Both the position numbers and the translations under genes were made by a program. This document shows, one piece after another, positions 1 through 64,000 of a stretch of 64,000 nt of DNA. The notes beneath the pieces were generated by a model that did no database searches, was not told the DNA's origin, and worked only from the letters and a program-made list of their open reading frames with translations. The first letter of the stretch is position 1. Every line of letters begins with the position of its first letter. The stretch is from Hydrogenophaga sp. (lineage in GTDB: Bacteria; Pseudomonadota; Gammaproteobacteria; Burkholderiales; Burkholderiaceae_C): contig NZ_JAUSCF010000017.1 in NCBI RefSeq assembly GCF_030651625.1, positions 124,001-188,000 on the forward strand. The letters are read 5' to 3'.

Positions 1-62
1 TTGTCCGAGTCGTACTCGTTCATCTGGCAGCCAAAGGTTTTGATAAAGACTTTTTTGCTCAT
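1..62 (-). CDS. miaB: tRNA-2-methylthio-N6-dimethylallyladenosine synthase MiaB, N-terminal fragment
   Basis: Only the first 20 codons lie in the window; the gene runs off the left edge. The start reads MSKKVFIKTFGCQMNEYDSD, the typical MiaB N-terminus. The Cys in FGCQMN is the first ligand of the auxiliary iron-sulfur cluster in the UPF0004 domain. MiaB is a radical SAM methylthiotransferase that modifies A37 of tRNAs reading UNN codons. A GGAG-containing ribosome site lies just upstream of the ATG. The identification rests on this short stretch, which is highly conserved in the family. Confidence 0.85.
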   Translation of the reverse strand, partial: MSKKVFIKTFGCQMNEYDSD

Positions 63-193
63 GGGGAGGCTCCGCAGATCGCGTCTGTGGCGAGGCCCGA
101 CGGGATCGTAAGTTTCAACAGGCCAGTTCGGTCGGAACGACACAGAGCCCTGACGGCGTTCCAGCCACAGGACAAGGCGCCGATGGGGCGTTT

Positions 194-625
194 TCAGTTG
201 GCCCGGGTGGGCGCGTCCGGGTTGGCAGGGGTCTCGGACGAAAAGCGGAAATTGCGCTCGGTGGCAGCACCCGCGCGCTTTTCTGCGGCTTCTGCTGGGT
301 TGAGCACCCAGACGTCGTGCACCAGGCCGAGGCTGTCGCGCACGTAGTTGACCAACACCTCCTGGCCGACCAGCGTGCCAGAAAGGATGATCGTGTTGTT
401 CTGGCCGCGGATGCGCGAACCGGGGGAGAGGCGCGCCGGTTCACCGTTGAGCTTGATTTCTGGTGGCTGCACCACCACCATCTTGGCGCGCAATGCGCTG
501 TCTGGGAAGTTGCGGACTGGTTGGGTTTGTGCACCGCTCCACGGTGCGGCGCTCAGTGCCAGCGCGGCGGCCAGCATGCGCGCGAGGGATGAGGGGGTCG
601 AAAGAGCAGCGAGGCAGCGGTTCAT
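194..625 (-). CDS. secreted hypothetical protein
   Basis: This 143-residue protein of unknown function has an N-terminal signal peptide: a positively charged start, a hydrophobic Leu/Ala stretch around residues 16-28 and an Ala-x-Ala-like site near SGAQ. The mature part is polar, without cysteines or recognisable catalytic motifs, and contains a segment resembling a small beta-rich domain (SGTLVGQEVLVNYVRDSLGL). It lies upstream of miaB on the same strand with about 130 bp between them, so it might be co-transcribed. Export to the periplasm is inferred from the signal only. Confidence 0.6.
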   Translation of the reverse strand: MNRCLAALSTPSSLARMLAAALALSAAPWSGAQTQPVRNFPDSALRAKMVVVQPPEIKLNGEPARLSPGSRIRGQNNTIILSGTLVGQEVLVNYVRDSLGLVHDVWVLNPAEAAEKRAGAATERNFRFSSETPANPDAPTRAN

Positions 626-783
626 GGTGTGTGTCCAGAGGCTGTGGAGAAGGCGGAGCGCCGGCAGAAGTCAGGCGAGGATTGTCGCACGGGGGCTCGC
701 CAGCCGGTGGGCGTTTGCGCAGAATGCACCACCACCCGTGGTCCTCGTACCAATACGCTTTCACCCAAAAAAGAAGGAACAGC

Positions 784-1377
784 ATGGCCCGCTTGCCGCC
801 CCTGCCACCCGAGACCACACCCGAACTCAAACCGCATTTTGACTTCTTCCTGGGTACCCTGGGCTTCACGCCCAACAGCGTGCTCACCATGCAGAGGAAG
901 CCGAAGCTGGCCCAGGCACTCGCAGTCATGAACGCCGCGGTCATGGACCCTGAGGGCGAGGTCGATCTGGGGTTTCGTCGACTCATCGGCCATGTGGTCA
1001 GCAAGGTCGCGGGATGTCTGTATTGCCAGGCTCACACCTTGTTGGGAGCGAAGAACTTCGGGGTATCAGAGGCCAAGCTGGCCGATGTCTGGCGCTTTGC
1101 CGACAGCCCCTGCTACACCGAGGCCGAGCGGCTGGCGATGAACTTCGCTCTGGCGGCTGCCTCGCAGCCCAATGCCGTGACCGACGAGCAGTTCAACGAA
1201 TTGCGCGGGCACTGGAGCGATGGCGCCATCGTGGAAATTCTGGGGGTGGTGGCGATGTTCGCCTTTCTCAACCGCTGGAACGACACCATGGCCACGCCAC
1301 TGGAGGCGGTGCCCGAAGCGGTGGCGACGCAGGCTCTGGGTGCCCAAGGCTGGCGTCCGGGAAAACACGCGGGTTGA
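784..1377 (+). CDS. carboxymuconolactone decarboxylase / AhpD-like family protein
   Basis: This 197-residue all-helical protein has the CMD/AhpD fold signature GCLYCQAHTL, a CxxC followed by His, which in AhpD-like proteins is a redox or proton-relay centre. Family members act in peroxide defence or as gamma-carboxymuconolactone decarboxylases; the substrate cannot be read from sequence. The ATG at 784 is preferred over an upstream in-frame start because an AAGAAGGA ribosome site precedes it and the residues upstream are repetitive low-complexity translation. It is transcribed divergently from the secreted orphan. The peroxidase-related subgroup is the likeliest assignment. Confidence 0.75.
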   Translation: MARLPPLPPETTPELKPHFDFFLGTLGFTPNSVLTMQRKPKLAQALAVMNAAVMDPEGEVDLGFRRLIGHVVSKVAGCLYCQAHTLLGAKNFGVSEAKLADVWRFADSPCYTEAERLAMNFALAAASQPNAVTDEQFNELRGHWSDGAIVEILGVVAMFAFLNRWNDTMATPLEAVPEAVATQALGAQGWRPGKHAG

Positions 1378-1387
1378 TGCGACCCGC

Positions 1388-2038
1388 TCAGGACCTGCCG
1401 GGCGGCTTGTGCATCAGCGCCACATTGGGGCCGGGAATCTCGCATGTCCATCCGTGGCGTCTCGCCAGCCAATGCAAGGTGGCCTCGCGGTAGAACACCA
1501 CGTGGGTCGGGTCGCGGCGGTAGTGCCAGCCGGCAAACCTGGCATCGTCGGTCTGGAAATTGGTCATCAGCGCCAGCCAGCCACCCGGTGCCAGCAGTGT
1601 GTCAAAGCGGCGAAATTCATTGGCGGGTTGGTGGAAGTGCTCGATCACCTCGGTACAAGTGACAAAGTCGTAGGTGCAGGTCAACACCGAACGGCCCGGA
1701 TGAAAAAAGGGGTCGTAGAGCGCTACCTCATGGCCGCTTTCGCGCAGCAGGGCCGCCAGTGCCGGTGCTGGCCCACAGCCATAGTCCAGGCCCCGGCTGG
1801 AAGGGGGCAGTCGCTGCAGCAAAGGATCGCTCAGCTTGCTAAGAAACTGGCGGTAGTGCGCATCGTCTTCCGCGTTCTGGTGCAGCCGGTATTCGGCCAG
1901 TTCGGTGTCCGGCCCGGGGCGCTGTTCGGGATGGAGAAACGTGGCCAGGCAGTCGAGGCAGCGCAGGTAGGTGCGATCTCCCACTGTCTGAAACGCCTGG
2001 CATTGCTTGCTCTCGCACACTGGGCACTGCATGGGCAT
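1388..2038 (-). CDS. class I SAM-dependent methyltransferase with N-terminal zinc ribbon
   Basis: The 216-residue product begins with paired CxxC motifs (CPVC near residue 5, CLDC near residue 28) typical of a small zinc ribbon. A Rossmann methyltransferase core follows, with the SAM-binding motif I (LDYGCGPAPAL) and an acidic post-I region. A VTCTEVIEHF motif fits the Methyltransf_11/23 group. The substrate is unknown. The start at 2038 was chosen because earlier codons would overlap the 3' end of yaeQ upstream and add a basic non-conserved tail; 2032 is an alternative. It probably follows yaeQ in one transcript. Confidence 0.75.
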   Translation of the reverse strand: MPMQCPVCESKQCQAFQTVGDRTYLRCLDCLATFLHPEQRPGPDTELAEYRLHQNAEDDAHYRQFLSKLSDPLLQRLPPSSRGLDYGCGPAPALAALLRESGHEVALYDPFFHPGRSVLTCTYDFVTCTEVIEHFHQPANEFRRFDTLLAPGGWLALMTNFQTDDARFAGWHYRRDPTHVVFYREATLHWLARRHGWTCEIPGPNVALMHKPPGRS

Positions 2039-2069
2039 CCTGGGGTGCGAGCGAATCCTGGGGAAGGTC

Positions 2070-2630
2070 CTATTTCCAGCGCAGCGGCTCGATGGGCACG
2101 CTGCCTTGTGTGCTGGAGAGCGTGAGCACACCCTCCTGCACTGTGGCTTGCAACTGCATGCTGCGTTCGGCCATGGCCGCCAGCGCCGGCGCGACCTCGG
2201 TGGGCAGGCGCCACACTTGCAACCGGTCCAGCCGGGTCAGCTTGTTCTCAATGCCGCGCCACCACACATCGGCCGCCGAACCGAAGGCGTAGACAAACAC
2301 CGCATCGGCCTTGCTGCAGGCTTTCAGGAGCGGCTTGTCTTCGGGTTGGCCAACTTCGATCCAGATGCGCTTTCGGCCGGTGAAGTCGGTGAGAGAGACG
2401 TCCGGGTCTTCCGGGTCCGACAGGCCGGCACCAAAGGCCAGCGTACCATCACCACCGCAGGTGTCCTGCAGCTCGTGAGCGTGAATGGCCAGTGCCACCA
2501 GCCGCACCATCATGCGTTCGTCCGTCTCGCTCGGGTGACGGGCGAGCGTGAGCACATGGTCGGCGTAGTAACTGTGGTCGATGTCGGCGATGGCGACATT
2601 CGCCTTGAAAATGGTGGATTTGAGGGCCAT
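2070..2630 (-). CDS. yaeQ: YaeQ family protein
   Basis: The 186-residue protein matches YaeQ along its length: the start MALKSTIFKANVAIADIDH, the ARHPSETDERMMVRL motif and the IWIEVGQP block. YaeQ has a PD-(D/E)XK nuclease-like fold. E. coli YaeQ was reported as a suppressor of rfaH loss, but the biochemical role is unsettled. The ATG at 2630 is the standard start of the family. The leader overlaps the terminator hairpin of the upstream tRNA gene, so yaeQ is likely expressed from its own promoter or by readthrough. Confidence 0.85.
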   Translation of the reverse strand: MALKSTIFKANVAIADIDHSYYADHVLTLARHPSETDERMMVRLVALAIHAHELQDTCGGDGTLAFGAGLSDPEDPDVSLTDFTGRKRIWIEVGQPEDKPLLKACSKADAVFVYAFGSAADVWWRGIENKLTRLDRLQVWRLPTEVAPALAAMAERSMQLQATVQEGVLTLSSTQGSVPIEPLRWK

Positions 2631-2636
2631 GAATGC

Positions 2637-2667
2637 AAAAAAGCGGACCCGTCGCCGGTGCCCGCTT
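2637..2667 (-). terminator. Rho-independent terminator after tRNA-Met
   Basis: On the minus strand, just after the tRNA 3' end, a stem of AAGCGG pairing with CCGCTT is followed by a run of six T. The loop is GC-rich and can fold further. It lies directly in front of the yaeQ start codon, so it would end tRNA transcription and could attenuate yaeQ. Confidence 0.6.
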
Positions 2668-2675
2668 CTGAAATT

Positions 2676-2752
2676 TGGTGGCGATAGGTGGACTTGAACC
2701 ACCGACATCAGCATTATGAATGCTGCGCTCTAACCAACTGAGCTATATCGCC
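2676..2752 (-). tRNA. tRNA-Met (CAT anticodon)
   Basis: The minus strand folds as a 77-nt tRNA with an encoded CCA end. The acceptor stem GGCGATA pairs with TATCGCC, the D-arm begins AGCTCAG and the T-arm contains GGTTCAAGTCC. The anticodon loop reads TTCATAA, giving CAT. The first base pair is G-C, so it is not the initiator tRNA. The TTGGTTAGAGC D-loop matches elongator tRNA-Met. A tRNA-Ile2 with lysidine-modified CAT cannot be fully excluded by eye, but the body looks like elongator Met. Confidence 0.9.
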
Positions 2753-2832
2753 GAAGCTCAAAATTATAGCCAGATTTTGGAGCGCCATCGGGCGCTCTGG
2801 CTGCGGTGCCAGTTTTCCCTGAGGCCGGTGTG

Positions 2833-3249
2833 TCAGGCCGCTTTCTTGACGTACGACGCGCACCAGCCTGCTGCGGCGACCTGCTTGCCAGCAAAGAGCG
2901 GACACGGACCGGCTTCCGAGCCGGCCGAGCCCTGGTAAAGCGAGCAGTTGGCACAGTTGCTGCCTTCCACAAAGTTGGCATGCTTGATCTTGTCCACATT
3001 GGCCGCCAGGGCCACGTAGCCCAGGGCCACAGCGGTGGGGTCGGTGGCCTCCACCATCGGGCCGGAGGCCGATGGCGATTCCGCAGGCGCGGCGGGAGCC
3101 GGTGCCGCGGCCGTCGGCGGCTCCGCCGATGCTGGGGCAGGCGCTGGCGCCGGAGCGGCTGCGGTCGGGCCTTCCTGCTTGGAGCAGGCGGCGGCAAGCA
3201 CGGCGCCGCTGGCGGGCACCATCATCAAAAAGCGTCGGCGGGTGGTCAT
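2833..3249 (-). CDS. high-potential iron-sulfur protein (HiPIP) with Tat/lipoprotein-like leader
   Basis: The C-terminal ~70 residues are a HiPIP domain with the four cluster cysteines at C99-x2-C102-x13-C116-x13-C130, holding one [4Fe-4S] cluster for periplasmic electron transfer. The N-terminus MTTRRRFLMM is a Tat signal, as expected for a cofactor-loaded export substrate. The hydrophobic stretch ends in AAAC (C22), so the protein may be lipidated. A Pro/Ala-rich linker of about 45 residues separates this from the domain. HiPIPs carry electrons from bc1-type complexes or dehydrogenases to oxidases. The gene is monocistronic between the tRNA and the hydratase gene. Confidence 0.88.
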   Translation of the reverse strand: MTTRRRFLMMVPASGAVLAAACSKQEGPTAAAPAPAPAPASAEPPTAAAPAPAAPAESPSASGPMVEATDPTAVALGYVALAANVDKIKHANFVEGSNCANCSLYQGSAGSEAGPCPLFAGKQVAAAGWCASYVKKAA

Positions 3250-3407
3250 GGCGTGGTCCTGGGTAAATGAGGGGAAGCAGGTCCGACCTGCCCGCACAGC
3301 CCGCGACCGGTTGCCCGCTGGGGAGTGCTGCGTGGGGTCGGTTATACGCCTGCGTTCCCCAGCGACCTGTTACAGCCTGTGCATGGCACACCCCGGCACT
3401 GTGCCAT

Positions 3408-4196
3408 TCAGCGTTGCTTGAAGGCCGCCTTGCGCTTGTTCACGAAAGCGTCCATGCCTTCTTTCTGGTCTTCGGTTGCGAACATCGCGTGAAACATCCG
3501 GCGCTCGAACATCACGCCGTCTGACAGGCTGCCTTCGAATGAGCGGTTGACGCACTCCTTGGCGGCCATCACCGACGGCAGCGAGAACTCGCAGATCTGC
3601 AGGGCGGCGCCCAGGGCTTCGTTCATCAGCTGGTCAAGTGGAACCACGCGGCTGACCAGGCCGGCGCGCTCCGCTTCGGCGGCGTCCATCATGCGTCCGG
3701 TCAAGGCCAGGTCCATGGCCTTGGCCTTGCCAACGGCGCGTGGCAGGCGCTGGGTGCCGCCAGCGCCGGGAATGATGCCCAACTTGATCTCGGGCTGGCC
3801 GAACTTGGCGTTGTCGGCGGCGATGATGAAGTCGCACATCATGGCCAGCTCGCAACCGCCGCCCAGGGCGAAGCCGCTGACCGCAGCGATCACCGGTTTG
3901 CGGATGCTGCGGATGGTTTCCCAGTTGCGGGTGATGTAGTCGCCCTTGTAGACGTCGGCGAAGCTGTAGGTTGCCATGGCGCCGATGTCGGCACCGGCGG
4001 CGAAGGCTTTCTCGCTGCCGGTGACGATCATGCAGCCGATGGCCTCGTCGGCGTCGAACCCCTTGAGGGCCGTACCGAGTTCGTCCATGAGCTGGTTGTT
4101 CAGCGCGTTGAGCTGCTTGGGCCGGTTCAGGGTGATGATGCCCACGCGCCCTTCGGTGCGCACGGTGATGAGTTCGGGGGTGGGTGTCTCGCTCAT
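3408..4196 (-). CDS. enoyl-CoA hydratase
   Basis: This 262-residue crotonase-fold protein keeps both catalytic glutamates, in [11 protein letters not shown] and [11 protein letters not shown], and the oxyanion-hole segment AAGADI. It hydrates trans-2-enoyl-CoA to 3-hydroxyacyl-CoA. It lies divergent from paaG, so it may serve as the PaaF step (2,3-dehydroadipyl-CoA hydration), but the sequence equally fits a general short-chain fatty-acid or branched-chain hydratase. A perfect palindrome of the type bound by MerR-family LiuR regulators lies 35 bp upstream, suggesting control separate from the paa genes. The start at 4196 removes an unconserved N-terminal extension. Confidence 0.88.
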
Positions 4197-4230
4197 GGCT
4201 TTCCTCGGCTTGAATGGGGTAAGAGGGTGA

Positions 4231-4248
4231 GTTGACGTGAACGTCAAC
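4231..4248. promoter_or_regulatory. LiuR-like palindromic operator
   Basis: GTTGACGT and ACGTCAAC form perfect 8-bp arms around a 2-bp centre, 35 bp upstream of the enoyl-CoA hydratase start. The TTGACGT-N2-ACGTCAA form is like sites predicted for MerR-family LiuR regulators of acyl-CoA catabolism. Assignment to a regulator is inference; the palindrome itself is directly visible. Confidence 0.5.
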
Positions 4249-4286
4249 ATCAAGGTCAACTATAGCTGGCTCCACCAAGGGAAAAC

Positions 4287-4312
4287 ATTAGCCGACCGAT
4301 GGGTCGGTTAAT
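4287..4312. promoter_or_regulatory. TetR-type operator upstream of paaGIK
   Basis: An imperfect palindrome, ATTAGCCGACCG / GGGTCGGTTAAT (10 of 12 positions paired), lies about 67 bp upstream of the paaG start. The ACCGACC-N2-GGTCGGT core is typical of TetR-family operators of acyl-CoA-responsive repressors. A PaaR-like repressor responding to phenylacetyl-CoA is the natural candidate, but no regulator gene is in the window. Confidence 0.5.
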
Positions 4313-4378
4313 GGTAAATTGCGACGAAGCCGTATTTGCCGAAGCGCCCAGTACCCGCATCTGAGGAGACAGCATCAC

Positions 4379-5185
4379 ATGAATTCCCCGTCAACGGCCT
4401 CTTCCATCCTGTATGAGGAGCGCGGAGCAGTGGCTCTGGTCACGCTCAACCGTCCCGACGCGCTCAACAGTTTCACGCGCGCCATGCACCACGAACTGTG
4501 GTCGGCGCTGGACCGTGCCGAAGGCAACTCCGCCATCCGGACACTTGTGGTGACGGGCGCTGGACGCGGTTTCTGCGCCGGCGCTGACCTGGCCGAGTTC
4601 GATTTCGAACCCGGGCCTGATCTGGTGCAGCGCGCCGATCCCGGCCCGGTGATCGAACAGGCCTTCAACCCCACAGCCAGGCGGTTCCAGAACCTGCGCA
4701 TGCCCAGCATCGCAGCGGTCAATGGCGTGGCGGCCGGTGCGGGCGCTTCGCTGGTCATGTGCTGCGACATGGCGATTGCCTCACCGGGTGCGAGCTTCAT
4801 CCAGGCATTCAGCAAGATCGGTCTGATTCCGGATGCAGGCGGCAGTTGGCTGCTCGTGGAGCGCCTGGGCATGGCGCGGGCGATGGCGCTGGCCATGACG
4901 GGCGACAAGTTGCCGGCCCAGCAAGCGAAAGAATGGGGAATGATCTGGGATGTGGCCGACGATCCGGTGACTGCTGCCCTGACCCTGGCCGGCAAGCTGG
5001 CGGTCATGCCGACCAAGGCGCTGGTGGCCACGCGGGCCTTGTTGCGGGAGGCGGGTACGCGCAGCTTCAGCGAACAGCTCGATGTGGAACGCGATACCCA
5101 GTCCGCGCTGGGCCGAACGCACGACTACATCGAGGGCGTGATGGCGTTCCGCCAGAAGCGCGCGCCACAGTTCAAGGGGGAATGA
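4379..5185 (+). CDS. paaG: 2-(1,2-epoxy-1,2-dihydrophenyl)acetyl-CoA isomerase PaaG
   Basis: This 268-residue crotonase-family protein lacks the first hydratase glutamate (GAGASLVMCCD) but has the Asp of the isomerase subgroup in KIGLIPDAGGS. This is the pattern of PaaG, which isomerises ring-1,2-epoxyphenylacetyl-CoA to the oxepin. The neighbours PaaI and PaaK support this over a fatty-acid isomerase. The ATG at 4379 follows a GAGGAG ribosome site (near 4361-4368). The stop overlaps an ATGA just before paaI, indicating translational coupling. Confidence 0.88.
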   Translation: MNSPSTASSILYEERGAVALVTLNRPDALNSFTRAMHHELWSALDRAEGNSAIRTLVVTGAGRGFCAGADLAEFDFEPGPDLVQRADPGPVIEQAFNPTARRFQNLRMPSIAAVNGVAAGAGASLVMCCDMAIASPGASFIQAFSKIGLIPDAGGSWLLVERLGMARAMALAMTGDKLPAQQAKEWGMIWDVADDPVTAALTLAGKLAVMPTKALVATRALLREAGTRSFSEQLDVERDTQSALGRTHDYIEGVMAFRQKRAPQFKGE

Positions 5186-5187
5186 GC

Positions 5188-5628
5188 ATGACACCTCAGG
5201 AACGCGCTCAAAAAGTGGGGGAGTCGATGTTCGCCGTGGATGTGGCGGCCCGCGAGACCATGGGCATCGAATTGGTGAGCGTGGCGCCCGGACATGCCGT
5301 GCTGCGCATGTCGGTCCGGCCGATGCACCTCAACGGCCACCAGATCTGCCACGGCGGGTTCATCTTCACGCTGGCAGACACCACGTTCGCATACGCCTGC
5401 AACAGCCACAACAGGAATGCGGTGGCGGCGGGCTGCAGCATCGAATTCCTCAAGCCCGGCCACCAGGGCGATGTGCTCACCTGCGAGGGCCAGGAGCAGG
5501 CCTTGCAGGGACGCCATGGCATCTACGACATGCGGGTCACGAACCAGAAGGGCGAGGTCGTGGCCATGTTCCGGGGCAAGAGCGCGGTCATTCCCGGCCA
5601 GGTGTTTCCCGAAGAGGTGAGCGCATGA
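5188..5628 (+). CDS. paaI: hydroxyphenylacetyl-CoA thioesterase PaaI
   Basis: The 146-residue hotdog-fold thioesterase contains the PaaI motif HGGFIFTLADTTFAYACN, where the Asp acts in catalysis. PaaI clears dead-end hydroxylated or ring-opened CoA esters formed during phenylacetate degradation and recovers CoA. Two in-frame starts exist, 5182 (ATGA overlap with the paaG stop) and 5188; the GGGGGA ribosome site at 5176-5181 has good spacing only for 5188. The stop codon overlaps the paaK start by four bases. Confidence 0.88.
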   Translation: MTPQERAQKVGESMFAVDVAARETMGIELVSVAPGHAVLRMSVRPMHLNGHQICHGGFIFTLADTTFAYACNSHNRNAVAAGCSIEFLKPGHQGDVLTCEGQEQALQGRHGIYDMRVTNQKGEVVAMFRGKSAVIPGQVFPEEVSA

Positions 5629-6920
5629 ACCGCTTTCCGTTGGAGCCGATTGAAAAAGCCAGCGTCGACGAGCTGCGCGCGCTGCAGCTCAAGCGGCTAC
5701 AGGCCACCTTGCGCCATGCCTACCAGAACTCGCCGGTGTACCGCGCCAAATTCGATGCGGCGGGGGTGCACCCCGACGACTGCGGCAGCCTGGCCGATCT
5801 GGCAAAGTTTCCCTTCACCTCCAAGAAGGACCTGCGCGACAGCTACCCCTTTGGCATGTTCGCGGTACCGCGCGAAAAATGTGCGCGCATCCACGCCAGC
5901 AGTGGCACCACGGGCAAGCCCACGGTGGTGGGCTACACCCTCAAGGACATCGACACCTGGGCCACGGTGGTGGCGCGCAGCATCCGCGCCAGTGGCGCCC
6001 GACCCGGCGACATGGTGCACGTGAGCTACGGTTATGGCCTGTTCACCGGTGGTCTGGGTGCACACTACGGCGCCGAAAAACTGGGTCTGACGGTGGTGCC
6101 CTTCGGCGGTGGCCAGACCGAGCGCCAGGTGCAGCTGATGCAGGATTTCCGTCCCGACATCATCATGGTCACGCCCAGCTACATGCTGGCCATTGCCGAC
6201 GAGTTCGAGCGGCAGGGCATCGACCCACGTGAGAGCAGCGTGCGACTGGGTATCTTCGGCGCCGAGCCCTGGACCAACGACATGCGCGTGGCGATCGAGG
6301 CGCGCATGAACATCGACGCGGTGGACATTTACGGTCTGTCGGAGGTGATGGGGCCGGGCGTGGCCAACGAATGTGTGGAAACCAAGGATGGCCCGACCAT
6401 CTGGGAAGACCACTTCTATCCCGAGATCATCGACCCCGAAACCGGCGAGCCGGTGGCCGATGGCGAGATGGGTGAGCTGGTGTTCACCAGCCTGACCAAG
6501 GAAGCGCTGCCCATCATCCGCTACCGCACGCGCGACCTCACCCGCCTGCTGCCCGGTACCGCGCGCACCATGCGCCGCATGGAAAAGATCACCGGTCGCA
6601 GCGACGACATGATGATCGTACGCGGGGTGAACGTGTTTCCCACCCAGATCGAGGAACTCATCCTCAAGCGCCCCGAACTCACGGCTCACTACCAATGTCT
6701 GCTGACCCGTGAAGGGCCGATGGACAACCTCACCGTGATCGTGGAGACCCGACCAGGCCTCGCGCCCGAGAGTATCGAGGCACGCGCGGCTGCCAAGATG
6801 CTTCAACACGAGGTCAAGGTGTTTGTGGGCAGCAGCGTGGAAGTGCAGCTCAGGCCCGAAGGCGGTGTGGAGCGCAGCCAGGGCAAGGCCAAGCGGGTGG
6901 TGGATCAGCGTTTGCGATGA
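5625..6920 (+). CDS. paaK: phenylacetate-CoA ligase PaaK
   Basis: This 431-residue adenylate-forming ligase activates phenylacetate to phenylacetyl-CoA with ATP, the entry step of the pathway. The phosphate-binding loop reads ASSGTTGKPTVVGYT near residue 93. The downstream GAEPWTND and YGLSEVMGPGVANE blocks and the C-terminal swivel GRSDDMMIVRGVNVFPTQIE are PaaK hallmarks. The length equals the family norm. It ends the paaGIK unit. The ring epoxidase (paaABCDE), paaZ, paaH and paaJ are not in the window. Confidence 0.95.
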   Translation: MNRFPLEPIEKASVDELRALQLKRLQATLRHAYQNSPVYRAKFDAAGVHPDDCGSLADLAKFPFTSKKDLRDSYPFGMFAVPREKCARIHASSGTTGKPTVVGYTLKDIDTWATVVARSIRASGARPGDMVHVSYGYGLFTGGLGAHYGAEKLGLTVVPFGGGQTERQVQLMQDFRPDIIMVTPSYMLAIADEFERQGIDPRESSVRLGIFGAEPWTNDMRVAIEARMNIDAVDIYGLSEVMGPGVANECVETKDGPTIWEDHFYPEIIDPETGEPVADGEMGELVFTSLTKEALPIIRYRTRDLTRLLPGTARTMRRMEKITGRSDDMMIVRGVNVFPTQIEELILKRPELTAHYQCLLTREGPMDNLTVIVETRPGLAPESIEARAAAKMLQHEVKVFVGSSVEVQLRPEGGVERSQGKAKRVVDQRLR

Positions 6921-7081
6921 GGCATCCGCGCGTTGCTCAGCCGTCTCGGGCGCTGGGGGTGCCAGAAACTTCCGGTCGTTGGCGTGAAATTGTTCCGTCT
7001 CCTAGTTGTCACGCCTGAGGTCAAACCCCCTAGCCGTTGTCTTGTCCAGTCGCTACATTCCCTCACAAAGGAAGCTTCCAA

Positions 7082-7609
7082 ATGGACAAAAGCGCGGTCT
7101 TCTTGAAGACGGACAACGGGCGGGAGGCCCTGACGAGCCGTCCGCCAGGTCTCACGCCCCGTTTGCGTTCGCTGCTGATCATGACCGACGGCAAGCGGAC
7201 GGTGGCCGAACTTGACAAGATGCTGGGAGCCGAAGGCGCCGCCGGGCCCCTGCTGGAGCAACTGGTTGCACAGGGGTGGCTGCATGGGCAGGGAGCCCCC
7301 GGGGCTGGTGCGGCATCCGCGCCAACGGGTGCGGACACTGCCTTGGCTCCTGCAGCGGTGGGCACTTTGCCGCCCGTGGTCGAAGAGACCTGGCCGTTCC
7401 TCGACGCTCGCCGGCGCGTGGTGCGTTTCATCAACGACCAATTGGGCCCCATGGGTGAGACCCTGGCCATACGTGTGGAGTCATGCAAAAGCGCCTCGGA
7501 GCTGCAGTTGGCATTGCCGCGCATCCGCGATGGCCTGCGCAATTTCAAGAACTCGGCCACGGTGCAGCAATTCGATCAGGAGATCGCAGTCCACTTGCCG
7601 ACTGCTTGA
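7082..7609 (+). CDS. hypothetical protein with winged-helix-like N-terminus
   Basis: I do not recognise a named family. The 175-residue protein has an N-terminal segment (about residues 20-68, with the pattern DGKRTVAELDKMLG...LLEQLVAQGWL) that looks like a winged-helix domain. An Ala/Pro-rich linker follows, then a helical C-terminal domain of about 75 residues. No signal peptide or membrane segment is visible. The ATG at 7082 follows an AAAGGAAG ribosome site. It stands alone between paaK and a putative outer-membrane protein gene. Confidence 0.6.
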   Translation: MDKSAVFLKTDNGREALTSRPPGLTPRLRSLLIMTDGKRTVAELDKMLGAEGAAGPLLEQLVAQGWLHGQGAPGAGAASAPTGADTALAPAAVGTLPPVVEETWPFLDARRRVVRFINDQLGPMGETLAIRVESCKSASELQLALPRIRDGLRNFKNSATVQQFDQEIAVHLPTA

Positions 7610-7751
7610 GAGGCCTGCAGAACAGGTGGTTCCAGACCGGCGCAACGGACGCCGACACGCCTGTGGCCTCAAGTTCATGGCCCTTGCCGACCTGTTGGGC
7701 CCGCTACCTTCCTAGAATGTGGTGTTCATTCATTTCAGGAAGGACTCTCCC

Positions 7752-8294
7752 ATGAACAAGCTTCGCCATCTCGCACTTGCCACCGGCCTCGCAGGCATGA
7801 TCGCGGCACCCGCCGCGCAGGCGCAATCTGTCTACGGCGAACTGGGCTACACGGCATTGACTGCAAGCCTGTCGGTGCCGGTGCTGGGCGTGTCGGTCAA
7901 GTCGGAGCCTGCCATGGCCCGTGCCATGATCGGCATTTCACCCTTTGCAGGACTGGGTGTGGAGGGAATGATCGGTACCGGTGTCCGCGACGACCGCTTG
8001 CGCGGCAACGTGGCGATGAACTCCCGGGTCAAGGTGGACGAATTCCTGGGGGTCTATCTCGCGTCGCGCCTGAACCTGGGGCCGGTGGAGCTGTTTGGTC
8101 GGGCCGGTGTCGCTGAAACCCGGGTGCGTTTCGAAGGGCTGGGCACTGGCAGTGACACTGGCTTTTCTTACGGGGCTGGACTGCGCCTGCTGCCCACCGA
8201 CAGCCTCACCCTCAGCCTCGATTACATGAGCTACCTCGACAAGAGCGGCTTGAAGATCGATGGCTACACGCTCAGTCTGGGCCTGAAGTTCTGA
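7752..8294 (+). CDS. outer membrane beta-barrel protein
   Basis: The 180-residue product starts with a clear signal peptide ending in APAAQAQS. It continues as alternating amphipathic strands (YGELGYTAL, LSLDYMSYL, GYTLSLGLKF) and ends with the terminal Phe recognised by the BAM complex. This is the layout of small OmpA/OmpW/Opa-like eight-stranded barrels. The ligand or role is unknown. A GGAAGGA ribosome site precedes the ATG. Confidence 0.72.
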   Translation: MNKLRHLALATGLAGMIAAPAAQAQSVYGELGYTALTASLSVPVLGVSVKSEPAMARAMIGISPFAGLGVEGMIGTGVRDDRLRGNVAMNSRVKVDEFLGVYLASRLNLGPVELFGRAGVAETRVRFEGLGTGSDTGFSYGAGLRLLPTDSLTLSLDYMSYLDKSGLKIDGYTLSLGLKF

Positions 8295-8377
8295 GGCTCG
8301 ACGGGCTGTTCAAGAGCCTTTCCGGAGCGGAATGTCTCAGTCCAGAAACACCTTCGGGCCAGCTTTGCCAGACGAAT

Positions 8378-8468
8378 GGTATCGCCCCCTTGGGGGTGAT
8401 GTGAAGCGGCGCGGGGGTGTTTCATTCCTGGCACCTCGAGGGGGTGGCGCGAAGCGCTGCGGGAGTGC
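8378..8468. repeat. GC-rich intergenic palindromic repeat
   Basis: The gap between the barrel protein and the convergent M61 peptidase holds CCCCTTGGGG (8385-8394), a purine-rich GAAGCGGCGCGGGGGTG stretch and a second GCGCGAAGCGCTGCGGG unit. These are variants of a short repeat seen at several intergenic sites in this window. It may also act as a bidirectional terminator. Confidence 0.5.
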
Positions 8469-10319
8469 TTACCCCACCATCCAGGGCCTCAGCTTGGTTG
8501 CATCGCCCACCTGCAGCCGCACGGTATGCGTGTCGGCGGGCCAGGTCAGATTGCAGCGCAGCAGTCGCTTGTCGCGTGCGATCAGCGCCGTGAGCTGTTC
8601 CCGCTGACCTCTGAGCCAGGCCACCTCGTCCAGCTTGTGGACGCGCCAGGACTCGGCTGACTCGCCGCGTCTGTCTGGTGCGAATTCCACGCCCAGCCAT
8701 TCATCGCCTGCTGCCATCCCGGCGGCTTCAGCGGCACCACCACGCAGCACCGTCTTCAGGGCGACGCCATCTTTTTCTGTGACACGCAACCCCAGCTTCT
8801 GAGCCAGTGGAGCTGTTTCTTCTTTGGCCTTGGCGCCGTGGGCCTCCAGCAAGGCCACCACCGGCAGGTCGGTGGTGCCGTGTACCCAGTCGCGCAACTC
8901 CCTCTCGAAACTTCGTTTGCCCAGGCGCTTGAGTGCGCGGGCCACGTCGGCTTCCCGAATCGGGCCGCCCTCGCTGCGCTGCCAGAGTTCACGCATCACG
9001 GCATCGAGGTGGCTGTGCCCCTCGCTGCGCAGGGTGAGATCCAGGCACAGGGCAACCAGCGAGCCCTTGGTGTAGTAGCTCACCGTGGCGTTGGGCGTGT
9101 TTTCGCCCATACGGTAGTACTTCACCCAGGCGTCGAAACTGGCCTGTGCCACGCTTTGCACGTGGCGCCCGGGCGTCTGCTGCACCTGGTTGATGGTCTT
9201 GGCGATCAGATGCAGGTAGGGAGCGTCGTCGATCAGTCCCGCGCGGCGCAGCATCAGGTCGTCGTAGTAGCTGGTGAAACCTTCGAAGAACCACAACAGT
9301 TCGGTGTAATTTTCGCCGGTGTAGTCGTAGCGCTTGAACTCCGCCGGGCGCAAGCGTTTGACGTTCCAGGTGTGAAAGTACTCGTGGCTGATCAGCCCCA
9401 GCAGGGTGGTGTAGCCGTCGGTGGCTTTCAATGCGGGCGCGGGCGCTGTGGAGGACGATTCCGCCAGCCGGGGCAGATCGCTGCGCTCACAGATCAGCGC
9501 TGTGGAATTGCGGTGCTCCAGTCCGCCGTAGCCGTCGGCGCTCGCGTACAGCATGAACAGGTAGTTCTTGAAGGGCGGTGCCTTGTCACCATGCCAGAAA
9601 TTGATCTGGGTTTCGCAGATGCGCCGGGTGTCGGCCAGCAGCCGGTCAAAGTCCACCCAGGTGCCGGCGCCGCTGACCACAAAACGGTGGGGAACACCAT
9701 GTGCGACAAACTCGCCGCTCCAGAAGTGCCCCATCTCAAAGGGGCAGTCGGCCAGCTCGTCGTAGTGTTCGGCCTGGTAGCGCCCGAAGCCGGCGGCATC
9801 CACATCCACCGCCGTGAGGCCCGTGGCGACTTGCCAGCCCGGTGTGAATTCACCGGATTCAATCACCAGCGCATGCGGTTGATCTTCCTGCCCGGCCACG
9901 CGCAGGCACAGGCTGGTGGCGTTGAAGAAACCACGGGAGGCGTCAAGGTACGCGGTGCGCACCGACGCGTCGAAGGCGTAGACCTCGTAGCGCAGTTCCA
10001 ATGGTTGGCCAGGTATCCCAGTGATTTCCCACTGGTGCTTGTCGACCTGACGTACCGCCACGGGTTCGCCGCCCTGGATGGCCTGCAGGTGCTGCAGGTG
10101 CTGCGAAAACTCGCGCACCAGGTAGCTGCCGGGGATCCACACCGGCAGACCCACCCGTTGTCGTGGCGCAGGTCGATCAATCGTCAGCGTGATGGCGAAC
10201 AGGTGTGCATGGGCATTGAGCACAGCAACGCGGTAACCCAGCGCTGGTGCCGCTGGTGCCGCTGGTGGACGCTTGGGTTTTCGAGCGGAGGTGGGGGAAG
10301 CGCTTTTTTTGAGGGACAT
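8469..10319 (-). CDS. M61 family metallopeptidase with PDZ domain
   Basis: This 616-residue protein has the zinc-binding HEYFH motif at residues 312-316 and a downstream WFFEGFTSYY segment that probably supplies the third ligand (around E346). The N-terminal ~200 residues are the beta-rich domain of M61 enzymes, and a PDZ-like domain lies around residues 490-580. M61 enzymes are glycyl aminopeptidase-like proteases. No signal peptide is evident: the N-terminus is Lys/Pro/Ala-rich. The gene is followed by a repeat and preceded by the DUF3429 gene with a 10-bp gap, so the two are probably co-transcribed. Confidence 0.88.
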   Translation of the reverse strand: MSLKKSASPTSARKPKRPPAAPAAPALGYRVAVLNAHAHLFAITLTIDRPAPRQRVGLPVWIPGSYLVREFSQHLQHLQAIQGGEPVAVRQVDKHQWEITGIPGQPLELRYEVYAFDASVRTAYLDASRGFFNATSLCLRVAGQEDQPHALVIESGEFTPGWQVATGLTAVDVDAAGFGRYQAEHYDELADCPFEMGHFWSGEFVAHGVPHRFVVSGAGTWVDFDRLLADTRRICETQINFWHGDKAPPFKNYLFMLYASADGYGGLEHRNSTALICERSDLPRLAESSSTAPAPALKATDGYTTLLGLISHEYFHTWNVKRLRPAEFKRYDYTGENYTELLWFFEGFTSYYDDLMLRRAGLIDDAPYLHLIAKTINQVQQTPGRHVQSVAQASFDAWVKYYRMGENTPNATVSYYTKGSLVALCLDLTLRSEGHSHLDAVMRELWQRSEGGPIREADVARALKRLGKRSFERELRDWVHGTTDLPVVALLEAHGAKAKEETAPLAQKLGLRVTEKDGVALKTVLRGGAAEAAGMAAGDEWLGVEFAPDRRGESAESWRVHKLDEVAWLRGQREQLTALIARDKRLLRCNLTWPADTHTVRLQVGDATKLRPWMVG

Positions 10320-10329
10320 GACAAGGGGA

Positions 10330-10788
10330 TCAGAGTGCGCTGGCGCCCAGGAAGCAACTCAACGATGCAACGATCGTGAGTTGCAGGCGCAATCCAAGCC
10401 AGCGGGTGAGGCCGGCGCGGCGGTAGAAGTGACGATCAACGATGTAACACAGCACCAGCAGCAGGCCCAGCGAGACCAGCCCAGCGTAGGGTGGTATCAG
10501 CAAGCCGGGCCATGCCAGCAACGAAGGTGTGACGCCCCACAAAAAATGCCCGAGTCTGGCGTGCCGCAGGTCGGTGGCGATCCAACCGATGCCCCAGTGA
10601 ACGCCACCCAGAAACGAAGCGATGAGCGCCGCATACGTCGCCAGTGCGAGTGCTGCCCAGGACTGGAGGGTCGCATCCACCAACCACAGCAGGCTGGCGA
10701 GGAAAACGAAAGGGATCAGTCCGGCCAGCCCAAGTGCTCGCACCCAGCGCGTGTCCGGGAAGGGAGCCGATTCACCCTGGGGTGCCAT
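10330..10788 (-). CDS. DUF3429 family membrane protein
   Basis: The 152-residue protein has about five transmembrane segments (residues ~18-38, 45-65, 80-100, 103-120, 130-150). The loop GGVHWGIGWI between the second and third is characteristic of DUF3429. No biochemical function is established for the family. It lies in a run of same-strand genes between dsbC and the M61 peptidase with short gaps, suggesting a shared transcript. Confidence 0.75.
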   Translation of the reverse strand: MAPQGESAPFPDTRWVRALGLAGLIPFVFLASLLWLVDATLQSWAALALATYAALIASFLGGVHWGIGWIATDLRHARLGHFLWGVTPSLLAWPGLLIPPYAGLVSLGLLLVLCYIVDRHFYRRAGLTRWLGLRLQLTIVASLSCFLGASAL

Positions 10789-10820
10789 GAACGCGAGGGG
10801 CGTGGCAGCGAGGGATAAGG

Positions 10821-11534
10821 TCAGGGTTTGGCGGTTGAGAGCGCCTGTTCAATGCGGTCGGCACCCACCGCGCCGGGCACGCGGCTGCCGTCCACAAAGA
10901 AGCTGGCCGGCGTGCCGGTGATGCGGTACTTGCGACCGAATTCGACGTTGCGCTCAAGGGCCGTGGTGTCGCAGGTGGCGGCGGCGGGGGTCACGTTGCG
11001 CACCATCCAGTCCAGAAAGACCTTGCCCTTGTCCTTGGCGCACCAGATGTTGCGCGACTTGTCAGCCGAGTCTGGACCCAGGATGGGGTAGAGGAAAACG
11101 TGCACGGTCACGTCGTCGATGGTGAGCAGATCGCGTTCAAAACGTTTGCAGAAACCACAATTGGGATCTTCGAACACCGCCATCTGGCGCTTGCCATTGC
11201 CGCGCACGATGGTGAAAGCGTCCTTGAGCGGCAGGTCCTTGAAGGCGATGGATGTGAGGCGATCCAGGCGCTGGGCGGTCAGGTCGACCCGCGCCTGCGT
11301 GTCGATGAGCGCGCCCTGGATGAGGAAGTTGCCCTGTGCGTCAGTGTAGAAAATTTCACTTTCGTTGACCCGGACCTCGAACAGCCCGTTCATGGGCGTC
11401 TTGCTGATCTCGTCGATCTTGGGCAGGTTGGGCAGGCGCTCAGTGAGGTTTTTGCGAATGGTGGCTTCCTGCGCCATTGAACTGAGGGAAAACGCTGCAA
11501 GCAGTGTCACCAGTAGGGTCTTGAAGGAAGTCAT
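10821..11534 (-). CDS. dsbC: thiol:disulfide interchange protein DsbC
   Basis: The 237-residue periplasmic disulfide isomerase has a signal peptide (cleavage near SMAQ), an N-terminal dimerisation domain of about 60 residues and a thioredoxin-fold domain. The active site is C126-G-F-C129, matching the CGYC of E. coli DsbC except for Phe. The cis-Pro loop GTPASFFVDG and a second cysteine pair (WCAKD ... TCDTT) are present. DsbC shuffles wrong disulfides and is kept reduced by DsbD. The DUF3429 gene follows it closely. Confidence 0.93.
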   Translation of the reverse strand: MTSFKTLLVTLLAAFSLSSMAQEATIRKNLTERLPNLPKIDEISKTPMNGLFEVRVNESEIFYTDAQGNFLIQGALIDTQARVDLTAQRLDRLTSIAFKDLPLKDAFTIVRGNGKRQMAVFEDPNCGFCKRFERDLLTIDDVTVHVFLYPILGPDSADKSRNIWCAKDKGKVFLDWMVRNVTPAAATCDTTALERNVEFGRKYRITGTPASFFVDGSRVPGAVGADRIEQALSTAKP

Positions 11535-11583
11535 GTCAGTGCCCGATTCGGGGTTCCAGGTAAGAGTCAGAGGAAATGTGTTT

Positions 11584-12753
11584 CTACAGTCCGGCGGCCT
11601 GTCGGGCCATCCAGTGTTTGAGCGCGCCGCTGCGCTCGAATCCCTTCATACCCCAATTGCGCAAGGCCTTGACGCGGCTGTCGTTGTGCGCAAACAGGGT
11701 GAACAGGCCGTCGGTCACCCAGCTCATGGCGCCCACATCGGCGGCCCGGGCACGTTCGTAGCGCCGCAGCAGTTTCAGGTCCCCCAGTTCGCGCCAGTAC
11801 TCCCGCCCGTGCAGCACCCGGGCCAGCTCCGCCGCATCGGCCAGGCCCACATTGAGTCCCTGACCGGCCAGCGGATGCATGGCGTGAGCCGCATCGCCTG
11901 CCAGCGCCACACCACCTCGAGGCGTGCGGGCTATCCAGTGCTGCGCCTTCGAGAGTTCCAGCGGCCAAGCCTGAGGCGGGCTCTCCAGCGTCATTTTTCC
12001 CAGCGCATCAGCGCAGCGCGCCTGAACTCCCTGGGCCAGGTTTTGTCCGGCTTCGGCCAGCCAGGCGTCCGCTTGCTGCGAAGGGACAGACCACACCAGC
12101 GCAACGGAGTTCCCCTGGGCGCCTTCCAGCGGCAACAGGGCCATGATCTCGCCGTCCTGAAACCACTGGCGGGCCACGCCGCCGTGGGGTCGTTCGCAGC
12201 GCAGGCGGGCCGCCACCGCTTTGTGCGGGTAGGGGCGTACCGTGAAGTCAAGCCCGATCTCTTCGCGCGTCTGGCTGCGTTTGCCTTCGCAGATCACGGT
12301 CAGCGCAGCGGGTGGCGCTTCCTGGAAGCGCTCGATACTGGCCTGGAAGCCGACCGCATCGGCCAGCCTGCGCTCGAGTGCAGGCACATCCACGATCCAG
12401 GTCAGCGCGTCCAGCCCCTGTTCGTTGGCTTCAAAACGCACCGATCCGCCCTGGTCGCCCCACACGTGCATGGCGCTCACCGGGGTGACGGTGGTGGACG
12501 ATCCGTCCTCAGTGGCCCCAGGTTGCGGCCAGGCGCGCACCGATCGCAGCAATTCGCGAGAAGCGGCGTTGAGCGCGTAGGCCCTCACATCGGTTCGCGG
12601 GGGCTGGTCCGCCGGCAGGGCCGGTTCCACCAGTGCCACCTTCAGTCGGTCGCGCGCCAGCAACAGTGCCAGCGTCTGTCCCACCACGCCGCCACCGCGG
12701 ATGGTCACATCGAAACGGCGCTGGGAGACGGGACGGGCGGAGGACAATGACAT
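11584..12753 (-). CDS. UbiH/UbiF/VisC family FAD-dependent hydroxylase (ubiquinone biosynthesis)
   Basis: This 389-residue flavoprotein monooxygenase has an N-terminal dinucleotide-binding motif (RGGGVVGQTLALLLAR) and the conserved GDAAHAMHPLAGQGLNVGLAD block that contacts the FAD, diagnostic of the COQ6/UbiH family. It adds a hydroxyl to the ubiquinone ring precursor. The exact carbon cannot be assigned by eye; UbiH, UbiI, UbiF and UbiM are all possible. It lies 49 bp upstream of dsbC on the same strand. Confidence 0.85.
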   Translation of the reverse strand: MSLSSARPVSQRRFDVTIRGGGVVGQTLALLLARDRLKVALVEPALPADQPPRTDVRAYALNAASRELLRSVRAWPQPGATEDGSSTTVTPVSAMHVWGDQGGSVRFEANEQGLDALTWIVDVPALERRLADAVGFQASIERFQEAPPAALTVICEGKRSQTREEIGLDFTVRPYPHKAVAARLRCERPHGGVARQWFQDGEIMALLPLEGAQGNSVALVWSVPSQQADAWLAEAGQNLAQGVQARCADALGKMTLESPPQAWPLELSKAQHWIARTPRGGVALAGDAAHAMHPLAGQGLNVGLADAAELARVLHGREYWRELGDLKLLRRYERARAADVGAMSWVTDGLFTLFAHNDSRVKALRNWGMKGFERSGALKHWMARQAAGL

Positions 12754-12834
12754 AGGGGGATTTTAGGAGCAGGGCACAATCCGGCCACCACCGGGCAATT
12801 TGCCCCGCTATTTGGCCCAACCACCCTCATTCAC

Positions 12835-13731
12835 ATGACCTCAGCCAGCGCCATCTCGTCCGAAGTCCAGGCCACCATCGATCAGCTCTGGATCTACCCG
12901 GTGAAGTCCTGTGGCGCCCTGGCCATGCCCGAAGCCGAACTGACCGACGCCGGCCTGGCCTGGGACCGCGCCTGGATGGTGGTGGACGACCAGGGGGAGT
13001 TCGTGACGCAGCGCGAGCTGCCGCGCATGGCCTTGATCACGCCGACATTCAAGATGGGGCAACTGGTGCTGCGCGCACCGGGCATGTTGGCGCTGCACCT
13101 GTCCCTGGAGGCTGCCGAATGGCCTGTCAAGGTGCGGGTATGGGACGATGAATTGCAGGCCTACGACATGGGTGATCTGGCCGGGCAATGGTTCAGTGAT
13201 TTTCTGGGGCCAGACGCCCCCGCCAATCTCAAGCGGCTGCGGCTGGTGCGTTTTGATCCCGAGGTGCGACGCCTGAGCAGCCTGAAATGGACCGGTGGGC
13301 GCGAAGCCACGACCCAGTTTTCCGATGGGTTTGCGTTGCTGGTGACCAGCACGGCTTCACTGATGGGGCTGAATGAGCGATTGGTGCAGGCCGGCCACCC
13401 ACCGGTGGAAATGGCGCGTTTTCGACCCAATATCGTGCTGGGCGGTCTGCAGGGCCACGACGAAGACCGGCTCGGTCCGTTGCAGATCGTCACCGCAGAA
13501 GGGGTGGCGCGCATCGAGACGGTCAAACCCTGTGCACGCTGCCCCATTCCCAACATCGACCCGGCCACCGCCGAGTCCAGCCCGACGGTTGGCGACACTC
13601 TGCAGGCCTACCGGCAGGACCAGCGCGTGGACGGCGCCATCACCTTCGGTATGAACGCCATCGTGCTGGATGGTGATGGTCTGATCCTGCGTGTGGGGCA
13701 GTCCGTGGGTGCCGACTGGCAATTCGACTGA
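12835..13731 (+). CDS. MOSC domain protein (YcbX-like)
   Basis: The 298-residue protein has an N-terminal MOSC_N beta-barrel domain (IDQLWIYPVKSCGALAM...) and a C-terminal MOSC domain. The latter has a conserved Cys pair region, VKPCARCPIPNIDP, which in YcbX/mARC-type proteins ligates molybdenum cofactor. Relatives reduce N-hydroxylated compounds with electrons from a ferredoxin-type partner. There is no fused 2Fe-2S domain at the C-terminus, unlike E. coli YcbX. It converges on the last gene of the molybdenum-dependent cox operon with a 3-bp gap, which may be coincidence. Confidence 0.85.
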   Translation: MTSASAISSEVQATIDQLWIYPVKSCGALAMPEAELTDAGLAWDRAWMVVDDQGEFVTQRELPRMALITPTFKMGQLVLRAPGMLALHLSLEAAEWPVKVRVWDDELQAYDMGDLAGQWFSDFLGPDAPANLKRLRLVRFDPEVRRLSSLKWTGGREATTQFSDGFALLVTSTASLMGLNERLVQAGHPPVEMARFRPNIVLGGLQGHDEDRLGPLQIVTAEGVARIETVKPCARCPIPNIDPATAESSPTVGDTLQAYRQDQRVDGAITFGMNAIVLDGDGLILRVGQSVGADWQFD

Positions 13732-13734
13732 GGC

Positions 13735-14736
13735 CTACACGATGGCGCAGGCGGTGGTGGACACTGTCCACCGCCCCAGGGGTTGGTTCAGATCAGCGCC
13801 CCGACGCAATGCCGTCATTTCCGCCACGATGCTCATGGCGATCTCGGGGGGTGTGAGCGCGCCGAGGTTCAGGCCCACCGGCCCGCGCAACCGGTCGGCT
13901 TCATCGGCCGACACATCAAACATCTGCAGGCGTTCGCGACGCCTGGCGTTGTTGTGCACAGAGCCCAGCGCACCAACGTAGAACGCCGGTGTTCGCAGTG
14001 CCTCCATGAGCGCAAGATCGTCGAGTTTGGGGTCGTGTGTGACGGCGACCACCGCACTGTTGTGGTCCAGGTTCATGGCCAGCACAAGATCATCGGGCAT
14101 GGTGGTGGACAGGGTGACGCCCGGCATGGCATCCCACCCTTCGTGGTACTCGCTGCGGGGTTCGCATACCGTCACCTGGTAGTCGAGCATCACAGCCATC
14201 GACGCCAGGTAGCGCGACAACTGACCGCCGCCAATCACCAACAGGCGAAGACGGGGGCCGTGCACGGTGGTCAGCGTGGCACCGTCAAATGTCACCCGGT
14301 CCCCTTCATGAGCAGGTCCGTGACGCACCAGGCCGGTAGCGAGGTCCAGGCGTCTCTGCACCCGCCGGTGGGTCTCGATGTCTGCCAGCAGTTCGCGCAA
14401 GCGCGATTGCGTTGACAGCGGCTCCAGCACGATCTGCACCGTGCCGCCGCAGGGCAGTCCGAAGCGCCGCACCTCCTCTGCGGTCTGGCCATAGATGGTC
14501 ACTTCGGGCAGACGCAGCGCGAGTCCCCCGCTGGCCACGCGTGCGATGAGATCGTCTTCTATGCAGCCGCCTGACACCGAGCCCGCCACCTGGCCGTCGT
14601 CGCGGATGACCATGAGCGAACCGGGTGGGCGCGGCGCCGAGCCCCAGGTGCGCACCACGGTGCCGAGCACGACGCGATGGCCTTTGCCCAACCAGTCAAG
14701 TGCGGTGCGGATGACGTCGATGTCGATACTGTTCAT
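13735..14736 (-). CDS. XdhC/CoxI family molybdenum cofactor maturation protein
   Basis: The 333-residue protein has an N-terminal XdhC_CoxI domain (VRTWGSAPRPPGSLMVI, GSVSGGCIEDDL) and a C-terminal XdhC Rossmann domain (LLVIGGGQLSRYLASMA, FYVGALGS). XdhC proteins bind and sulfurate molybdenum cofactor before insertion into hydroxylases. As the last gene of the cox operon it should serve CO dehydrogenase and can be compared with CoxI. Its ATG overlaps the stop codon of the membrane-protein gene (ATGA). A second, shorter homologue is encoded upstream in the same operon. Confidence 0.88.
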   Translation of the reverse strand: MNSIDIDVIRTALDWLGKGHRVVLGTVVRTWGSAPRPPGSLMVIRDDGQVAGSVSGGCIEDDLIARVASGGLALRLPEVTIYGQTAEEVRRFGLPCGGTVQIVLEPLSTQSRLRELLADIETHRRVQRRLDLATGLVRHGPAHEGDRVTFDGATLTTVHGPRLRLLVIGGGQLSRYLASMAVMLDYQVTVCEPRSEYHEGWDAMPGVTLSTTMPDDLVLAMNLDHNSAVVAVTHDPKLDDLALMEALRTPAFYVGALGSVHNNARRRERLQMFDVSADEADRLRGPVGLNLGALTPPEIAMSIVAEMTALRRGADLNQPLGRWTVSTTACAIV

Positions 14737-15887
14737 ATGGCGTTTCTCCATGAAGACGTTGCCTGTGGCGCAGACCGCAGACCCATTTGCCGGACCCGGT
14801 ACGCAAGCGCGATCAGCGCAAGCGCACCCAGCAAACCATAAGCCCATGCCAGTGCCTGAGGCCCCAGGGTGATGCTTGCCTGGCCGACGGCGATCAACAA
14901 CACAGGGCCACCCATAGATAGTGAATGGCGGACGAGTCCGTTCGCCGCCCCGGCTGGTGAGGGGTGACGGGCGACTTGAATCGCCCAGGCCAATGCGATC
15001 CCTGTCATGCCGACCAGCCCTTGCACTGGCTTGTTGCTGGTCTGCATGAGTACCGCAGCCAGAACAAGCAACACCAAAACCAGCGAATTCAGGGAAGGTG
15101 CGGACGTGCGCCAACGACTCAGGGCTGGCTGCACCATAGCGGGCACCAACGCCATCGTCATCAGGTGCAGGCCCACCACGGTGGGCTGCGACCATCCCTG
15201 AGCCGTGCACCAGATCGAGCCCAACCAGAGCGAACCCATCATCAAGCCCATGGCCATGGCGGGCAGCGCGTTGCCCACTGACATGGACAGGGACGAAACA
15301 GGCGTGTGACCAAGCGTGAAGTGTGACCGGGCAGGGCGAGCAATGGCACCGAGCAGAACGAGACCCATGAGCAGTCCTGCGACACGCCATTCACGTGACA
15401 GCCACCCAACGGGCGCGGCCAGCGTTGGCCAGACCAGCGCCGCTGCCACGATCGCCGGGCCAACGTGCCAGACGCTTGATGCATGGGACACTGGACCGAT
15501 CCTGCGGCCCGCCTCCAGCGCACCTGACCAGACCGCCCATGTCATGGCCAATGTCAGCAGCAGCGTGTGTGCGTATTGGCCGGCCGCACCGAGTTCGATG
15601 ACAAGCGCGCCTGCGGTTGTGGTTCCGCCCATCAAGGCGATGGCACGACCAGACAGCATGGCGCCCCACCGCGATCCGATGATCAGCAACCGGACCGCCC
15701 ACCAGAGGGCCACCGCGAGCAAACCGCCGGCCATGGGCCAGCCCAGCCGCTGCCCCTGCTCGCCCAGCCACACCCACCCCATGAACAACACTGTCCACAT
15801 TGCCAGCGACTGGGTCAGTGAGCCGGCCATCGACCTGTTCAATGGCAATCCGCTCTGCAGTTGATGCAGTTCCTCAGGCATGGGCAT
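14733..15887 (-). CDS. multi-pass membrane protein of unknown function in cox operon
   Basis: The 384-residue product has about ten to twelve hydrophobic segments spread over its length and no signal peptide. I cannot name the family with confidence. Segments such as RSHFTLGHT and GLHLMTMALVPAMVQ faintly recall NnrS-type haem-copper membrane proteins, but the canonical NnrS start is missing. The gene overlaps the upstream oxygenase gene by 14 bp and the downstream xdhC by 4 bp, so it is translationally coupled inside the cox operon. A CoxK/CoxB-like role, membrane attachment of CO dehydrogenase, or metal supply are guesses. The start is 15887 or 15881. Confidence 0.6.
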   Translation of the reverse strand: MPMPEELHQLQSGLPLNRSMAGSLTQSLAMWTVLFMGWVWLGEQGQRLGWPMAGGLLAVALWWAVRLLIIGSRWGAMLSGRAIALMGGTTTAGALVIELGAAGQYAHTLLLTLAMTWAVWSGALEAGRRIGPVSHASSVWHVGPAIVAAALVWPTLAAPVGWLSREWRVAGLLMGLVLLGAIARPARSHFTLGHTPVSSLSMSVGNALPAMAMGLMMGSLWLGSIWCTAQGWSQPTVVGLHLMTMALVPAMVQPALSRWRTSAPSLNSLVLVLLVLAAVLMQTSNKPVQGLVGMTGIALAWAIQVARHPSPAGAANGLVRHSLSMGGPVLLIAVGQASITLGPQALAWAYGLLGALALIALAYRVRQMGLRSAPQATSSWRNAI

Positions 15888-16569
15888 ACCCGTGCAGTTG
15901 GTCGCTGCCGCTGCCTGCATGTACGCTGGCGTTGAACGACACGATGATGCGGTCGGCTTCGCCTGCGTACGGAAGGGCCTGGTGAGGCAGCCATGAGGGA
16001 AAAACCACCAGTTGCCCGGGCCGCGGTGCGATGTCGAAATGCGCAGACTGCAGATAGGCATTGCCGAAGTCCATGTGGGCACCACCGAGGTGGTTGAAGT
16101 GGGGACCATAGAAGCGCGTGACACCGTTGTGTGCACCCAGTGCCGGGTGGCGTGAGCGAGCATGCTCTTCGTCCACATCGACGCAATACACGCCCGACCA
16201 CGAACAATTGCCGTGTGTGTGCACGTCGTGGTGGCTACCCTGGTTGCTCATCTGGAACCACACGCCGCGCAGAGCGATCTGGAGCGCTGGCGTGGCTTCG
16301 GGCCAGGCACCCTGGTTGGCCAGTACCACGGTCTGGCGCAGGCTGTCCACAATGAACCTCACCAGTCCGTCCCACTCGGGCAGACGGATGCGCTGAAGCA
16401 GGTCGTCACGGCTGGCGTAGAAGGCCGCGTCGGGTGCGGCGTTCGGGTCGGTCGCGCGCAGCGAGCGCAAGACCCTGGCCAGCAAGCCATTGACCGAGTC
16501 GGCCTGCGCGTAGCGGTGCAAGCCCAATGGGGTGAACCACAGCGGAACCAGGGGCGATGGCGTGAGCAT
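15874..16569 (-). CDS. putative 2OG-Fe(II) oxygenase (TIGR02466-like)
   Basis: The 231-residue protein resembles the TIGR02466 group. It has an HDVHTHGNCSWSGVYCVD segment at residues 114-131 with candidate iron ligands H117 and H119. The strand GQLVVFPSWLPHQALPY holds a distal His (H196), and RIIVSFN carries the Arg (R207) expected to hold 2-oxoglutarate. Enzymes of this fold hydroxylate proteins or small molecules; the substrate here is unknown. It lies inside the cox operon, 22 bp after the mocA-like gene, and overlaps the membrane-protein gene, so a link to CO dehydrogenase function is likely but undefined. Confidence 0.75.
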   Translation of the reverse strand: MLTPSPLVPLWFTPLGLHRYAQADSVNGLLARVLRSLRATDPNAAPDAAFYASRDDLLQRIRLPEWDGLVRFIVDSLRQTVVLANQGAWPEATPALQIALRGVWFQMSNQGSHHDVHTHGNCSWSGVYCVDVDEEHARSRHPALGAHNGVTRFYGPHFNHLGGAHMDFGNAYLQSAHFDIAPRPGQLVVFPSWLPHQALPYAGEADRIIVSFNASVHAGSGSDQLHGYAHA

Positions 16570-16591
16570 GGCTGGCGACGTCAGAAGCGGG

Positions 16592-17272
16592 TCATCCCAT
16601 GACGGCCAGGTCGTCGGGCCAGCGCAGCCGGTGCCCGGTGCGTGCAGCCAGCGCTTCGATGTCGTCCTGCGTGTCCACGTCGGTGCGGTAGCGCTGGTTG
16701 CTGGTTAGCCAACGAAGCACCTGCTCCGGGTGCGCCGCCTGCCATTGGCGGCAACCGGCGTTCGCATCTCCCGACAGGATCTGGTCGCGTACCTCGGCGC
16801 TGAACAGCACCGGGTTGCCGGGCAGACCATCCACCTCGGGTTGCACCACCTGTGCCATGGAAGGGCGCTTCTTGTAGGCCCCGATCAGGTCGTTGATGTC
16901 CTGCGAATTGATGAGTGGCTGATCGGCGAGGGCCACGAGCACGCAGTCCAGCTTCGGCGAAAGCGCCTGAAGGCCAATGTGCAGAGAGGTGTTCTGGCCG
17001 GCATTCGGGTCGGGGTTGTGGACGACCGTCACGGGAAACGATTCGATGACCGGCGCGATGCGTTGGGCATGGTGGCCCAGCACCACCACCAGTTCGTCCA
17101 CGCCGGCACCTGAGAGGGCGATGAGCTGGCGCCGGATCAGGGGAATGCCGCCCAGTTCCAGCAGGCTCTTTGGTCGGTGGCCCATGCGAGAGCCAGCACC
17201 CGCAGCGAGCAGCACCGCACCCACCGCCAAGCGACTGTACAGGCCGCCGCCACCTTTGAGGATGCAACCCAT
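16592..17272 (-). CDS. mocA: molybdenum cofactor cytidylyltransferase-like NTP transferase
   Basis: The 226-residue protein has the MobA/MocA nucleotide-binding loop (LLAAGAGSRMG, residues 21-31, then RPKSLLELGG) and the metal-binding ALADQPLI segment. MocA attaches CMP to molybdopterin, giving the cytosine dinucleotide form used by CO dehydrogenase and xanthine dehydrogenase relatives. Placement directly after coxF fits supply of that cofactor. The start at 17272 lies 5 bp after the coxF stop. The N-terminal glycines (ILKGGGGLYS) are unusual, and a later start is possible. Confidence 0.85.
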   Translation of the reverse strand: MGCILKGGGGLYSRLAVGAVLLAAGAGSRMGHRPKSLLELGGIPLIRRQLIALSGAGVDELVVVLGHHAQRIAPVIESFPVTVVHNPDPNAGQNTSLHIGLQALSPKLDCVLVALADQPLINSQDINDLIGAYKKRPSMAQVVQPEVDGLPGNPVLFSAEVRDQILSGDANAGCRQWQAAHPEQVLRWLTSNQRYRTDVDTQDDIEALAARTGHRLRWPDDLAVMG

Positions 17273-17277
17273 GTTGT

Positions 17278-18228
17278 TCAGCCGCCGCAGCAGGATGGGG
17301 TGGTTTTCGCCGACACCTCGGGTATCGGCGCTACGGGAACCTGTGGCGCAGGCGCCTCCTGATCGACCGTAGCAAGGTCCGCTTTTGCTGCAGCGCCACC
17401 ACAGCACGACTTGCTGGAGGTGGATGTCGTTGCTTCGGACCGTGTGCGGCGCTCGGCCACCACCGCCATCAGGATCGAGAGCGCAATCTCTTCCGCCGTT
17501 TGGGCACCTACAGGCACGCCGGCAGGTGCCACGATGGCATCCACCTGGGCACGATCTTCCCCGGCTGAGATCAGGCTTTGCCGGATCACGCCGGCCTTGC
17601 GCGCGCTGGCCACGAACCAGAGCTTTCGTGGTCGCAGCGCCAGTGCCGTCTTCAGTCCTTGAAGATCGCGGCGGCCTTGCGTCGCCACAATGGCCAGCCC
17701 CTCCGGCCGCACCAGCTCGCGCACCTGTTCCACGTTGTCGCTGGGCATCACAGTTCTGGCTTCCGGAAAATCCTGGGCACAAGCGCCTTCGGCAATCACC
17801 GTGACGCTGAAATCCAGACGCGGCGCCAGCATGGCCAGGGCACGCGCCACCGGGGAGTCGCCCAGCACCGTCAATTGCGCTGCGGGCAGCACGGGATCCA
17901 CGAACATTTCAAGCGTGCCGCCCGAGTGGCAGGCCATGCCAAATTCCAGCACATCGCCCAGGGTTCGTTCGGCCGTTTCGTCGGTCGGGGCAATGCGGAT
18001 GTGGCGTGCCTGGCCGTCGGCCAGGGCGGCGCGCACCGTCTTGATCACGGCGGGTTGCGCACAGCCGCCGCCAATCCAGCCATGGATAGCACCCTCTGCG
18101 GTGACGAGGGCCTTGTCACCCACCTTGGCCGATGCGGGCGGTTGCACGCGCAGCACCGTCACCAGCGCGAAGGCCTGTTGCTGTGCGTGGAGCCTTTGGA
18201 CGGCGTTGATCCATTCGTTCTGGCTCAT
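17278..18228 (-). CDS. coxF: XdhC family protein CoxF
   Basis: The 316-residue protein has the XdhC_CoxI domain (IHGWIGGGCAQPAVI) and a C-terminal XdhC Rossmann domain (LTVLGDSPVARALAML). It lies directly after coxE, the position of coxF in known cox clusters. CoxF is thought to act with CoxD and CoxE in post-translational assembly of the copper-sulfur-molybdenum centre. The C-terminal tail holds two CCGG motifs, one near residue 278 and one at the extreme end, separated by an Ala/Pro-rich linker; they look like metal-binding sites. Confidence 0.87.
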   Translation of the reverse strand: MSQNEWINAVQRLHAQQQAFALVTVLRVQPPASAKVGDKALVTAEGAIHGWIGGGCAQPAVIKTVRAALADGQARHIRIAPTDETAERTLGDVLEFGMACHSGGTLEMFVDPVLPAAQLTVLGDSPVARALAMLAPRLDFSVTVIAEGACAQDFPEARTVMPSDNVEQVRELVRPEGLAIVATQGRRDLQGLKTALALRPRKLWFVASARKAGVIRQSLISAGEDRAQVDAIVAPAGVPVGAQTAEEIALSILMAVVAERRTRSEATTSTSSKSCCGGAAAKADLATVDQEAPAPQVPVAPIPEVSAKTTPSCCGG

Positions 18229-18254
18229 GGTGATCTCCTGGAGTGTGTGGGGCT

Positions 18255-19442
18255 TCAGTGCAGTTGCTTTCGGGCCGCGACCAGGTCGCCCAGGCTGGCC
18301 ATAGGAACGAAATGCTCGATGCTGGCCCGGGATGCCCGCAAGGCCGCTGCGGCTGGAACCGTGCGAGTGGGGTGAAACCAGGTGACGTGCGCACCACGGG
18401 ATCGCAGCGCCAGCAACGCACCGGGAAGCGCTTCGGGTGGATCGGTGTCGAACCCGTCGGAAAAGACCCAGACTCTGGAGCCCCGTCTGATCTGCCCCCG
18501 GGCGTGCAAGCGCGCAAAGTCGTTGAGGCAGGCCGCAATCCGCGTGCCGGCGCCGAATCCTGCCGTCACGACGTTCACCTTCTCCTGAACGGCGGCCGAA
18601 TCGCGCTGCATCAGTGGCGTGACGTCGGCCAGGCGCGTGTGGAACACGAACACCCGGGCCTGCGCAGCCACTGCAAACGCCCGCGCGATGCGCAGGAAGA
18701 GCGGGGCATGTGATTCCATCGAGCGGCTCACGTCGATGAGCAGAAACAGGCGAGGGGGTTCCATGCGCTGCACCATCCAGGCCGGCTGCAGCGGTTCACC
18801 ACCCCAGGCCACACTGCGCCGCAGTGTCTGACGCAGGTCGAGCCTGTGTCCAGGGCGGGCCGCGTGCCAGCGCCGCGTGGATCGAGGACGCAATTGCGCC
18901 GTGATTTGTCGCGCCAGTTGCAGCAGTGTGCCCAGTTCCTGCGGTAGCCACATCTGTCCGTTGCGCTGATGCAGGGGCTCGGCTCGGCTCGCTCCGCCCA
19001 TGGCTTTTGGATTGCCCGGTTCGTTGTTGTGCTCGTCGCTGGCACCCGGGGCATGGGCAGCGGATGACGACGCTGATGGCTTCGGTGGACTGGCAGATGC
19101 CGGTTCCATGCGCTGGTGAAGGTCTTGCACGACCTGACGCAGGTCCCGGGAAGGCCGGACCTGGCCACTCACCCGGACATCGCCCTTGATTCGCTGCGGG
19201 TACCAGTAGCGATCAAACAGGTCGGGCCACTGGCGCCAGTCGCGCGCGCAGTGGCAGGCAATGGCGCGCCATGCCGCACGAAGCGGCACACTACGAAAGG
19301 CTCCCAGCGCCAGGCTGGCCTGCAGCATGGCCTGTTGTTCGGTCACCCCCACCTTCAGTCCATGGTCCCGCAGCATGGCCGCGAACCCGGCCACGCTCTG
19401 GCTGGGCGCCACAGCGGCATGCCGGTCAGACCGGGCGCTCAC
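18255..19442 (-). CDS. coxE: VWA domain protein CoxE
   Basis: This 395-residue protein of the CoxE-like VWA family has a metal-ion-dependent adhesion site DVSRS starting at D237 within LLIDVSRSMESHAP. CoxE pairs with the MoxR-type ATPase CoxD, as MoxR/VWA pairs generally do. In aerobic CO oxidisers the pair is needed to introduce sulfur and copper into the molybdenum site of CoxL. A low-complexity Ser/Pro/Ala region lies around residues 110-150. It starts 22 bp after the coxD stop. Confidence 0.9.
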   Translation of the reverse strand: MSARSDRHAAVAPSQSVAGFAAMLRDHGLKVGVTEQQAMLQASLALGAFRSVPLRAAWRAIACHCARDWRQWPDLFDRYWYPQRIKGDVRVSGQVRPSRDLRQVVQDLHQRMEPASASPPKPSASSSAAHAPGASDEHNNEPGNPKAMGGASRAEPLHQRNGQMWLPQELGTLLQLARQITAQLRPRSTRRWHAARPGHRLDLRQTLRRSVAWGGEPLQPAWMVQRMEPPRLFLLIDVSRSMESHAPLFLRIARAFAVAAQARVFVFHTRLADVTPLMQRDSAAVQEKVNVVTAGFGAGTRIAACLNDFARLHARGQIRRGSRVWVFSDGFDTDPPEALPGALLALRSRGAHVTWFHPTRTVPAAAALRASRASIEHFVPMASLGDLVAARKQLH

Positions 19443-19464
19443 TGGACTACCCTCCGTGCTGCGC

Positions 19465-20451
19465 TCATGGCGCTGCCACCACCGCGGCGGTCTTTTCGGC
19501 CACGCCCACGGTTCGACGGCCTTCCACCAACTGCAAAGCCCGCTCGGCAGACACCAGAAAGCGGTCTTCGCGTGTTTTCAGCAGGCAGCCAAGCGTGGTG
19601 AGCAGCACCGTCATGTCTTCGGGCAGTGTGTGCTGTTGCAACTGGTGCAGGGCGCGAACCCAGTCCAGAGTTTCTGCGATGCCCGGTGTCTTGGCCAGAT
19701 CCTCATTGCGCAAACGTTGCACGAACTGCACGCAGTCTTCGACCAGATGGGCATCAGCCTCAGGCACTGCGGATTTCACGATGGCCACTTCGCGCGCCAG
19801 TGTGGGGTAGTCAAGGTAGTGATAGAGGCAGCGGCGGCGCAGTGCATCAGACAATTCGCGCGTGCCGTTGCTGGTGAGAACAACCTGGGGAATGTGCTGT
19901 GCACGCAGTGTGCCGAGTTCCGGGACGGTGATCTGGTAGTCGGCCAGCACCTCCAGCAGGAAGGCTTCGAAGGCTTCGTCGGCGCGGTCTATTTCGTCGA
20001 TCAGCAGCACACTGGGCCCAGACAGACTGATGGCCTTGAGCAATGGCCGCTCCAGCAGGAACTCGCGCGAAAAAATGTCCGAGGACTGCACCTGTTCGCT
20101 GCGGCCCTCGTGCAGGCGAATCGCCATCAACTGGCGCCCGTAGTTCCATTCGTAGGCCGCCTGAGACAAGTCCAGGCCTTCAAAGCACTGCAGCCGAACC
20201 AGCTCGGCACCTTGCGATAGCGCAAGCGCCGTGGCCAGGCCGGTCTTGCCGACGCCCGCATCGCCTTCAATCAGCAAGGGCCGCTGCAGCCGACCCGCCA
20301 GCCACGCCGTGGTGGCCAGATCGGTATCGGCCAGGTAGCCCACGCGCTGCAGTTGCTCACGCAGCGCACGTTCGTCGTGAGGGGGCGCTGGCAGTGTGGT
20401 GGTCACGGTGTGTGTTTCGCTCAGGAACGTTTGCCGAAAAGACCCAGCCAC
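19465..20451 (-). CDS. coxD: MoxR-type AAA+ ATPase CoxD
   Basis: The 328-residue ATPase has Walker A EGDAGVGKT (residues 62-70), Walker B VLLIDEIDRA around residue 150, and the sensor segment VVLTSNGTRELSDALRRR. CoxD is a chaperone-like AAA+ protein that helps build the [CuSMoO2] centre of CO dehydrogenase together with CoxE. The 20451 start overlaps the coxG stop by 31 bp. A GTG at 20406, 14 bp after that stop, would give a 313-residue protein; neither has a strong ribosome site. Confidence 0.9.
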   Translation of the reverse strand: MAGSFRQTFLSETHTVTTTLPAPPHDERALREQLQRVGYLADTDLATTAWLAGRLQRPLLIEGDAGVGKTGLATALALSQGAELVRLQCFEGLDLSQAAYEWNYGRQLMAIRLHEGRSEQVQSSDIFSREFLLERPLLKAISLSGPSVLLIDEIDRADEAFEAFLLEVLADYQITVPELGTLRAQHIPQVVLTSNGTRELSDALRRRCLYHYLDYPTLAREVAIVKSAVPEADAHLVEDCVQFVQRLRNEDLAKTPGIAETLDWVRALHQLQQHTLPEDMTVLLTTLGCLLKTREDRFLVSAERALQLVEGRRTVGVAEKTAAVVAAP

Positions 20452-21056
20452 CAGTTCTTGATCAAAGCCCAGGCAATGGCCAGGCCGTTGATCTCGCTGG
20501 CCACCTTGGGTGCGGCGGCGGATGCTGTCGTCGGTGAAGCAGAGGCCGACGACTCGACGGCGCTTTGAATGGTGCCCGCCGGGGCGGCGGCTGCGGGCAA
20601 TGCCAGGGCGGCCTGGCGGAAGTTCTCCACGAACTGCAGCAGGATCATGTCGGACACCTGCACCATCATGCGACCGCCAAACTGGGCGAACTTGCCGTTG
20701 ACGATGACCGACGCGTCGCCGTGCAGCACACTGTGTTCCGGGTTGGCAGGGTCGACTTCGATCACCGCCGTGAGGTCCATCGAGGCTGACGAGCCGCCCT
20801 TGTCCGCGCCTTTGCCGCGCAGCACCATTTTCTGTGCGGCGGTGTCTTGTTCAAGCACGTCCACGATCCCGCCGAACTGGGCCACCGCCGGTCCGACTTT
20901 CACTTTCACGCCACCTTTGTAAGAGGTGTCAGACAACTGTTCGGTGAGTTCGGCGCCTGGCATGCAGCCCGCCACGGCCTTGAGATCGCTGAGGATGACC
21001 CAGGCCCTGGCCGGGTCCACGTCCAGCGGGTAGCGTTTGTCGAGTTTGACTTCCAT
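20421..21056 (-). CDS. coxG: SRPBCC family protein CoxG
   Basis: The 211-residue CoxG protein starts with an SRPBCC (START-like) domain of about 150 residues (VKLDKRYPLDVDPARAW...CMPGAELTE). An Ala/Ser-rich linker follows, then a hydrophobic tail near residues 190-205 (AIAWALIKNWWLGLF) that can insert in the membrane. CoxG is reported to help anchor CO dehydrogenase to the inner membrane, probably near quinone. It follows coxL here, whereas in Oligotropha coxG comes after coxDEF. Confidence 0.87.
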   Translation of the reverse strand: MEVKLDKRYPLDVDPARAWVILSDLKAVAGCMPGAELTEQLSDTSYKGGVKVKVGPAVAQFGGIVDVLEQDTAAQKMVLRGKGADKGGSSASMDLTAVIEVDPANPEHSVLHGDASVIVNGKFAQFGGRMMVQVSDMILLQFVENFRQAALALPAAAAPAGTIQSAVESSASASPTTASAAAPKVASEINGLAIAWALIKNWWLGLFGKRS

Positions 21057-21119
21057 GGCGATAGACCTTCGTTGGATCAATGATCAGCGCGTTACCAAGC
21101 CGGAGCGCGATGGGCATGG

Positions 21120-21212
21120 CATGAAGAGCCGCCAGCCCAGGGCGCCGCAGAACCGGCTTTGCCGGGCCGCCAGCGCCGCCCCCTGGGGGGTCGCGCGCAG
21201 CGAGGCGGGGGG
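21120..21212. repeat. GC-rich intergenic palindromic repeat
   Basis: Between coxL and coxG lies a GC-rich block with CCGGCTTTGCCGG (hairpin) and CGCCCCCTGGGGGG palindromes followed by CGAGGCGGGG. It is a member of the repeat family scattered through this window, here inside an operon. A hairpin at this point could stabilise the upstream coxMSL message relative to the maturation genes. Confidence 0.5.
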
Positions 21213-23624
<2,412 letters not shown>

Positions 23625-23639
23625 GGGGTTGTCTCCTGG

Positions 23640-24125
23640 TCAGGCTGTGGCGGGTTCTTGCAGTTTGCGGGCGGCGTACTGCACCGCCTTGACGATGTTC
23701 TGGTATCCGGTACAGCGGCACAGGTTGCCCGCCATGCCCGCCCGGATTTCGGCTTCGCTGGGATTGGGGTTCTCCTGAAGAAAGCGCTGCGCGCGCATCA
23801 GCATGCCGGGCGTGCAGAAGCCGCACTGAAGGCCGTGCTCTTTGTAGAAACCTTCCTGCACTGCGTGCAGCACGCCCTTGCTGGCGAGGCCTTCAACGGT
23901 GTTCACTTCGGAGCCGTCGCACTGCACCGCGAGGTGGGTGCACGACTTGACCGACTGCCCGTCCACGTCGACGGTGCAGGCACCACAGTGGCTGGTCTCA
24001 CAGCCGATGTGGGCACCTGTCAGGTTGAGATCCTCGCGCAGGAAGTGGATGAGCAAGGTGCGTGGTTCCACCGCCTTTTCTTCCTGGCGGCCATTGACGG
24101 TGACGGTGATGAGTTTTTTTGCCAT
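23640..24125 (-). CDS. coxS: CO dehydrogenase small iron-sulfur subunit CoxS
   Basis: The 161-residue protein has two [2Fe-2S] sites. The N-terminal plant-ferredoxin-type site uses C42, C47, C50 and C62 ([10 protein letters not shown]...SC). The C-terminal helical site uses C101, C104, C136 and C138 (CGFC...CRC). It relays electrons from the CoxL molybdenum centre to FAD in CoxM. All eight cysteines are present. It starts 17 bp downstream of the coxM stop. Confidence 0.96.
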
Positions 24126-24142
24126 GTTGGATCTCCAGCGGT

Positions 24143-25006
24143 TCAGGAACAACGGCCCCAGGCCTTGGTCAGTGCGCGCTTGACCATCTGCCCAGTCATG
24201 GCGGTCTTGTATTCGATATCGCCGCGAAGGTCTTCTGCCGGATCGCAGATGGCGATGGCCGCATCGGCAGCCGACTGCAGCGTAGCCACATTCAGTGGCT
24301 GGCCCAGCAGCGCGGCCTCGGCGGCTTCGGCGCGCAGCGCGGTGGGTGCCACATTGGTCAGCGCAATGCGCACGTGACTCACCGTGTCGCCGCTCTTGCG
24401 AATCACAACGGCACAACCGGCAGTGGCCCAGTCGCCTGTTTTCCGTTTGAGCTTTTCGTACGCCCAGCCAGTCCCTTGGGCGAAGGCCGGCACACGGATT
24501 TCGCACATGACCTCGTTTTCCTCCAGCAGGGTCATGTACGTGCCCAGGAAGAACCCGTCGGCCGCGACGGTGCGCCGCCCGTTCGGTCCTTCAAGCACAA
24601 AAGAGGCGTCCAGCGCGATGGACAGCGCCGGATGGTCGTTGCCCGGGTCGCCATGTGCAATGTCGCCACCGATGGTGCCCCGGTTGCGCACCTGCGGGTC
24701 GGCAATCAGTTGCGCGGCTTCACACAGCAGTGGTACCCGGGCCTGAAGAATCGGCGAGCTGATCAGCTCGTTTTCCACCGTCATGGCACCGATCACCACC
24801 GTGCTGCCTTCTTCGCGAATGCCCCGCAGCTCGGGTATCCGGTTGATGTCGATCAGGTGCGCCGGTTCGGCAAAACGCAGCTTCATCATCGGCAGCAGGC
24901 TGTGGCCGCCGGCCAGCAGCTTGGCCTCCGACCCCCACTGCCCCAACAGGGCTACGGCTTCCCCGACGGAGCGGGGCGCGTGGTACTCGAAACGCGGTGG
25001 AATCAT
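24143..25006 (-). CDS. coxM: CO dehydrogenase medium FAD-binding subunit CoxM
   Basis: The 287-residue flavoprotein has the two FAD-pyrophosphate motifs of the family, AGGHS (around residue 32) and TIGGD (around residue 113). It accepts electrons from CoxS and delivers them to the quinone pool. It is the first structural gene of the operon. An ACAGGAGAC ribosome site precedes the ATG. The upstream region carries the candidate RcoM-binding repeats. Confidence 0.95.
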
Positions 25007-25033
25007 GTCTGTCTCCTGTGGTCACGGTTCTGG

Positions 25034-25049
25034 TTTGACCTATGTCAAA
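25034..25049. promoter_or_regulatory. TTTGAC-N4-GTCAAA palindrome in coxM leader
   Basis: A perfect inverted repeat with 6-bp arms lies 28-43 bp upstream of the coxM start codon. The 5-4-5 core TTGAC-N4-GTCAA is like CRP/FNR-superfamily (FNR, DNR) boxes. Its place downstream of the suggested -10 would fit repression or a second promoter. No cognate regulator is encoded nearby. Confidence 0.4.
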
Positions 25050-25058
25050 GCAAAAATC

Positions 25059-25160
25059 AGTGTAGGAGCCAGGTGATTCCGACACGAATGCCGGGGATTG
25101 ATCCGGCAGGCGCATCAAATGCCAGGTTTTTTGCACGAACTGCGCGTTCAGGCGCATGAA
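25059..25160 (-). promoter_or_regulatory. cox promoter region with direct TTnnnG repeats (candidate RcoM sites)
   Basis: On the minus strand TTCATG, TTCGTG and TTGATG begin at 25160, 25139 and 25118, exactly 21 bp apart. A fourth copy, TTCGTG, begins at 25088. LytTR-type regulators bind direct repeats about two helical turns apart, and TT-N3-G is, from memory, the element described for RcoM. A weak -10 (TACACT, 25059-25064) lies 18 bp from the fourth copy, which would overlap the -35. The repeats are seen directly; promoter function is inferred. Confidence 0.55.
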
Positions 25161-25279
25161 CTGCTCAGATCAAGCGCTGATGAAAATGCAATCCGGGAAT
25201 GTCCCAGTGCGATCCCACGCGTTTTTTTCACGCGCCGTCAAAGGCCGCGGCAACTGTGCAGGAGGCCGAAGTCCCGGCT

Positions 25280-26032
25280 TCAATGCCGCGCCATGAGACC
25301 CAGGGCCTCGCGCAGTCGGGCCACTTCCCCGCGCGCCACCGGGATCGGTTCTCTGTGTTTTCCTTGTAGGAGCACATGTGTCTTGCTGCCCGCGCGCCCC
25401 AACTCTGCCACCGCGTGCAGGTTCACGATGAAACAGCGGTGCACCCGCATAAATTGGGCCGGGTCGAGCCGCGACGCCAGGTCGCCAATGCTGAGGTTGC
25501 AGAAATGAAAGCCGTCCCGTGTGAGCACCCGGGTGTAATGGGCCTGGGACTCCAGGCAAAGCACGTCCTGCGTATCGACAAAGGCCACCTTGTGGTTGGC
25601 CACCATGGGAATGCGGTTCAGCCGCACGTTGGCTGCCGGTGGGTCTGCCAGCGAGGGTTCCTGGCTGACCACCTGGGTCACGTCGTAGAACACCAGCACA
25701 AACCCGGTGGTGGCGCCGTCCTGATCACCGAGTCGGGACACCTTGATCAGCAGCACCTGCTCGGGGATGTTGATGATCATGGTCATGGGGACCGCATTGG
25801 CCACCGGACAGCTCGAAGCCTGGTCCAGCAGGAAATTGACCTTGGGTTTGGATCGATCCGGGTGGAACGAAGACACCAGCTTGTCAAACGGCTGCTTTTC
25901 GCCCACTGGCAACACCCTGCGAGCGAAGTCGTTCATGGCGAGCACGGTGCGCTCGGCATTCAGGTGGATCACACCCACCTCGAATTTTTCGAACAGGTAC
26001 AGGGGCGAGTTGGTCGCAGCCTGGGCATCCAT
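25280..26032 (-). CDS. rcoM: RcoM-like CO-sensing transcriptional regulator (PAS-LytTR)
   Basis: The 250-residue single-component regulator has an N-terminal PAS domain (about residues 8-125) and a C-terminal LytTR DNA-binding domain (about residues 150-245, with RVHRCFIVNLHAV). The PAS domain aligns with Burkholderia xenovorans RcoM-2. The haem ligands His74, Cys94 and Met104 of that protein correspond to H57 (FHPDRSK), C75 (SCPVANA) and M85 (TMIINIP) here. CO replaces the Met ligand and activates DNA binding. The gene lies upstream of coxM on the same strand with a 270-bp promoter gap. The start at 26032 drops a long spurious upstream extension. Confidence 0.9.
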   Translation of the reverse strand: MDAQAATNSPLYLFEKFEVGVIHLNAERTVLAMNDFARRVLPVGEKQPFDKLVSSFHPDRSKPKVNFLLDQASSCPVANAVPMTMIINIPEQVLLIKVSRLGDQDGATTGFVLVFYDVTQVVSQEPSLADPPAANVRLNRIPMVANHKVAFVDTQDVLCLESQAHYTRVLTRDGFHFCNLSIGDLASRLDPAQFMRVHRCFIVNLHAVAELGRAGSKTHVLLQGKHREPIPVARGEVARLREALGLMARH

Positions 26033-26131
26033 CGGCGGTCTCCTGGCCGGTCTGCGGTCAGCCGGCTGGGCTGGAGCGTAACGCAATGCTACCCATCGCA
26101 TACACTGGAGGGCTGTTTTTCGAGGTAATTC

Positions 26132-27223
26132 ATGAGTCTCCAATGCGGCATCGTGGGCCTGCCCAACGTCGGCAAATCCACGCTTTTCAACGCCCTGACC
26201 AAGGCCGGCATCGCGGCCGAAAACTACCCCTTCTGCACCATCGAGCCGAACACGGGCGTGGTGGAAGTGCCCGATCCCCGTCTGCAGCAACTGGCCGACA
26301 TCGTCACGCCCGAGCGCGTGGTGCCGGCCATTGTGGAGTTCGTGGACATCGCCGGTCTGGTGGCTGGCGCCAGCACGGGTGAAGGCCTGGGCAACAAGTT
26401 CCTGGCGCACATCCGCGAGACCGACGCCATCGTCAACGTGGTGCGCTGCTTCGAAGACGACAACGTGATCCACGTGGCCAACAAGGTCGACCCGATCGCC
26501 GACATCGAGGTCATCCAGACCGAACTCTGTCTGGCCGATCTGGCTGCGGTGGAAAAGGCCATTCATCGAGTGAGCAAGATCGCCCGCTCGGGTGACAAGG
26601 AGTCGATCAAGCAGCTCGCCATATTGGAGAAATGCCAGACCGCATTGAATGACACCCAGCCGGTGCGAACCATCGATTTCAGCAAGGAAGAGCAGGCCCA
26701 GCTCAAGCAGTTCTTCCTGATCACCGCCAAACCCGCCATGTTCGTGGCCAACGTGTCGGAAGACGGCTTCGAGAACAACCCGCTGCTGGATCGCCTGACG
26801 GAATTTGCCGCCAAGCAGAACGCCCCCGTGGTCGCCATCTGCGCCAAGATCGAGGCCGAGCTGTCCGAGATGGACGACGCCGACCGACTTGAATTCCTCA
26901 AGGAACTGGGGCAGGACGAGCCCGGCCTGAACCGCCTGATCCGCGCCGCCTACAAGCTGCTGGGCCTGCAGACCTACTTCACAGCCGGCGTGAAGGAAGT
27001 GCGTGCCTGGACCATCCACGTGGGTGACACCGGGCCGCAGGCCGCAGGCGTGATCCACACCGACTTCGAGAAGGGCTACATCCGCGCCCAGACCATCGGC
27101 TTTGACGACTTCATCACCTACAAAGGTGAGCAGGGCGCGAAAGACGCCGGCAAGATGCGCGCCGAAGGCAAGGAGTACGTCGTCAAGGATGGCGACGTGA
27201 TGAACTTCCTGTTCAGCAGTTGA
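26132..27223 (+). CDS. ychF: redox-regulated ATPase / Obg-family protein YchF
   Basis: The 363-residue universally conserved P-loop protein has G1 [14 protein letters not shown], the YchF-typical [12 protein letters not shown] switch region, [17 protein letters not shown] as G3, and a C-terminal TGS domain ([22 protein letters not shown]). YchF prefers ATP to GTP and associates with ribosomes. It is divergent from rcoM. Full length, ATG at 26132 after GAGGTAA. Confidence 0.96.
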
Positions 27224-27231
27224 CCCTTTCC

Positions 27232-28005
27232 ATGACGCTCCCCGGCCAGTCTGAAGCGCAGCGCCTGGCCAAGCGCCTGGCCACCCAGTTGCCCTGTTCC
27301 CGCAGCGATGCCGAGCTCTATATCGCCGGTGGCTGGGTGCGGGTGGATGGCGTGGTGGTGCAAGAGCCCATGGAGCGGGTGCGCGACGACCAGACCGTGC
27401 AGCTGGACCCGAAGGCCAAGCTGGAGCCGCTGGATTCGATGACGCTGATCTGGCACAAGCCAGCCAACCGGGTGCTGCCCGACGAGCCGCTGCTGCCGGA
27501 CACGTTGGCTGCCAAATGGTTTGCTGATGGCAACCGCTTCAAGGGTGACCGCTCCGGTGTGCGCCTGCTCAAGGCCCACCTGCACAAACTGGTGCCCGTC
27601 TCACCCCTGGGTACCAAGGCCAGCGGGCTGATGGTGTTCACCCAGAACCCGGCGGTGGCGCGCAAGATGACCGACGACGCGGGGCAACTGGAAAACGAGT
27701 GGCTGGCCGAAGTGGCGGCCGATCCCGAGCTGGAGGACGATGCCCGGCGCGATGCGGTGCTCAAGTCACTGGGCAAGGCGCTGTTTTTTGACGGCTGGTC
27801 CGTGCCTTCGGCGCGCGCCAGCTGGCAGAGTGAGTTGCGCCTGCGCCTGGCCATCAAGGGCAATCGACCGGGGCAGGTGGCGCACCTGTGTGAGCGCGCG
27901 GGTCTGCAGCTCACCGCCTTGCGCCGCCTGCGGCTGGGCCGCATTTCGCTGGCCGGCCTGCCCGTTGGCGAATGGCGCTTTTTGCTGCCCTACGAACGCT
28001 TCTGA
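27232..28005 (+). CDS. RsuA/RluF-like pseudouridine synthase homologue lacking the catalytic Asp
   Basis: The 257-residue protein has an N-terminal S4 RNA-binding domain (residues ~8-60) and a pseudouridine synthase fold. The usual catalytic motif RLDxxTxGL reads PLGTKASGL at residues 125-133, so the nucleophilic Asp is Gly (G127). Other family features (FTQNPAVARKM, NEWLAEV) are kept. The protein may bind rRNA without isomerising it. It starts 8 bp after ychF and overlaps the convergent MFS gene tail to tail by 16 bp. Confidence 0.8.
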   Translation: MTLPGQSEAQRLAKRLATQLPCSRSDAELYIAGGWVRVDGVVVQEPMERVRDDQTVQLDPKAKLEPLDSMTLIWHKPANRVLPDEPLLPDTLAAKWFADGNRFKGDRSGVRLLKAHLHKLVPVSPLGTKASGLMVFTQNPAVARKMTDDAGQLENEWLAEVAADPELEDDARRDAVLKSLGKALFFDGWSVPSARASWQSELRLRLAIKGNRPGQVAHLCERAGLQLTALRRLRLGRISLAGLPVGEWRFLLPYERF

Positions 28006-29177
28006 GCCCGCTCGGCCCACAAGCTGAGACTCATCGCCAGCAGCAGCACCACCAGACCCACCTCGTGCAGGCGCAGCATCTGACCTTGCGCGATCATCAC
28101 GCCGCCCAATGCCGCTCCCAGCGCCTGACCTCCGTACATGGCTGAGGTGTTCAGTGCCACGGTGGCGGGTGCGAGCACCGGTGACAGATGCACCAGGCGC
28201 GCCTGCTGCGCCGAGTTGACTGCGAAACAACCCAGAGCCCAGGGCACCAGCACCAGTGCCTGTTGCCACAGCCCGTGGCGCCCCAGTGGCCACAGTGCGA
28301 GGCTGAGCATGATGGCGCTCAGCATGAACAGCACGGCCCGGCCAGCACCGACCCGGTCGATCACCCTCGTCAGACCCACGTTGCCGGCCAGCCCGAAGGC
28401 CCCGAACCACAGGAACAACAGCGACAGCCCGCCGCCGCCCAGACCGAGTGTTTGCAGGAAGTAAGGAGCAAAGTACGAGAACAGCGTGAACTGGCCGAAG
28501 GCGGAAAGCAGGGTCACACCGACCGCCATCATCAATGCGGGTGAGCCCAATGTCTGCCCCCATGCCTGCCGTGACAGTGCCGCCGGCTTGATGCCGTTGG
28601 GCATGTCGCGCCAGATCCAGGCCGCACTGGCCAGCGACATGACGGCAACCAGTCCAAAAGCCCATCGCCAGCCGAGCTCGGTACCGATCCAGGCCGACAG
28701 CGGCATGCCCATGACCGAAGCCACCGACCAGCCCAGGAACACAAAGGTGATGGCGCGGCCGCGCTGTGCCGGGGGCACCAGCAGGCCCACACACGCCGCA
28801 GCCTGTGGGGTGAAGATGGCTGGTGAGATCACGGCCAGCACCCGCAAGGGCAGCAAGGTGCCATAGTTCGGTGCCAGGGCGCAGATACCGGTGAGCAAGC
28901 CATACCAGATCAGGGACAGCGTCAACAGCCGTCGACGATCCCAGCCTGCGACCAGAGTGGCAAAAGCCGGTGCGCCCAGGCCCATCAGGATCGCCGCCGC
29001 GGTGATCAGCTGGCCGGCTTGCGGAATCGATACGCCCAGCGATGTGCTGATGTCGTTCAGTGTGCCGGGCACCACCATCACGCCGGTGCCGATCACGAAG
29101 TTGCCGACCATCAGGGCCCACAACGCACGGGGCAGGGCATCGCTTGGATTGCGGGCGTTCGACAGGGTGGGGTTCAT
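27990..29177 (-). CDS. MFS transporter
   Basis: The 395-residue protein has twelve predicted membrane helices. It has the MFS loop-2 motif in altered form (GWDRRRLL after helix 2), a helix-4 segment LRVLAVISPAIFTPQAAACVGLLVPPAQRGRA and a mid-protein basic loop. It resembles AraJ/sugar-efflux type (DHA1) exporters. The substrate cannot be inferred. It converges on the RsuA-like gene with overlapping 3' ends. Confidence 0.85.
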   Translation of the reverse strand: MNPTLSNARNPSDALPRALWALMVGNFVIGTGVMVVPGTLNDISTSLGVSIPQAGQLITAAAILMGLGAPAFATLVAGWDRRRLLTLSLIWYGLLTGICALAPNYGTLLPLRVLAVISPAIFTPQAAACVGLLVPPAQRGRAITFVFLGWSVASVMGMPLSAWIGTELGWRWAFGLVAVMSLASAAWIWRDMPNGIKPAALSRQAWGQTLGSPALMMAVGVTLLSAFGQFTLFSYFAPYFLQTLGLGGGGLSLLFLWFGAFGLAGNVGLTRVIDRVGAGRAVLFMLSAIMLSLALWPLGRHGLWQQALVLVPWALGCFAVNSAQQARLVHLSPVLAPATVALNTSAMYGGQALGAALGGVMIAQGQMLRLHEVGLVVLLLAMSLSLWAERAQKRS

Positions 29178-29265
29178 GAAGGCGTGCGAAGCGGTACGGG
29201 CTGCGATCTGTGGGCGTCGGGTTCGTCGGTCTGCAGGCGAATCGCCGCGAAGCCGTGAGCTGGGG

Positions 29266-29751
29266 TCAGGTGGGGAGTGCCCCCGGGAACACCCAGAGCA
29301 GAGCGGTGGTCATGATGAGATAGCGAACGAACTTGCCGATGGCCATATAGGCCACGCAGGGCCAGAAGGGAAATTTCAACCAGCCCGCTACAGCGCACAA
29401 CGGGTCGCCCACCACCGGCAGCCAGCTCAGCAGGCAGGCCTTCGGACCAAAGCGTTCGAGCCAGCGCAGGGCTCGCGCCTCGGTGGGCGTGCCATGGCGC
29501 ATCTTGTCCACGGCCTTGTGTGCACCCAGACCCATCAGCCACGACAAAGCGCCACCGGCGGTGTTGCCCGCCGTGGCCACCAGAATGGTTGGCCAGAACA
29601 ACTCGGGGTTGAGCTTGATGAGACCGAACACGGCCGGCTCGGAGCCCATGGGCAGCAGCGTGGCGGAAACGAACGCCACCACAAAGACGGTGCTCAGGCC
29701 GACCTCTGGCAATGCGAGCCATTGCGTCATCGTGACGATCCAGTCGGGCAT
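29266..29751 (-). CDS. YqaA family (SNARE-associated/VTT domain) membrane protein
   Basis: The 161-residue inner-membrane protein has the VTT-domain features of the YqaA branch: an early glycine/acid loop (LLPMGSEPAVFGLI), ATAGNTAGGALSWLMG, and the FGPKACLLSWLPVVGDPLCAVAGWL re-entrant segment. DedA/VTT relatives act in lipid scrambling and membrane homeostasis. The ATG at 29751 is chosen over 29826 because the extra residues are hydrophilic and not conserved. Confidence 0.82.
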   Translation of the reverse strand: MPDWIVTMTQWLALPEVGLSTVFVVAFVSATLLPMGSEPAVFGLIKLNPELFWPTILVATAGNTAGGALSWLMGLGAHKAVDKMRHGTPTEARALRWLERFGPKACLLSWLPVVGDPLCAVAGWLKFPFWPCVAYMAIGKFVRYLIMTTALLWVFPGALPT

Positions 29752-29899
29752 CGGGGTTTGCACGGTGGGGTGAAGCCTTTTCTGAGGAATGAATTTATCG
29801 CCTGCTGAAAAAACAGGCAGATACAATGCGAGTCCGCTTTCGCCGGTCCATCATCTGATCCCGGCCTCGACTTCGCTCTCACCAGATTCTCCCACCGCC

Positions 29900-30952
29900 A
29901 TGCAACTCGGGGCTTTCACCCTGCCCAATGCCCTGTTCGCCGCGCCCATGGCCGGGGTCACGGATCGCCCCTTCCGCAAGCTCTGCAAGCGTCTGGGTGC
30001 TGGCTATGCGGTGAGCGAAATGGTGACTTCTCGCCCGGATCTGCAAGACAGCCTGAAGACTTCGCGTCGCGCCAACCACGATGGTGAGAGCGATCCCATC
30101 GCCGTGCAGATCGCCGGTACCGAGGCAGCCATGATGGCCGATGCCGCGCGCTACAACATCGATCGCGGCGCCCAGATCATCGACATCAACATGGGGTGCC
30201 CGGCCAAGAAGGTGTGCAACAAATGGGCTGGTTCCGCGCTGATGCAGGACGAGGCTCTGGCAATTGACATCGTGCAGGCGGTGGTCGCTGCCTGCGAACC
30301 CCATGGTGTGCCCGTCACGCTCAAGATGCGCACCGGCTGGTGTGCCTCGATGCGCAATGCGCCCACCCTGGCGCTCGCGGCAGAGTCCGCCGGCATCCAG
30401 ATGCTGACCGTGCATGGACGCACCCGCGAACAGGGTTACAAAGGGGAGGCCGAGCACGATACCGTGGCGCACATCAAGAGCCGGGTGCGCATACCCGTGG
30501 TGGCCAACGGTGACATTGACAGCCCGCGGAAAGCGCGCGACGTGTTGCAGCGCACCGGCGCTGACGCCATCATGATTGGCCGCGCTGCCCAAGGGCGCCC
30601 ATGGATCTTTCGCGAGATTGCCCACTTCCTGGCCACCGGCGAGGAACTGCCGCCGCCCGATCTGTCGGAGGTGCGCACCTGGTTGCTTGAACACCTGGAG
30701 GATCACTACGGGCTGTATGGCGAATTCACCGGTGTGCGCAGTGCCCGCAAGCACCTGGGCTGGTACGCCAATGCATTGCCCTTGCCTCTCGGAGCTGCTG
30801 CGGTGTTCCGTGGCCGCATCAACGAACTCACCACCTGTGAGGCGCAACTGCGATGTGTGAGCGATAGCCTGGACGAATGGCGTGACACGCATGAGGCCCT
30901 GGTGACACCCGACGAACCAGGTAGCGGTACGCGATGGAAACTGGCAGCATGA
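29900..30952 (+). CDS. dusB: tRNA-dihydrouridine synthase DusB
   Basis: The 350-residue FMN enzyme reduces uridine in the tRNA D-loop (U17 in E. coli). The family signature MGCPAKKVCNKWAG contains the catalytic cysteine (VCNKW). The FMN-binding segment GADAIMIGRAAQGRPWIF is present. It lies 48 bp upstream of fis, as in many proteobacteria where dusB and fis form one operon. The start at 29900 gives the usual N-terminus MQLGAFTLPNALFAAPMAGVTD. Confidence 0.94.
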   Translation: MQLGAFTLPNALFAAPMAGVTDRPFRKLCKRLGAGYAVSEMVTSRPDLQDSLKTSRRANHDGESDPIAVQIAGTEAAMMADAARYNIDRGAQIIDINMGCPAKKVCNKWAGSALMQDEALAIDIVQAVVAACEPHGVPVTLKMRTGWCASMRNAPTLALAAESAGIQMLTVHGRTREQGYKGEAEHDTVAHIKSRVRIPVVANGDIDSPRKARDVLQRTGADAIMIGRAAQGRPWIFREIAHFLATGEELPPPDLSEVRTWLLEHLEDHYGLYGEFTGVRSARKHLGWYANALPLPLGAAAVFRGRINELTTCEAQLRCVSDSLDEWRDTHEALVTPDEPGSGTRWKLAA

Positions 30953-31000
30953 GCGAAGCGCGAGCGGAACAACAATCAGAACAACGCAAGAGACCCTTTT

Positions 31001-31234
31001 ATGAGTAACCCCAATCTGCACGATTGCGTCCGCACCAGCATGGAGGCGTACTTCCGTGATTTGAACGGTACGGACCCCGCTGGTCTGCATGAGATGCTGG
31101 TCAAGGCGGTGGAAAAGCCCTTGCTGGAAGTCGTCATGCAGCAATCACAAAACAACCAGTCGCGCGCCGCGCAGTGGCTGGGACTGAACCGCAACACCTT
31201 GCGCAAGAAGCTGCTTGAACACCATCTTCTATAA
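31001..31234 (+). CDS. fis: DNA-binding protein Fis
   Basis: This 77-residue nucleoid-associated protein has the Fis helix-turn-helix (SRAAQWLGLNRNTLRKKLLEH) at the C-terminus and an N-terminal region shortened compared with the 98 residues of E. coli Fis, as is normal in betaproteobacteria. It bends DNA and controls rRNA and metabolic promoters. It is in an operon with dusB. Confidence 0.94.
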   Translation: MSNPNLHDCVRTSMEAYFRDLNGTDPAGLHEMLVKAVEKPLLEVVMQQSQNNQSRAAQWLGLNRNTLRKKLLEHHLL

Positions 31235-31319
31235 AGGTCCTGGCGTATCGCACTGAGTTTTCAGCGCCATCCAGTTTCCTGCCTTGTCCCTTTACTGTCT
31301 CCCTCCAAGCACCTCCTCC

Positions 31320-32906
31320 ATGCGCGCACTCATTTCCGTCTCCGACAAGACCGGCATCGTCGAACTGGCCCAATCCCTGCATGCCCTGGGCGTGTCCCTC
31401 ATCTCCACCGGCGGCACCGCCAAGCTGCTGGCCGAGAAGGGCCTGCCCGTGACCGAGGTGGCCGAAGTCACCAACTTCCCCGAGATGCTCGACGGCCGCG
31501 TCAAGACCCTGCACCCCAAGGTGCACGGTGGCTTGCTGGCGCGCCGCGACGTGCCCGAACACATGGCCGCATTGAAGGCGTACGGCATCGACACCATCGA
31601 CATCCTGATCGTCAACCTCTACCCGTTTGAAGCCACCGTGGCCAAGGCCGGCTGCACGCTGGAAGACGCGATCGAGAACATCGACATTGGCGGCCCGGCC
31701 ATGGTGCGCAGTGCAGCAAAAAACTGGAAAGACGTGGCGGTGCTGACCGACGCGACCCAGTACCCCGCCGTGATCGATGAGCTCAAATCCAGCGGCAAGC
31801 TCAGCGACAAGACACGTTTTGTCCTGTCGGTGGCGGCGTTCAACCGCATCAGCCAGTACGACGGCGCGATCAGCGATTACCTCTCGTCGATCGAGTTCGA
31901 AGAAGGTGCCAGCGTGCCGAAGCGCACCGAATACCCCGGCCAGGCCAACGGCCGCTTCGTCAAGTTGCAGGACCTGCGCTACGGCGAGAACCCGCACCAG
32001 ACCGCCGCCTTCTACCGCGATCTGTACCCGGCCCCGGGCTCGCTGGTCACGGCGAAGCAATTGCAGGGCAAGGAGCTGAGCTACAACAACATCGCCGACG
32101 CCGACGCCGCCTGGGAATGCGTCAAGAGCTTTGACGTGCCGGCCTGTGTGATCGTCAAACACGCCAACCCCTGCGGCGTGGCCGTGGGCAAGGATGCACT
32201 GGAGGCCTACAGCAAAGCCTTCCAGACCGACCCGACCAGCGCCTTCGGCGGCATCATCGCCCTGAACCGCGTGCTCGACGGTGCGGGTGCGCAGGCCATC
32301 AGCAAGCAGTTCGTCGAGGTGCTGATGGCGCCGGGCTACACGCCCGAAGCGCTGGAAGTGTTCAAGGCCAAGGCCAATGTGCGTGTGCTGGAGATCGCGC
32401 TGCCGCCGGGCGGCCCCAGCGCGTGGGACAAGGGCCTGAACCTCACCGACGTGAAGCGCATCGGATCCGGCCTGCTGATGCAGAGCGCCGACAACCACGT
32501 GCTGCAGCGCGCCGACCTGAAGGTGGTGACCCAGCTGCAGCCGACGGAGCAGCAAATGGAAGACCTGCTGTTCGCGTGGAAGGTGGCGAAGTTCGTGAAG
32601 TCCAACGCCATCGTGTTCTGCAAGGACGGCATGACCATGGGCGTGGGCGCGGGTCAGATGAGTCGCCTGGATTCGGCGCGCATCGCCAGCATCAAGGCCG
32701 GTCACGCGAACCTGACGCTGCAGGGCACGGCGGTGGCGAGCGATGCGTTCTTCCCGTTCCGCGATGGTCTGGATGTGGTGGTGGATGCGGGCGCTTCGTG
32801 CGTCATCCAACCCGGTGGCTCGATGCGCGATCAGGAAGTGATCGACGCGGCCAACGAGCGTGGTGTGGTGATGGTGTACAGCGGCGTGCGCCACTTCCGT
32901 CACTGA
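31320..32906 (+). CDS. purH: bifunctional AICAR formyltransferase / IMP cyclohydrolase PurH
   Basis: The 528-residue enzyme catalyses the last two steps of IMP synthesis. The N-terminal IMP cyclohydrolase domain begins [16 protein letters not shown] and includes [16 protein letters not shown]. The C-terminal AICAR formyltransferase domain holds [14 protein letters not shown] and the family-typical end [15 protein letters not shown]...[11 protein letters not shown]. The length matches the family. It lies 85 bp after fis and is probably separately expressed. Confidence 0.97.
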
Positions 32907-32938
32907 GCTATCGGACGCTTCGCGTGAAGTGCCTGACT

Positions 32939-32999
32939 CCCTCTCCCTCTGGGAGAGGGTGGGGGTGAGGGCTCTTCGGGGCCCCTTTTCTTTTTCTGC
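32939..32999 (+). terminator. hairpins and T-rich tract downstream of purH
   Basis: A perfect 9-bp stem, CCCTCTCCC / GGGAGAGGG with a 3-nt loop (32939-32959), is followed by GGGC...GCCC and CTTTTCTTTTTCT. The second hairpin with the pyrimidine tract is a plausible intrinsic terminator for purH. The first palindrome belongs to a type of intergenic repeat common in betaproteobacterial genomes. Confidence 0.5.
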
Positions 33000-33060
33000 T
33001 GCCGTTTCTATCGGGTGCGGTTTCTCGCCAACAGGGTGGTTGGGCAGGGAGTCGGGGCAT

Positions 33061-33402
33061 CCGTTCTCCGGCTCACCTCGCGGGCGGCTGTTCCGGTCCG
33101 CTACTGCTTCTTCGTGAACACCGGATGAGCGTTCCTTCTCTGTGACGGCCGCGAATGGAGCCTGCGACCGGACTGCCCCAACCCCCTGCCCCGCTGACGG
33201 GTGGGTGCGTCAACAGAAAACACCTTGGGGTGCCGGGACGGGTGTTTGCGGGAGTGCCCACGCGCATTTGAAGGTGGGTGGTGCGGGCTGACGGGTGCAG
33301 GCTCCATTCGCGGTTGCCACTGAGCCGGTGTGCCAGAACGCCGTTGACGAACCCATGCTGGCCTACCAGAAGCATCCGCCCGCGAGGTGAGCCGGAGAAC
33401 GG
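33061..33402. repeat. nested inverted repeats in the purH-hemL intergenic region
   Basis: A 27-bp sequence at 33061-33087 recurs exactly in inverted orientation at 33376-33402. Inside it, a 17-bp sequence at 33149-33165 recurs inverted at 33297-33313. Both outer copies are GC-rich (GGCTCACCTCGCGGGCGG). No convincing gene lies in the 600-bp gap 32907-33511. The arrangement could be two head-to-head copies of a degenerate repeat or a large structured RNA. Confidence 0.7.
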
Positions 33403-33466
33403 TAGCTCCACCATCCACCATCCACCTGGCGCGAGGTGCTGGCTGGAAACGCAACGATTCCAAAGA

Positions 33467-33492
33467 AAACGGCCGGACAAAGCCGGCCGTTT
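33467..33492 (-). terminator. Rho-independent terminator of hemL
   Basis: A perfect 10-bp stem, AAACGGCCGG / CCGGCCGTTT, with a 6-nt loop lies 20 bp after the hemL stop. It is followed on the minus strand by a T-rich tract (TTTTCTTT). Confidence 0.85.
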
Positions 33493-33511
33493 GTGCGCAG
33501 CGTAAATCCGC

Positions 33512-34819
33512 TTATTTGCCCAGCAGCTTGAACACGTCCCGCGCCGCCGCAACGGTATCGGCAATGTCCTGCGCCGTGTGCGCCGAACTCACAAACCCGG
33601 CTTCATAAAGCGCAGGTGCGATGTACACACCGCGATCCAGAAGCCCATGGAACAAAGTGTTGAAGCGCGGGCCGTCGGTGGTCATGACCTTGGCGTAGTT
33701 CTGCGGCAGTTCGTCGAACAGGAAGAAGCCGAACATGCCGCCCTGGCTGTCGCCGCAAAGGGCCACACCTTCAGCTGCTGCAGCAGACGTCAGGCCGCTC
33801 ACCAACGATTGCGTGGTCGCAGACAGGTGCTCAAAAAAGCCCGGTTTGCTGATTTCCTTCAGTGTGGCCAGTCCGCAGGCTGTGGCCACCGGGTTCCCAC
33901 TCAAGGTGCCTGCCTGGTAAACGCCACCCAAAGGTGCCAGCTGCTCCATCACGGCGCGCTTGGCGCCAAAGGCGGCCAGCGGCATGCCGCCGCCGATCAC
34001 TTTGCCCATCACGGTCATGTCGGGCTCGAAGCCCGGAATCAGCTGCGCATAGACACTTTGTGCGCCACCGAGTGCGACGCGGAAACCCGTCATGACTTCA
34101 TCGAAGGCCAACAAGGCGCCGTGCTGCGTGCACAGTTCGCGGCAACGCTTCATGAACGGTACGCTGGCCCGAACGAAGTTCATGTTGCCGGCGATCGGCT
34201 CGATCATCAGGCAGGCCACTTCCGGGCCGTGTTCTGAGAATGCCTCTTCCAATTGCTCGATGTTGTTGTATTCCAGAACCAGCGTGTGCTGCACCACCTC
34301 GGGCGGAACACCTGCACTGGTCGGGTTGCCAAAGGTGGCCAGACCAGAGCCGGCCTTGACCAGCAGCGCGTCGGCATGGCCGTGGTAGCAGCCTTCGAAC
34401 TTGATGATCTTCTTGCGGCCGGTTGCGCCGCGTGCGAGGCGGATCGCACTCATGCCAGCTTCGGTGCCGGAACTCACCAGACGCACCATGTCGATGCTGG
34501 GAACCAGCGCGATGATGGCTTCGGCGAGTTCGACTTCGCGCTCGGTGGGTGCGCCAAATGAGAAGCCATCAAGCACCGCACGTTGCACCGCCTCCACCAC
34601 GGCCGGATGGCCATGACCAAGGATCATCGGTCCCCATGAGCCAATGTAGTCGATGTAGCGCTGACCATTGGCGTCCCAGAAATAGGCGCCTTCTGCACGT
34701 TGCACAAAACGAGGTGTTCCACCGACTGCGCGAAACGCGCGAACAGGCGAATTCACGCCCCCAGGAATCAGCGCCTTGGCGCGCTCGAAGAGTTGCAGGT
34801 TGCGGTCAGGTGAGGTCAT
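33512..34819 (-). CDS. hemL: glutamate-1-semialdehyde 2,1-aminomutase
   Basis: The 435-residue PLP enzyme converts glutamate-1-semialdehyde to 5-aminolevulinate in tetrapyrrole synthesis by the C5 route. The PLP-lysine motif [16 protein letters not shown] and the [14 protein letters not shown] segment are intact, as are the [11 protein letters not shown]-terminal motif and [15 protein letters not shown]. The ATG at 34819 is the family start. A strong terminator follows. Confidence 0.97.
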
Positions 34820-34915
34820 GGTGTGGTCAAGGGTGATTTGCTTCAGTTGCTGCCGGTGCTTGGATTTTGGATGGTGCCGGAGATTGAATGGCCCCGCATG
34901 AAAACGCCCGATCCA

Positions 34916-35001
34916 GACACACCGAGGAACCGGCTCAGCCGGTCTTCTCGTGTCGCCTCCCCACGGGGTGATCCCGAAGGCGGCGCGGGGGGTGCTCCGG
35001 A
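34916..35001. repeat. GC-rich intergenic palindromic repeat
   Basis: Between hemL and thiD the sequence contains AACCGGCTCAGCCGGTCTT (hairpin), CCCCACGGGG and CGGCGCGGGGGGTGCTCC. This is another member of the scattered repeat family. It abuts the stop codon of thiD and may double as its terminator. Confidence 0.45.
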
Positions 35002-35943
35002 TCAATGCCGGGTTGTGTCCAGTGGAAAGTCTTCGGCATCGAGGGTACTGTCCGATGCGCTCTCATTCGATTCGGCGGGTTCTTCGTCCTCGTCTTCATG
35101 TGCCCAGAACAGGCGGTCGGGCACCGCATGTCCCATGCCCGGCTGGAAGCCCGCGTCCAGGCATTGGTCCAGGTAGGTCAGGGCTTCGGAGCAGGCGGCT
35201 TGCAGATCGGCGCCCGCCGCGATCAGCGCGCACAAGGCGGCCGATAACGTGTCTCCGGCACCACTGAATGTGGCTTCAAAACGCTCATAGCGTGCACTGG
35301 CGAGCACGGTCTCGGGCGAAGCGAGGTGGCTTTCCAGGTACTGATCGGCCGCGTTGAATCCGGTCACCAGGGTGTAGGGCACACCGTGCACCGCAGCGGC
35401 GCGGGCCACTTCGCGCGCGTTGGGCGCCCGGTCTCCTTCCCAGTCTGGCAGCAACCAGCGGCACAAGGTGCTGTGGTTGCCCACCAGTACGGTGGTCTGG
35501 GGGAGCAGCAGTTCGGTGCAGGCGTCCAGATAGGTCTCGATGGCCAGCTCATCCCACCAGGACAAGTCGGGCATGTACGCGATGACGGGCACATCCGAGT
35601 AGTCGGTCGTGATTTCAGCAATGGCGCTGAGATTCTCCGGACTCCCGACAAACCCGACCTTGAAGGCCTGCACCGGCATGTCCTCCAGTGCACAGCGAGC
35701 CTGGTCGGTGAGTGCTTCTTCGTCGAAAGCAATGTGGTCGTGGATGTCCGAGGTGTCCCGGATGTAGGCGCCAGTCACGACGGGCAGCACATGGACCGAT
35801 GCGCTCGACATGGCGACCAGGTCTGCGCTGAGTCCTCCAGCCCCGCTGGGGTCGTTTGCGTTGAACGCCATGACGCACGGCAGTGACGCTTCGCCTGGTT
35901 CGATCACAGGCCTTGCAGCTGGGGATTCAGGAATGTCGGGCAT
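35002..35943 (-). CDS. thiD: hydroxymethylpyrimidine / phosphomethylpyrimidine kinase
   Basis: The 313-residue ribokinase-fold protein belongs to the ThiD family, with N-terminal [16 protein letters not shown] and the catalytic anion-hole motif [12 protein letters not shown]. It phosphorylates HMP and HMP-P for thiamine synthesis. It is longer than E. coli ThiD (266 residues), with an acidic low-complexity tail ([17 protein letters not shown]). It is divergent from the rubredoxin gene. Confidence 0.88.
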
Positions 35944-36057
35944 GAGGGAGTGAGGGGAGTGGTCCCGGCCACAAAGCCTGGGCGGTTGCCGACGCACATC
36001 GGAAGGTCCAGCATGTCACTGGTCGGACAGTGGCCGGATGAACGGTAACCTGCTCGA

Positions 36058-36063
36058 TACAAT
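36058..36063 (+). promoter_or_regulatory. candidate -10 element of the rubredoxin gene
   Basis: TACAAT matches the sigma-70 -10 consensus in five of six positions. A transcript starting about 7 bp downstream would leave only a very short leader before the first possible rubredoxin start codons. No good -35 hexamer was found at the normal distance. Confidence 0.35.
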
Positions 36064-36089
36064 CGCTGCATTCTATGACAATGCCCCCC

Positions 36090-36269
36090 ATGAACATGAT
36101 CGAAACCAAGACTTGGATGTGCCTGATCTGCGGCTGGATTTACGACGAAGCCGCCGGCGCAGCAGAGCACGGTATTGCGCCCGGCACCCCTTGGGCGCAA
36201 GTACCCATGAACTGGACTTGTCCCGAGTGTGGTGCTCGCAAGGAGGATTTTGAGATGGTGCAAATCTGA
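36090..36269 (+). CDS. rubredoxin
   Basis: This 59-residue rubredoxin has two CxxC knuckles for one iron, MCLICGW and WTCPECGA, and the invariant aromatic residues (WMCLICGWIYDEA). It carries single electrons in the cytoplasm, for example to alkane hydroxylases or oxygen-stress enzymes. Several in-frame ATG codons lie at 36075, 36081, 36090 and 36096, none with a ribosome site; I chose 36090 because a short leader is expected there. It is divergent from thiD and upstream of pilG. Confidence 0.88.
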   Translation: MNMIETKTWMCLICGWIYDEAAGAAEHGIAPGTPWAQVPMNWTCPECGARKEDFEMVQI

Positions 36270-36437
36270 CGCTGGACTGCTTCATATTTAACGATTCCTC
36301 CTCAATGTTCATGCGCCATGGTCTCTGCCTGCAATTGATGCAGATATCATCGCGCCGACCAAGGCTGGCCCGACCGCCAGCAACGCCGCCAAGGGTGTGC
36401 GCCTCCCGCCCTGTTCGTTTATTGGAGTGACCTGATC

Positions 36438-36833
36438 GTGAGCACGACACCTGCATACAAAGTTCTCGTGGTGGACGACAGCAACACCATTCGCCGAAGC
36501 GCCGAGATTTTTCTGAAGCAAGGCGGGCATGAAGTGCTGCTGGCAGACGACGGCTTTGATGCGCTTGCCAAGATCAACGACTACCAGCCCGATCTGGTGT
36601 TCTGCGACATCCTGATGCCCAGGCTCGACGGCTACCAGACCTGCGCCATCATCAAGCGCAACGCGCGATTCGCCAACATTCCCGTGGTGATGCTCTCGTC
36701 CAAAGACGGTGTGTTCGACAAAGCACGTGGTCGCATGGTCGGCTCACAGGACTATCTCACCAAACCGTTCACCAAAGACCAGTTGTTGCAAGCCGTGCAG
36801 CAGTATGGAGCCAACCTCACCGGAGCAGTCTGA
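36438..36833 (+). CDS. pilG: twitching motility response regulator PilG
   Basis: The 131-residue single-domain receiver has the acidic pocket (VVDDSN), the phospho-acceptor Asp in VFCDILMPRLDG and the Lys in YLTKPF. It matches PilG of the Pil-Chp chemosensory system, which receives phosphate from ChpA and promotes pilus extension. The start is a GTG preceded by TTGGAG. The stop overlaps the pilH ATG by one base. Confidence 0.9.
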   Translation: MSTTPAYKVLVVDDSNTIRRSAEIFLKQGGHEVLLADDGFDALAKINDYQPDLVFCDILMPRLDGYQTCAIIKRNARFANIPVVMLSSKDGVFDKARGRMVGSQDYLTKPFTKDQLLQAVQQYGANLTGAV

Positions 36834-37198
36834 TGCCTATCCAAAAAGTTCTTGTTGTTGATGACTCGAAAACCGAGCTCATGGTTCTGTCCGACCTGCT
36901 GAGTAAAAACGGCTACAGCGTGCGCACCGCCGAGAATGCGGATGAAGCCTTTCGTCGGCTAGGCGAGGAAAAGCCCGATTTGATCCTGATGGACGTTGTG
37001 ATGCCCGGTCAGAATGGCTTTCAGTTGACCCGGGCCATCACCCGGGATCCGCAGTATTCCCACATCCCCATCATCATGTGCACCAGCAAAGATCAGGAAA
37101 CCGACCGCGTCTGGGGCATGCGCCAAGGCGCTCGCGACTACGTCACCAAACCGGTTGATGCTGAGGAACTGATGTCCAAGATTCGGGCGTTGGGCTGA
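36833..37198 (+). CDS. pilH: twitching motility response regulator PilH
   Basis: The 121-residue single-domain receiver has VVDDSK, LILMDVVMPGQNG and YVTKPVD. It matches PilH, the second CheY-like protein of the Pil-Chp pathway, thought to oppose PilG or drain phosphate. It overlaps pilG at the stop/start junction, so the two are translationally coupled. Confidence 0.9.
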   Translation: MPIQKVLVVDDSKTELMVLSDLLSKNGYSVRTAENADEAFRRLGEEKPDLILMDVVMPGQNGFQLTRAITRDPQYSHIPIIMCTSKDQETDRVWGMRQGARDYVTKPVDAEELMSKIRALG

Positions 37199-37228
37199 AG
37201 CCCATAGAACGAACCTCGAACACCGAGC

Positions 37229-37762
37229 ATGGCCAACAGACAGTCACTCAAGGACCTTCAGGAACGGCTGGCTCAGCGTCTGTCGGCAGCCAAAACGGAA
37301 GCCGTCACCGCTTCCTGGCTTGCTGTTGAGGCTGGCGGCCAGCGGTTTCTTTTGCCACTTGTTCAGTCCGGGGAAATCTTCCCATGGTCTGCCATCCAGG
37401 GAGTTCCGTACACCAAGCCTTGGTACCTCGGCGTGGCCAGCTTGCGTGGTGGTCTGCATGGCGTGATTGACCTTGCCAGGCTCTTGGGAAGCGACGGTGG
37501 GGTATCGCCTCATGCCGAACGGATCACTTCCGAATCGCGCCTGGTGAGTTTTCATCACGCGCTCGGCATCAACGCGGTGCTACTCATTGACCGGCTGCTG
37601 GGCTTGAGAAACCCCGCCAACTTCAGCACGTTGGCGCAAGTGCCTGCAGGTGCGCCCACCTATGTTTCCCGGTGTCTGCTCGACATGCAGGGTCAGACAT
37701 GGCTAGAAATTGATTTCCAGGGACTGTCGACCGAGCCGGAGTTTCTGGCCATTGCAGCCTGA
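37229..37762 (+). CDS. pilI: CheW-like protein PilI
   Basis: The 177-residue CheW-domain adaptor links the receptor PilJ to the kinase PilL/ChpA. The CheW fold is visible in FLLPLVQSGEIFPW, VPYTKPWYLGVASLRGGLHGVIDLARLLG and LLIDRLLGL. Order and spacing follow pilGHIJ clusters in other proteobacteria. Confidence 0.9.
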   Translation: MANRQSLKDLQERLAQRLSAAKTEAVTASWLAVEAGGQRFLLPLVQSGEIFPWSAIQGVPYTKPWYLGVASLRGGLHGVIDLARLLGSDGGVSPHAERITSESRLVSFHHALGINAVLLIDRLLGLRNPANFSTLAQVPAGAPTYVSRCLLDMQGQTWLEIDFQGLSTEPEFLAIAA

Positions 37763-37819
37763 AGCTGGCGGCGTTTCGCGCCGAAGCCTCGGACTTTATT
37801 TTTGTTGGAAGGTTTTTTC

Positions 37820-40066
37820 ATGGCCACGATCGATCGATTCCAGGGACTGTTCAAAAAGAATACGGGTGACGAACCAGACCTGTCGAACGCCACCGATCAA
37901 GAGATCGCCGAGATGGCGGCTGCCCGGCTTTCACCGCAACCGCTGGATCGTCCTGAGCCTTTTTCCTCGGATGACGAGGTGGGTTCAGGTTCCTCGGCCG
38001 GGTTGGTTTCGCTGCCGCTGCTGGGCACCAAGCCCGCTGATCAGCATCAGCGTACCTTGGCTGTCCTGTTGGCTGTGGGCCTCATTTTCCTGGGTGCCTT
38101 GACCTTCTTCATCTTGAGCCAGACGGACAAGATCAGTCAGCAGGTGGCCGCCAGCGGTCAGGCGCTGATGCAGTCGCAGCGCTTGGCGAAAAGCGTGTCG
38201 CAGGCATTGGTGGGCAGCCCTGAAGCCTTCTCTGAAGTCAAGGACAGTTCCACCGTGCTGGCGCGCAACGTGCGAGGCCTTCAGCAAGGCGACAACGAGT
38301 TGGGCATTGATGCTGCTGGCGCCGCATTTGAGCCATTGTTGGCCGATTTGCTGCCCAAGGTGGATCTGGCGGAGCGCAACGCGGGGGCGGTGCTTGAACA
38401 GGAAGCCGTGCTGACACAGGTGGGCGCCGCTCTGGGCACCATCAACCGGCAATCTTCTGACCTGCTTGAGATCGCTGAAACCATTTCCTCGCTCAAGCTG
38501 CAACAAGGCGCGCCAGCGGTGGAAATTGCAGCCTCGGGCCAGCTGGTGATGTTGACCCAGCGAATTGGCAAGTCGGCCAACGAATTCCTGACGCTGGAAG
38601 GGGTGAGTCCTGAAGCCGTGTTCTTGTTGGGCAAGGACTTGAACACCTTCAAGGAAATTTCGGAAGGCTTGCTCAATGGCAGTGAAGAGTTGCGCCTTGC
38701 TCCTGCGCGCGATGCGCAGATCCGGGAAAGCCTGGAAGCCTTGCTGAAGCTGTACGAAGACACCCGCACGGAGGCCGGTGCCATCCTGGGCAACCTGCAG
38801 GGCCTTGTGTCTGCGCGTGAGGCGCAGGCCGGCATCATTTCCGATAGCGAGCCGCTGCGACTGGGATTGCAGCAGTTGCAGAGTGATTTGTCATCGCGTT
38901 CCGGCGTGGGCGGGGGCGAACTGGCTGTTCTGATCATCGCTGCCTTGTTTGCACTGTTGTGCGCGGGCGGATTGGCTTATGTGCAGCTGCTCGACAGCCG
39001 TCAGCGACAGCTGGTTGCTGAAAGCCAGCGAGTGGAAGCCGAGTCGCTCGAGCAGGACGCAAAGCGCGTCAACGATGCCAACCAGGCGGCCATTCTGCGT
39101 CTGATGAACGAATTGCAGACAGTGGCTGAAGGGGATCTGACGCAAGAAGCCACGGTGACCGAAGACATCACCGGCGCCATCGCCGACTCGGTGAACTACA
39201 CGGTGGAAGAGTTGCGCTCCCTGGTGGGTAACGTGCAGGCCACGGCGACCCGGGTCGCGCAGACGACCTCGGCGGTGGAGAGCACCTCCACCGAGCTGCT
39301 GGCGGCCTCCACGGAGCAGCTGCGTGAAATTCGCGAAACCGGCCAGTCGGTGCTGGAGATGGCGCAACGAATCAACCAGGTGTCTGGACAGGCGCAAGAG
39401 TCGGCCTCGGTGGCCCGCACCTCTCTCGAAGCCGCCGAATCCGGTCTGCAGGCTGTGCAAGATGCCATCGGCGGTATGAATGCCATCCGGGACCAGATCC
39501 AGGAGACCTCCAAGCGCATCAAGCGCCTGGGTGAGTCTTCGCAGGAAATTGGTGAAATCACCGAACTGATTTCCGACATTACCGAACAGACGAACGTGCT
39601 GGCCCTGAACGCTGCCATTCAGGCCGCGTCCGCCGGTGAAGCCGGACGGGGTTTCTCGGTGGTTGCGGAAGAGGTGCAGCGACTGGCCGAGCGCTCCGCA
39701 GACGCCACACGCCAGATTTCGGCACTTGTGAAGGCCATTCAGACCGACACCCAGGACGCGGTGGCCGCCATGGAGCGATCCACGCAGGGTGTGGTGGAAG
39801 GGGCGAAGCTGTCGGACAACGCCGGTACTGCGCTTTCCGAGATCGACCGTGTGTCGCGCCGACTGGCCGAACTGATTGAGCAGATTTCCGATGCAGCATC
39901 CCGGGAGGCCGAATCCGCCAACGAGGTGGCGGGCAGTATTCAGCATATTTTTGCGGTGACAGAACAGACCGGAGAAGGTACCCGTTCGACAGCGCATCAG
40001 GTTCGTGAACTGTCAGCCATGGCCGAAGAACTGCGCCAGTCGGTCGCTCGATTCAAGATCGCCTGA
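37820..40066 (+). CDS. pilJ: methyl-accepting chemotaxis protein PilJ
   Basis: The 748-residue transducer has an N-terminal cytoplasmic stretch of about 80 residues, TM1 near residues 83-102, a periplasmic PilJ-type helical sensor module, TM2 near residues 365-390, a HAMP-like region and the MCP signalling domain with the hairpin tip ([36 protein letters not shown]). It senses surface contact through pili in Pseudomonas. The ATG at 37820 follows a GGAAGG ribosome site. The tip is typical, but no methyltransferase gene is adjacent. Confidence 0.92.
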
Positions 40067-40101
40067 ACCACCTCCGAGCCCTCGAACACAACGATACCAA
40101 C

Positions 40102-43100
40102 ATGCTAGACAAGCTCGCCGACAGTTCGCAGACGGACGCACCGCTCGCCGACCTCGGTCCGCTGGCATGGGTTTTTGAAGAGCTTCGCAAGTCCTTCGAT
40201 GGTGCAAACAAGGCGATCCGGCGCTTCGTTCGGGAGACCGAACAGTCTCGGTACGACGATCTGGAGGCGGTCGATCCAGGCTCCCTGCGATTGGCTCGCC
40301 AGCAGCTCCACCAGGCGGTCGGCGCGCTTGAGATGGTGGGCCTGGTGGCTCCTGCACAGGTGTTGCGGGCCATGGAGGCGGCGGTCCAGAAATTTGTACA
40401 GCGCCCGCAGACCTGCACCCATGAGGCGGCCGACAAAATCGAGCGAGCCAGTTTCGCGCTGATCGAATACCTGGAAGCGGTATTGAACAACAAGGTGGTC
40501 CATGCCGTCGCGTTGTTTCCGCAGTACCGTGAAGTGCAGGAGTTGGCGGGTGCCGAAAGAGTGCACCCCGCCGATCTCTGGAATTTCGAGCATCGGGGCA
40601 CGCATGTTCAGCCACCCCAGGACGCCAAACCACAACAATGCAACGCCACGCTGCGCTCCATGTTCGACCGGCTGGTTTTGCTGGTCGTCAAGACGCAGAG
40701 CCCGGCGGCAGCGCTGCAACTGGCCAAGCTGAGTGCGTCGCTGTCCGCAGGTGCTTCAGAGGCGCGCGAACAAACCTTCTGGCGTGTGGTCGCGGGTTAC
40801 TTCGAGGCCTTGGGACACAAGCTCCTGCCGCCTGATCTGTACGCCAAACGAGCAACGTCGCGCATCCTGCTTCAGTTTGCATCGTTTGTACAAGGCAAGT
40901 CGCAGGTTTCGGAAACCCTGCTGCACGACCTCCTGTTCCTGTGTGCCCAATCTGAGCACGGGGCTGCGGAGCAGGCGCCTCACCTGCATGCAGTGAAACA
41001 GGCCTTCGGTCTTGTCGACGAACGACCGGTCAACTACCACCAGGCTACCTTGGGTCGCTACGACCCTGCCGTGCTGGCCCAGGCGCGCAAACGCATACAT
41101 ACAGCCAAGGAAGCCTGGTCGCTCTTCTCAGGCGGTGACGCCAGCCGATCGAGGCAGGTGGTGGACCAGTTCGGTCTGGTGGCCGACTCGCTTCTGAAGC
41201 TGCACCCTGCCAGTACCGTGCTGGCACAGGCCCTCGTCAAGGCCGCTGAGCACGCCACACGGGAGAGCCGCGGCGTGCGGCCCGAGCTCGCCATGGAGGT
41301 GGCCACGACCACGCTGTACCTGGAGGCGGCATTCGAAGACTTTGATCCCAATGCCCATGAGCTCACCGAGCGCACCCAGGCACTGGCTGTGCGGCTTGAA
41401 AGCGTGCTTGCAGGTGAGCCGGCCCAGCCGCTGGATACCTGGATGGAGCAGCTCTATCGCCGTGTGAGCGACCGCCAGACCATGGGCAGTGTGGTGGGCG
41501 AGCTGAAGGCGTCGCTGACCGAAGTTGAAAAATCGCTCGATCAGTTCTTCCGCGCGCCTGTTGAGAAGGCAGGCCTGCATGTGGCAGTTTCGCAGCTCGG
41601 GCAAATGCGGGGTGTGCTTTCGGTGCTTGGTCTCGACCAGGCGGTTCAGACCGTTGCGCGCATGCGCACGGTTGTTGATCAGATCCTCGATACCGAAGTT
41701 GATGAAGCCATGGCTCGCGAGGCTGGAACCTTCCAGCAACTGGGCAACAACCTCAGCGCGTTGAGTTTTCTGGTGGACATGCTCAACTACCAGCCTGCGC
41801 TGGCCAAGAAGCTGTTCGTATTCGATGAAGAAAAAGGCGAGCTGTTGCCACTGATGGGCCGAACCCTGGCCGAGAGGGTGCCCGAGCAGCCGGCCAAGGA
41901 CGACGCCCAGGCCATCGACGCAGGCGTGCAGCGCGTGGTGGAAGGGGTGCAAGACGGGATCAGCCTCGCGGATCTGAGCGAACAGCTCGATACCCTGGCC
42001 TCGCAGGCATCATTGGCCGAACAGCCTGAAGTGGCGCGTGCCGCTCGCGAGGCCGCGCAAGCGGTCATTCACGACGATCCCAAGGCGGGCGCACAAGCCC
42101 TGGTCGATCTGTCCGTCGCTTCGGCTCAGACGCCCAGCGAGCCAATGCCGATCAATGACGCCTCTGGCGAAGATGACGACCTGCTCGACATTTTCCTGGA
42201 AGAGGCGCGCGAAGTGGTGCACAACGGTCTGGCGGCCGTGAACCAGTTGCAGGCGCAGCCTTCCGATCTTGAACACCTGACCACCCTGAGACGCGCTTTT
42301 CACACACTCAAAGGCAGTTCACGCATGGTCGGCCTCACCGAATTTGGTGACGCGGCATGGGCCATGGAGCAGATGCTCAATGCGGCATTGGCCGAACAGG
42401 GTGTGTCCAGGCCGGAAATGCTCCGTCTGGCTGGCGAGGCCTTGGGTGGTTTTTCGCGGTGGGTCCAGGACATTGAAGCGCGCACGGACGTGCCATGGAG
42501 TGCCCAGCCGTTCAGGGACAGCGCCGAATCATGGCGCAACGACGCTGTGTACCGCCCTCTGGTCCTGCCAGAAATACAGCAGCCTGAGCTGGAAGCGGTT
42601 GCGATCGCAGAAGCACCTGAAGCAGATCCGTTGGCACTGGAATCGGCACCAGTCGCGCATGAAGTCGCCCACGATGGGGCCGCCATGGATTCGCAGCCCG
42701 ACCACGAAGCTGCTGAGCAGCTCGGGGCTGAAGGCAGCGATCTGGGCGCTCCGACCGAGTCACAGTTTGACGAGGGCCTGGAGCTGGACGCTGGAACGAC
42801 AGAGGTTTCTCAAGACAGCATTCCCTCTCTGCAGGGACATTCGGATTTTGTCGATACCTCGACTTTTGGGAGCGATCTCGGTTTGGCCAGTGACCCCGTG
42901 TTCGTTGAGGTGCGGGGTGAAGTCGCTTCGCAACCGATGTTCAGCGACATCGACATGGCCAGCCTCTCCCGCCTGTCTTCCTTTGCAGAGCCCGAAACAC
43001 CTGCCAGTGAAGACACCGGAGTACCAGCCGAAGCCGTCAGCGAGACGCCAGCCGAAGTCATTGAATTCCATGCCGGCGCAGAGCCTGCCGCTGAATCCGA

Positions 43101-46100
43101 TGCCGATCTGAAGGCCGAAGGGGCAGCGCCGCTGGGCAACGGAATTCCACAGCTTCATGCGGTCGAGGTGTCTGAAGATGCCGGCGGGGCGCATGACGTT
43201 GCTGTGCACTTCGACGAACCCATGGATGAAGTCCCTGATGACCAGACCAAGGTCATCGGGAATCTCCGCATTGGCATCAAGCTCTACAACGTCTACCTGA
43301 ACGAAGCAGACGAGTGGTCTCGCCGGCTGGTGAACAGCCTCGGTGAATGGGCGCTTGAGCGCCACGAGCCTCTGAACGTTGAGGCAGAGTCGCTTGCGCA
43401 CTCCTTGGCTGGTAGTTCGGCCACGGTTGGGTTTGAGTCGCTTTCCCGCATTGCCCGTGCGCTGGAGCATGCGCTCAACACAGTGAGTCAGCATCAGGAG
43501 GGGGGTCAGCAGGCCTCCGCCGAGCACGCACAGCTGTTTGTGGATGCCTCGGAAGACATTCGACGACTGCTTCACCAGTTTGCTGCCGGTTTCGTCAAGG
43601 AGCCGAATGCGGACTTGCTGGAAGCGCTGTACCGTGTGGTGCACGAGCCGTGGCCAGAAGCCGTGGTTGAGGTGCCTGAAGCCCCGACCACACCGTCGGA
43701 CGAAGAAGTCTCTGCGCCTTCGCTGATGGTGACCGAGTTCGAGCCCATACACTTCCACGAGGACAGACCCGGGCACGCCGCTGTTCAGGACATCGATGAC
43801 GACATCGACGTGCTGGACACCATCGACGCCGACCTGTTTCCCATCTTCACGGAAGAGGCGCTGGAGCTGTTGCCCCAGCTGGGTGGTGCGTTGCGCCAGT
43901 GGGTCGCTCGTCCGGACAACAACAGCGCCCGTGCAGAGGTGCTGCGCAATCTTCACACCCTCAAAGGCAGTGCCCGCTTGGCGGGGGCCTTGCGTTTGGG
44001 CGAGATGGCCCACCGCATGGAAACAGATGCCGAGCGCATGGGTTCGGACGTGAAACGCGGTGCGGACCTTGAACCCCTGGAAGCGGCATTCGATGCCATC
44101 ACGGCCCGCTTCGACGTGTTGCGGCATGCCGAGCATCCTTCTGAAGATCTCAAGCCACTGGCTGAAATCGCCGTGCCAGCCGACATTGCGCTGGTGGCTC
44201 CTGAAGATGCCCTCGTTGAAGACAACCGCCAAGAGGTGCCGCCCGCAAGTCCGGTTGCAGAGAGCCTTTCCAGCCTCACGCTGCCCCGCATTCCCGTGCT
44301 GGCCCAGGCCCGTGCCGGTGCTGCCGTGCGCGTGCGCCCGGAGCTGCTGGACCGGCTGGTCAACCAGGCGGGTGAGGTCATCATCACGCGTTCGCGCATG
44401 GAGTCGGAACTGGTGACCCTGCGAGGTTCGCTGAAGGACCTCACAGGCAACCTGGATCGCCTGCGCATGCAGCTTCGCGACATTGAGCTTCAGGCCGAAA
44501 CCCAGATGCAGTCGAGGTTGGCACAGGCTCGCGATGCCGACCAGTCTTTCGATCCGCTGGAGTTTGACCGCTTCACACGTGTGCAGGAACTCACCCGCAT
44601 GATGGCCGAGTCGGTCAACGACGTGGCCACCGTGCAGCGCAATTTGCAGCGCGCAGTGGAAGCCACCGAAGACGGACTCGTCGCTCAGGCGCGCCAGACA
44701 CGGGAGCTTCAAAGCGACCTGTTGCGCACGCGCATGGTGGAATTTGAAGGTATCTCCGAGCGGCTGTACCGTGTGGTGCGTCAGGCTTCGAAAGAGACCC
44801 ACAAGCAAGTGCGCCTCGACATCACAGGCGGCAACATTGAAATGGACCGGGGCGTGCTGGACCGGATGACGGCTGCCTTTGAACACCTGCTGCGCAACAG
44901 CGTCGTGCATGGCATTGAGTCGCCTGACGAACGCGCTGCCGCAGGCAAACCGGCCGAAGGTCGAATCGAGATTCGCCTGGCGCAGGAACTCAACGACGTA
45001 TCGGTGGTCTTCAGCGACGACGGAGCAGGCCTGGATCTGGACCGCTTGCGGGAAAAGGCCCTGGCTCAAGGGCTTGTTCAACCCGGTGTCAATGTGTCTG
45101 ATGCCGAGGCCGCACAGTTGGTGTTCGAGGCCGGTCTGAGCACGGCGCAAGAAGTTTCCGAACTGGCCGGGCGGGGCATCGGCATGGACGTGGTGCGTGC
45201 CGACGTGGTGGCGCTGGGTGGCCGGATTGAAACCAGCAGTGAGCGGGGTCAGGGAGCCAGCTTCAAACTCGTGTTGCCGCTCACCACCGCTGTGACGCAG
45301 GTGGTAATGGTTCGAGCTGGGGCACTCACGTTCGGAGTGCCGTCCAACATCGTGGAACTGGTGCGCCGCGTCAGCGCCGACGAGCTGTCCAAGGCGTACG
45401 AGACGGGAACCCTGCACGCGGGTGCCGAGGACATCCCCTTCTACTGGGCCGGCGCCCTGCTGCAGTCTTCGCCGCGATCGGTTGAAAGCGCACGCACCTT
45501 GCCTGTGGTGATTTTCCGAAGCGCAGCCCAGCGCGTCGCCATGCATGTGGATGCGGTCCTGGGCAACCAGGAAGTGGTGGTGAAGAACCTGGGGTCGCAG
45601 TTGTCGCGACTGCCCGGTCTGGCGGGCATGTCGATCCTGGCATCGGGCGCTGTGGCGTTGATTTACAACCCGGTGGCTTTGGCAACCGTGTATGGTGCGC
45701 AGGTTCATGAATGGGTGGCGGCGCAGGTGCACACCCCCCAGCTTGCTCAGGGAGAAACCGCTTCTGCCGCCGATCTGGCCATGAATGCGGTGCCCCTGAT
45801 TCTGGTGGTGGACGATTCGATCACCGTGCGTCGCGTCACGCAGCGCTTGCTGCAGCGCGAGGGCTACCGGGTGTCTTTGGCGGCGGATGGCCTGCAGGCG
45901 CTGGAGCGTTTGCAGCAGGAGCGGCCGACTGTGGTGCTCTCGGACATTGAAATGCCGCGCATGGACGGATTCGATCTGGTGCGCAACATTCGGGGCGACG
46001 CCCGCTTGGCCGGTCTGCCAGTGATCATGATCACCTCGCGCATTGCAGAAAAGCATCGCGAGCATGCCCGGGAGTTGGGTGTGGACCATTACCTCGGCAA

Positions 46101-46170
46101 GCCTTACGCGGAAGACGAGCTGCTGGCCCTCATCGGCCACTACGCCCAGATTGCCGCGGAGCAGGTTTGA
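40102..46170 (+). CDS. pilL: hybrid chemotaxis kinase PilL/ChpA
   Basis: The 2022-residue kinase is of the ChpA/PilL type. Three Hpt domains carry canonical His motifs at H734 (HTLKGSSRMVG), H1100 (HSLAGSSATVG) and H1285 (HTLKGSARLAG). A long helical N-terminal region (1-700) may hold degenerate Hpt modules. An acidic, disordered linker spans about 840-1060. The C-terminus has a dimerisation segment, a HATPase with the N-box HLLRNSVVHGIE (about 1595), a CheW domain (about 1700-1860) and a receiver with acceptor D1948 (LSDIEMPRMDG). It phosphorylates PilG and PilH. Confidence 0.93.
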   Translation: MLDKLADSSQTDAPLADLGPLAWVFEELRKSFDGANKAIRRFVRETEQSRYDDLEAVDPGSLRLARQQLHQAVGALEMVGLVAPAQVLRAMEAAVQKFVQRPQTCTHEAADKIERASFALIEYLEAVLNNKVVHAVALFPQYREVQELAGAERVHPADLWNFEHRGTHVQPPQDAKPQQCNATLRSMFDRLVLLVVKTQSPAAALQLAKLSASLSAGASEAREQTFWRVVAGYFEALGHKLLPPDLYAKRATSRILLQFASFVQGKSQVSETLLHDLLFLCAQSEHGAAEQAPHLHAVKQAFGLVDERPVNYHQATLGRYDPAVLAQARKRIHTAKEAWSLFSGGDASRSRQVVDQFGLVADSLLKLHPASTVLAQALVKAAEHATRESRGVRPELAMEVATTTLYLEAAFEDFDPNAHELTERTQALAVRLESVLAGEPAQPLDTWMEQLYRRVSDRQTMGSVVGELKASLTEVEKSLDQFFRAPVEKAGLHVAVSQLGQMRGVLSVLGLDQAVQTVARMRTVVDQILDTEVDEAMAREAGTFQQLGNNLSALSFLVDMLNYQPALAKKLFVFDEEKGELLPLMGRTLAERVPEQPAKDDAQAIDAGVQRVVEGVQDGISLADLSEQLDTLASQASLAEQPEVARAAREAAQAVIHDDPKAGAQALVDLSVASAQTPSEPMPINDASGEDDDLLDIFLEEAREVVHNGLAAVNQLQAQPSDLEHLTTLRRAFHTLKGSSRMVGLTEFGDAAWAMEQMLNAALAEQGVSRPEMLRLAGEALGGFSRWVQDIEARTDVPWSAQPFRDSAESWRNDAVYRPLVLPEIQQPELEAVAIAEAPEADPLALESAPVAHEVAHDGAAMDSQPDHEAAEQLGAEGSDLGAPTESQFDEGLELDAGTTEVSQDSIPSLQGHSDFVDTSTFGSDLGLASDPVFVEVRGEVASQPMFSDIDMASLSRLSSFAEPETPASEDTGVPAEAVSETPAEVIEFHAGAEPAAESDADLKAEGAAPLGNGIPQLHAVEVSEDAGGAHDVAVHFDEPMDEVPDDQTKVIGNLRIGIKLYNVYLNEADEWSRRLVNSLGEWALERHEPLNVEAESLAHSLAGSSATVGFESLSRIARALEHALNTVSQHQEGGQQASAEHAQLFVDASEDIRRLLHQFAAGFVKEPNADLLEALYRVVHEPWPEAVVEVPEAPTTPSDEEVSAPSLMVTEFEPIHFHEDRPGHAAVQDIDDDIDVLDTIDADLFPIFTEEALELLPQLGGALRQWVARPDNNSARAEVLRNLHTLKGSARLAGALRLGEMAHRMETDAERMGSDVKRGADLEPLEAAFDAITARFDVLRHAEHPSEDLKPLAEIAVPADIALVAPEDALVEDNRQEVPPASPVAESLSSLTLPRIPVLAQARAGAAVRVRPELLDRLVNQAGEVIITRSRMESELVTLRGSLKDLTGNLDRLRMQLRDIELQAETQMQSRLAQARDADQSFDPLEFDRFTRVQELTRMMAESVNDVATVQRNLQRAVEATEDGLVAQARQTRELQSDLLRTRMVEFEGISERLYRVVRQASKETHKQVRLDITGGNIEMDRGVLDRMTAAFEHLLRNSVVHGIESPDERAAAGKPAEGRIEIRLAQELNDVSVVFSDDGAGLDLDRLREKALAQGLVQPGVNVSDAEAAQLVFEAGLSTAQEVSELAGRGIGMDVVRADVVALGGRIETSSERGQGASFKLVLPLTTAVTQVVMVRAGALTFGVPSNIVELVRRVSADELSKAYETGTLHAGAEDIPFYWAGALLQSSPRSVESARTLPVVIFRSAAQRVAMHVDAVLGNQEVVVKNLGSQLSRLPGLAGMSILASGAVALIYNPVALATVYGAQVHEWVAAQVHTPQLAQGETASAADLAMNAVPLILVVDDSITVRRVTQRLLQREGYRVSLAADGLQALERLQQERPTVVLSDIEMPRMDGFDLVRNIRGDARLAGLPVIMITSRIAEKHREHARELGVDHYLGKPYAEDELLALIGHYAQIAAEQV

Positions 46171-46189
46171 CGGGGCTCATCCCAGCCAC

Positions 46190-46345
46190 GCTTCGCGTGA
46201 CCCCCTCAAGGGGGCGATACCAGTGGCCCGGTAAAGCCGGTTCCACGGTATCTCTGGACTGAGACACTTCGCGCCGGAGAGGGTTTGGTACATCCCCGCA
46301 GCGGCTTCGCGCGTTCCCCTCAAGGGGGCAATGCCTGCGGGGCAA
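46190..46345. repeat. paired GC-rich repeats after pilL
   Basis: Two related units, each a CTTCGCG stem followed by a CCCCTCAAGGGGG palindrome, lie at about 46190-46225 and 46303-46340. An intervening CCGGTAAAGCCGG hairpin lies between them. They fill the 178-bp gap between the convergent pilL and photolyase genes and belong to the same family as the other intergenic repeats. Confidence 0.6.
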
Positions 46346-46348
46346 ACT

Positions 46349-47830
46349 TCAGATCTTTTTCGGGTTCTTGACCACGGCGTAGCGCCTTAACGTGGCTTCC
46401 CTTGCTTCTGCGTGGTCCACGATGGGCAATGGGTAGTTCTCACCCAGCACAAGGCCCGCCGCTGCTTTCTCGATCTCGTTGGCCTTCCAGGGAGCGTGAA
46501 CAGCCGCGTCAGGCAGGCCGGCGAGCTGAGGCAGATAGCGCCGGATGAACTTGCCGCCAGGATCGAACTTCTCGCTTTGAGTGACAGGGTTGAAGATGCG
46601 GAAATAGGGCTGCGCATCACACCCGCTGGAACTGGCCCATTGCCAGCCACCGTTGTTGGCAGCAAGGTCGAAGTCGATCAGGTGCTCGGCGAAATAGCGC
46701 TCCCCCCAGCGCCAATCGATCCCCAGGTCTTTCACCAGGAAACTGGCGACCACCATGCGCAGGCGGTTGTGCATGTAGCCCGTCTGGTTGATCTGGGCCA
46801 TGGCCGCGTCCACCAGTGGGTAACCGGTCCGCCCCTCGCACCACGCCGCAAACAGGACCTTGGCGTGTTTGCCGTGTTCAAACTTGATGTGGTCGTACTC
46901 GGGCTTGAACGCACGGTCCACCACATGGGAGTGATTGGCCAGCACCTGGTGGTAGAAATCACGCCAGATCAGCTCAGACAGCCATGTGCTCGCACCTGCC
47001 ATGCCCTGCAGATGCATCTGATACGCCACCGAAGCCACCCGGCGGATCGAGATGGTGCCGAAGCGCAAGTGCACACTGAGGTAGCTGGGCCCCTTCACGG
47101 CGGGAAAGTTGCGGGCATCCTCATACCAGTCGATGCGCTGCACGAAGTCTTCGAACAGCTGATGCGCGCCGCTGCTGCCGGTGGGCATGGGCAGTTGAGA
47201 CAAATTGCTTGCTTCGAATCCGATGTCTGGCAAGCTCGGCACTCCCGACGCCAGGTCGGCAGAAAGAGGCGCCAGCGAAGTCCCGTATTTCTCCACGGGA
47301 TAGGATTTCAAATGAAACGGGGTGAGCTGTTTGAGCCAGGCGTTCTTGTAGGGAGTGAACACCCCGAATGCATGTCCGGCCTGCGTGAGCACCTCGCGAC
47401 GCTCGAAGATCACATGGTCCTTGTGGCTGTGCAAAAGGATGCCCGCATGCGCGAGGTTGCCGAACACCTGGGCGTCGCGCGCCAGTGCGGCGGGCTCGTC
47501 GTCGTGATTGGCGAAGACAGCCTGAACCTGCAGTTCCTGCGCCAATGCAGGGATCTCGGTCTGTGCCCGAGCATGGCGCACGATCAACCCCGCGCCCGGC
47601 ACGCCGTTCAGCTCGGCCATCCTGCGCAATTGCTCGTCGAGCTCAACCAGTGATTCGCGGATGAATTCCACGCGGCGGTCGACCCGATTCAGCCCGTCCA
47701 GGATGTCCGTGTCGAAGACGAACACACACCAGACCTGCTTGCAGGCTTTGAGCGCATGGTGCAGGGCCGCGTTGTCATCTGCACGCAGGTCGCGGCGGAA
47801 CCACATCAGGCCTTTGTCGTAGGTGTTCAT
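46349..47830 (-). CDS. phrB: deoxyribodipyrimidine photolyase
   Basis: The 493-residue flavoprotein repairs cyclobutane pyrimidine dimers with blue light. The N-terminal antenna domain (LMWFRRDLRADDNAAL) and the C-terminal FAD domain (LSELIWRDFYHQVL, GRTGYPLVDAAMAQINQTGYMHNRLRMVVASFLVKDL) are complete. The DLAANNGGWQWASSSGCDAQPYFRIFNP block is typical of class I CPD photolyases. The start at 47830 is preferred over an upstream in-frame start at 47923 because the extra residues overlap the algH 5' end. Confidence 0.94.
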   Translation of the reverse strand: MNTYDKGLMWFRRDLRADDNAALHHALKACKQVWCVFVFDTDILDGLNRVDRRVEFIRESLVELDEQLRRMAELNGVPGAGLIVRHARAQTEIPALAQELQVQAVFANHDDEPAALARDAQVFGNLAHAGILLHSHKDHVIFERREVLTQAGHAFGVFTPYKNAWLKQLTPFHLKSYPVEKYGTSLAPLSADLASGVPSLPDIGFEASNLSQLPMPTGSSGAHQLFEDFVQRIDWYEDARNFPAVKGPSYLSVHLRFGTISIRRVASVAYQMHLQGMAGASTWLSELIWRDFYHQVLANHSHVVDRAFKPEYDHIKFEHGKHAKVLFAAWCEGRTGYPLVDAAMAQINQTGYMHNRLRMVVASFLVKDLGIDWRWGERYFAEHLIDFDLAANNGGWQWASSSGCDAQPYFRIFNPVTQSEKFDPGGKFIRRYLPQLAGLPDAAVHAPWKANEIEKAAAGLVLGENYPLPIVDHAEAREATLRRYAVVKNPKKI

Positions 47831-47884
47831 GGGGGCGTCCGGGCTGCTTGCGGCCGAAAAAATGGCGCGGCTTAAAATCCCGCG

Positions 47885-48475
47885 ATGTTTGCTGATTCTG
47901 CCCCCACCAACCTGACCAATCATTTCCTGATTGCGATGCCCGCCTTGAGCGACGAGCTATTCGGTCGCAGTGTGGTGTTTCTGTGTGAGCACAGTGAAAA
48001 GGGTGCATTGGGCCTGGTCATCAACAAACCCAGCGACATCCTGTTGCCCCGCCTTTTTGAAAAGATCGACCTCTCGCTGGGCCGTGAAGACCTGTCCGAC
48101 CAGCCTGTGTTTCAAGGCGGACCGGTGCAGACCGAACGTGGGTTCGTTCTGCACGACGCGGTCGAAGGCGGCGAGGGTGAGTCTGTTTATGCGTCCACCC
48201 TGTCCATTCCTGGCGGGCTGGAAATGACCACGTCCAAAGACGTGCTGGAAGCGATTTCCTCTGGCGCTGGTCCGCGCAGGGTGTTCGTGACCCTGGGTTA
48301 TGCGTCATGGGGCCAGGGTCAGCTGGAATCTGAAATCACGGAAAACAGCTGGCTCACGGTGGAGGCTGACCCCAACCTGATCTTCGATGCACCCGTGGCC
48401 GAACGCTACGAAAGGGCCATGGGCCTGCTGGGCTTGCAGCCCTGGATGCTTTCGCCCGACGCGGGGCATGGATGA
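47885..48475 (+). CDS. algH: YqgE/AlgH family protein
   Basis: The 196-residue protein is of the UPF0301 family, with the conserved LTNHFLIAMPALSDELFGRSVVFLCEHSEKGALGLVINKP start region and VFVTLGYASWGQGQLESEI. It was named AlgH in Pseudomonas for an effect on alginate; the molecular role is unknown. It begins the block algH-ruvX-pyrR-pyrB-pyrC', the same order as in Pseudomonas. Confidence 0.93.
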   Translation: MFADSAPTNLTNHFLIAMPALSDELFGRSVVFLCEHSEKGALGLVINKPSDILLPRLFEKIDLSLGREDLSDQPVFQGGPVQTERGFVLHDAVEGGEGESVYASTLSIPGGLEMTTSKDVLEAISSGAGPRRVFVTLGYASWGQGQLESEITENSWLTVEADPNLIFDAPVAERYERAMGLLGLQPWMLSPDAGHG

Positions 48476-48478
48476 AGC

Positions 48479-48600
48479 ACCCCCCGCGCCGCTTCGCGTC
48501 ACCCCCCTCTCTCGCCTTCGGCGGGAGGGGGGCCACACCTGCGGCCCGGCGAAGCCGGTTTCGCGGAGTGTGCGAATTGGCGGGGCATCGTGTCTTTGGC
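48479..48600. repeat. GC-rich intergenic repeat between algH and ruvX
   Basis: The block contains CGCCGCTTCGCG, CCCCCCTCTCTCGCCTTCGGCGGGAGGGGGG (a stem of about 10 bp with an internal hairpin) and CCGGCGAAGCCGG. It resembles the other scattered repeats and lies inside a likely operon, where it may act as an RNA processing or attenuation element. Confidence 0.5.
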
Positions 48601-48614
48601 GGGGCGAACAGCGG

Positions 48615-49019
48615 ATGTTGACGGACATCTCACCGTCCCACCAGACGTTCCTGGCGTTTGACTACGGTCTGAAACGCACGGGCGTGGCCACCGGCAACCG
48701 GTTGACCGGCACAGCCACTCCTCAGGGAACGATCGCGGCCGAGGGTGAATCGCGTTTCGTGCAGATCGCCCAGCGCCTGAACGAGTGGCAGCCGGACGCC
48801 CTGGTGGTGGGGGTGCCTTACCACCCGGATGGCGCGGCGCACGAAAACACCGCTCGCGCTTTGAAGTTTGCGCGCCAGTTGCGCGGGCGCCATGGCTTGC
48901 CGGTGTATGAGGTGGACGAGCGCTATTCCACCACTGAAGCCCACAGCCTGGGCGCGAAAGATGCCGACGCCGCTTCGGCCTGCATCATCCTGGAACAGTT
49001 TTTGAGGAGTCTGCCTTGA
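48615..49019 (+). CDS. ruvX: Holliday junction resolvase-like protein RuvX (YqgF)
   Basis: The 134-residue RNase H-fold protein is of the YqgF family. The first acidic residue lies in LAFDYGLKRTGVA, the second in LVVGVPYHPDG and the third in SACIILEQFL. YqgF is needed for 16S rRNA 5' end processing in E. coli and has resolvase-like activity. The ATG at 48615 removes a long repeat-derived extension. The stop overlaps the pyrR start. Confidence 0.9.
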   Translation: MLTDISPSHQTFLAFDYGLKRTGVATGNRLTGTATPQGTIAAEGESRFVQIAQRLNEWQPDALVVGVPYHPDGAAHENTARALKFARQLRGRHGLPVYEVDERYSTTEAHSLGAKDADAASACIILEQFLRSLP

Positions 49020-49531
49020 CCCAGCCGCCGTCACTCGACGCCGAGGCCCTGTACAACGGGCTGCGCAGCGCGGTACAACAATTTCTGGCCGACTCGCCCG
49101 TGCCGCTGGTGCTGGTGGGCATCACCTCGGGTGGTGCATGGCTGGCCGAACGCTTGCAAAGAGACCTGGGACTGCCTGGCGCGGCGGGCGTGATTTCTTC
49201 TGCCATGCACCGGGACGATTATTCCCAGCGAGGCCTGACCAACAGCGCGCAGACCTCGCTGCCTTTCGAGGTCAATGGTGCCCATGTGCTGCTGATCGAC
49301 GATGTGCTCTATACCGGCCGTACCCTGCGCGCCGTGATCAATGAGCTGTACGACTACGGGCGCCCCGCCAGTGTCAAACTGGCGGTGCTGGTGGATCGAG
49401 GCGGCAGGGAACTGCCGATCGAAGCGAACGTGTGTGTGGCCACGCTGACGCTGCCCGACGACCAGCTGCTTGAACTTGCCAAGGACGACCATGGGCAACT
49501 GAGTTTTGTAGTGGAAAGCAAGAAGGTCTGA
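49016..49531 (+). CDS. pyrR: bifunctional pyr operon regulator / uracil phosphoribosyltransferase PyrR
   Basis: The 171-residue PRTase-fold protein has the PRPP loop [16 protein letters not shown]. In Gram-positive bacteria PyrR binds pyr mRNA; in Gram-negative bacteria it may only be a uracil phosphoribosyltransferase. The start is a TTG sharing bases with the ruvX stop (TTGA), supported by a GAGGAG ribosome site six bases upstream. No alternative ATG precedes the conserved region. Confidence 0.93.
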
Positions 49532-49533
49532 AC

Positions 49534-50490
49534 GTGGCACGCAATCCCCAGCTCAACAAAAACGGTGAACTCATTCACCTGCTTTCCACCGAAGGCCTCT
49601 CACGCGACATCCTCACCCAGATCCTCGATACCGCTGGCAACTTCGTGAGCGTGAGCAGTCGCGAGGTGAAAAAGGTGCCGCTGCTGCGTGGCAAGAGCGT
49701 CTTCAACCTGTTTTTCGAGAACAGCACCCGCACCCGAACCACCTTCGAGATCGCGGCCACGCGCCTCAGCGCCGACGTGATCAACCTCGACATCGCACGA
49801 AGCTCCACCGCCAAGGGCGAATCGCTGCTCGACACCATCTCCAACCTCAGCGCCATGGCGGCCGACATCTTCGTCGTGCGCCACAGCGAATCGGGCGCGC
49901 CCTACCTCATCGCGCAGCATGTGGCACCGCACGTGCACGTGATCAATGCCGGCGACGGGCGCCACGCGCACCCCACGCAAGGGCTGCTCGACATGTACAC
50001 GATCCGCCACTACAAGCAGGATTTCACGAAACTGTCGGTGGCCATCGTGGGCGACGTCGTGCATTCGCGCGTCGCGCGATCGGACATCCACGCCCTGACC
50101 ACGCTGGGTTGCCCCGACGTGCGCGTGGTCGGCCCGCGCACGCTGGTGCCCAGCGATCTCTCGCAGATGGGCGTGCGTGTGTGCCACACGCTCGAGGAAG
50201 GCATCAAGGACTGCGACGTGGTGATCACGCTGCGGCTGCAGAACGAGCGCATGAGCGGTGCGTTGCTGCCATCGAGCCAGGAGTATTTCAAGAGCTTTGG
50301 TCTCACGCCCGACCGCTTGCGCTGGGCCAGGCCCGACGCCATCGTGATGCACCCGGGGCCCATCAACCGCGGGGTGGAAATCGATTCGGCTGTGGTGGAC
50401 GGCCCGCAGAGCGTGATCCTGCCGCAGGTGACTTTTGGCATCGCGGTGCGCATGGCGGTGATGGGCATCGTCGCGGGGAACGAGGCATGA
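49534..50490 (+). CDS. pyrB: aspartate carbamoyltransferase catalytic subunit
   Basis: The 318-residue enzyme condenses carbamoyl phosphate with aspartate, the first committed step of pyrimidine synthesis. The carbamoyl-phosphate motif [12 protein letters not shown] is intact, as are [12 protein letters not shown], the aspartate loop LRLQNERM and the [11 protein letters not shown] segment. The start is GTG after AAGAAGG, two bases after the pyrR stop. No pyrI regulatory gene follows; the next gene encodes a dihydroorotase-like partner, as in class A ATCases of Pseudomonas. Confidence 0.96.
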
Positions 50491-50492
50491 AC

Positions 50493-50700
50493 GTTGCCCC
50501 CACGCTCCACCGCTGCGCGGGTCGCTGCCCCCCGAGGGGGCTGGCCTTGCTTGGGGCGGCCCTGCGCTGCGGCCGGGTTGCCCCCACGCTCCGCCGCTGC
50601 GCGGGTCGCTGCCCCCCCAGGGGGCTGGCTTTGCTTGGGGCGGCCCTGCGCTGCGGCCTGGATGCCTCCACGCTCCACCACTGCGGCCGACCGATCGCTG
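50493..50700. repeat. 84-bp tandem repeat between pyrB and pyrC'
   Basis: An 84-bp unit beginning at 50493 and again at 50577 is followed by a partial third copy from 50661. Each unit contains CACGCTCCACCGCTGCG, a CCCCC-GGGGG palindrome and TTGGGGCGGCCCTGCGCTGCGG. The same unit type is repeated after the PQQ dehydrogenase gene at 56511. It fills the 226-bp gap inside the pyrB-pyrC' unit. Confidence 0.85.
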
Positions 50701-50716
50701 AGCGAAAGAACCACCT

Positions 50717-52051
50717 ATGAAGATCCTGATTCAAAACGGCCGCGTCATGGACCCGGCCACCGGGCGCGACGAGATGACCGATGTGGCGATCGCGGCTGGC
50801 CGTATCATCGCCATCGGCAACGTGGGTGCGGATTTCCACGCCAACCGCACCATCGACGCCACGGGCTGTGTGGTTGCTCCGGGTCTCGTCGACTTGGCTG
50901 TGCGCCTGCGAGAACCCGGTCAGGAACACGCCGCCATGCTGGAGAGCGAAATGGCCGCAGCGGTGGCCGGTGGTGTGACCTCGCTGGTTTGCCCTCCCGA
51001 CACCGATCCCGTGCTGGATGAACCCGGCTTGGTGGACATGCTCAAGTTCCGCGCCGAAAAGCTGCACCTGGCGCGTGTGTTTCCGCTGGGTGCGCTCACC
51101 CGCGGTCTCAAGGGCGAAGTACTGACCGAGATGGCTGAACTGACCGAGTCCGGCTGCATTGGTTTTGGCCAGGCCGAGGTGCCGATCCTGAACACGCAGG
51201 TGCTGCAGCGCGCGCTGCAGTACGCCGCCACGTTCGGGTACACGGTCTGGCTTCGGCCGCAGGACGCCTGGCTGGGCAAGGGCGTGGCCGCGAGCGGACC
51301 ACTGGCGACGCGTCTGGGCCTGGCCGGCGTGCCGGTGGCCGCAGAGACCATTGCCCTGCACACATTGTTTGAGCTGATGCGCGCGGTGCAAGGCAAGGCC
51401 GGCACCGGTGCGCGGGTGCACCTGTGCCGCATCAGCAGTGCGGCGGGGTTGGCGCTGGTGCGTCAGGCCAAGGCCGAAGGCCTGCCCGTGACCTGCGATG
51501 TGAGTGTGCACAACCTGCTGCTTACCGATGTGGACATTGGCTATTACGACAGCCGCTTGCGGCTGCAGCCGCCCGTGCGCCAGCAACGCGACCGCGATGC
51601 GTTGCGAGCAGGGCTGGCCGATGGCAGTATCGATGCATTGGTGTCTGACCACAACCCGGTGGACAGTGACGCCAAGACGCTGCCGTTTGCCGAAGCCGAA
51701 CCCGGTGCCACTGCAGTGGAACTGCTGCTGGGCCTGGCATGCAAATGGGCACAGCAGGACGGCCTGGGACTGATGCAGGCGCTCACCGTGCTCACGCAGG
51801 GGCCGCAGGCGGTGCTGGGCGCAAGCCTGGGCACCTTGCAAGCCAGCGTGGGCAAACTGGCGGTGGGGGGCGTGGCGGACGTGTGTGTGTTCGATCCGAA
51901 CCAACCCTGGGCCGTGGAAGCCCCAGTGTTGCGCAGCCAGGGCAAGCACACACCTTTCGGTGGCCACGAACTGCCTGTGAGCGTGCGCGCCACGCTGGTG
52001 GGTGGGCAGGTGGCACACTGGTCAGTCGAGAACGGGGTCGTGTCCGCGTGA
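50717..52051 (+). CDS. pyrC': dihydroorotase-like protein PyrC', probably non-catalytic
   Basis: The 444-residue amidohydrolase-fold protein is related to dihydroorotase. The metal-binding DxHxHxREPG motif reads DLAVRLREPG at residues 59-68, so both histidines are replaced (A61, R63). A lysine and the SDHNPVD segment remain. This matches the inactive PyrC' subunit that stabilises the PyrB dodecamer in Pseudomonas-type aspartate transcarbamoylase. A functional dihydroorotase should be encoded elsewhere. The stop overlaps the acyltransferase start (GTGA). Confidence 0.88.
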   Translation: MKILIQNGRVMDPATGRDEMTDVAIAAGRIIAIGNVGADFHANRTIDATGCVVAPGLVDLAVRLREPGQEHAAMLESEMAAAVAGGVTSLVCPPDTDPVLDEPGLVDMLKFRAEKLHLARVFPLGALTRGLKGEVLTEMAELTESGCIGFGQAEVPILNTQVLQRALQYAATFGYTVWLRPQDAWLGKGVAASGPLATRLGLAGVPVAAETIALHTLFELMRAVQGKAGTGARVHLCRISSAAGLALVRQAKAEGLPVTCDVSVHNLLLTDVDIGYYDSRLRLQPPVRQQRDRDALRAGLADGSIDALVSDHNPVDSDAKTLPFAEAEPGATAVELLLGLACKWAQQDGLGLMQALTVLTQGPQAVLGASLGTLQASVGKLAVGGVADVCVFDPNQPWAVEAPVLRSQGKHTPFGGHELPVSVRATLVGGQVAHWSVENGVVSA

Positions 52052-52818
52052 CCACCCTGCGCGCATTCTGGCGCGCGCTGCGGGCCTCATGGCACGTGCT
52101 TCGCGCTCTATGGATCATCCGCACCGAGTTCCCTCGCCTCACGCCTGCGCAGACCCGGTTGCTGCTGCGCGAGTGGACGCGACAGATGCTGCGCATCCTC
52201 AACGTGGAACTGGTGGTGCATGGCGAGCCGCCCGAACGCGGCCCTTTGCTGCAACTGGCCAATCACGTGTCCTGGCTGGACATCCTGGTCATGAACGCCG
52301 CCCAACCCAGCCGCTTTGTGTCCAAGGCCGACGCCAAGCACTGGCCCTTGCTGGGTACCCTCGTCACCGCTGCGGGCACGCTCTACATCGAGCGCGAAAA
52401 CCGCCGGGATGCCATGCGTGTGGTGCACCGCATGACCGACAGTCTGCGCGAGGGAGACATCCTGAGCGTGTTCCCCGAAGGCACCACCAGCGATGGCAGC
52501 TCGCTGCTGCCGTTCCACGCCAACCTGTTGCAATCGGCCATCTCGGCCAATGTGCCGGTGCTGCCCGTGGCACTGCGCTTTGTCGACAGCCGCAACGGTG
52601 CACCGCACGACGCACCGGTGTATGTGGGCGACACCACACTGATTGCATCGATCTGGACCACTTTGCGCGCCAGTCACCTGCGAGCGGTGGTGCGTTACGG
52701 CGAGGCGCAGACGTTTCAGGGGCGTGACCGCCGCACCTGGGCAGAAGACGTGCGCAGTGAGGTGCAGCGCCTGCTGGATCTTTCGCCGATGGATCAGTCC
52801 GCAGCGTCGCGGGACTGA
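52048..52818 (+). CDS. 1-acyl-sn-glycerol-3-phosphate acyltransferase (PlsC family)
   Basis: The 256-residue acyltransferase has the catalytic NHVSWLD (HX4D) motif around residue 72 and the FPEGTTSDGS motif. The N-terminal hydrophobic and basic segment (WRALRASWHVLRALW) probably attaches it to the membrane. It adds the second acyl chain to lysophosphatidate or a related lipid. The GTG start overlaps the pyrC' stop. The 3' end overlaps the convergent regulator gene by 25 bp. Confidence 0.85.
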   Translation: MTTLRAFWRALRASWHVLRALWIIRTEFPRLTPAQTRLLLREWTRQMLRILNVELVVHGEPPERGPLLQLANHVSWLDILVMNAAQPSRFVSKADAKHWPLLGTLVTAAGTLYIERENRRDAMRVVHRMTDSLREGDILSVFPEGTTSDGSSLLPFHANLLQSAISANVPVLPVALRFVDSRNGAPHDAPVYVGDTTLIASIWTTLRASHLRAVVRYGEAQTFQGRDRRTWAEDVRSEVQRLLDLSPMDQSAASRD

Positions 52819-54113
52819 ACTTCGGCAGGGGTGGTGTCTGCAGCAACCCCCTGCGCCGCGGGTTTTTGCAGGCGGCGATACAGCATGCCGCGCGACACCC
52901 CCAAGGCCCTGGCTGCCTTGGCGATGTTTCCGCCGCACTCGGCCAGTGTGACCTCGATCAGTCGTTGGCTGTGGTCCACCAGGGTGGGGCGCTTGCTGGA
53001 TGAAGGGGCGCGGTCGGTGCGGGCCGGCTCTGCAACGGCGGCGATGGAAGGCGCTTCGGCCAGCGTCATGGGTGGTGGGCTGGCGTGGTCATGAGGGTGG
53101 CTGGTTGCTCCCGCCGGTGCACCCTCCACAGCCACCGCGTGGTTGAAGTCCGCCCCATCGTCACCACACATGCGTCCCTTGACCCACACGCCCAGCCCAT
53201 TGGGCAGCCGCAGGGTCTGCATCCGCTTCTGCCGGTGCAGGTCCATCAGGCGCTCGATGGGGGTCCCGAACACGCTGTCCACCGTGGGTCGGCCCTCCAT
53301 GTGGCAACCCGTGAGCCGCCGGCCCGCACCATTGAGCCAGAGTACCCGCCCGCAAGGGCTGACACCCGCCAGCGCCTCCAGCGGCGTGTCCAGAAACGTC
53401 GGGCTGGCCTGGAAATGCAGCAGCAGGTGCTCGGTGGACTGCAACTGCAGCAGGCGGTTTTCGATGGTGGTGGCGTAGGTGCCCACCACCGCTGCCGCAT
53501 CGAACGGAAACCGCCCGCCCTCCACCGACACGTCGAGCACGCCCGCGAGCTGGCCATGGATGTCGTGGATCGGCGCAGCAGCGCAGTACAGCCCTTTCAG
53601 GCTCTGGTGAAAGTGCTCGCCGCCGGCCACGCTGCAGGCTTCGCCGGTGCGCACCACGATGCCGGGGGCACTGGTGCCGATGTGGCTTTCGGCGATGTTC
53701 ACACCCACGCGCGCGGCGGCGCGCAGCAGGGGTTGGCCGGGGTTCTGAGGCAGGTCGGTGGCGTGGATGATCACGCCCTGGGCGTCGGTCAGCAGCACGC
53801 GGCAGTCGGTGCCGCCCAGGGCGGCTTCCATGTGGCCCAGCTCGGTGTTGCCGGCTTGCAGCAACTGGCGGTTGCGGTTCAGGCTGGCGTGGGCGCGGCT
53901 CCGGCTCACCGGTTCGAAGCTCACCGAATCGAACGGGCGCAGATGGGCCGAACAGCAGCGCAGCCACGATTGCAGCACCGGCTCCCCCACCAGACCCGAA
54001 GGGCGAATCCCTTCTTCGAAAAAGCGTTGCCGAGCCAGCGCGGTGCGCTGGTCGGGCGTCTGAAAAAAAGGCTGGTGGGTGGTGTGGCTGCTTGGGCTGG
54101 CTGGCGGCGGCAT
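52794..54113 (-). CDS. GAF-Fis transcriptional regulator (AcoR-like without AAA+ domain)
   Basis: The 439-residue protein has an AcoR-type N-terminus (RFFEEGIRPSGLV...VLQSWLRC), a GAF domain around residues 80-210, a PAS-like segment around 215-310 and a Fis-type HTH at about 385-415 (ECGGNIAKAARALGVSRGMLYRRL). The sigma-54-interacting AAA+ domain of NtrC-family activators, with its GAFTGA motif and Walker boxes, is absent. It therefore probably regulates a sigma-70 promoter. It is divergent from the PQQ alcohol dehydrogenase gene and most likely its regulator. Confidence 0.83.
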   Translation of the reverse strand: MPPPASPSSHTTHQPFFQTPDQRTALARQRFFEEGIRPSGLVGEPVLQSWLRCCSAHLRPFDSVSFEPVSRSRAHASLNRNRQLLQAGNTELGHMEAALGGTDCRVLLTDAQGVIIHATDLPQNPGQPLLRAAARVGVNIAESHIGTSAPGIVVRTGEACSVAGGEHFHQSLKGLYCAAAPIHDIHGQLAGVLDVSVEGGRFPFDAAAVVGTYATTIENRLLQLQSTEHLLLHFQASPTFLDTPLEALAGVSPCGRVLWLNGAGRRLTGCHMEGRPTVDSVFGTPIERLMDLHRQKRMQTLRLPNGLGVWVKGRMCGDDGADFNHAVAVEGAPAGATSHPHDHASPPPMTLAEAPSIAAVAEPARTDRAPSSSKRPTLVDHSQRLIEVTLAECGGNIAKAARALGVSRGMLYRRLQKPAAQGVAADTTPAEVQSRDAAD

Positions 54114-54203
54114 GACGGGCTCCTTCACCTGGGCAAGTATCAGTGGGTGCACAGGGAAGCCGCATGCGGGTAAGCCCTTGACGGCGCATCCCCAGAAAGG
54201 GGA

Positions 54204-54257
54204 GTGTTCCATGTCGGAACACATTCGCTTCAGGGAAATCCCGAAGGTGAATTTCCC
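54204..54257. promoter_or_regulatory. operator-like inverted repeats between regulator and PQQ dehydrogenase genes
   Basis: GTGTTCC-N5-GGAACAC (54204-54222) is a perfect palindrome with 7-bp arms. A second perfect pair, GGGAAAT-N11-ATTTCCC, lies at 54233-54257. Fis-type HTH activators bind such inverted repeats. The first is the best candidate site for the divergent GAF-Fis regulator; the second could be a hairpin in the leader. No clear sigma-54 promoter (GG-N10-GC with the usual context) was seen in the 256-bp gap. Confidence 0.5.
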
Positions 54258-54369
54258 GGCGTGCGCAGCCAACATCTGTAAGCCGACTTATGAAGCCCCC
54301 AGCACAAGGCAGGGCGGGTCGGCAACCCCACAACAGGCCTGCCGGCAGCGGGCTGCATCAGGAGACACG

Positions 54370-56502
54370 ATGAAACCGATCCACCCCGTCACCACCCGGT
54401 GCCGCCTGGCCTTGGGCCTGCTCGCCGCCGTGGCGTTCAGCGCTTCCGCCTGGGCGCAGACGCCTGCGAAAGGCACACCGGCCCACATCAAGGCCGCCGT
54501 CGGGAAGGTCAATGCGGCCTTCATGCAGAGCAACGCTGCACAGACCCCCGACTGGCCCAGCTATGGGCTCGACTACGCGGAAACGCGCCACTCGAAATTG
54601 AACCAGATCAGCACCGCCAACGTGAAGGATCTGGGCCTGGTGTGGTCCTACAACCTTGAATCGAAGCGGGGCGTGGAGGCCACGCCGCTGGTGGTCGACG
54701 GCATCATGTACGTCACCGCATCGTGGAGCATCGTGCACGCGGTTGATGTGCGCACCGGCAAGCGCATCTGGACGTTTGATCCGAAGGTGCCGCGCGAAGC
54801 CGGCTACAAAGGCTGCTGCGACGTGGTCAACCGCGGCGTGGCGCTGCATGAAGGTAAGGTCTTCGTGGCTTCGTACGACGGTCGCCTGATCGCGCTGGAC
54901 GCAGCCAGCGGCAAGGTGGCGTGGGATAAGGACACCATCATCGACCGCAAGTTCAGCTACACCATCACCGGCGCGCCGCGCGTGTTCAAGGGCAACGTGA
55001 TCATCGGCAACGGCGGCGCCGAGTACGGCGTGCGCGGCTACATCACGGCTTATGACGCGAAGACAGGCGCCCAGAAATGGCGCTGGTTCACCGTGCCGGG
55101 CGACCCGAGCAAACCCTTCGAAGACGAGTCGATGGAGCGCGCCGCAAAGACCTGGGACCCTGCGGGCAAGTGGTGGGAAGCCGGCGGCGGTGGCACCGCA
55201 TGGGACGCCATGGCGTTTGACCCCGAGCTGAACCTGATGTACATCGGCACCGGCAACGGATCGCCCTGGGCGCAAAGCAAGCGCAGCCCGGCCGGCGGCG
55301 ACAACCTCTACCTCGCTTCCATCGTCGCGCTCAACCCGGACACGGGCAAGTATGTCTGGCATTACCAGCAGACACCCGGCGACAGTTGGGACTACACCTC
55401 CACGCAGCCAATGATTCTGGCCGACCTGACGCTGGACGGCAAGCCGCGCAAGGTGATTCTGCACGCGCCGAAGAACGGCTTCTTCTTCGTGATCGACCGC
55501 ACCAACGGCCAGTTCATCTCAGCCAAGAATTTCGTCGATGTGAACTGGGCCACCGGCTACGACCAGAACGGACGTCCCATCGAAACCGCGATCGCGCGCA
55601 CCGCCGACCGGCCACGCGAGATCATCCCGAGCGCATTCGGAGCGCGCAACTGGCATTCGATGTCATTCAACCCGCAAACCGGGCTGGTCTACATGCCGGT
55701 GCAGGGCGTGCCGCTCACCCTCATGGACAACAAGGACTGGAAGTTCAACGCCGACCGCCCGGGCGAGCCGCATTCCAACATGGGCTGGAACACTGCCAGC
55801 TTTGCCAATGTGGAACCACCCACCAGCAAGCCGTTTGGCCGTCTGGTGGCCTGGGACCCGGTGAAGCAACAGGCCGCCTGGACCAAGGAGCAGATTTCGC
55901 CCTGGAACGGCGGCACACTCACCACCGCCGGCAACCTGGTGTTCCAGGGCACGGCGGACGGTCGGTTCATTGCCTACAACGCCGCCACCGGCGAGCAGCT
56001 GTGGGAGGCTCCCACCGGCACCGGTGTGATCGCCGCACCCTCCACCTACCTGGTGGATGGCAAGCAGTACGTGTCGATTGCCGTGGGCTGGGGCGGGGTT
56101 TATGGGCTGGCCCAGCGAGCCACCGACCGCATGGGGCCGGGCACGGTGTACACCTTCGCGGTGGGGGGTAAAGCCGAGCCACCCGCGCATGTCGCTTACC
56201 AGTTGGGCAAACTGGTCGAAGGCGTCAAGTACGATCCGGCGCATGTGCCGGCTGGCACCGCGCTGTACGTGAGCAACTGTGTGTTCTGTCATGGCGTGCC
56301 GGGTGTGGACCGTGGCGGCAACATTCCCAACCTGGGCTATATGGACGCGTCTTTCATTGAGAACCTCGACAAGTTCGTCTACAAGGGCCCGGCCACAGCC
56401 CGTGGCATGCCCGACTTCACCGGAAAACTCAGCACCGATGACGTTCAGAAAATCAAGGCATTTATTCAAGGCACAGCCGATGCCATTCGGCCGAAGAAGT
56501 GA
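54370..56502 (+). CDS. PQQ-dependent quinohaemoprotein alcohol dehydrogenase
   Basis: The 710-residue periplasmic enzyme has a signal peptide (cleavage near SAWAQ), an eight-bladed PQQ propeller domain with the vicinal disulfide C149-C150 (KGCCDV) and tryptophan-docking repeats, and a C-terminal cytochrome c domain with C637-x2-C640-H641. It oxidises primary alcohols and passes electrons via haem c. It fits type II alcohol dehydrogenases. The ATG at 54370 follows AGGAGA. It is likely followed by a PQQ importer gene and controlled by the divergent GAF-Fis regulator. Confidence 0.94.
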   Translation: MKPIHPVTTRCRLALGLLAAVAFSASAWAQTPAKGTPAHIKAAVGKVNAAFMQSNAAQTPDWPSYGLDYAETRHSKLNQISTANVKDLGLVWSYNLESKRGVEATPLVVDGIMYVTASWSIVHAVDVRTGKRIWTFDPKVPREAGYKGCCDVVNRGVALHEGKVFVASYDGRLIALDAASGKVAWDKDTIIDRKFSYTITGAPRVFKGNVIIGNGGAEYGVRGYITAYDAKTGAQKWRWFTVPGDPSKPFEDESMERAAKTWDPAGKWWEAGGGGTAWDAMAFDPELNLMYIGTGNGSPWAQSKRSPAGGDNLYLASIVALNPDTGKYVWHYQQTPGDSWDYTSTQPMILADLTLDGKPRKVILHAPKNGFFFVIDRTNGQFISAKNFVDVNWATGYDQNGRPIETAIARTADRPREIIPSAFGARNWHSMSFNPQTGLVYMPVQGVPLTLMDNKDWKFNADRPGEPHSNMGWNTASFANVEPPTSKPFGRLVAWDPVKQQAAWTKEQISPWNGGTLTTAGNLVFQGTADGRFIAYNAATGEQLWEAPTGTGVIAAPSTYLVDGKQYVSIAVGWGGVYGLAQRATDRMGPGTVYTFAVGGKAEPPAHVAYQLGKLVEGVKYDPAHVPAGTALYVSNCVFCHGVPGVDRGGNIPNLGYMDASFIENLDKFVYKGPATARGMPDFTGKLSTDDVQKIKAFIQGTADAIRPKK

Positions 56503-56510
56503 AGCTTTCG

Positions 56511-56755
56511 CCCCCACGCTCCACCGCTTCGCGGGTCGCTGCCCCCCGGGGGGGCTGACCTTGCTTGGGGCGGCCCTGCGCGGCGGTCGGATCGCCCCCA
56601 CGCTCCTCCGCTTCGCGGGGCGCTCTCCCCCGGTGGGGCTGATCCGCCTTGGGGCGGCCCTGCGCCGGATCGGTACCCCCATGCTCCACCGCTTCGTGGG
56701 TCGCTGCCCCCCAGGGGTGCCGGGCCTGCCTTGGGGCTGTTCGACGGCTGGCCCG
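56511..56755. repeat. 84-bp repeat array between PQQ dehydrogenase and pqqU
   Basis: Three units start at 56511 (CCCCCACGCTCC), 56595 (CCCCCACGCTCC) and 56676 (CCCCCATGCTCC), giving 84- and 81-bp spacing. They share the CCGCTTCGCGGG, CCCCC-GGGGG and TTGGGGCGGCCCTGCG parts of the array at 50493. The third copy has ATG where the first two have ACG, and that ATG opens the pqqU reading frame. Confidence 0.85.
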
Positions 56756-58891
56756 GTTTCCTTCAAGTGGCATGTCTGGCTCGGTTTTGGCCTGTGTGTG
56801 AGCGCCACCGTCCTGCAGGCCCAGCCCGTCACCGCAACCGGTGACACTGCTGGCGCACTCGCACCGGTGGTCATCACAGGCCAGGGCAGTTTTGAGCAGC
56901 GCTGGCGTTCACCTGGGTCGGTCGATGTGATCGATGGCGAGGAACTGCGTGCTGGTCAGTTGCAGATCAACCTGTCCGAAGGTCTGGGCCGGGTGCCCGG
57001 TCTGGTGGTGCGCAACCGCCAGAACTACGCCCAGGACCTGCAGATTTCGGTGCGTGGCTTCGGCGCGCGTGCGCCTTTCGGAGTGCGGGGTGTACGCCTG
57101 TTCGTGGACGGCATTCCCGCCAGCACGCCCGACGGGCAAGGCCAGGCGGCCAACTTTCCCATCGGCAGTGCCGACCGCATCGAGATCGTGCGCGGGCCGT
57201 ATTCCGCGCTCTATGGTGCGTCGGCCGGCGGCGTGATCGCCCTGTACACGCAGGACGGCAAACGGCCCGGAGAGTGGCGCACGGGCGTTGCAGGTGGATC
57301 GGACGGGCTGTGGCGTTTTTCCAGCCAGCTGACCGGGCAGACCGGTGCGGTCGGTGAGCGCGGCTGGTCGTACACGCTGGACGGCAGCACCTTCGAGACC
57401 GACGGTACACGCCCCCAGTCGGCCGCGTCGCGCAGCACCGGCAATCTCAAGCTCAGCCGTGCCCATGAGGGTGGGCGCACCGTGCTGGTGTTCAACCGCC
57501 AGACCAGCCAGGCGCTCGACCCGCTGGGTCTGACGCGGGCCGAGTTCGATGCCGACCCGCAGCAGACCAACGCCGTGGCCACCGATTTCAACACCCGCAA
57601 GAGCGTGTCGCAAAGCCAGTTGGGCCTGGCCTGGGAGCAGGCAATGGGCGGTGGTCACCGGCTGGAGCTGATGGGCTACGCCGGCCAGCGCGCGGTGCGC
57701 CAGTTCCAGGCGATTCCTGCCGGTGCGCAAACACCTCCCGGCAGCGCCGGTGGCGTGATCGACCTGGACCGCGACTACGGCGGGTGGAACGCGCGCTGGC
57801 GCCTGGACCGCTCGTACGGCGACGCAACGCTCACGGTCACGGCCGGGCTGGCGGGCGACCGGCAGAGCGAAGTGCGGCTGGGCTTTGAAAATTTTGTCGG
57901 CAGCACCCTGGGGGTGCAAGGGCGCTTGCGCCGGGACGAAACCAACCGCGCCAGCTCGCTCGACCCCTATGCCCAGGCCGAGTGGGCCACGCCCGACTGG
58001 ACGCTGACCGCTGGTCTCAGGCACTCGAGGGTGCGCTTCGAGTCCAGCGACCGCTACATCCGCCCCGGCAACCCGGACGACAGCGGCACCGCGCGCTTCA
58101 GTGGCACCAGTCCGGTACTCGGCGTTCGTCACGCGCTCTCCAGCGAAGTGCAAGCTTTCGCCAGCTTCGGCCGTGGGCTGGAAACACCCACGCTCAACGA
58201 GGTGGCCTACCGGCCCTCGGGTTTGACGGGGCTGAACCAGAACCTTTCTGCCTCCACCAGCCGCAGCGCCGAGGCCGGGTTGCGTGGTCGCCATGGCTGG
58301 GGTGCCTGGAGCGCCACACTGTTCGACACCCGCACCGAAGACGAGATCGTGGTGCTGAGCAACAGCGGCGGTCGATCCACGTTCCAGAACGCCGGGCGCA
58401 CCCGCCGCCATGGCCTGGAACTGGCGGCCGACCTCGCCTGGGGACCGCTGGTGATCAGCCCGGCCTACACATGGCTGGACGCGCGCTACCGCGACGGCTT
58501 CCTGGCTTGCGCGGGCACCCCGTGCCTGGTACCGACCGTGCCGGTCGCGGCAGGCAATCTGCTGCCCGGCCTCTCCAGGCACCAGGCGGCGGTGCAGGTG
58601 CAGTGGGACACCGGCTGGGCCGGCAGCACGGTCACGCTGGATGCACGGCACACCGGCCGCATGGCGGTGAACGACCGCAACACCGAATTCGCGGGCGCCA
58701 GCACCTTGTTCAACCTGGGCATGCGCTTCGAACAGAAGCGCGGCGCCTTGACCTGGCGCGAGTTTGTTCGCATCGACAACATCACCGACCGCCGACACGT
58801 CGGATCGGTCATCGTGAACGAGGGCAACGGCAGGTTCTATGAGCCGGGTGCTGGCCGTTCGATCTTTGTCGGGCTGGAGCTTGTGAGGTAG
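56681..58891 (+). CDS. pqqU: TonB-dependent receptor of the PqqU (YncD) family
   Basis: The outer-membrane receptor has a plug domain and a 22-strand barrel, ending LELVR. It is strikingly like E. coli PqqU (YncD), the TonB-dependent PQQ importer: VPGLVVRNRQNYAQDLQISVRGFG, RPGNPDDSG, GRGLETPTLNE, DEIVVLSNSGGR and GSVIVNEGNGRFYEPG have close counterparts. Its place right after a PQQ-dependent dehydrogenase supports cofactor uptake. The start is uncertain: the first ATG (56681) lies in a repeat copy and gives a long leader before the hydrophobic signal WLGFGLCVSATVLQAQ. The reading frame stays open further upstream. Confidence 0.88.
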   Translation: MLHRFVGRCPPGVPGLPWGCSTAGPVSFKWHVWLGFGLCVSATVLQAQPVTATGDTAGALAPVVITGQGSFEQRWRSPGSVDVIDGEELRAGQLQINLSEGLGRVPGLVVRNRQNYAQDLQISVRGFGARAPFGVRGVRLFVDGIPASTPDGQGQAANFPIGSADRIEIVRGPYSALYGASAGGVIALYTQDGKRPGEWRTGVAGGSDGLWRFSSQLTGQTGAVGERGWSYTLDGSTFETDGTRPQSAASRSTGNLKLSRAHEGGRTVLVFNRQTSQALDPLGLTRAEFDADPQQTNAVATDFNTRKSVSQSQLGLAWEQAMGGGHRLELMGYAGQRAVRQFQAIPAGAQTPPGSAGGVIDLDRDYGGWNARWRLDRSYGDATLTVTAGLAGDRQSEVRLGFENFVGSTLGVQGRLRRDETNRASSLDPYAQAEWATPDWTLTAGLRHSRVRFESSDRYIRPGNPDDSGTARFSGTSPVLGVRHALSSEVQAFASFGRGLETPTLNEVAYRPSGLTGLNQNLSASTSRSAEAGLRGRHGWGAWSATLFDTRTEDEIVVLSNSGGRSTFQNAGRTRRHGLELAADLAWGPLVISPAYTWLDARYRDGFLACAGTPCLVPTVPVAAGNLLPGLSRHQAAVQVQWDTGWAGSTVTLDARHTGRMAVNDRNTEFAGASTLFNLGMRFEQKRGALTWREFVRIDNITDRRHVGSVIVNEGNGRFYEPGAGRSIFVGLELVR

Positions 58892-58893
58892 AG

Positions 58894-59010
58894 AGCACCC
58901 CCTGCGTCGCCTTCGGCGCCACCCCCCTCAAGGGGGGCGACACCAGCGGCCCGTCCTGAGCTTGTCGAAGGGCGGTTCCGCGGTGTCTCTGGACCTCAAG
59001 ACACCTCGTG
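58894..59010. repeat. GC-rich intergenic repeat after pqqU
   Basis: The gap between convergent pqqU and the esterase-monooxygenase gene holds CGCCTTCGGCG, CCCCCCTCAAGGGGGG, a CCTGAGCTTGTCGAAGGGCGG stretch and GGTGTCTCTGGAC. It shares the palindromic core with the other repeats and is almost the same arrangement as the copies after pilL. Confidence 0.55.
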
Positions 59011-59041
59011 CGTGGCGGCTTGCGTTGAAGTGGTTGGCGGT

Positions 59042-61450
59042 TCAGCTCAAGGTGTAGTCCTGCGCGGCGGGCTGCCGCACCGCGCGCACGTACTCCGCCG
59101 TGAATCCAGGAAACAGCGCCACCACACGTCCGCCTTCCATGCGGTACCAGCTGCGGCACTGGGTCCACACCGAGCCATTCAGCCGCTTTTGCAGTTGCTG
59201 GTTGTGCGCGGCCATCACGTCGGCGCGCACCTCGATCCAGCGCTTGTCCTCCTTTTTTACCCGCTGCATGCAGGCGATGGCGTGCTGCACCTCGGGTTCG
59301 ATGAACAGCAGGGTCGAGGTGTGGCCCGTGCCGGTGTTGGGGCCGAGCATGAGGAACATGTTGGGAAAGCCCGCCACGGTCACGCCGTGGTAAGCCTCCG
59401 GGCCCTGTGCCCATGCTTCGCGCAGCGTGCGCCCACCCAGTCCGGTGACCTTGACGGAGGACAGCAGGCGCACCGTGTCGAATCCGGTGGCGCACACCAG
59501 CAGGTCAATGGCGTGCTCCACACCGTCGGTGGTGCGGATGCCTCGGGGCGTGACACGCTCGATGCCGGCGGTGACCAGCGCTACATTGGCCTGACCCAGT
59601 GCGGGATAGAAGTCGTTGGAATAGATGATGCGCTTGCAGCCCAGTGGGTAGGGGGGTACGAGCTGATGACGCAGATGCGCATCCGGCACCTGGCGCTCCA
59701 GATGCGCGCGCGCTGTGCGCAGCATGCCTTTGCGCGCCACGGTGCCTTCATCAAAACCCCGGCGGCCCCATTCCAGCACCTGCGTCCAGCCCCAGCGCAC
59801 GGCTGCGGCGTAGGGTGGGAAGCGGGCGAGCAGGTGGTCCAGGGCGTTGTACGGGCGGTCCAGACGGGGCAGTACCCAGTTGGCCGTGCGCTGGAACACG
59901 GTCAGATGCGCGGCATGTTGCGCGAGGGGCCCCACCAGCTGCGAAGCGGTGGAGCCGGTGCCGATCACCGCCACCCGCTGGCCCGCCAGCGACACGCTGT
60001 GGTCCCAGCGCGCTGAGTGCAGCCGTTGACCGGCAAACTGCTCCAGCCCGGGAATGTCGGGCCAGCGAGGCTGGTTCAGCGGGCCGGTGCTGCACACAAA
60101 GAAACGCGAGCGCAGCGTGTCGCCGCGCTCGGTGCGGAAATGCCAGTGGCCTGTGCTGTCGTCAAAGCGCGCCTCGGTGAGCTGGGTGCCCAGGCGCGTA
60201 CGGGCGCCCAGGTGGTGCCTGGCCGCCAGGCGCTGCACATAGGCCTGGATTTCCGGCGCCGAAGCGAAGCGCCGGCTCCAGTCGGGGTTGGGTGCAAAGG
60301 AGAACGAATACACCGGGGAGGGCACGTCCACATGGGCGCCAGGGTAGGTGTTGTCCCACCAGGTGCCGCCCATGCCGGGCTGCTTTTCCAGAATGACGAA
60401 GTCGCGCAGACCGGCGCGCTGCAACTGGATGCCCATGCACACGCCCGACATGCCGCCACCCATGATCACCACTTCGTGCTCGCTGTGGCTTGGCGCAGCG
60501 GCTGCGTCCAGCGTTTCCCTTGTGAACTTGCCCAAACGCTCAATGGCTTCGTCCGCACTGCGCAGCGCACCACCGTGCAGCTGGAACACATGCCAGCGCC
60601 CGGGCGTGATCTCGCAGTGGCTGAGCACGCCGGCCGCCGTCAGCGCAGCGTGCAGGTCCAGCGCCTGGTCGTGCAGCATTTCGTCCGTGCCGGCCTGGAT
60701 CAGCGTGGGCGGCAGGCCACTCAGGTCGGCTTTCAATGCCGATGTCGTCCAGAGCCGGGCATCGGATGTGCCAGATGGATCGCCCAGGTAGTGCCCCACG
60801 CAGGCCTCGGCCCAGGCCGCGCTCAACATCGCTTCGCCTGGTGGTTCTTTCGGCATGTGGTCGGGCTGCATGTCGGCCAGGGGCGAGAGCAGCAACAGCA
60901 GTTCGGGCAGGGCTTCACCCGCTTCGCGCAGCGCCAGCGCCAGCGACAAGCTCAAGCCGCCGCCCGCCGAATCGCCGCCCACGACCACCGGCCCGCGCTC
61001 GCGCAGCGCGCGGTACACCGCCAGCGTGTCGTCGAGCGCGGCGGGAAACGGATGTTCTGGTGCCAGCCGGTAGTTCGCCGCAAACACGGGCAGGCCGGTG
61101 GTCTGTGCCAGGCGAGCCGTGAGCGCCCGGTGGGTGGCGGCGCTGCCCACGCAGTAGGCACCACCATGGAGGTACAGCACATGTCCGGCTCTGGCCGGTG
61201 GGGCGTCGCCGTGGCACAACCATTCGCCGCGCACACCGGCCACTTCGCCCGGTGTGATGCGCACCGAGCGCGGCACCAGGGCTATGCGTGACAGGCCTTC
61301 CAGCCAGCGCCGCTGAAACGGGATGGACCAGCGCGGCGATAACACCGGCTTGAGCAAGGTGCGCAGGGTGGTGCGCAGCAAGCCCGCCGTGCATGCCTCG
61401 ACCCAGCCCTTCGGATGTTCGATGGGCGTATCAGGTGCCAGGGACTTCAC
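59042..61450 (-). CDS. esterase / Baeyer-Villiger monooxygenase fusion protein
   Basis: The 802-residue protein joins two enzymes. Residues 1-315 form an HSL-type alpha/beta hydrolase with HGGAY (95-99), nucleophile S161 in GDSAGG, D256 and H287. Residues 325-802 form a flavin monooxygenase with the FAD loop GGGMSG (331-336), the Baeyer-Villiger fingerprint FAGQRLHSARWD (472-483) and an NADPH loop GTGSTA. The pair could oxidise a ketone to an ester and hydrolyse it in one polypeptide. The join is seamless without stop codons. The substrate is unknown. Confidence 0.88.
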   Translation of the reverse strand: MKSLAPDTPIEHPKGWVEACTAGLLRTTLRTLLKPVLSPRWSIPFQRRWLEGLSRIALVPRSVRITPGEVAGVRGEWLCHGDAPPARAGHVLYLHGGAYCVGSAATHRALTARLAQTTGLPVFAANYRLAPEHPFPAALDDTLAVYRALRERGPVVVGGDSAGGGLSLSLALALREAGEALPELLLLLSPLADMQPDHMPKEPPGEAMLSAAWAEACVGHYLGDPSGTSDARLWTTSALKADLSGLPPTLIQAGTDEMLHDQALDLHAALTAAGVLSHCEITPGRWHVFQLHGGALRSADEAIERLGKFTRETLDAAAAPSHSEHEVVIMGGGMSGVCMGIQLQRAGLRDFVILEKQPGMGGTWWDNTYPGAHVDVPSPVYSFSFAPNPDWSRRFASAPEIQAYVQRLAARHHLGARTRLGTQLTEARFDDSTGHWHFRTERGDTLRSRFFVCSTGPLNQPRWPDIPGLEQFAGQRLHSARWDHSVSLAGQRVAVIGTGSTASQLVGPLAQHAAHLTVFQRTANWVLPRLDRPYNALDHLLARFPPYAAAVRWGWTQVLEWGRRGFDEGTVARKGMLRTARAHLERQVPDAHLRHQLVPPYPLGCKRIIYSNDFYPALGQANVALVTAGIERVTPRGIRTTDGVEHAIDLLVCATGFDTVRLLSSVKVTGLGGRTLREAWAQGPEAYHGVTVAGFPNMFLMLGPNTGTGHTSTLLFIEPEVQHAIACMQRVKKEDKRWIEVRADVMAAHNQQLQKRLNGSVWTQCRSWYRMEGGRVVALFPGFTAEYVRAVRQPAAQDYTLS

Positions 61451-61470
61451 GAAAAATGGGTCCTGCCGCT

Positions 61471-62124
61471 TCAGCTCTTGGCGGTGCGGGCCCGCTGCAG
61501 CATCAGTTCGGTGTTGGTCTTGCGGTCGGCGTTCACCTTCTGCACCGTGGGCCGCTCAGCCAGCAGCTTCAGGTAGTCGCGCACCGGCAGGTCGGCCAGA
61601 TAGTCGCGGCCATAGATGATCTTGGTGGCGCTGGCCACCAGTGGCAGGTGAACGGCCGCGGCGCAGTCGGCCAGGGTAAAGGTGTCGCCAGCCATGAAGG
61701 GCGAGAATCTGGCCAGTCTGGCGAACGCAGCGATGTTCTTTTCCAGCTGCTCCCCGACCTTTTCCTTGGCCGTATCGCTCACCTTGCCGCCAAAAAAGGC
61801 TTCGGGATACAGGTTGCGTGCCACCAGTTCGAGGTGCAGTTCGAGGTAACGCACCAGCTCGCGCACCTTGGCCGCTGCAAAGGCGTCCGCCGGCATCAGC
61901 GGGTTCTGCGGGAATGCTTCCTCGACGTATTCGAGGATCACGGTGGATTCCGATAGCGGGCCGGCGTCGGTCTTGAGGTAGGGTACCTTGCCGAGCGGGC
62001 TGGCCGCTTTGTCGGTCTCGCCCACCCAGGCCAGTTCTTCTTCAAACGGCACGCCTTTTTCGAGCAGGGCGAGCTTGACCTTGTTGTAGTAGTTGCTGGC
62101 TGAAAAGCCGCAGAGTCTGAGCAT
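61471..62124 (-). CDS. glutathione S-transferase family protein
   Basis: The 217-residue protein has an N-terminal thioredoxin-like GST domain (RLCGFSASNYYNKVKLALLEKGVPFEEE, with cis-Pro in GKVPYLKT and the SES glutathione-binding motif) and an all-helical C-terminal domain. It belongs to the bacterial GstA/YfcF-like group. It lies 20 bp upstream of the esterase-monooxygenase gene on the same strand, so the two are probably co-transcribed and may act in the same detoxification or degradation route. Confidence 0.85.
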   Translation of the reverse strand: MLRLCGFSASNYYNKVKLALLEKGVPFEEELAWVGETDKAASPLGKVPYLKTDAGPLSESTVILEYVEEAFPQNPLMPADAFAAAKVRELVRYLELHLELVARNLYPEAFFGGKVSDTAKEKVGEQLEKNIAAFARLARFSPFMAGDTFTLADCAAAVHLPLVASATKIIYGRDYLADLPVRDYLKLLAERPTVQKVNADRKTNTELMLQRARTAKS

Positions 62125-62225
62125 GGTTTTGTCTCCGTTGGGGTTGTGGTCTGTAGCAATGGTAGTGCGGCGTACCGGATGGGAGGCGTCCCGCAGTTGA
62201 CGACCCGCTGATAAACTCCGTTGTC

Positions 62226-62618
62226 ATGTCCTTGACCCGTACCACCCGCCGATTTGCCGCCTGGCTGGCCACCCTGGCCTTGCTGCTGGGCGCGCTGGCG
62301 CCCGCTGTGGCGCAGGGCCTGGTCGATGCGCGGGGCGAAGCCGGCTGGGTACAGGTTTGCAGCGCCAGCGGCATGTTGTGGGTGCAGATCGACCCTGATG
62401 CTGGCGACGGCAGTGGCGCTCCCGGCGGACCCTTGGCCGACGGATCAGGTCAGTGCCCCTGGTGCAAGCTGGGTGGGGGTGCGGCTGGACTCCCGCCGGC
62501 GCACACCTCGCTGGGGCGGATCGACCTCCATGGCGACCAACCGCTGGCTCATTTCCGCTCGGTCACGCCCAGCGCCGGGCGAGTCACCGCACAGCCGCGC
62601 GCACCGCCACTGGTCTGA
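62226..62618 (+). CDS. DUF2946 family protein
   Basis: The 130-residue exported protein has a signal peptide or N-terminal membrane segment (RRFAAWLATLALLLGALAPAVAQ). A VCSASG segment and a CPWC motif further on are the features of DUF2946, often found next to copper-handling genes. The following gene encodes a copper chaperone, 136 bp downstream, which supports a periplasmic copper role. Confidence 0.75.
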   Translation: MSLTRTTRRFAAWLATLALLLGALAPAVAQGLVDARGEAGWVQVCSASGMLWVQIDPDAGDGSGAPGGPLADGSGQCPWCKLGGGAAGLPPAHTSLGRIDLHGDQPLAHFRSVTPSAGRVTAQPRAPPLV

Positions 62619-62754
62619 GGCCAGTGCTGTTCTGCGCGCTCCGGTGGAGCGCGCATCTTCCACGTATCCCCCGTAGAGCCATTCCCAAGGACATCGTTCA
62701 TCGACGTCCGTGTCTGGCGGTCTGTCTTCCACCCCACCTCCCAAGGAGAACCCT

Positions 62755-63246
62755 GTGAAAAAATTGCTCATCGCGACCCTGCTCGCGGTCACCGCCAACG
62801 CCTGGGCGCAAGGCGCTGCCACCGTCACCGTCAAAGACGCCTGGGTGCGTGCCACCGTGGCACAACAGAAGGCCACTGGCGCCTTCATGCAGCTCACCGC
62901 AAAGGCCGATACCAAGGTGGTGGAAGCCAGTTCGTCCATCGCCGGAGTGGTGGAAATCCATGAAATGGCCATGGAAAAAGACGTCATGAGAATGCGCGCC
63001 ATGCCCGCCCTGGACCTCCCCGCCGGCAAGACCGTGGAACTCAAGCCCGGTGGCTACCACGTGATGCTGATGGACCTCAAGGGTCCCGTGAAAGAAGGCG
63101 ACGTGGTGAGCCTGTTGCTGGTGCTTGAAGGCAAGGATGGCCAGCGCGAAACGCTGGAGGTCAAGGCGCCCGTGCGGGCGCTCAACGCCAAGACCGCCAA
63201 GGGCGATGGCCATGGCGGCGGCCATGGACCAGGCCCCAAGCACTGA
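62755..63246 (+). CDS. periplasmic copper chaperone PCu(A)C
   Basis: The 163-residue protein has a signal peptide (ANAWAQ) and the complete copper(I) motif H69-x10-M80-x21-H102-x-M104. PCu(A)C proteins deliver copper to the CuA or CuB site of cytochrome oxidases. The C-terminus is rich in His and Gly (GHGGGHGPGPKH), offering additional metal binding. The start is GTG with an excellent AAGGAG ribosome site; no in-frame ATG lies nearby. Confidence 0.92.
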   Translation: MKKLLIATLLAVTANAWAQGAATVTVKDAWVRATVAQQKATGAFMQLTAKADTKVVEASSSIAGVVEIHEMAMEKDVMRMRAMPALDLPAGKTVELKPGGYHVMLMDLKGPVKEGDVVSLLLVLEGKDGQRETLEVKAPVRALNAKTAKGDGHGGGHGPGPKH

Positions 63247-63490
63247 CCTGACGCCGCATTCAAAGGCCGTGGCCCCAGACTGGCCCCTGCGTGTGGGGCT
63301 GCGACCGAGCGCACCCGGTCCGGCAGGTGGTCACAACGCCGTGGGGTATTCGGACCGGTGCTGGAAACCCGAGTGCCAGCCCCCTTCGACGGACCCCGTC
63401 GCGGTCTGACAATTTTCACCGCTACCATGCCGGCTGGGCGCACCAACGACGGAGGCGCGGCACGGTGGTGTTGAGAACAGAGACGACAAC

Positions 63491-64000
63491 ATGAAATGGT
63501 TTCTACGCATTGGCCTGGGCGCCCTGAGTTTGCTGGTGGCCCTGGCCGCAGCACTGGGCGTGTACGTGTACCGGGCGCTGCCCGCGCTGGACGGCGAGTT
63601 CGCCGTGGCTGGCCTCACCCAACCAGTGCAGGTGTCGCGCGACGGCGCCGATGTGACCCACATCGAAGCTGCCAGTGAACGCGACGCCTGGTTTTCGCTG
63701 GGCTACGTGCACGCGCAGGAACGTGGCTGGCAGCTGGAGTTCAACCGCCGCGTCATGCACGGTCAGTTGTCCGAGATTCTGGGCGAAGCCACGCTGGAGA
63801 CCGACAAGCTGTTGCGCACCCTGGGCGTGCTGGAAGCGGCCCAGCGCCAGCTCGCGGCCTTGCCGCCCGATGCTCAGCAGGCCGTGCAGGCCTACGCCGC
63901 TGGAATCAATGCGTTCCACGCCACCAGCACCCAGGCCCTGCCACCGGAGTTCCATGTGTTGGGCACGAGGCCTGGCGGTGAATCCGGTGTGGCCTGGACG
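63491..64000 (+). CDS. penicillin acylase family protein, N-terminal part
   Basis: The first 170 codons are present and the gene runs off the right edge. A single N-terminal membrane segment (residues ~5-27) is followed by the start of the alpha chain of Ntn-hydrolase acylases, with VSRDGADVTHIEAASERDAWFSLGYVHAQERGWQLEFNRR. Family members cleave amide bonds of penicillins, homoserine lactones or peptides. The autoprocessing Ser lies beyond the window. Nothing notable was seen in the 244 bp before it. Confidence 0.88.
   Translation, partial: MKWFLRIGLGALSLLVALAAALGVYVYRALPALDGEFAVAGLTQPVQVSRDGADVTHIEAASERDAWFSLGYVHAQERGWQLEFNRRVMHGQLSEILGEATLETDKLLRTLGVLEAAQRQLAALPPDAQQAVQAYAAGINAFHATSTQALPPEFHVLGTRPGGESGVAWT

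Follow-up and report, generated by a model that had tools for sequence, protein, structure and literature searches.

Analysis of the window, the whole stretch of 64,000 nucleotides examined here, showed an open reading frame of 250 amino acids plus a stop codon on the minus strand of 25280-26032, and no open frame on the plus strand of the same interval. The gene, rcoM, is followed on one strand by coxM, coxS, coxL, coxG, coxD, coxE, coxF and a mocA-like gene (Table 1). Pfam analysis of the rcoM product identified a PAS domain (PAS_10, 23.5 bits against a cut-off of 22.1) and a LytTR domain (E 2.9e-18). The first-pass annotation had described a PAS-LytTR protein at this position, leaving its strand unstated, and both domains were recovered. 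Both Pfam and the model folds are consistent with the single-component arrangement of RcoM, with an N-terminal PAS and a C-terminal LytTR domain. Among Pfam matches up to an E value of 1, there was no MHYT domain, the membrane sensor of the CoxC type, and no CRP/FNR fold with a helix-turn-helix, as in CooA; LytTR was present instead.

Table 1. Genes and predicted features at the rcoM-cox locus, in their order on the minus strand.
Feature	Coordinates	Strand	Remarks
rcoM, 250 aa; PAS (residues 13-119) and LytTR (residues 148-244)	25280..26032	minus	ORF, Pfam
Terminator-like hairpin between rcoM and operator	25193..25207	minus	weak
Operator repeat 1, TTCATGCG	25153..25160	minus	
Operator repeat 2, TTCGTGCA	25132..25139	minus	21 bp after repeat 1
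Operator repeat 3, TTGATGCG	25111..25118	minus	21 bp after repeat 2; weaker in most relatives
Possible -35 hexamer, TTCGTG	25083..25088	minus	18 bp before -10; weak
Possible -10 hexamer, TACACT	25059..25064	minus	75 bp after start of repeat 2
coxM, FAD subunit of CO dehydrogenase	24143..25006	minus	
coxS, 2Fe-2S subunit	23640..24125	minus	
coxL, form I Mo-Cu CO dehydrogenase large subunit	21213..23624	minus	AYRCSFR; TIGR02416 above cut-off
coxG	20421..21056	minus	PF06240 COXG
coxD, AAA ATPase	19465..20451	minus	
coxE, VWA protein	18255..19442	minus	PF05762 VWA_CoxE
coxF, XdhC/CoxI family	17278..18228	minus	
mocA-like molybdenum cofactor cytidylyltransferase	16592..17272	minus	TIGR03310, below cut-off

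An AlphaFold2 model of the rcoM protein, built from 28 relatives, had a mean pLDDT of 76.8. The LytTR part was the better modelled; confidence in the PAS part was modest, with means of 55-85 over 10-residue blocks. The model matched LytTR domains (3d6w, AgrA) and PAS domains in the PDB, including the haem PAS domains of FixL, Aer2 and SrrB. These structural matches are to generic folds and are no demonstration of haem binding. A PDB sequence search (E up to 1) returned one LytTR domain and zero RcoM entries. Judged by its sequence features, the gene very probably encodes RcoM, a haem CO sensor of a known type.

As is typical of RcoM genes, rcoM is linked to genes of CO metabolism. The encoded CoxL contains AYRCSFR, matching the AYxCSFR motif that we take to be the mark of form I CoxL, and its TIGR02416 score of 1552 bits exceeds the cut-off of 991. 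It had been proposed that rcoM lies directly upstream of coxM on the same strand and that CoxL is of form I, and both proposals were confirmed. In 77 of 80 related loci, coxM is found 3' of rcoM on the same strand, at a distance of about 200 to 1000 bp. At L047 and L052, the contig stops within 350 bp of rcoM and coxM is not visible, and L066 carries rcoM without an adjoining coxM. The further family loci showed the same arrangement in 26 of 28 cases; at L176 and L181, the contig stops within 400 bp of rcoM. The AYRCSFR motif could be read at 64 of these 80 loci; at the other 16, CoxL either gave no match or matched only partially and without the motif. The combination of rcoM, coxMSL, coxGDEF and mocA is described in PMC11771112 for Cupriavidus ulmosensis CV2 and Paraburkholderia terrae COX, and the gene set as such is already published there.

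Two neighbourhoods were noted separately. The rcoM gene of L066 (7001-7735), from a Thiomonas MAG, lies about 6 kb from a partial coxL match, which is on the opposite strand, and the RcoM-cox unit may have been rearranged there. In the window, the minus strand beyond mocA carries a 2OG-Fe(II) oxygenase (15874-16569), an overlapping open frame with no Pfam match (14733-16178) and a second protein of the XdhC/CoxI family (13735-14670). These three genes may be members of the cox operon.

Of 60 genomes searched in the genus, 11 carried rcoM. Form I coxL scored above the cut-off in 10 of the 11 rcoM-positive genomes versus none of the 15 rcoM-negative genomes tested (Fisher p 2e-6, relatedness ignored), the 15 having been chosen from the 49 rcoM-negative genomes among those at least 98% complete. 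In all 10 genomes with both genes, coxL lies on the rcoM contig and within 5 kb. The exception, G1774, is 79% complete and in about 470 contigs. CoxL relatives below the cut-off were present in 11 of the 15 rcoM-negative genomes, and the link is therefore to form I. This patchy occurrence of rcoM together with form I coxL suggests gain or loss as a block, and offers the strongest argument for a self-contained unit behaving in this way.

Predicted haem-ligand residues and their spacing

The RcoM-type protein of P. aromaticivorans plasmid pBN2 (L083), whose gene adjoins coxMSL, was used as a stand-in for B. xenovorans RcoM-2. It is 34% identical to the window protein (84 of 246 aligned residues). 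Its H75, C95 and M105 align with H57, C75 and M85, the predicted haem ligands of the window protein (H57 and M85 in the ferrous state, C75 in the ferric state). For B. xenovorans RcoM-2, the positions His74 and Cys94 are those given in the first-pass annotation. Met104 is named in a title cited by PMC9670170. The earlier assignment of H57, C75 and M85 to the RcoM ligand columns was thus borne out with L083 as the reference. The His, Met and Cys residues are in place in the PAS domain, and their ligation of haem is predicted.

The three residues were identical in all 82 aligned proteins of a first set, comprising 80 genome-contig loci, L083 and the window protein; this set was seeded partly by a search pattern holding M85, so the figure is insufficient alone. 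For a second sample, a PAS profile served as the query against 398 genomes of the phylum, 300 of the order, 369 of the class and 399 of the family. Among its 43 rows with an E value below 1e-10, which probably share species with the first set and are not independent of it, His was found in 41, Cys in 37 and Met in 42. L188, one of these rows, proved to be a PAS histidine kinase rather than an RcoM; without it, the counts were 41, 37 and 42 of 42. Ten duplicate loci, matches with an E value above 1e-10, and L171 were left out of the 43 rows. L171 was dropped for poor local alignment, and H, C and M are visible in its sequence.

This conservation bears on the idea that the PAS domain of the window lineage does not bind haem and that the gene is a drifting remnant. 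Such loss has a parallel in L182, a relative on a long branch in which H and C are gone. The window protein is among the 82 of 82 that keep all three residues, its reading frame is intact, and the gene order and the operator described below are kept, all of which make decay extremely improbable here.

The distances from H to C and from H to M are 20 and 30 residues in L083 and 18 and 28 in the window protein, with C to M at 10 in both, and the alignment places the length difference between H and C. The L083 spacing equals that stated for RcoM-2 in the first-pass annotation, whose observation that both distances are two residues shorter here holds against L083. Its explanation, a single two-residue deletion, is unproven. 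C to M is 10 residues in 82 of 82 proteins of the first set and H to C is 18 in 77 of 82. On the Paraburkholderia side of the tree, H-C spacing is 18 or 17 in L187 and L189, 20 in L083 and L190, the only two proteins with this value, and 21 in L191. Because a spacing of 18 is the commonest and is present on both sides of the cox-linked branch, a deletion in the window lineage is not established; an insertion in the Paraburkholderia branch may be at least as likely.

Predicted operator, promoter and mode of action

The gap between rcoM and coxM contains the arrangement TTCATGCG-N13-TTCGTGCA-N13-TTGATGCG. The reported RcoM1 site consists of three TTCNNGCA direct repeats separated by 12-13 bp (PMC11347149); repeats 1 and 3 of the window differ from TTCNNGCA by one and two letters, respectively. 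The window arrangement is a predicted site of this type, three direct repeats at the promoter of CO-metabolism genes. The operator was absent from the first-pass annotation and was located in the present analysis.

A strict triple TTNNNGCN was found in 11 of 79 gaps against 0.005 expected from dinucleotide shuffles. Allowing at most one mismatch per repeat, TTCGTGC pairs 21 bp apart numbered 63 in 78 gaps (0.1 expected), and pairs 20 bp apart numbered 11 (0.0 expected). When up to 2 mismatches in the 14 positions were allowed, 74 of 78 gaps contained a pair, a count made without a shuffled control; under stricter chaining, neither triple nor pair was found in 7 of 78. At the place of the third repeat, 21 bp further on, 3.1 of 7 positions matched versus about 0.9 to 2.2 at neighbouring offsets. 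In most relatives, two of the repeats are strong and the third is weak. Three equal repeats were rejected as a general rule in the clade, the strict triple being present in only 11 of 79 gaps.

In the genome of origin, the two-repeat pattern had 11 matches versus 2 for a reversed control pattern. Ten of the 11 were checked; the third repeat was present only at the coxM site, with no other triple among those checked elsewhere in the genome. No TTNNNGC site was found in the 100 bp upstream of rcoM, and therefore no autoregulation is claimed.

A consensus scan detected no sigma70 promoter. A hexamer of the form TA(C/G)ACT or AATACT was found exactly 75 bp from repeat 2 in 30 of 74 gaps and only 3 times at all other offsets from 30 to 99; the motif was defined after seeing the data, the loci are related, and the motif in that form is absent from 44 of the 74 gaps. 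The fixed distance of this -10-like hexamer suggests a fit with activation. In the window, the starts of the three repeats lie 96, 75 and 54 bp upstream of it, and the array of repeats ends 22 bp before the possible -35. If the hexamer is a -10, the repeats therefore lie upstream of the -35, in an activator position. Terminator-like hairpins were also observed on both strands between rcoM and the operator, at 25193-25223 (2 found versus 0.5 expected). If these are true terminators, rcoM and coxM would be separate transcripts.

The same geometry was weighed against repression. CoxC of Afipia carboxidovorans is also a LytTR protein, and it binds three TTNNNGCN repeats and represses (PMC11347149), so that the rcoM product might by analogy be a cox repressor relieved by CO. 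The repeats of CoxC are reported to overlap the -35, whereas those in the window end before it, and the rcoM protein is without an MHYT domain. A repressor is accordingly considered very unlikely.

The explanation that we hold to be highly likely is that RcoM is a one-component haem CO sensor activating coxMSLGDEF-mocA. The PAS domain would hold the haem, which in the ferrous state would be ligated by H57 and M85 and in the ferric state by C75 in place of M85. CO would displace M85 and the dimer would change shape. The LytTR domains of the dimer would then bind the three direct repeats at 25160-25111, and this binding would recruit RNA polymerase to a promoter just downstream. This would switch on coxMSLGDEF-mocA, and the CO-oxidising enzyme would be made while CO persists. 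What the sequence itself shows is the protein architecture, the ligand columns, the operator and the gene order, together with the joint occurrence of rcoM and form I coxL. The binding of haem and CO, the ligand switch, the dimer and activation are presumed by analogy with Paraburkholderia xenovorans RcoM. In that protein (also named from B. xenovorans), the reported ligands of ferrous haem are His and Met, the latter of which is displaced by CO (PMC9670170), and the dimer binds repeats and activates cox (PMC9670170, PMC11160397). The notion of a self-contained CO-sensing and CO-oxidising unit, advanced by the first-pass annotation, is supported at the sequence level by domain order, ligand columns, operator, form I linkage and genus co-occurrence.

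Relatives with and without the cysteine

The Cys is missing from six relatives that have PAS and LytTR domains (L183, L184, L185, L186, L220 and L221). His is kept in all six and Met in five, L221 being without it. CowN is encoded near L183 (8504-8776), L186 (8900-9157), L220 (7229-7516) and L221 (140-430). A CooS Prismane/CO-dehydrogenase is encoded near L184 (8945-11080) and L185 (5305-7494), with a 4Fe-4S protein in both loci. No cox genes were found near these six His-bearing, Cys-less RcoMs in the sample. The Cys-bearing RcoMs adjoin cox, except L066 and, at contig edges, L047, L052, L176 and L181.

A quick tree was calculated from 39 chosen proteins, of which 33 were labelled as cox; 31 of these show a coxM neighbour, and L066 and L181 do not. 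The cox-linked and the other RcoMs fell on two sides of one branch with a support of 93, in a tree with long branches to L182, L183, L186 and L221, and in which L183 and L186 meet. Together with other cox-linked proteins, 28 in all, the window protein forms a clade (SH-aLRT 100); the Paraburkholderia-type branch of five is separate from this clade and is its sister in the tree. Given the two sides of one branch, the presence of Cys appears to have changed about once, apart from L182. The relation of Cys to target in these sequences is a contrast between two branches, amounting to about one event, and not a repeated pattern.

Searches for further Cys-less members returned only the one already known in each of the family of G001 (1 genome) and the order of G092 (78 genomes), and two more of RcoM size in the class of G163. 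In plasmid searches with two Cys-less queries, one Paraburkholderia record and two Caballeronia records were the only ones to match over 80% of the query. A literature search on the Cys-versus-target pattern found nothing, the primary RcoM papers, which may describe it, lying outside that search.

The contrast could tentatively be read as an adaptation to oxygen, an idea that we regard as possible and yet somewhat doubtful. Cys would mark the cox-linked, aerobic branch and would hold the oxidised haem in a protected, inactive state for re-arming, rather than serve CO sensing itself; the RcoMs of oxygen-sensitive systems (CowN for nitrogenase, the CooS Ni-CODH) keep His, and mostly Met, without Cys. 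Against this idea, L182, which is without H and C, sits at cox. The pattern also opens the role of Cys as a ferric ligand to experimental test.

L182 (G1037, 7531-8319) was also observed in its own right. It is RcoM-like, has lost H and C, and lies directly upstream of a coxM that is 85% identical to the window coxM over 123 readable residues. Some otherwise invariant LytTR residues are changed, as assessed by eye, and the gap retains an operator-like pair 21 bp apart. It is possibly a haem-less regulator on a very long branch. L182 keeps coxM and the operator pair without H and C, and the ligands therefore seem not to be indispensable in every lineage.

The Cys also enters a different account of the window protein, in which a haem protein with these ligands is mainly a switch of redox or haem state through Cys/Met exchange, and carbon and energy state largely sets cox expression, with CO as one input. 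C75 is conserved in the cox-linked relatives. Constitutive CO dehydrogenase expression is described for the related species Hydrogenophaga pseudoflava, and organic carbon is reported to repress CO dehydrogenase in two rcoM strains (PMC11771112). However, RcoM genes adjoin three CO-related targets (cox, Ni-CODH and CowN), whose common factor is CO and not redox state, and in the profile-sampled relatives, His and Met are kept more firmly than Cys. A mainly redox-driven switch is thus considered improbable, and activation by a CO-sensing RcoM is preferred. For the rcoM-bearing strains, the same source states that CO uptake seemed to need added CO in C. ulmosensis CV2 and took place in Pb. terrae COX irrespective of CO addition (PMC11771112). 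The reports on Pb. terrae COX and on H. pseudoflava, whether or not the latter bears this rcoM, indicate that CO induction may not be general.

Relation to known systems

The conserved RcoM-cox unit, found mostly in Burkholderiales where the organism is named, offers a predicted operator and promoter geometry that is ready for reporter tests. RcoM domains are reported to bind CO very tightly, hence the interest in them as CO scavengers (PMC11160397), and a second, diverged clade could therefore be a source of natural variants.

The closest described systems are RcoM-1 and RcoM-2 of Paraburkholderia (Burkholderia) xenovorans, which share the PAS and LytTR domains, the H/C/M columns, a form I cox neighbour and three direct TTCNNGCA-type repeats with the 12-13 bp separation given in PMC11347149. 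The Paraburkholderia type, represented by L083, differs in its 34% identity, its position on a sister branch and its H-C loop, which is two residues longer than that of the window protein. In L083, rcoM is on the opposite strand to coxM with an ompW-type gene between them, whereas in the window, rcoM adjoins coxM on one strand. The clusters of C. ulmosensis CV2 and Pb. terrae COX have the same gene content, compared by description only (PMC11771112).

CoxC of Afipia carboxidovorans resembles the window protein as a CO-responsive LytTR protein with triple direct repeats at a cox promoter, but is described as a membrane MHYT sensor with copper, and as a repressor whose operator lies over the -35 (PMC11347149). 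The RcoM of Rubrivivax gelatinosus CBS belongs to the same family, with a printed identity of 32-35% to the B. xenovorans RcoMs; it is linked to anaerobic coo genes and Ni-CODH, and not to cox (PMC4257681). The RcoM-cox arrangement of the window is of a known family and system type; its RcoM falls in a sister clade, and its predicted operator is located here.
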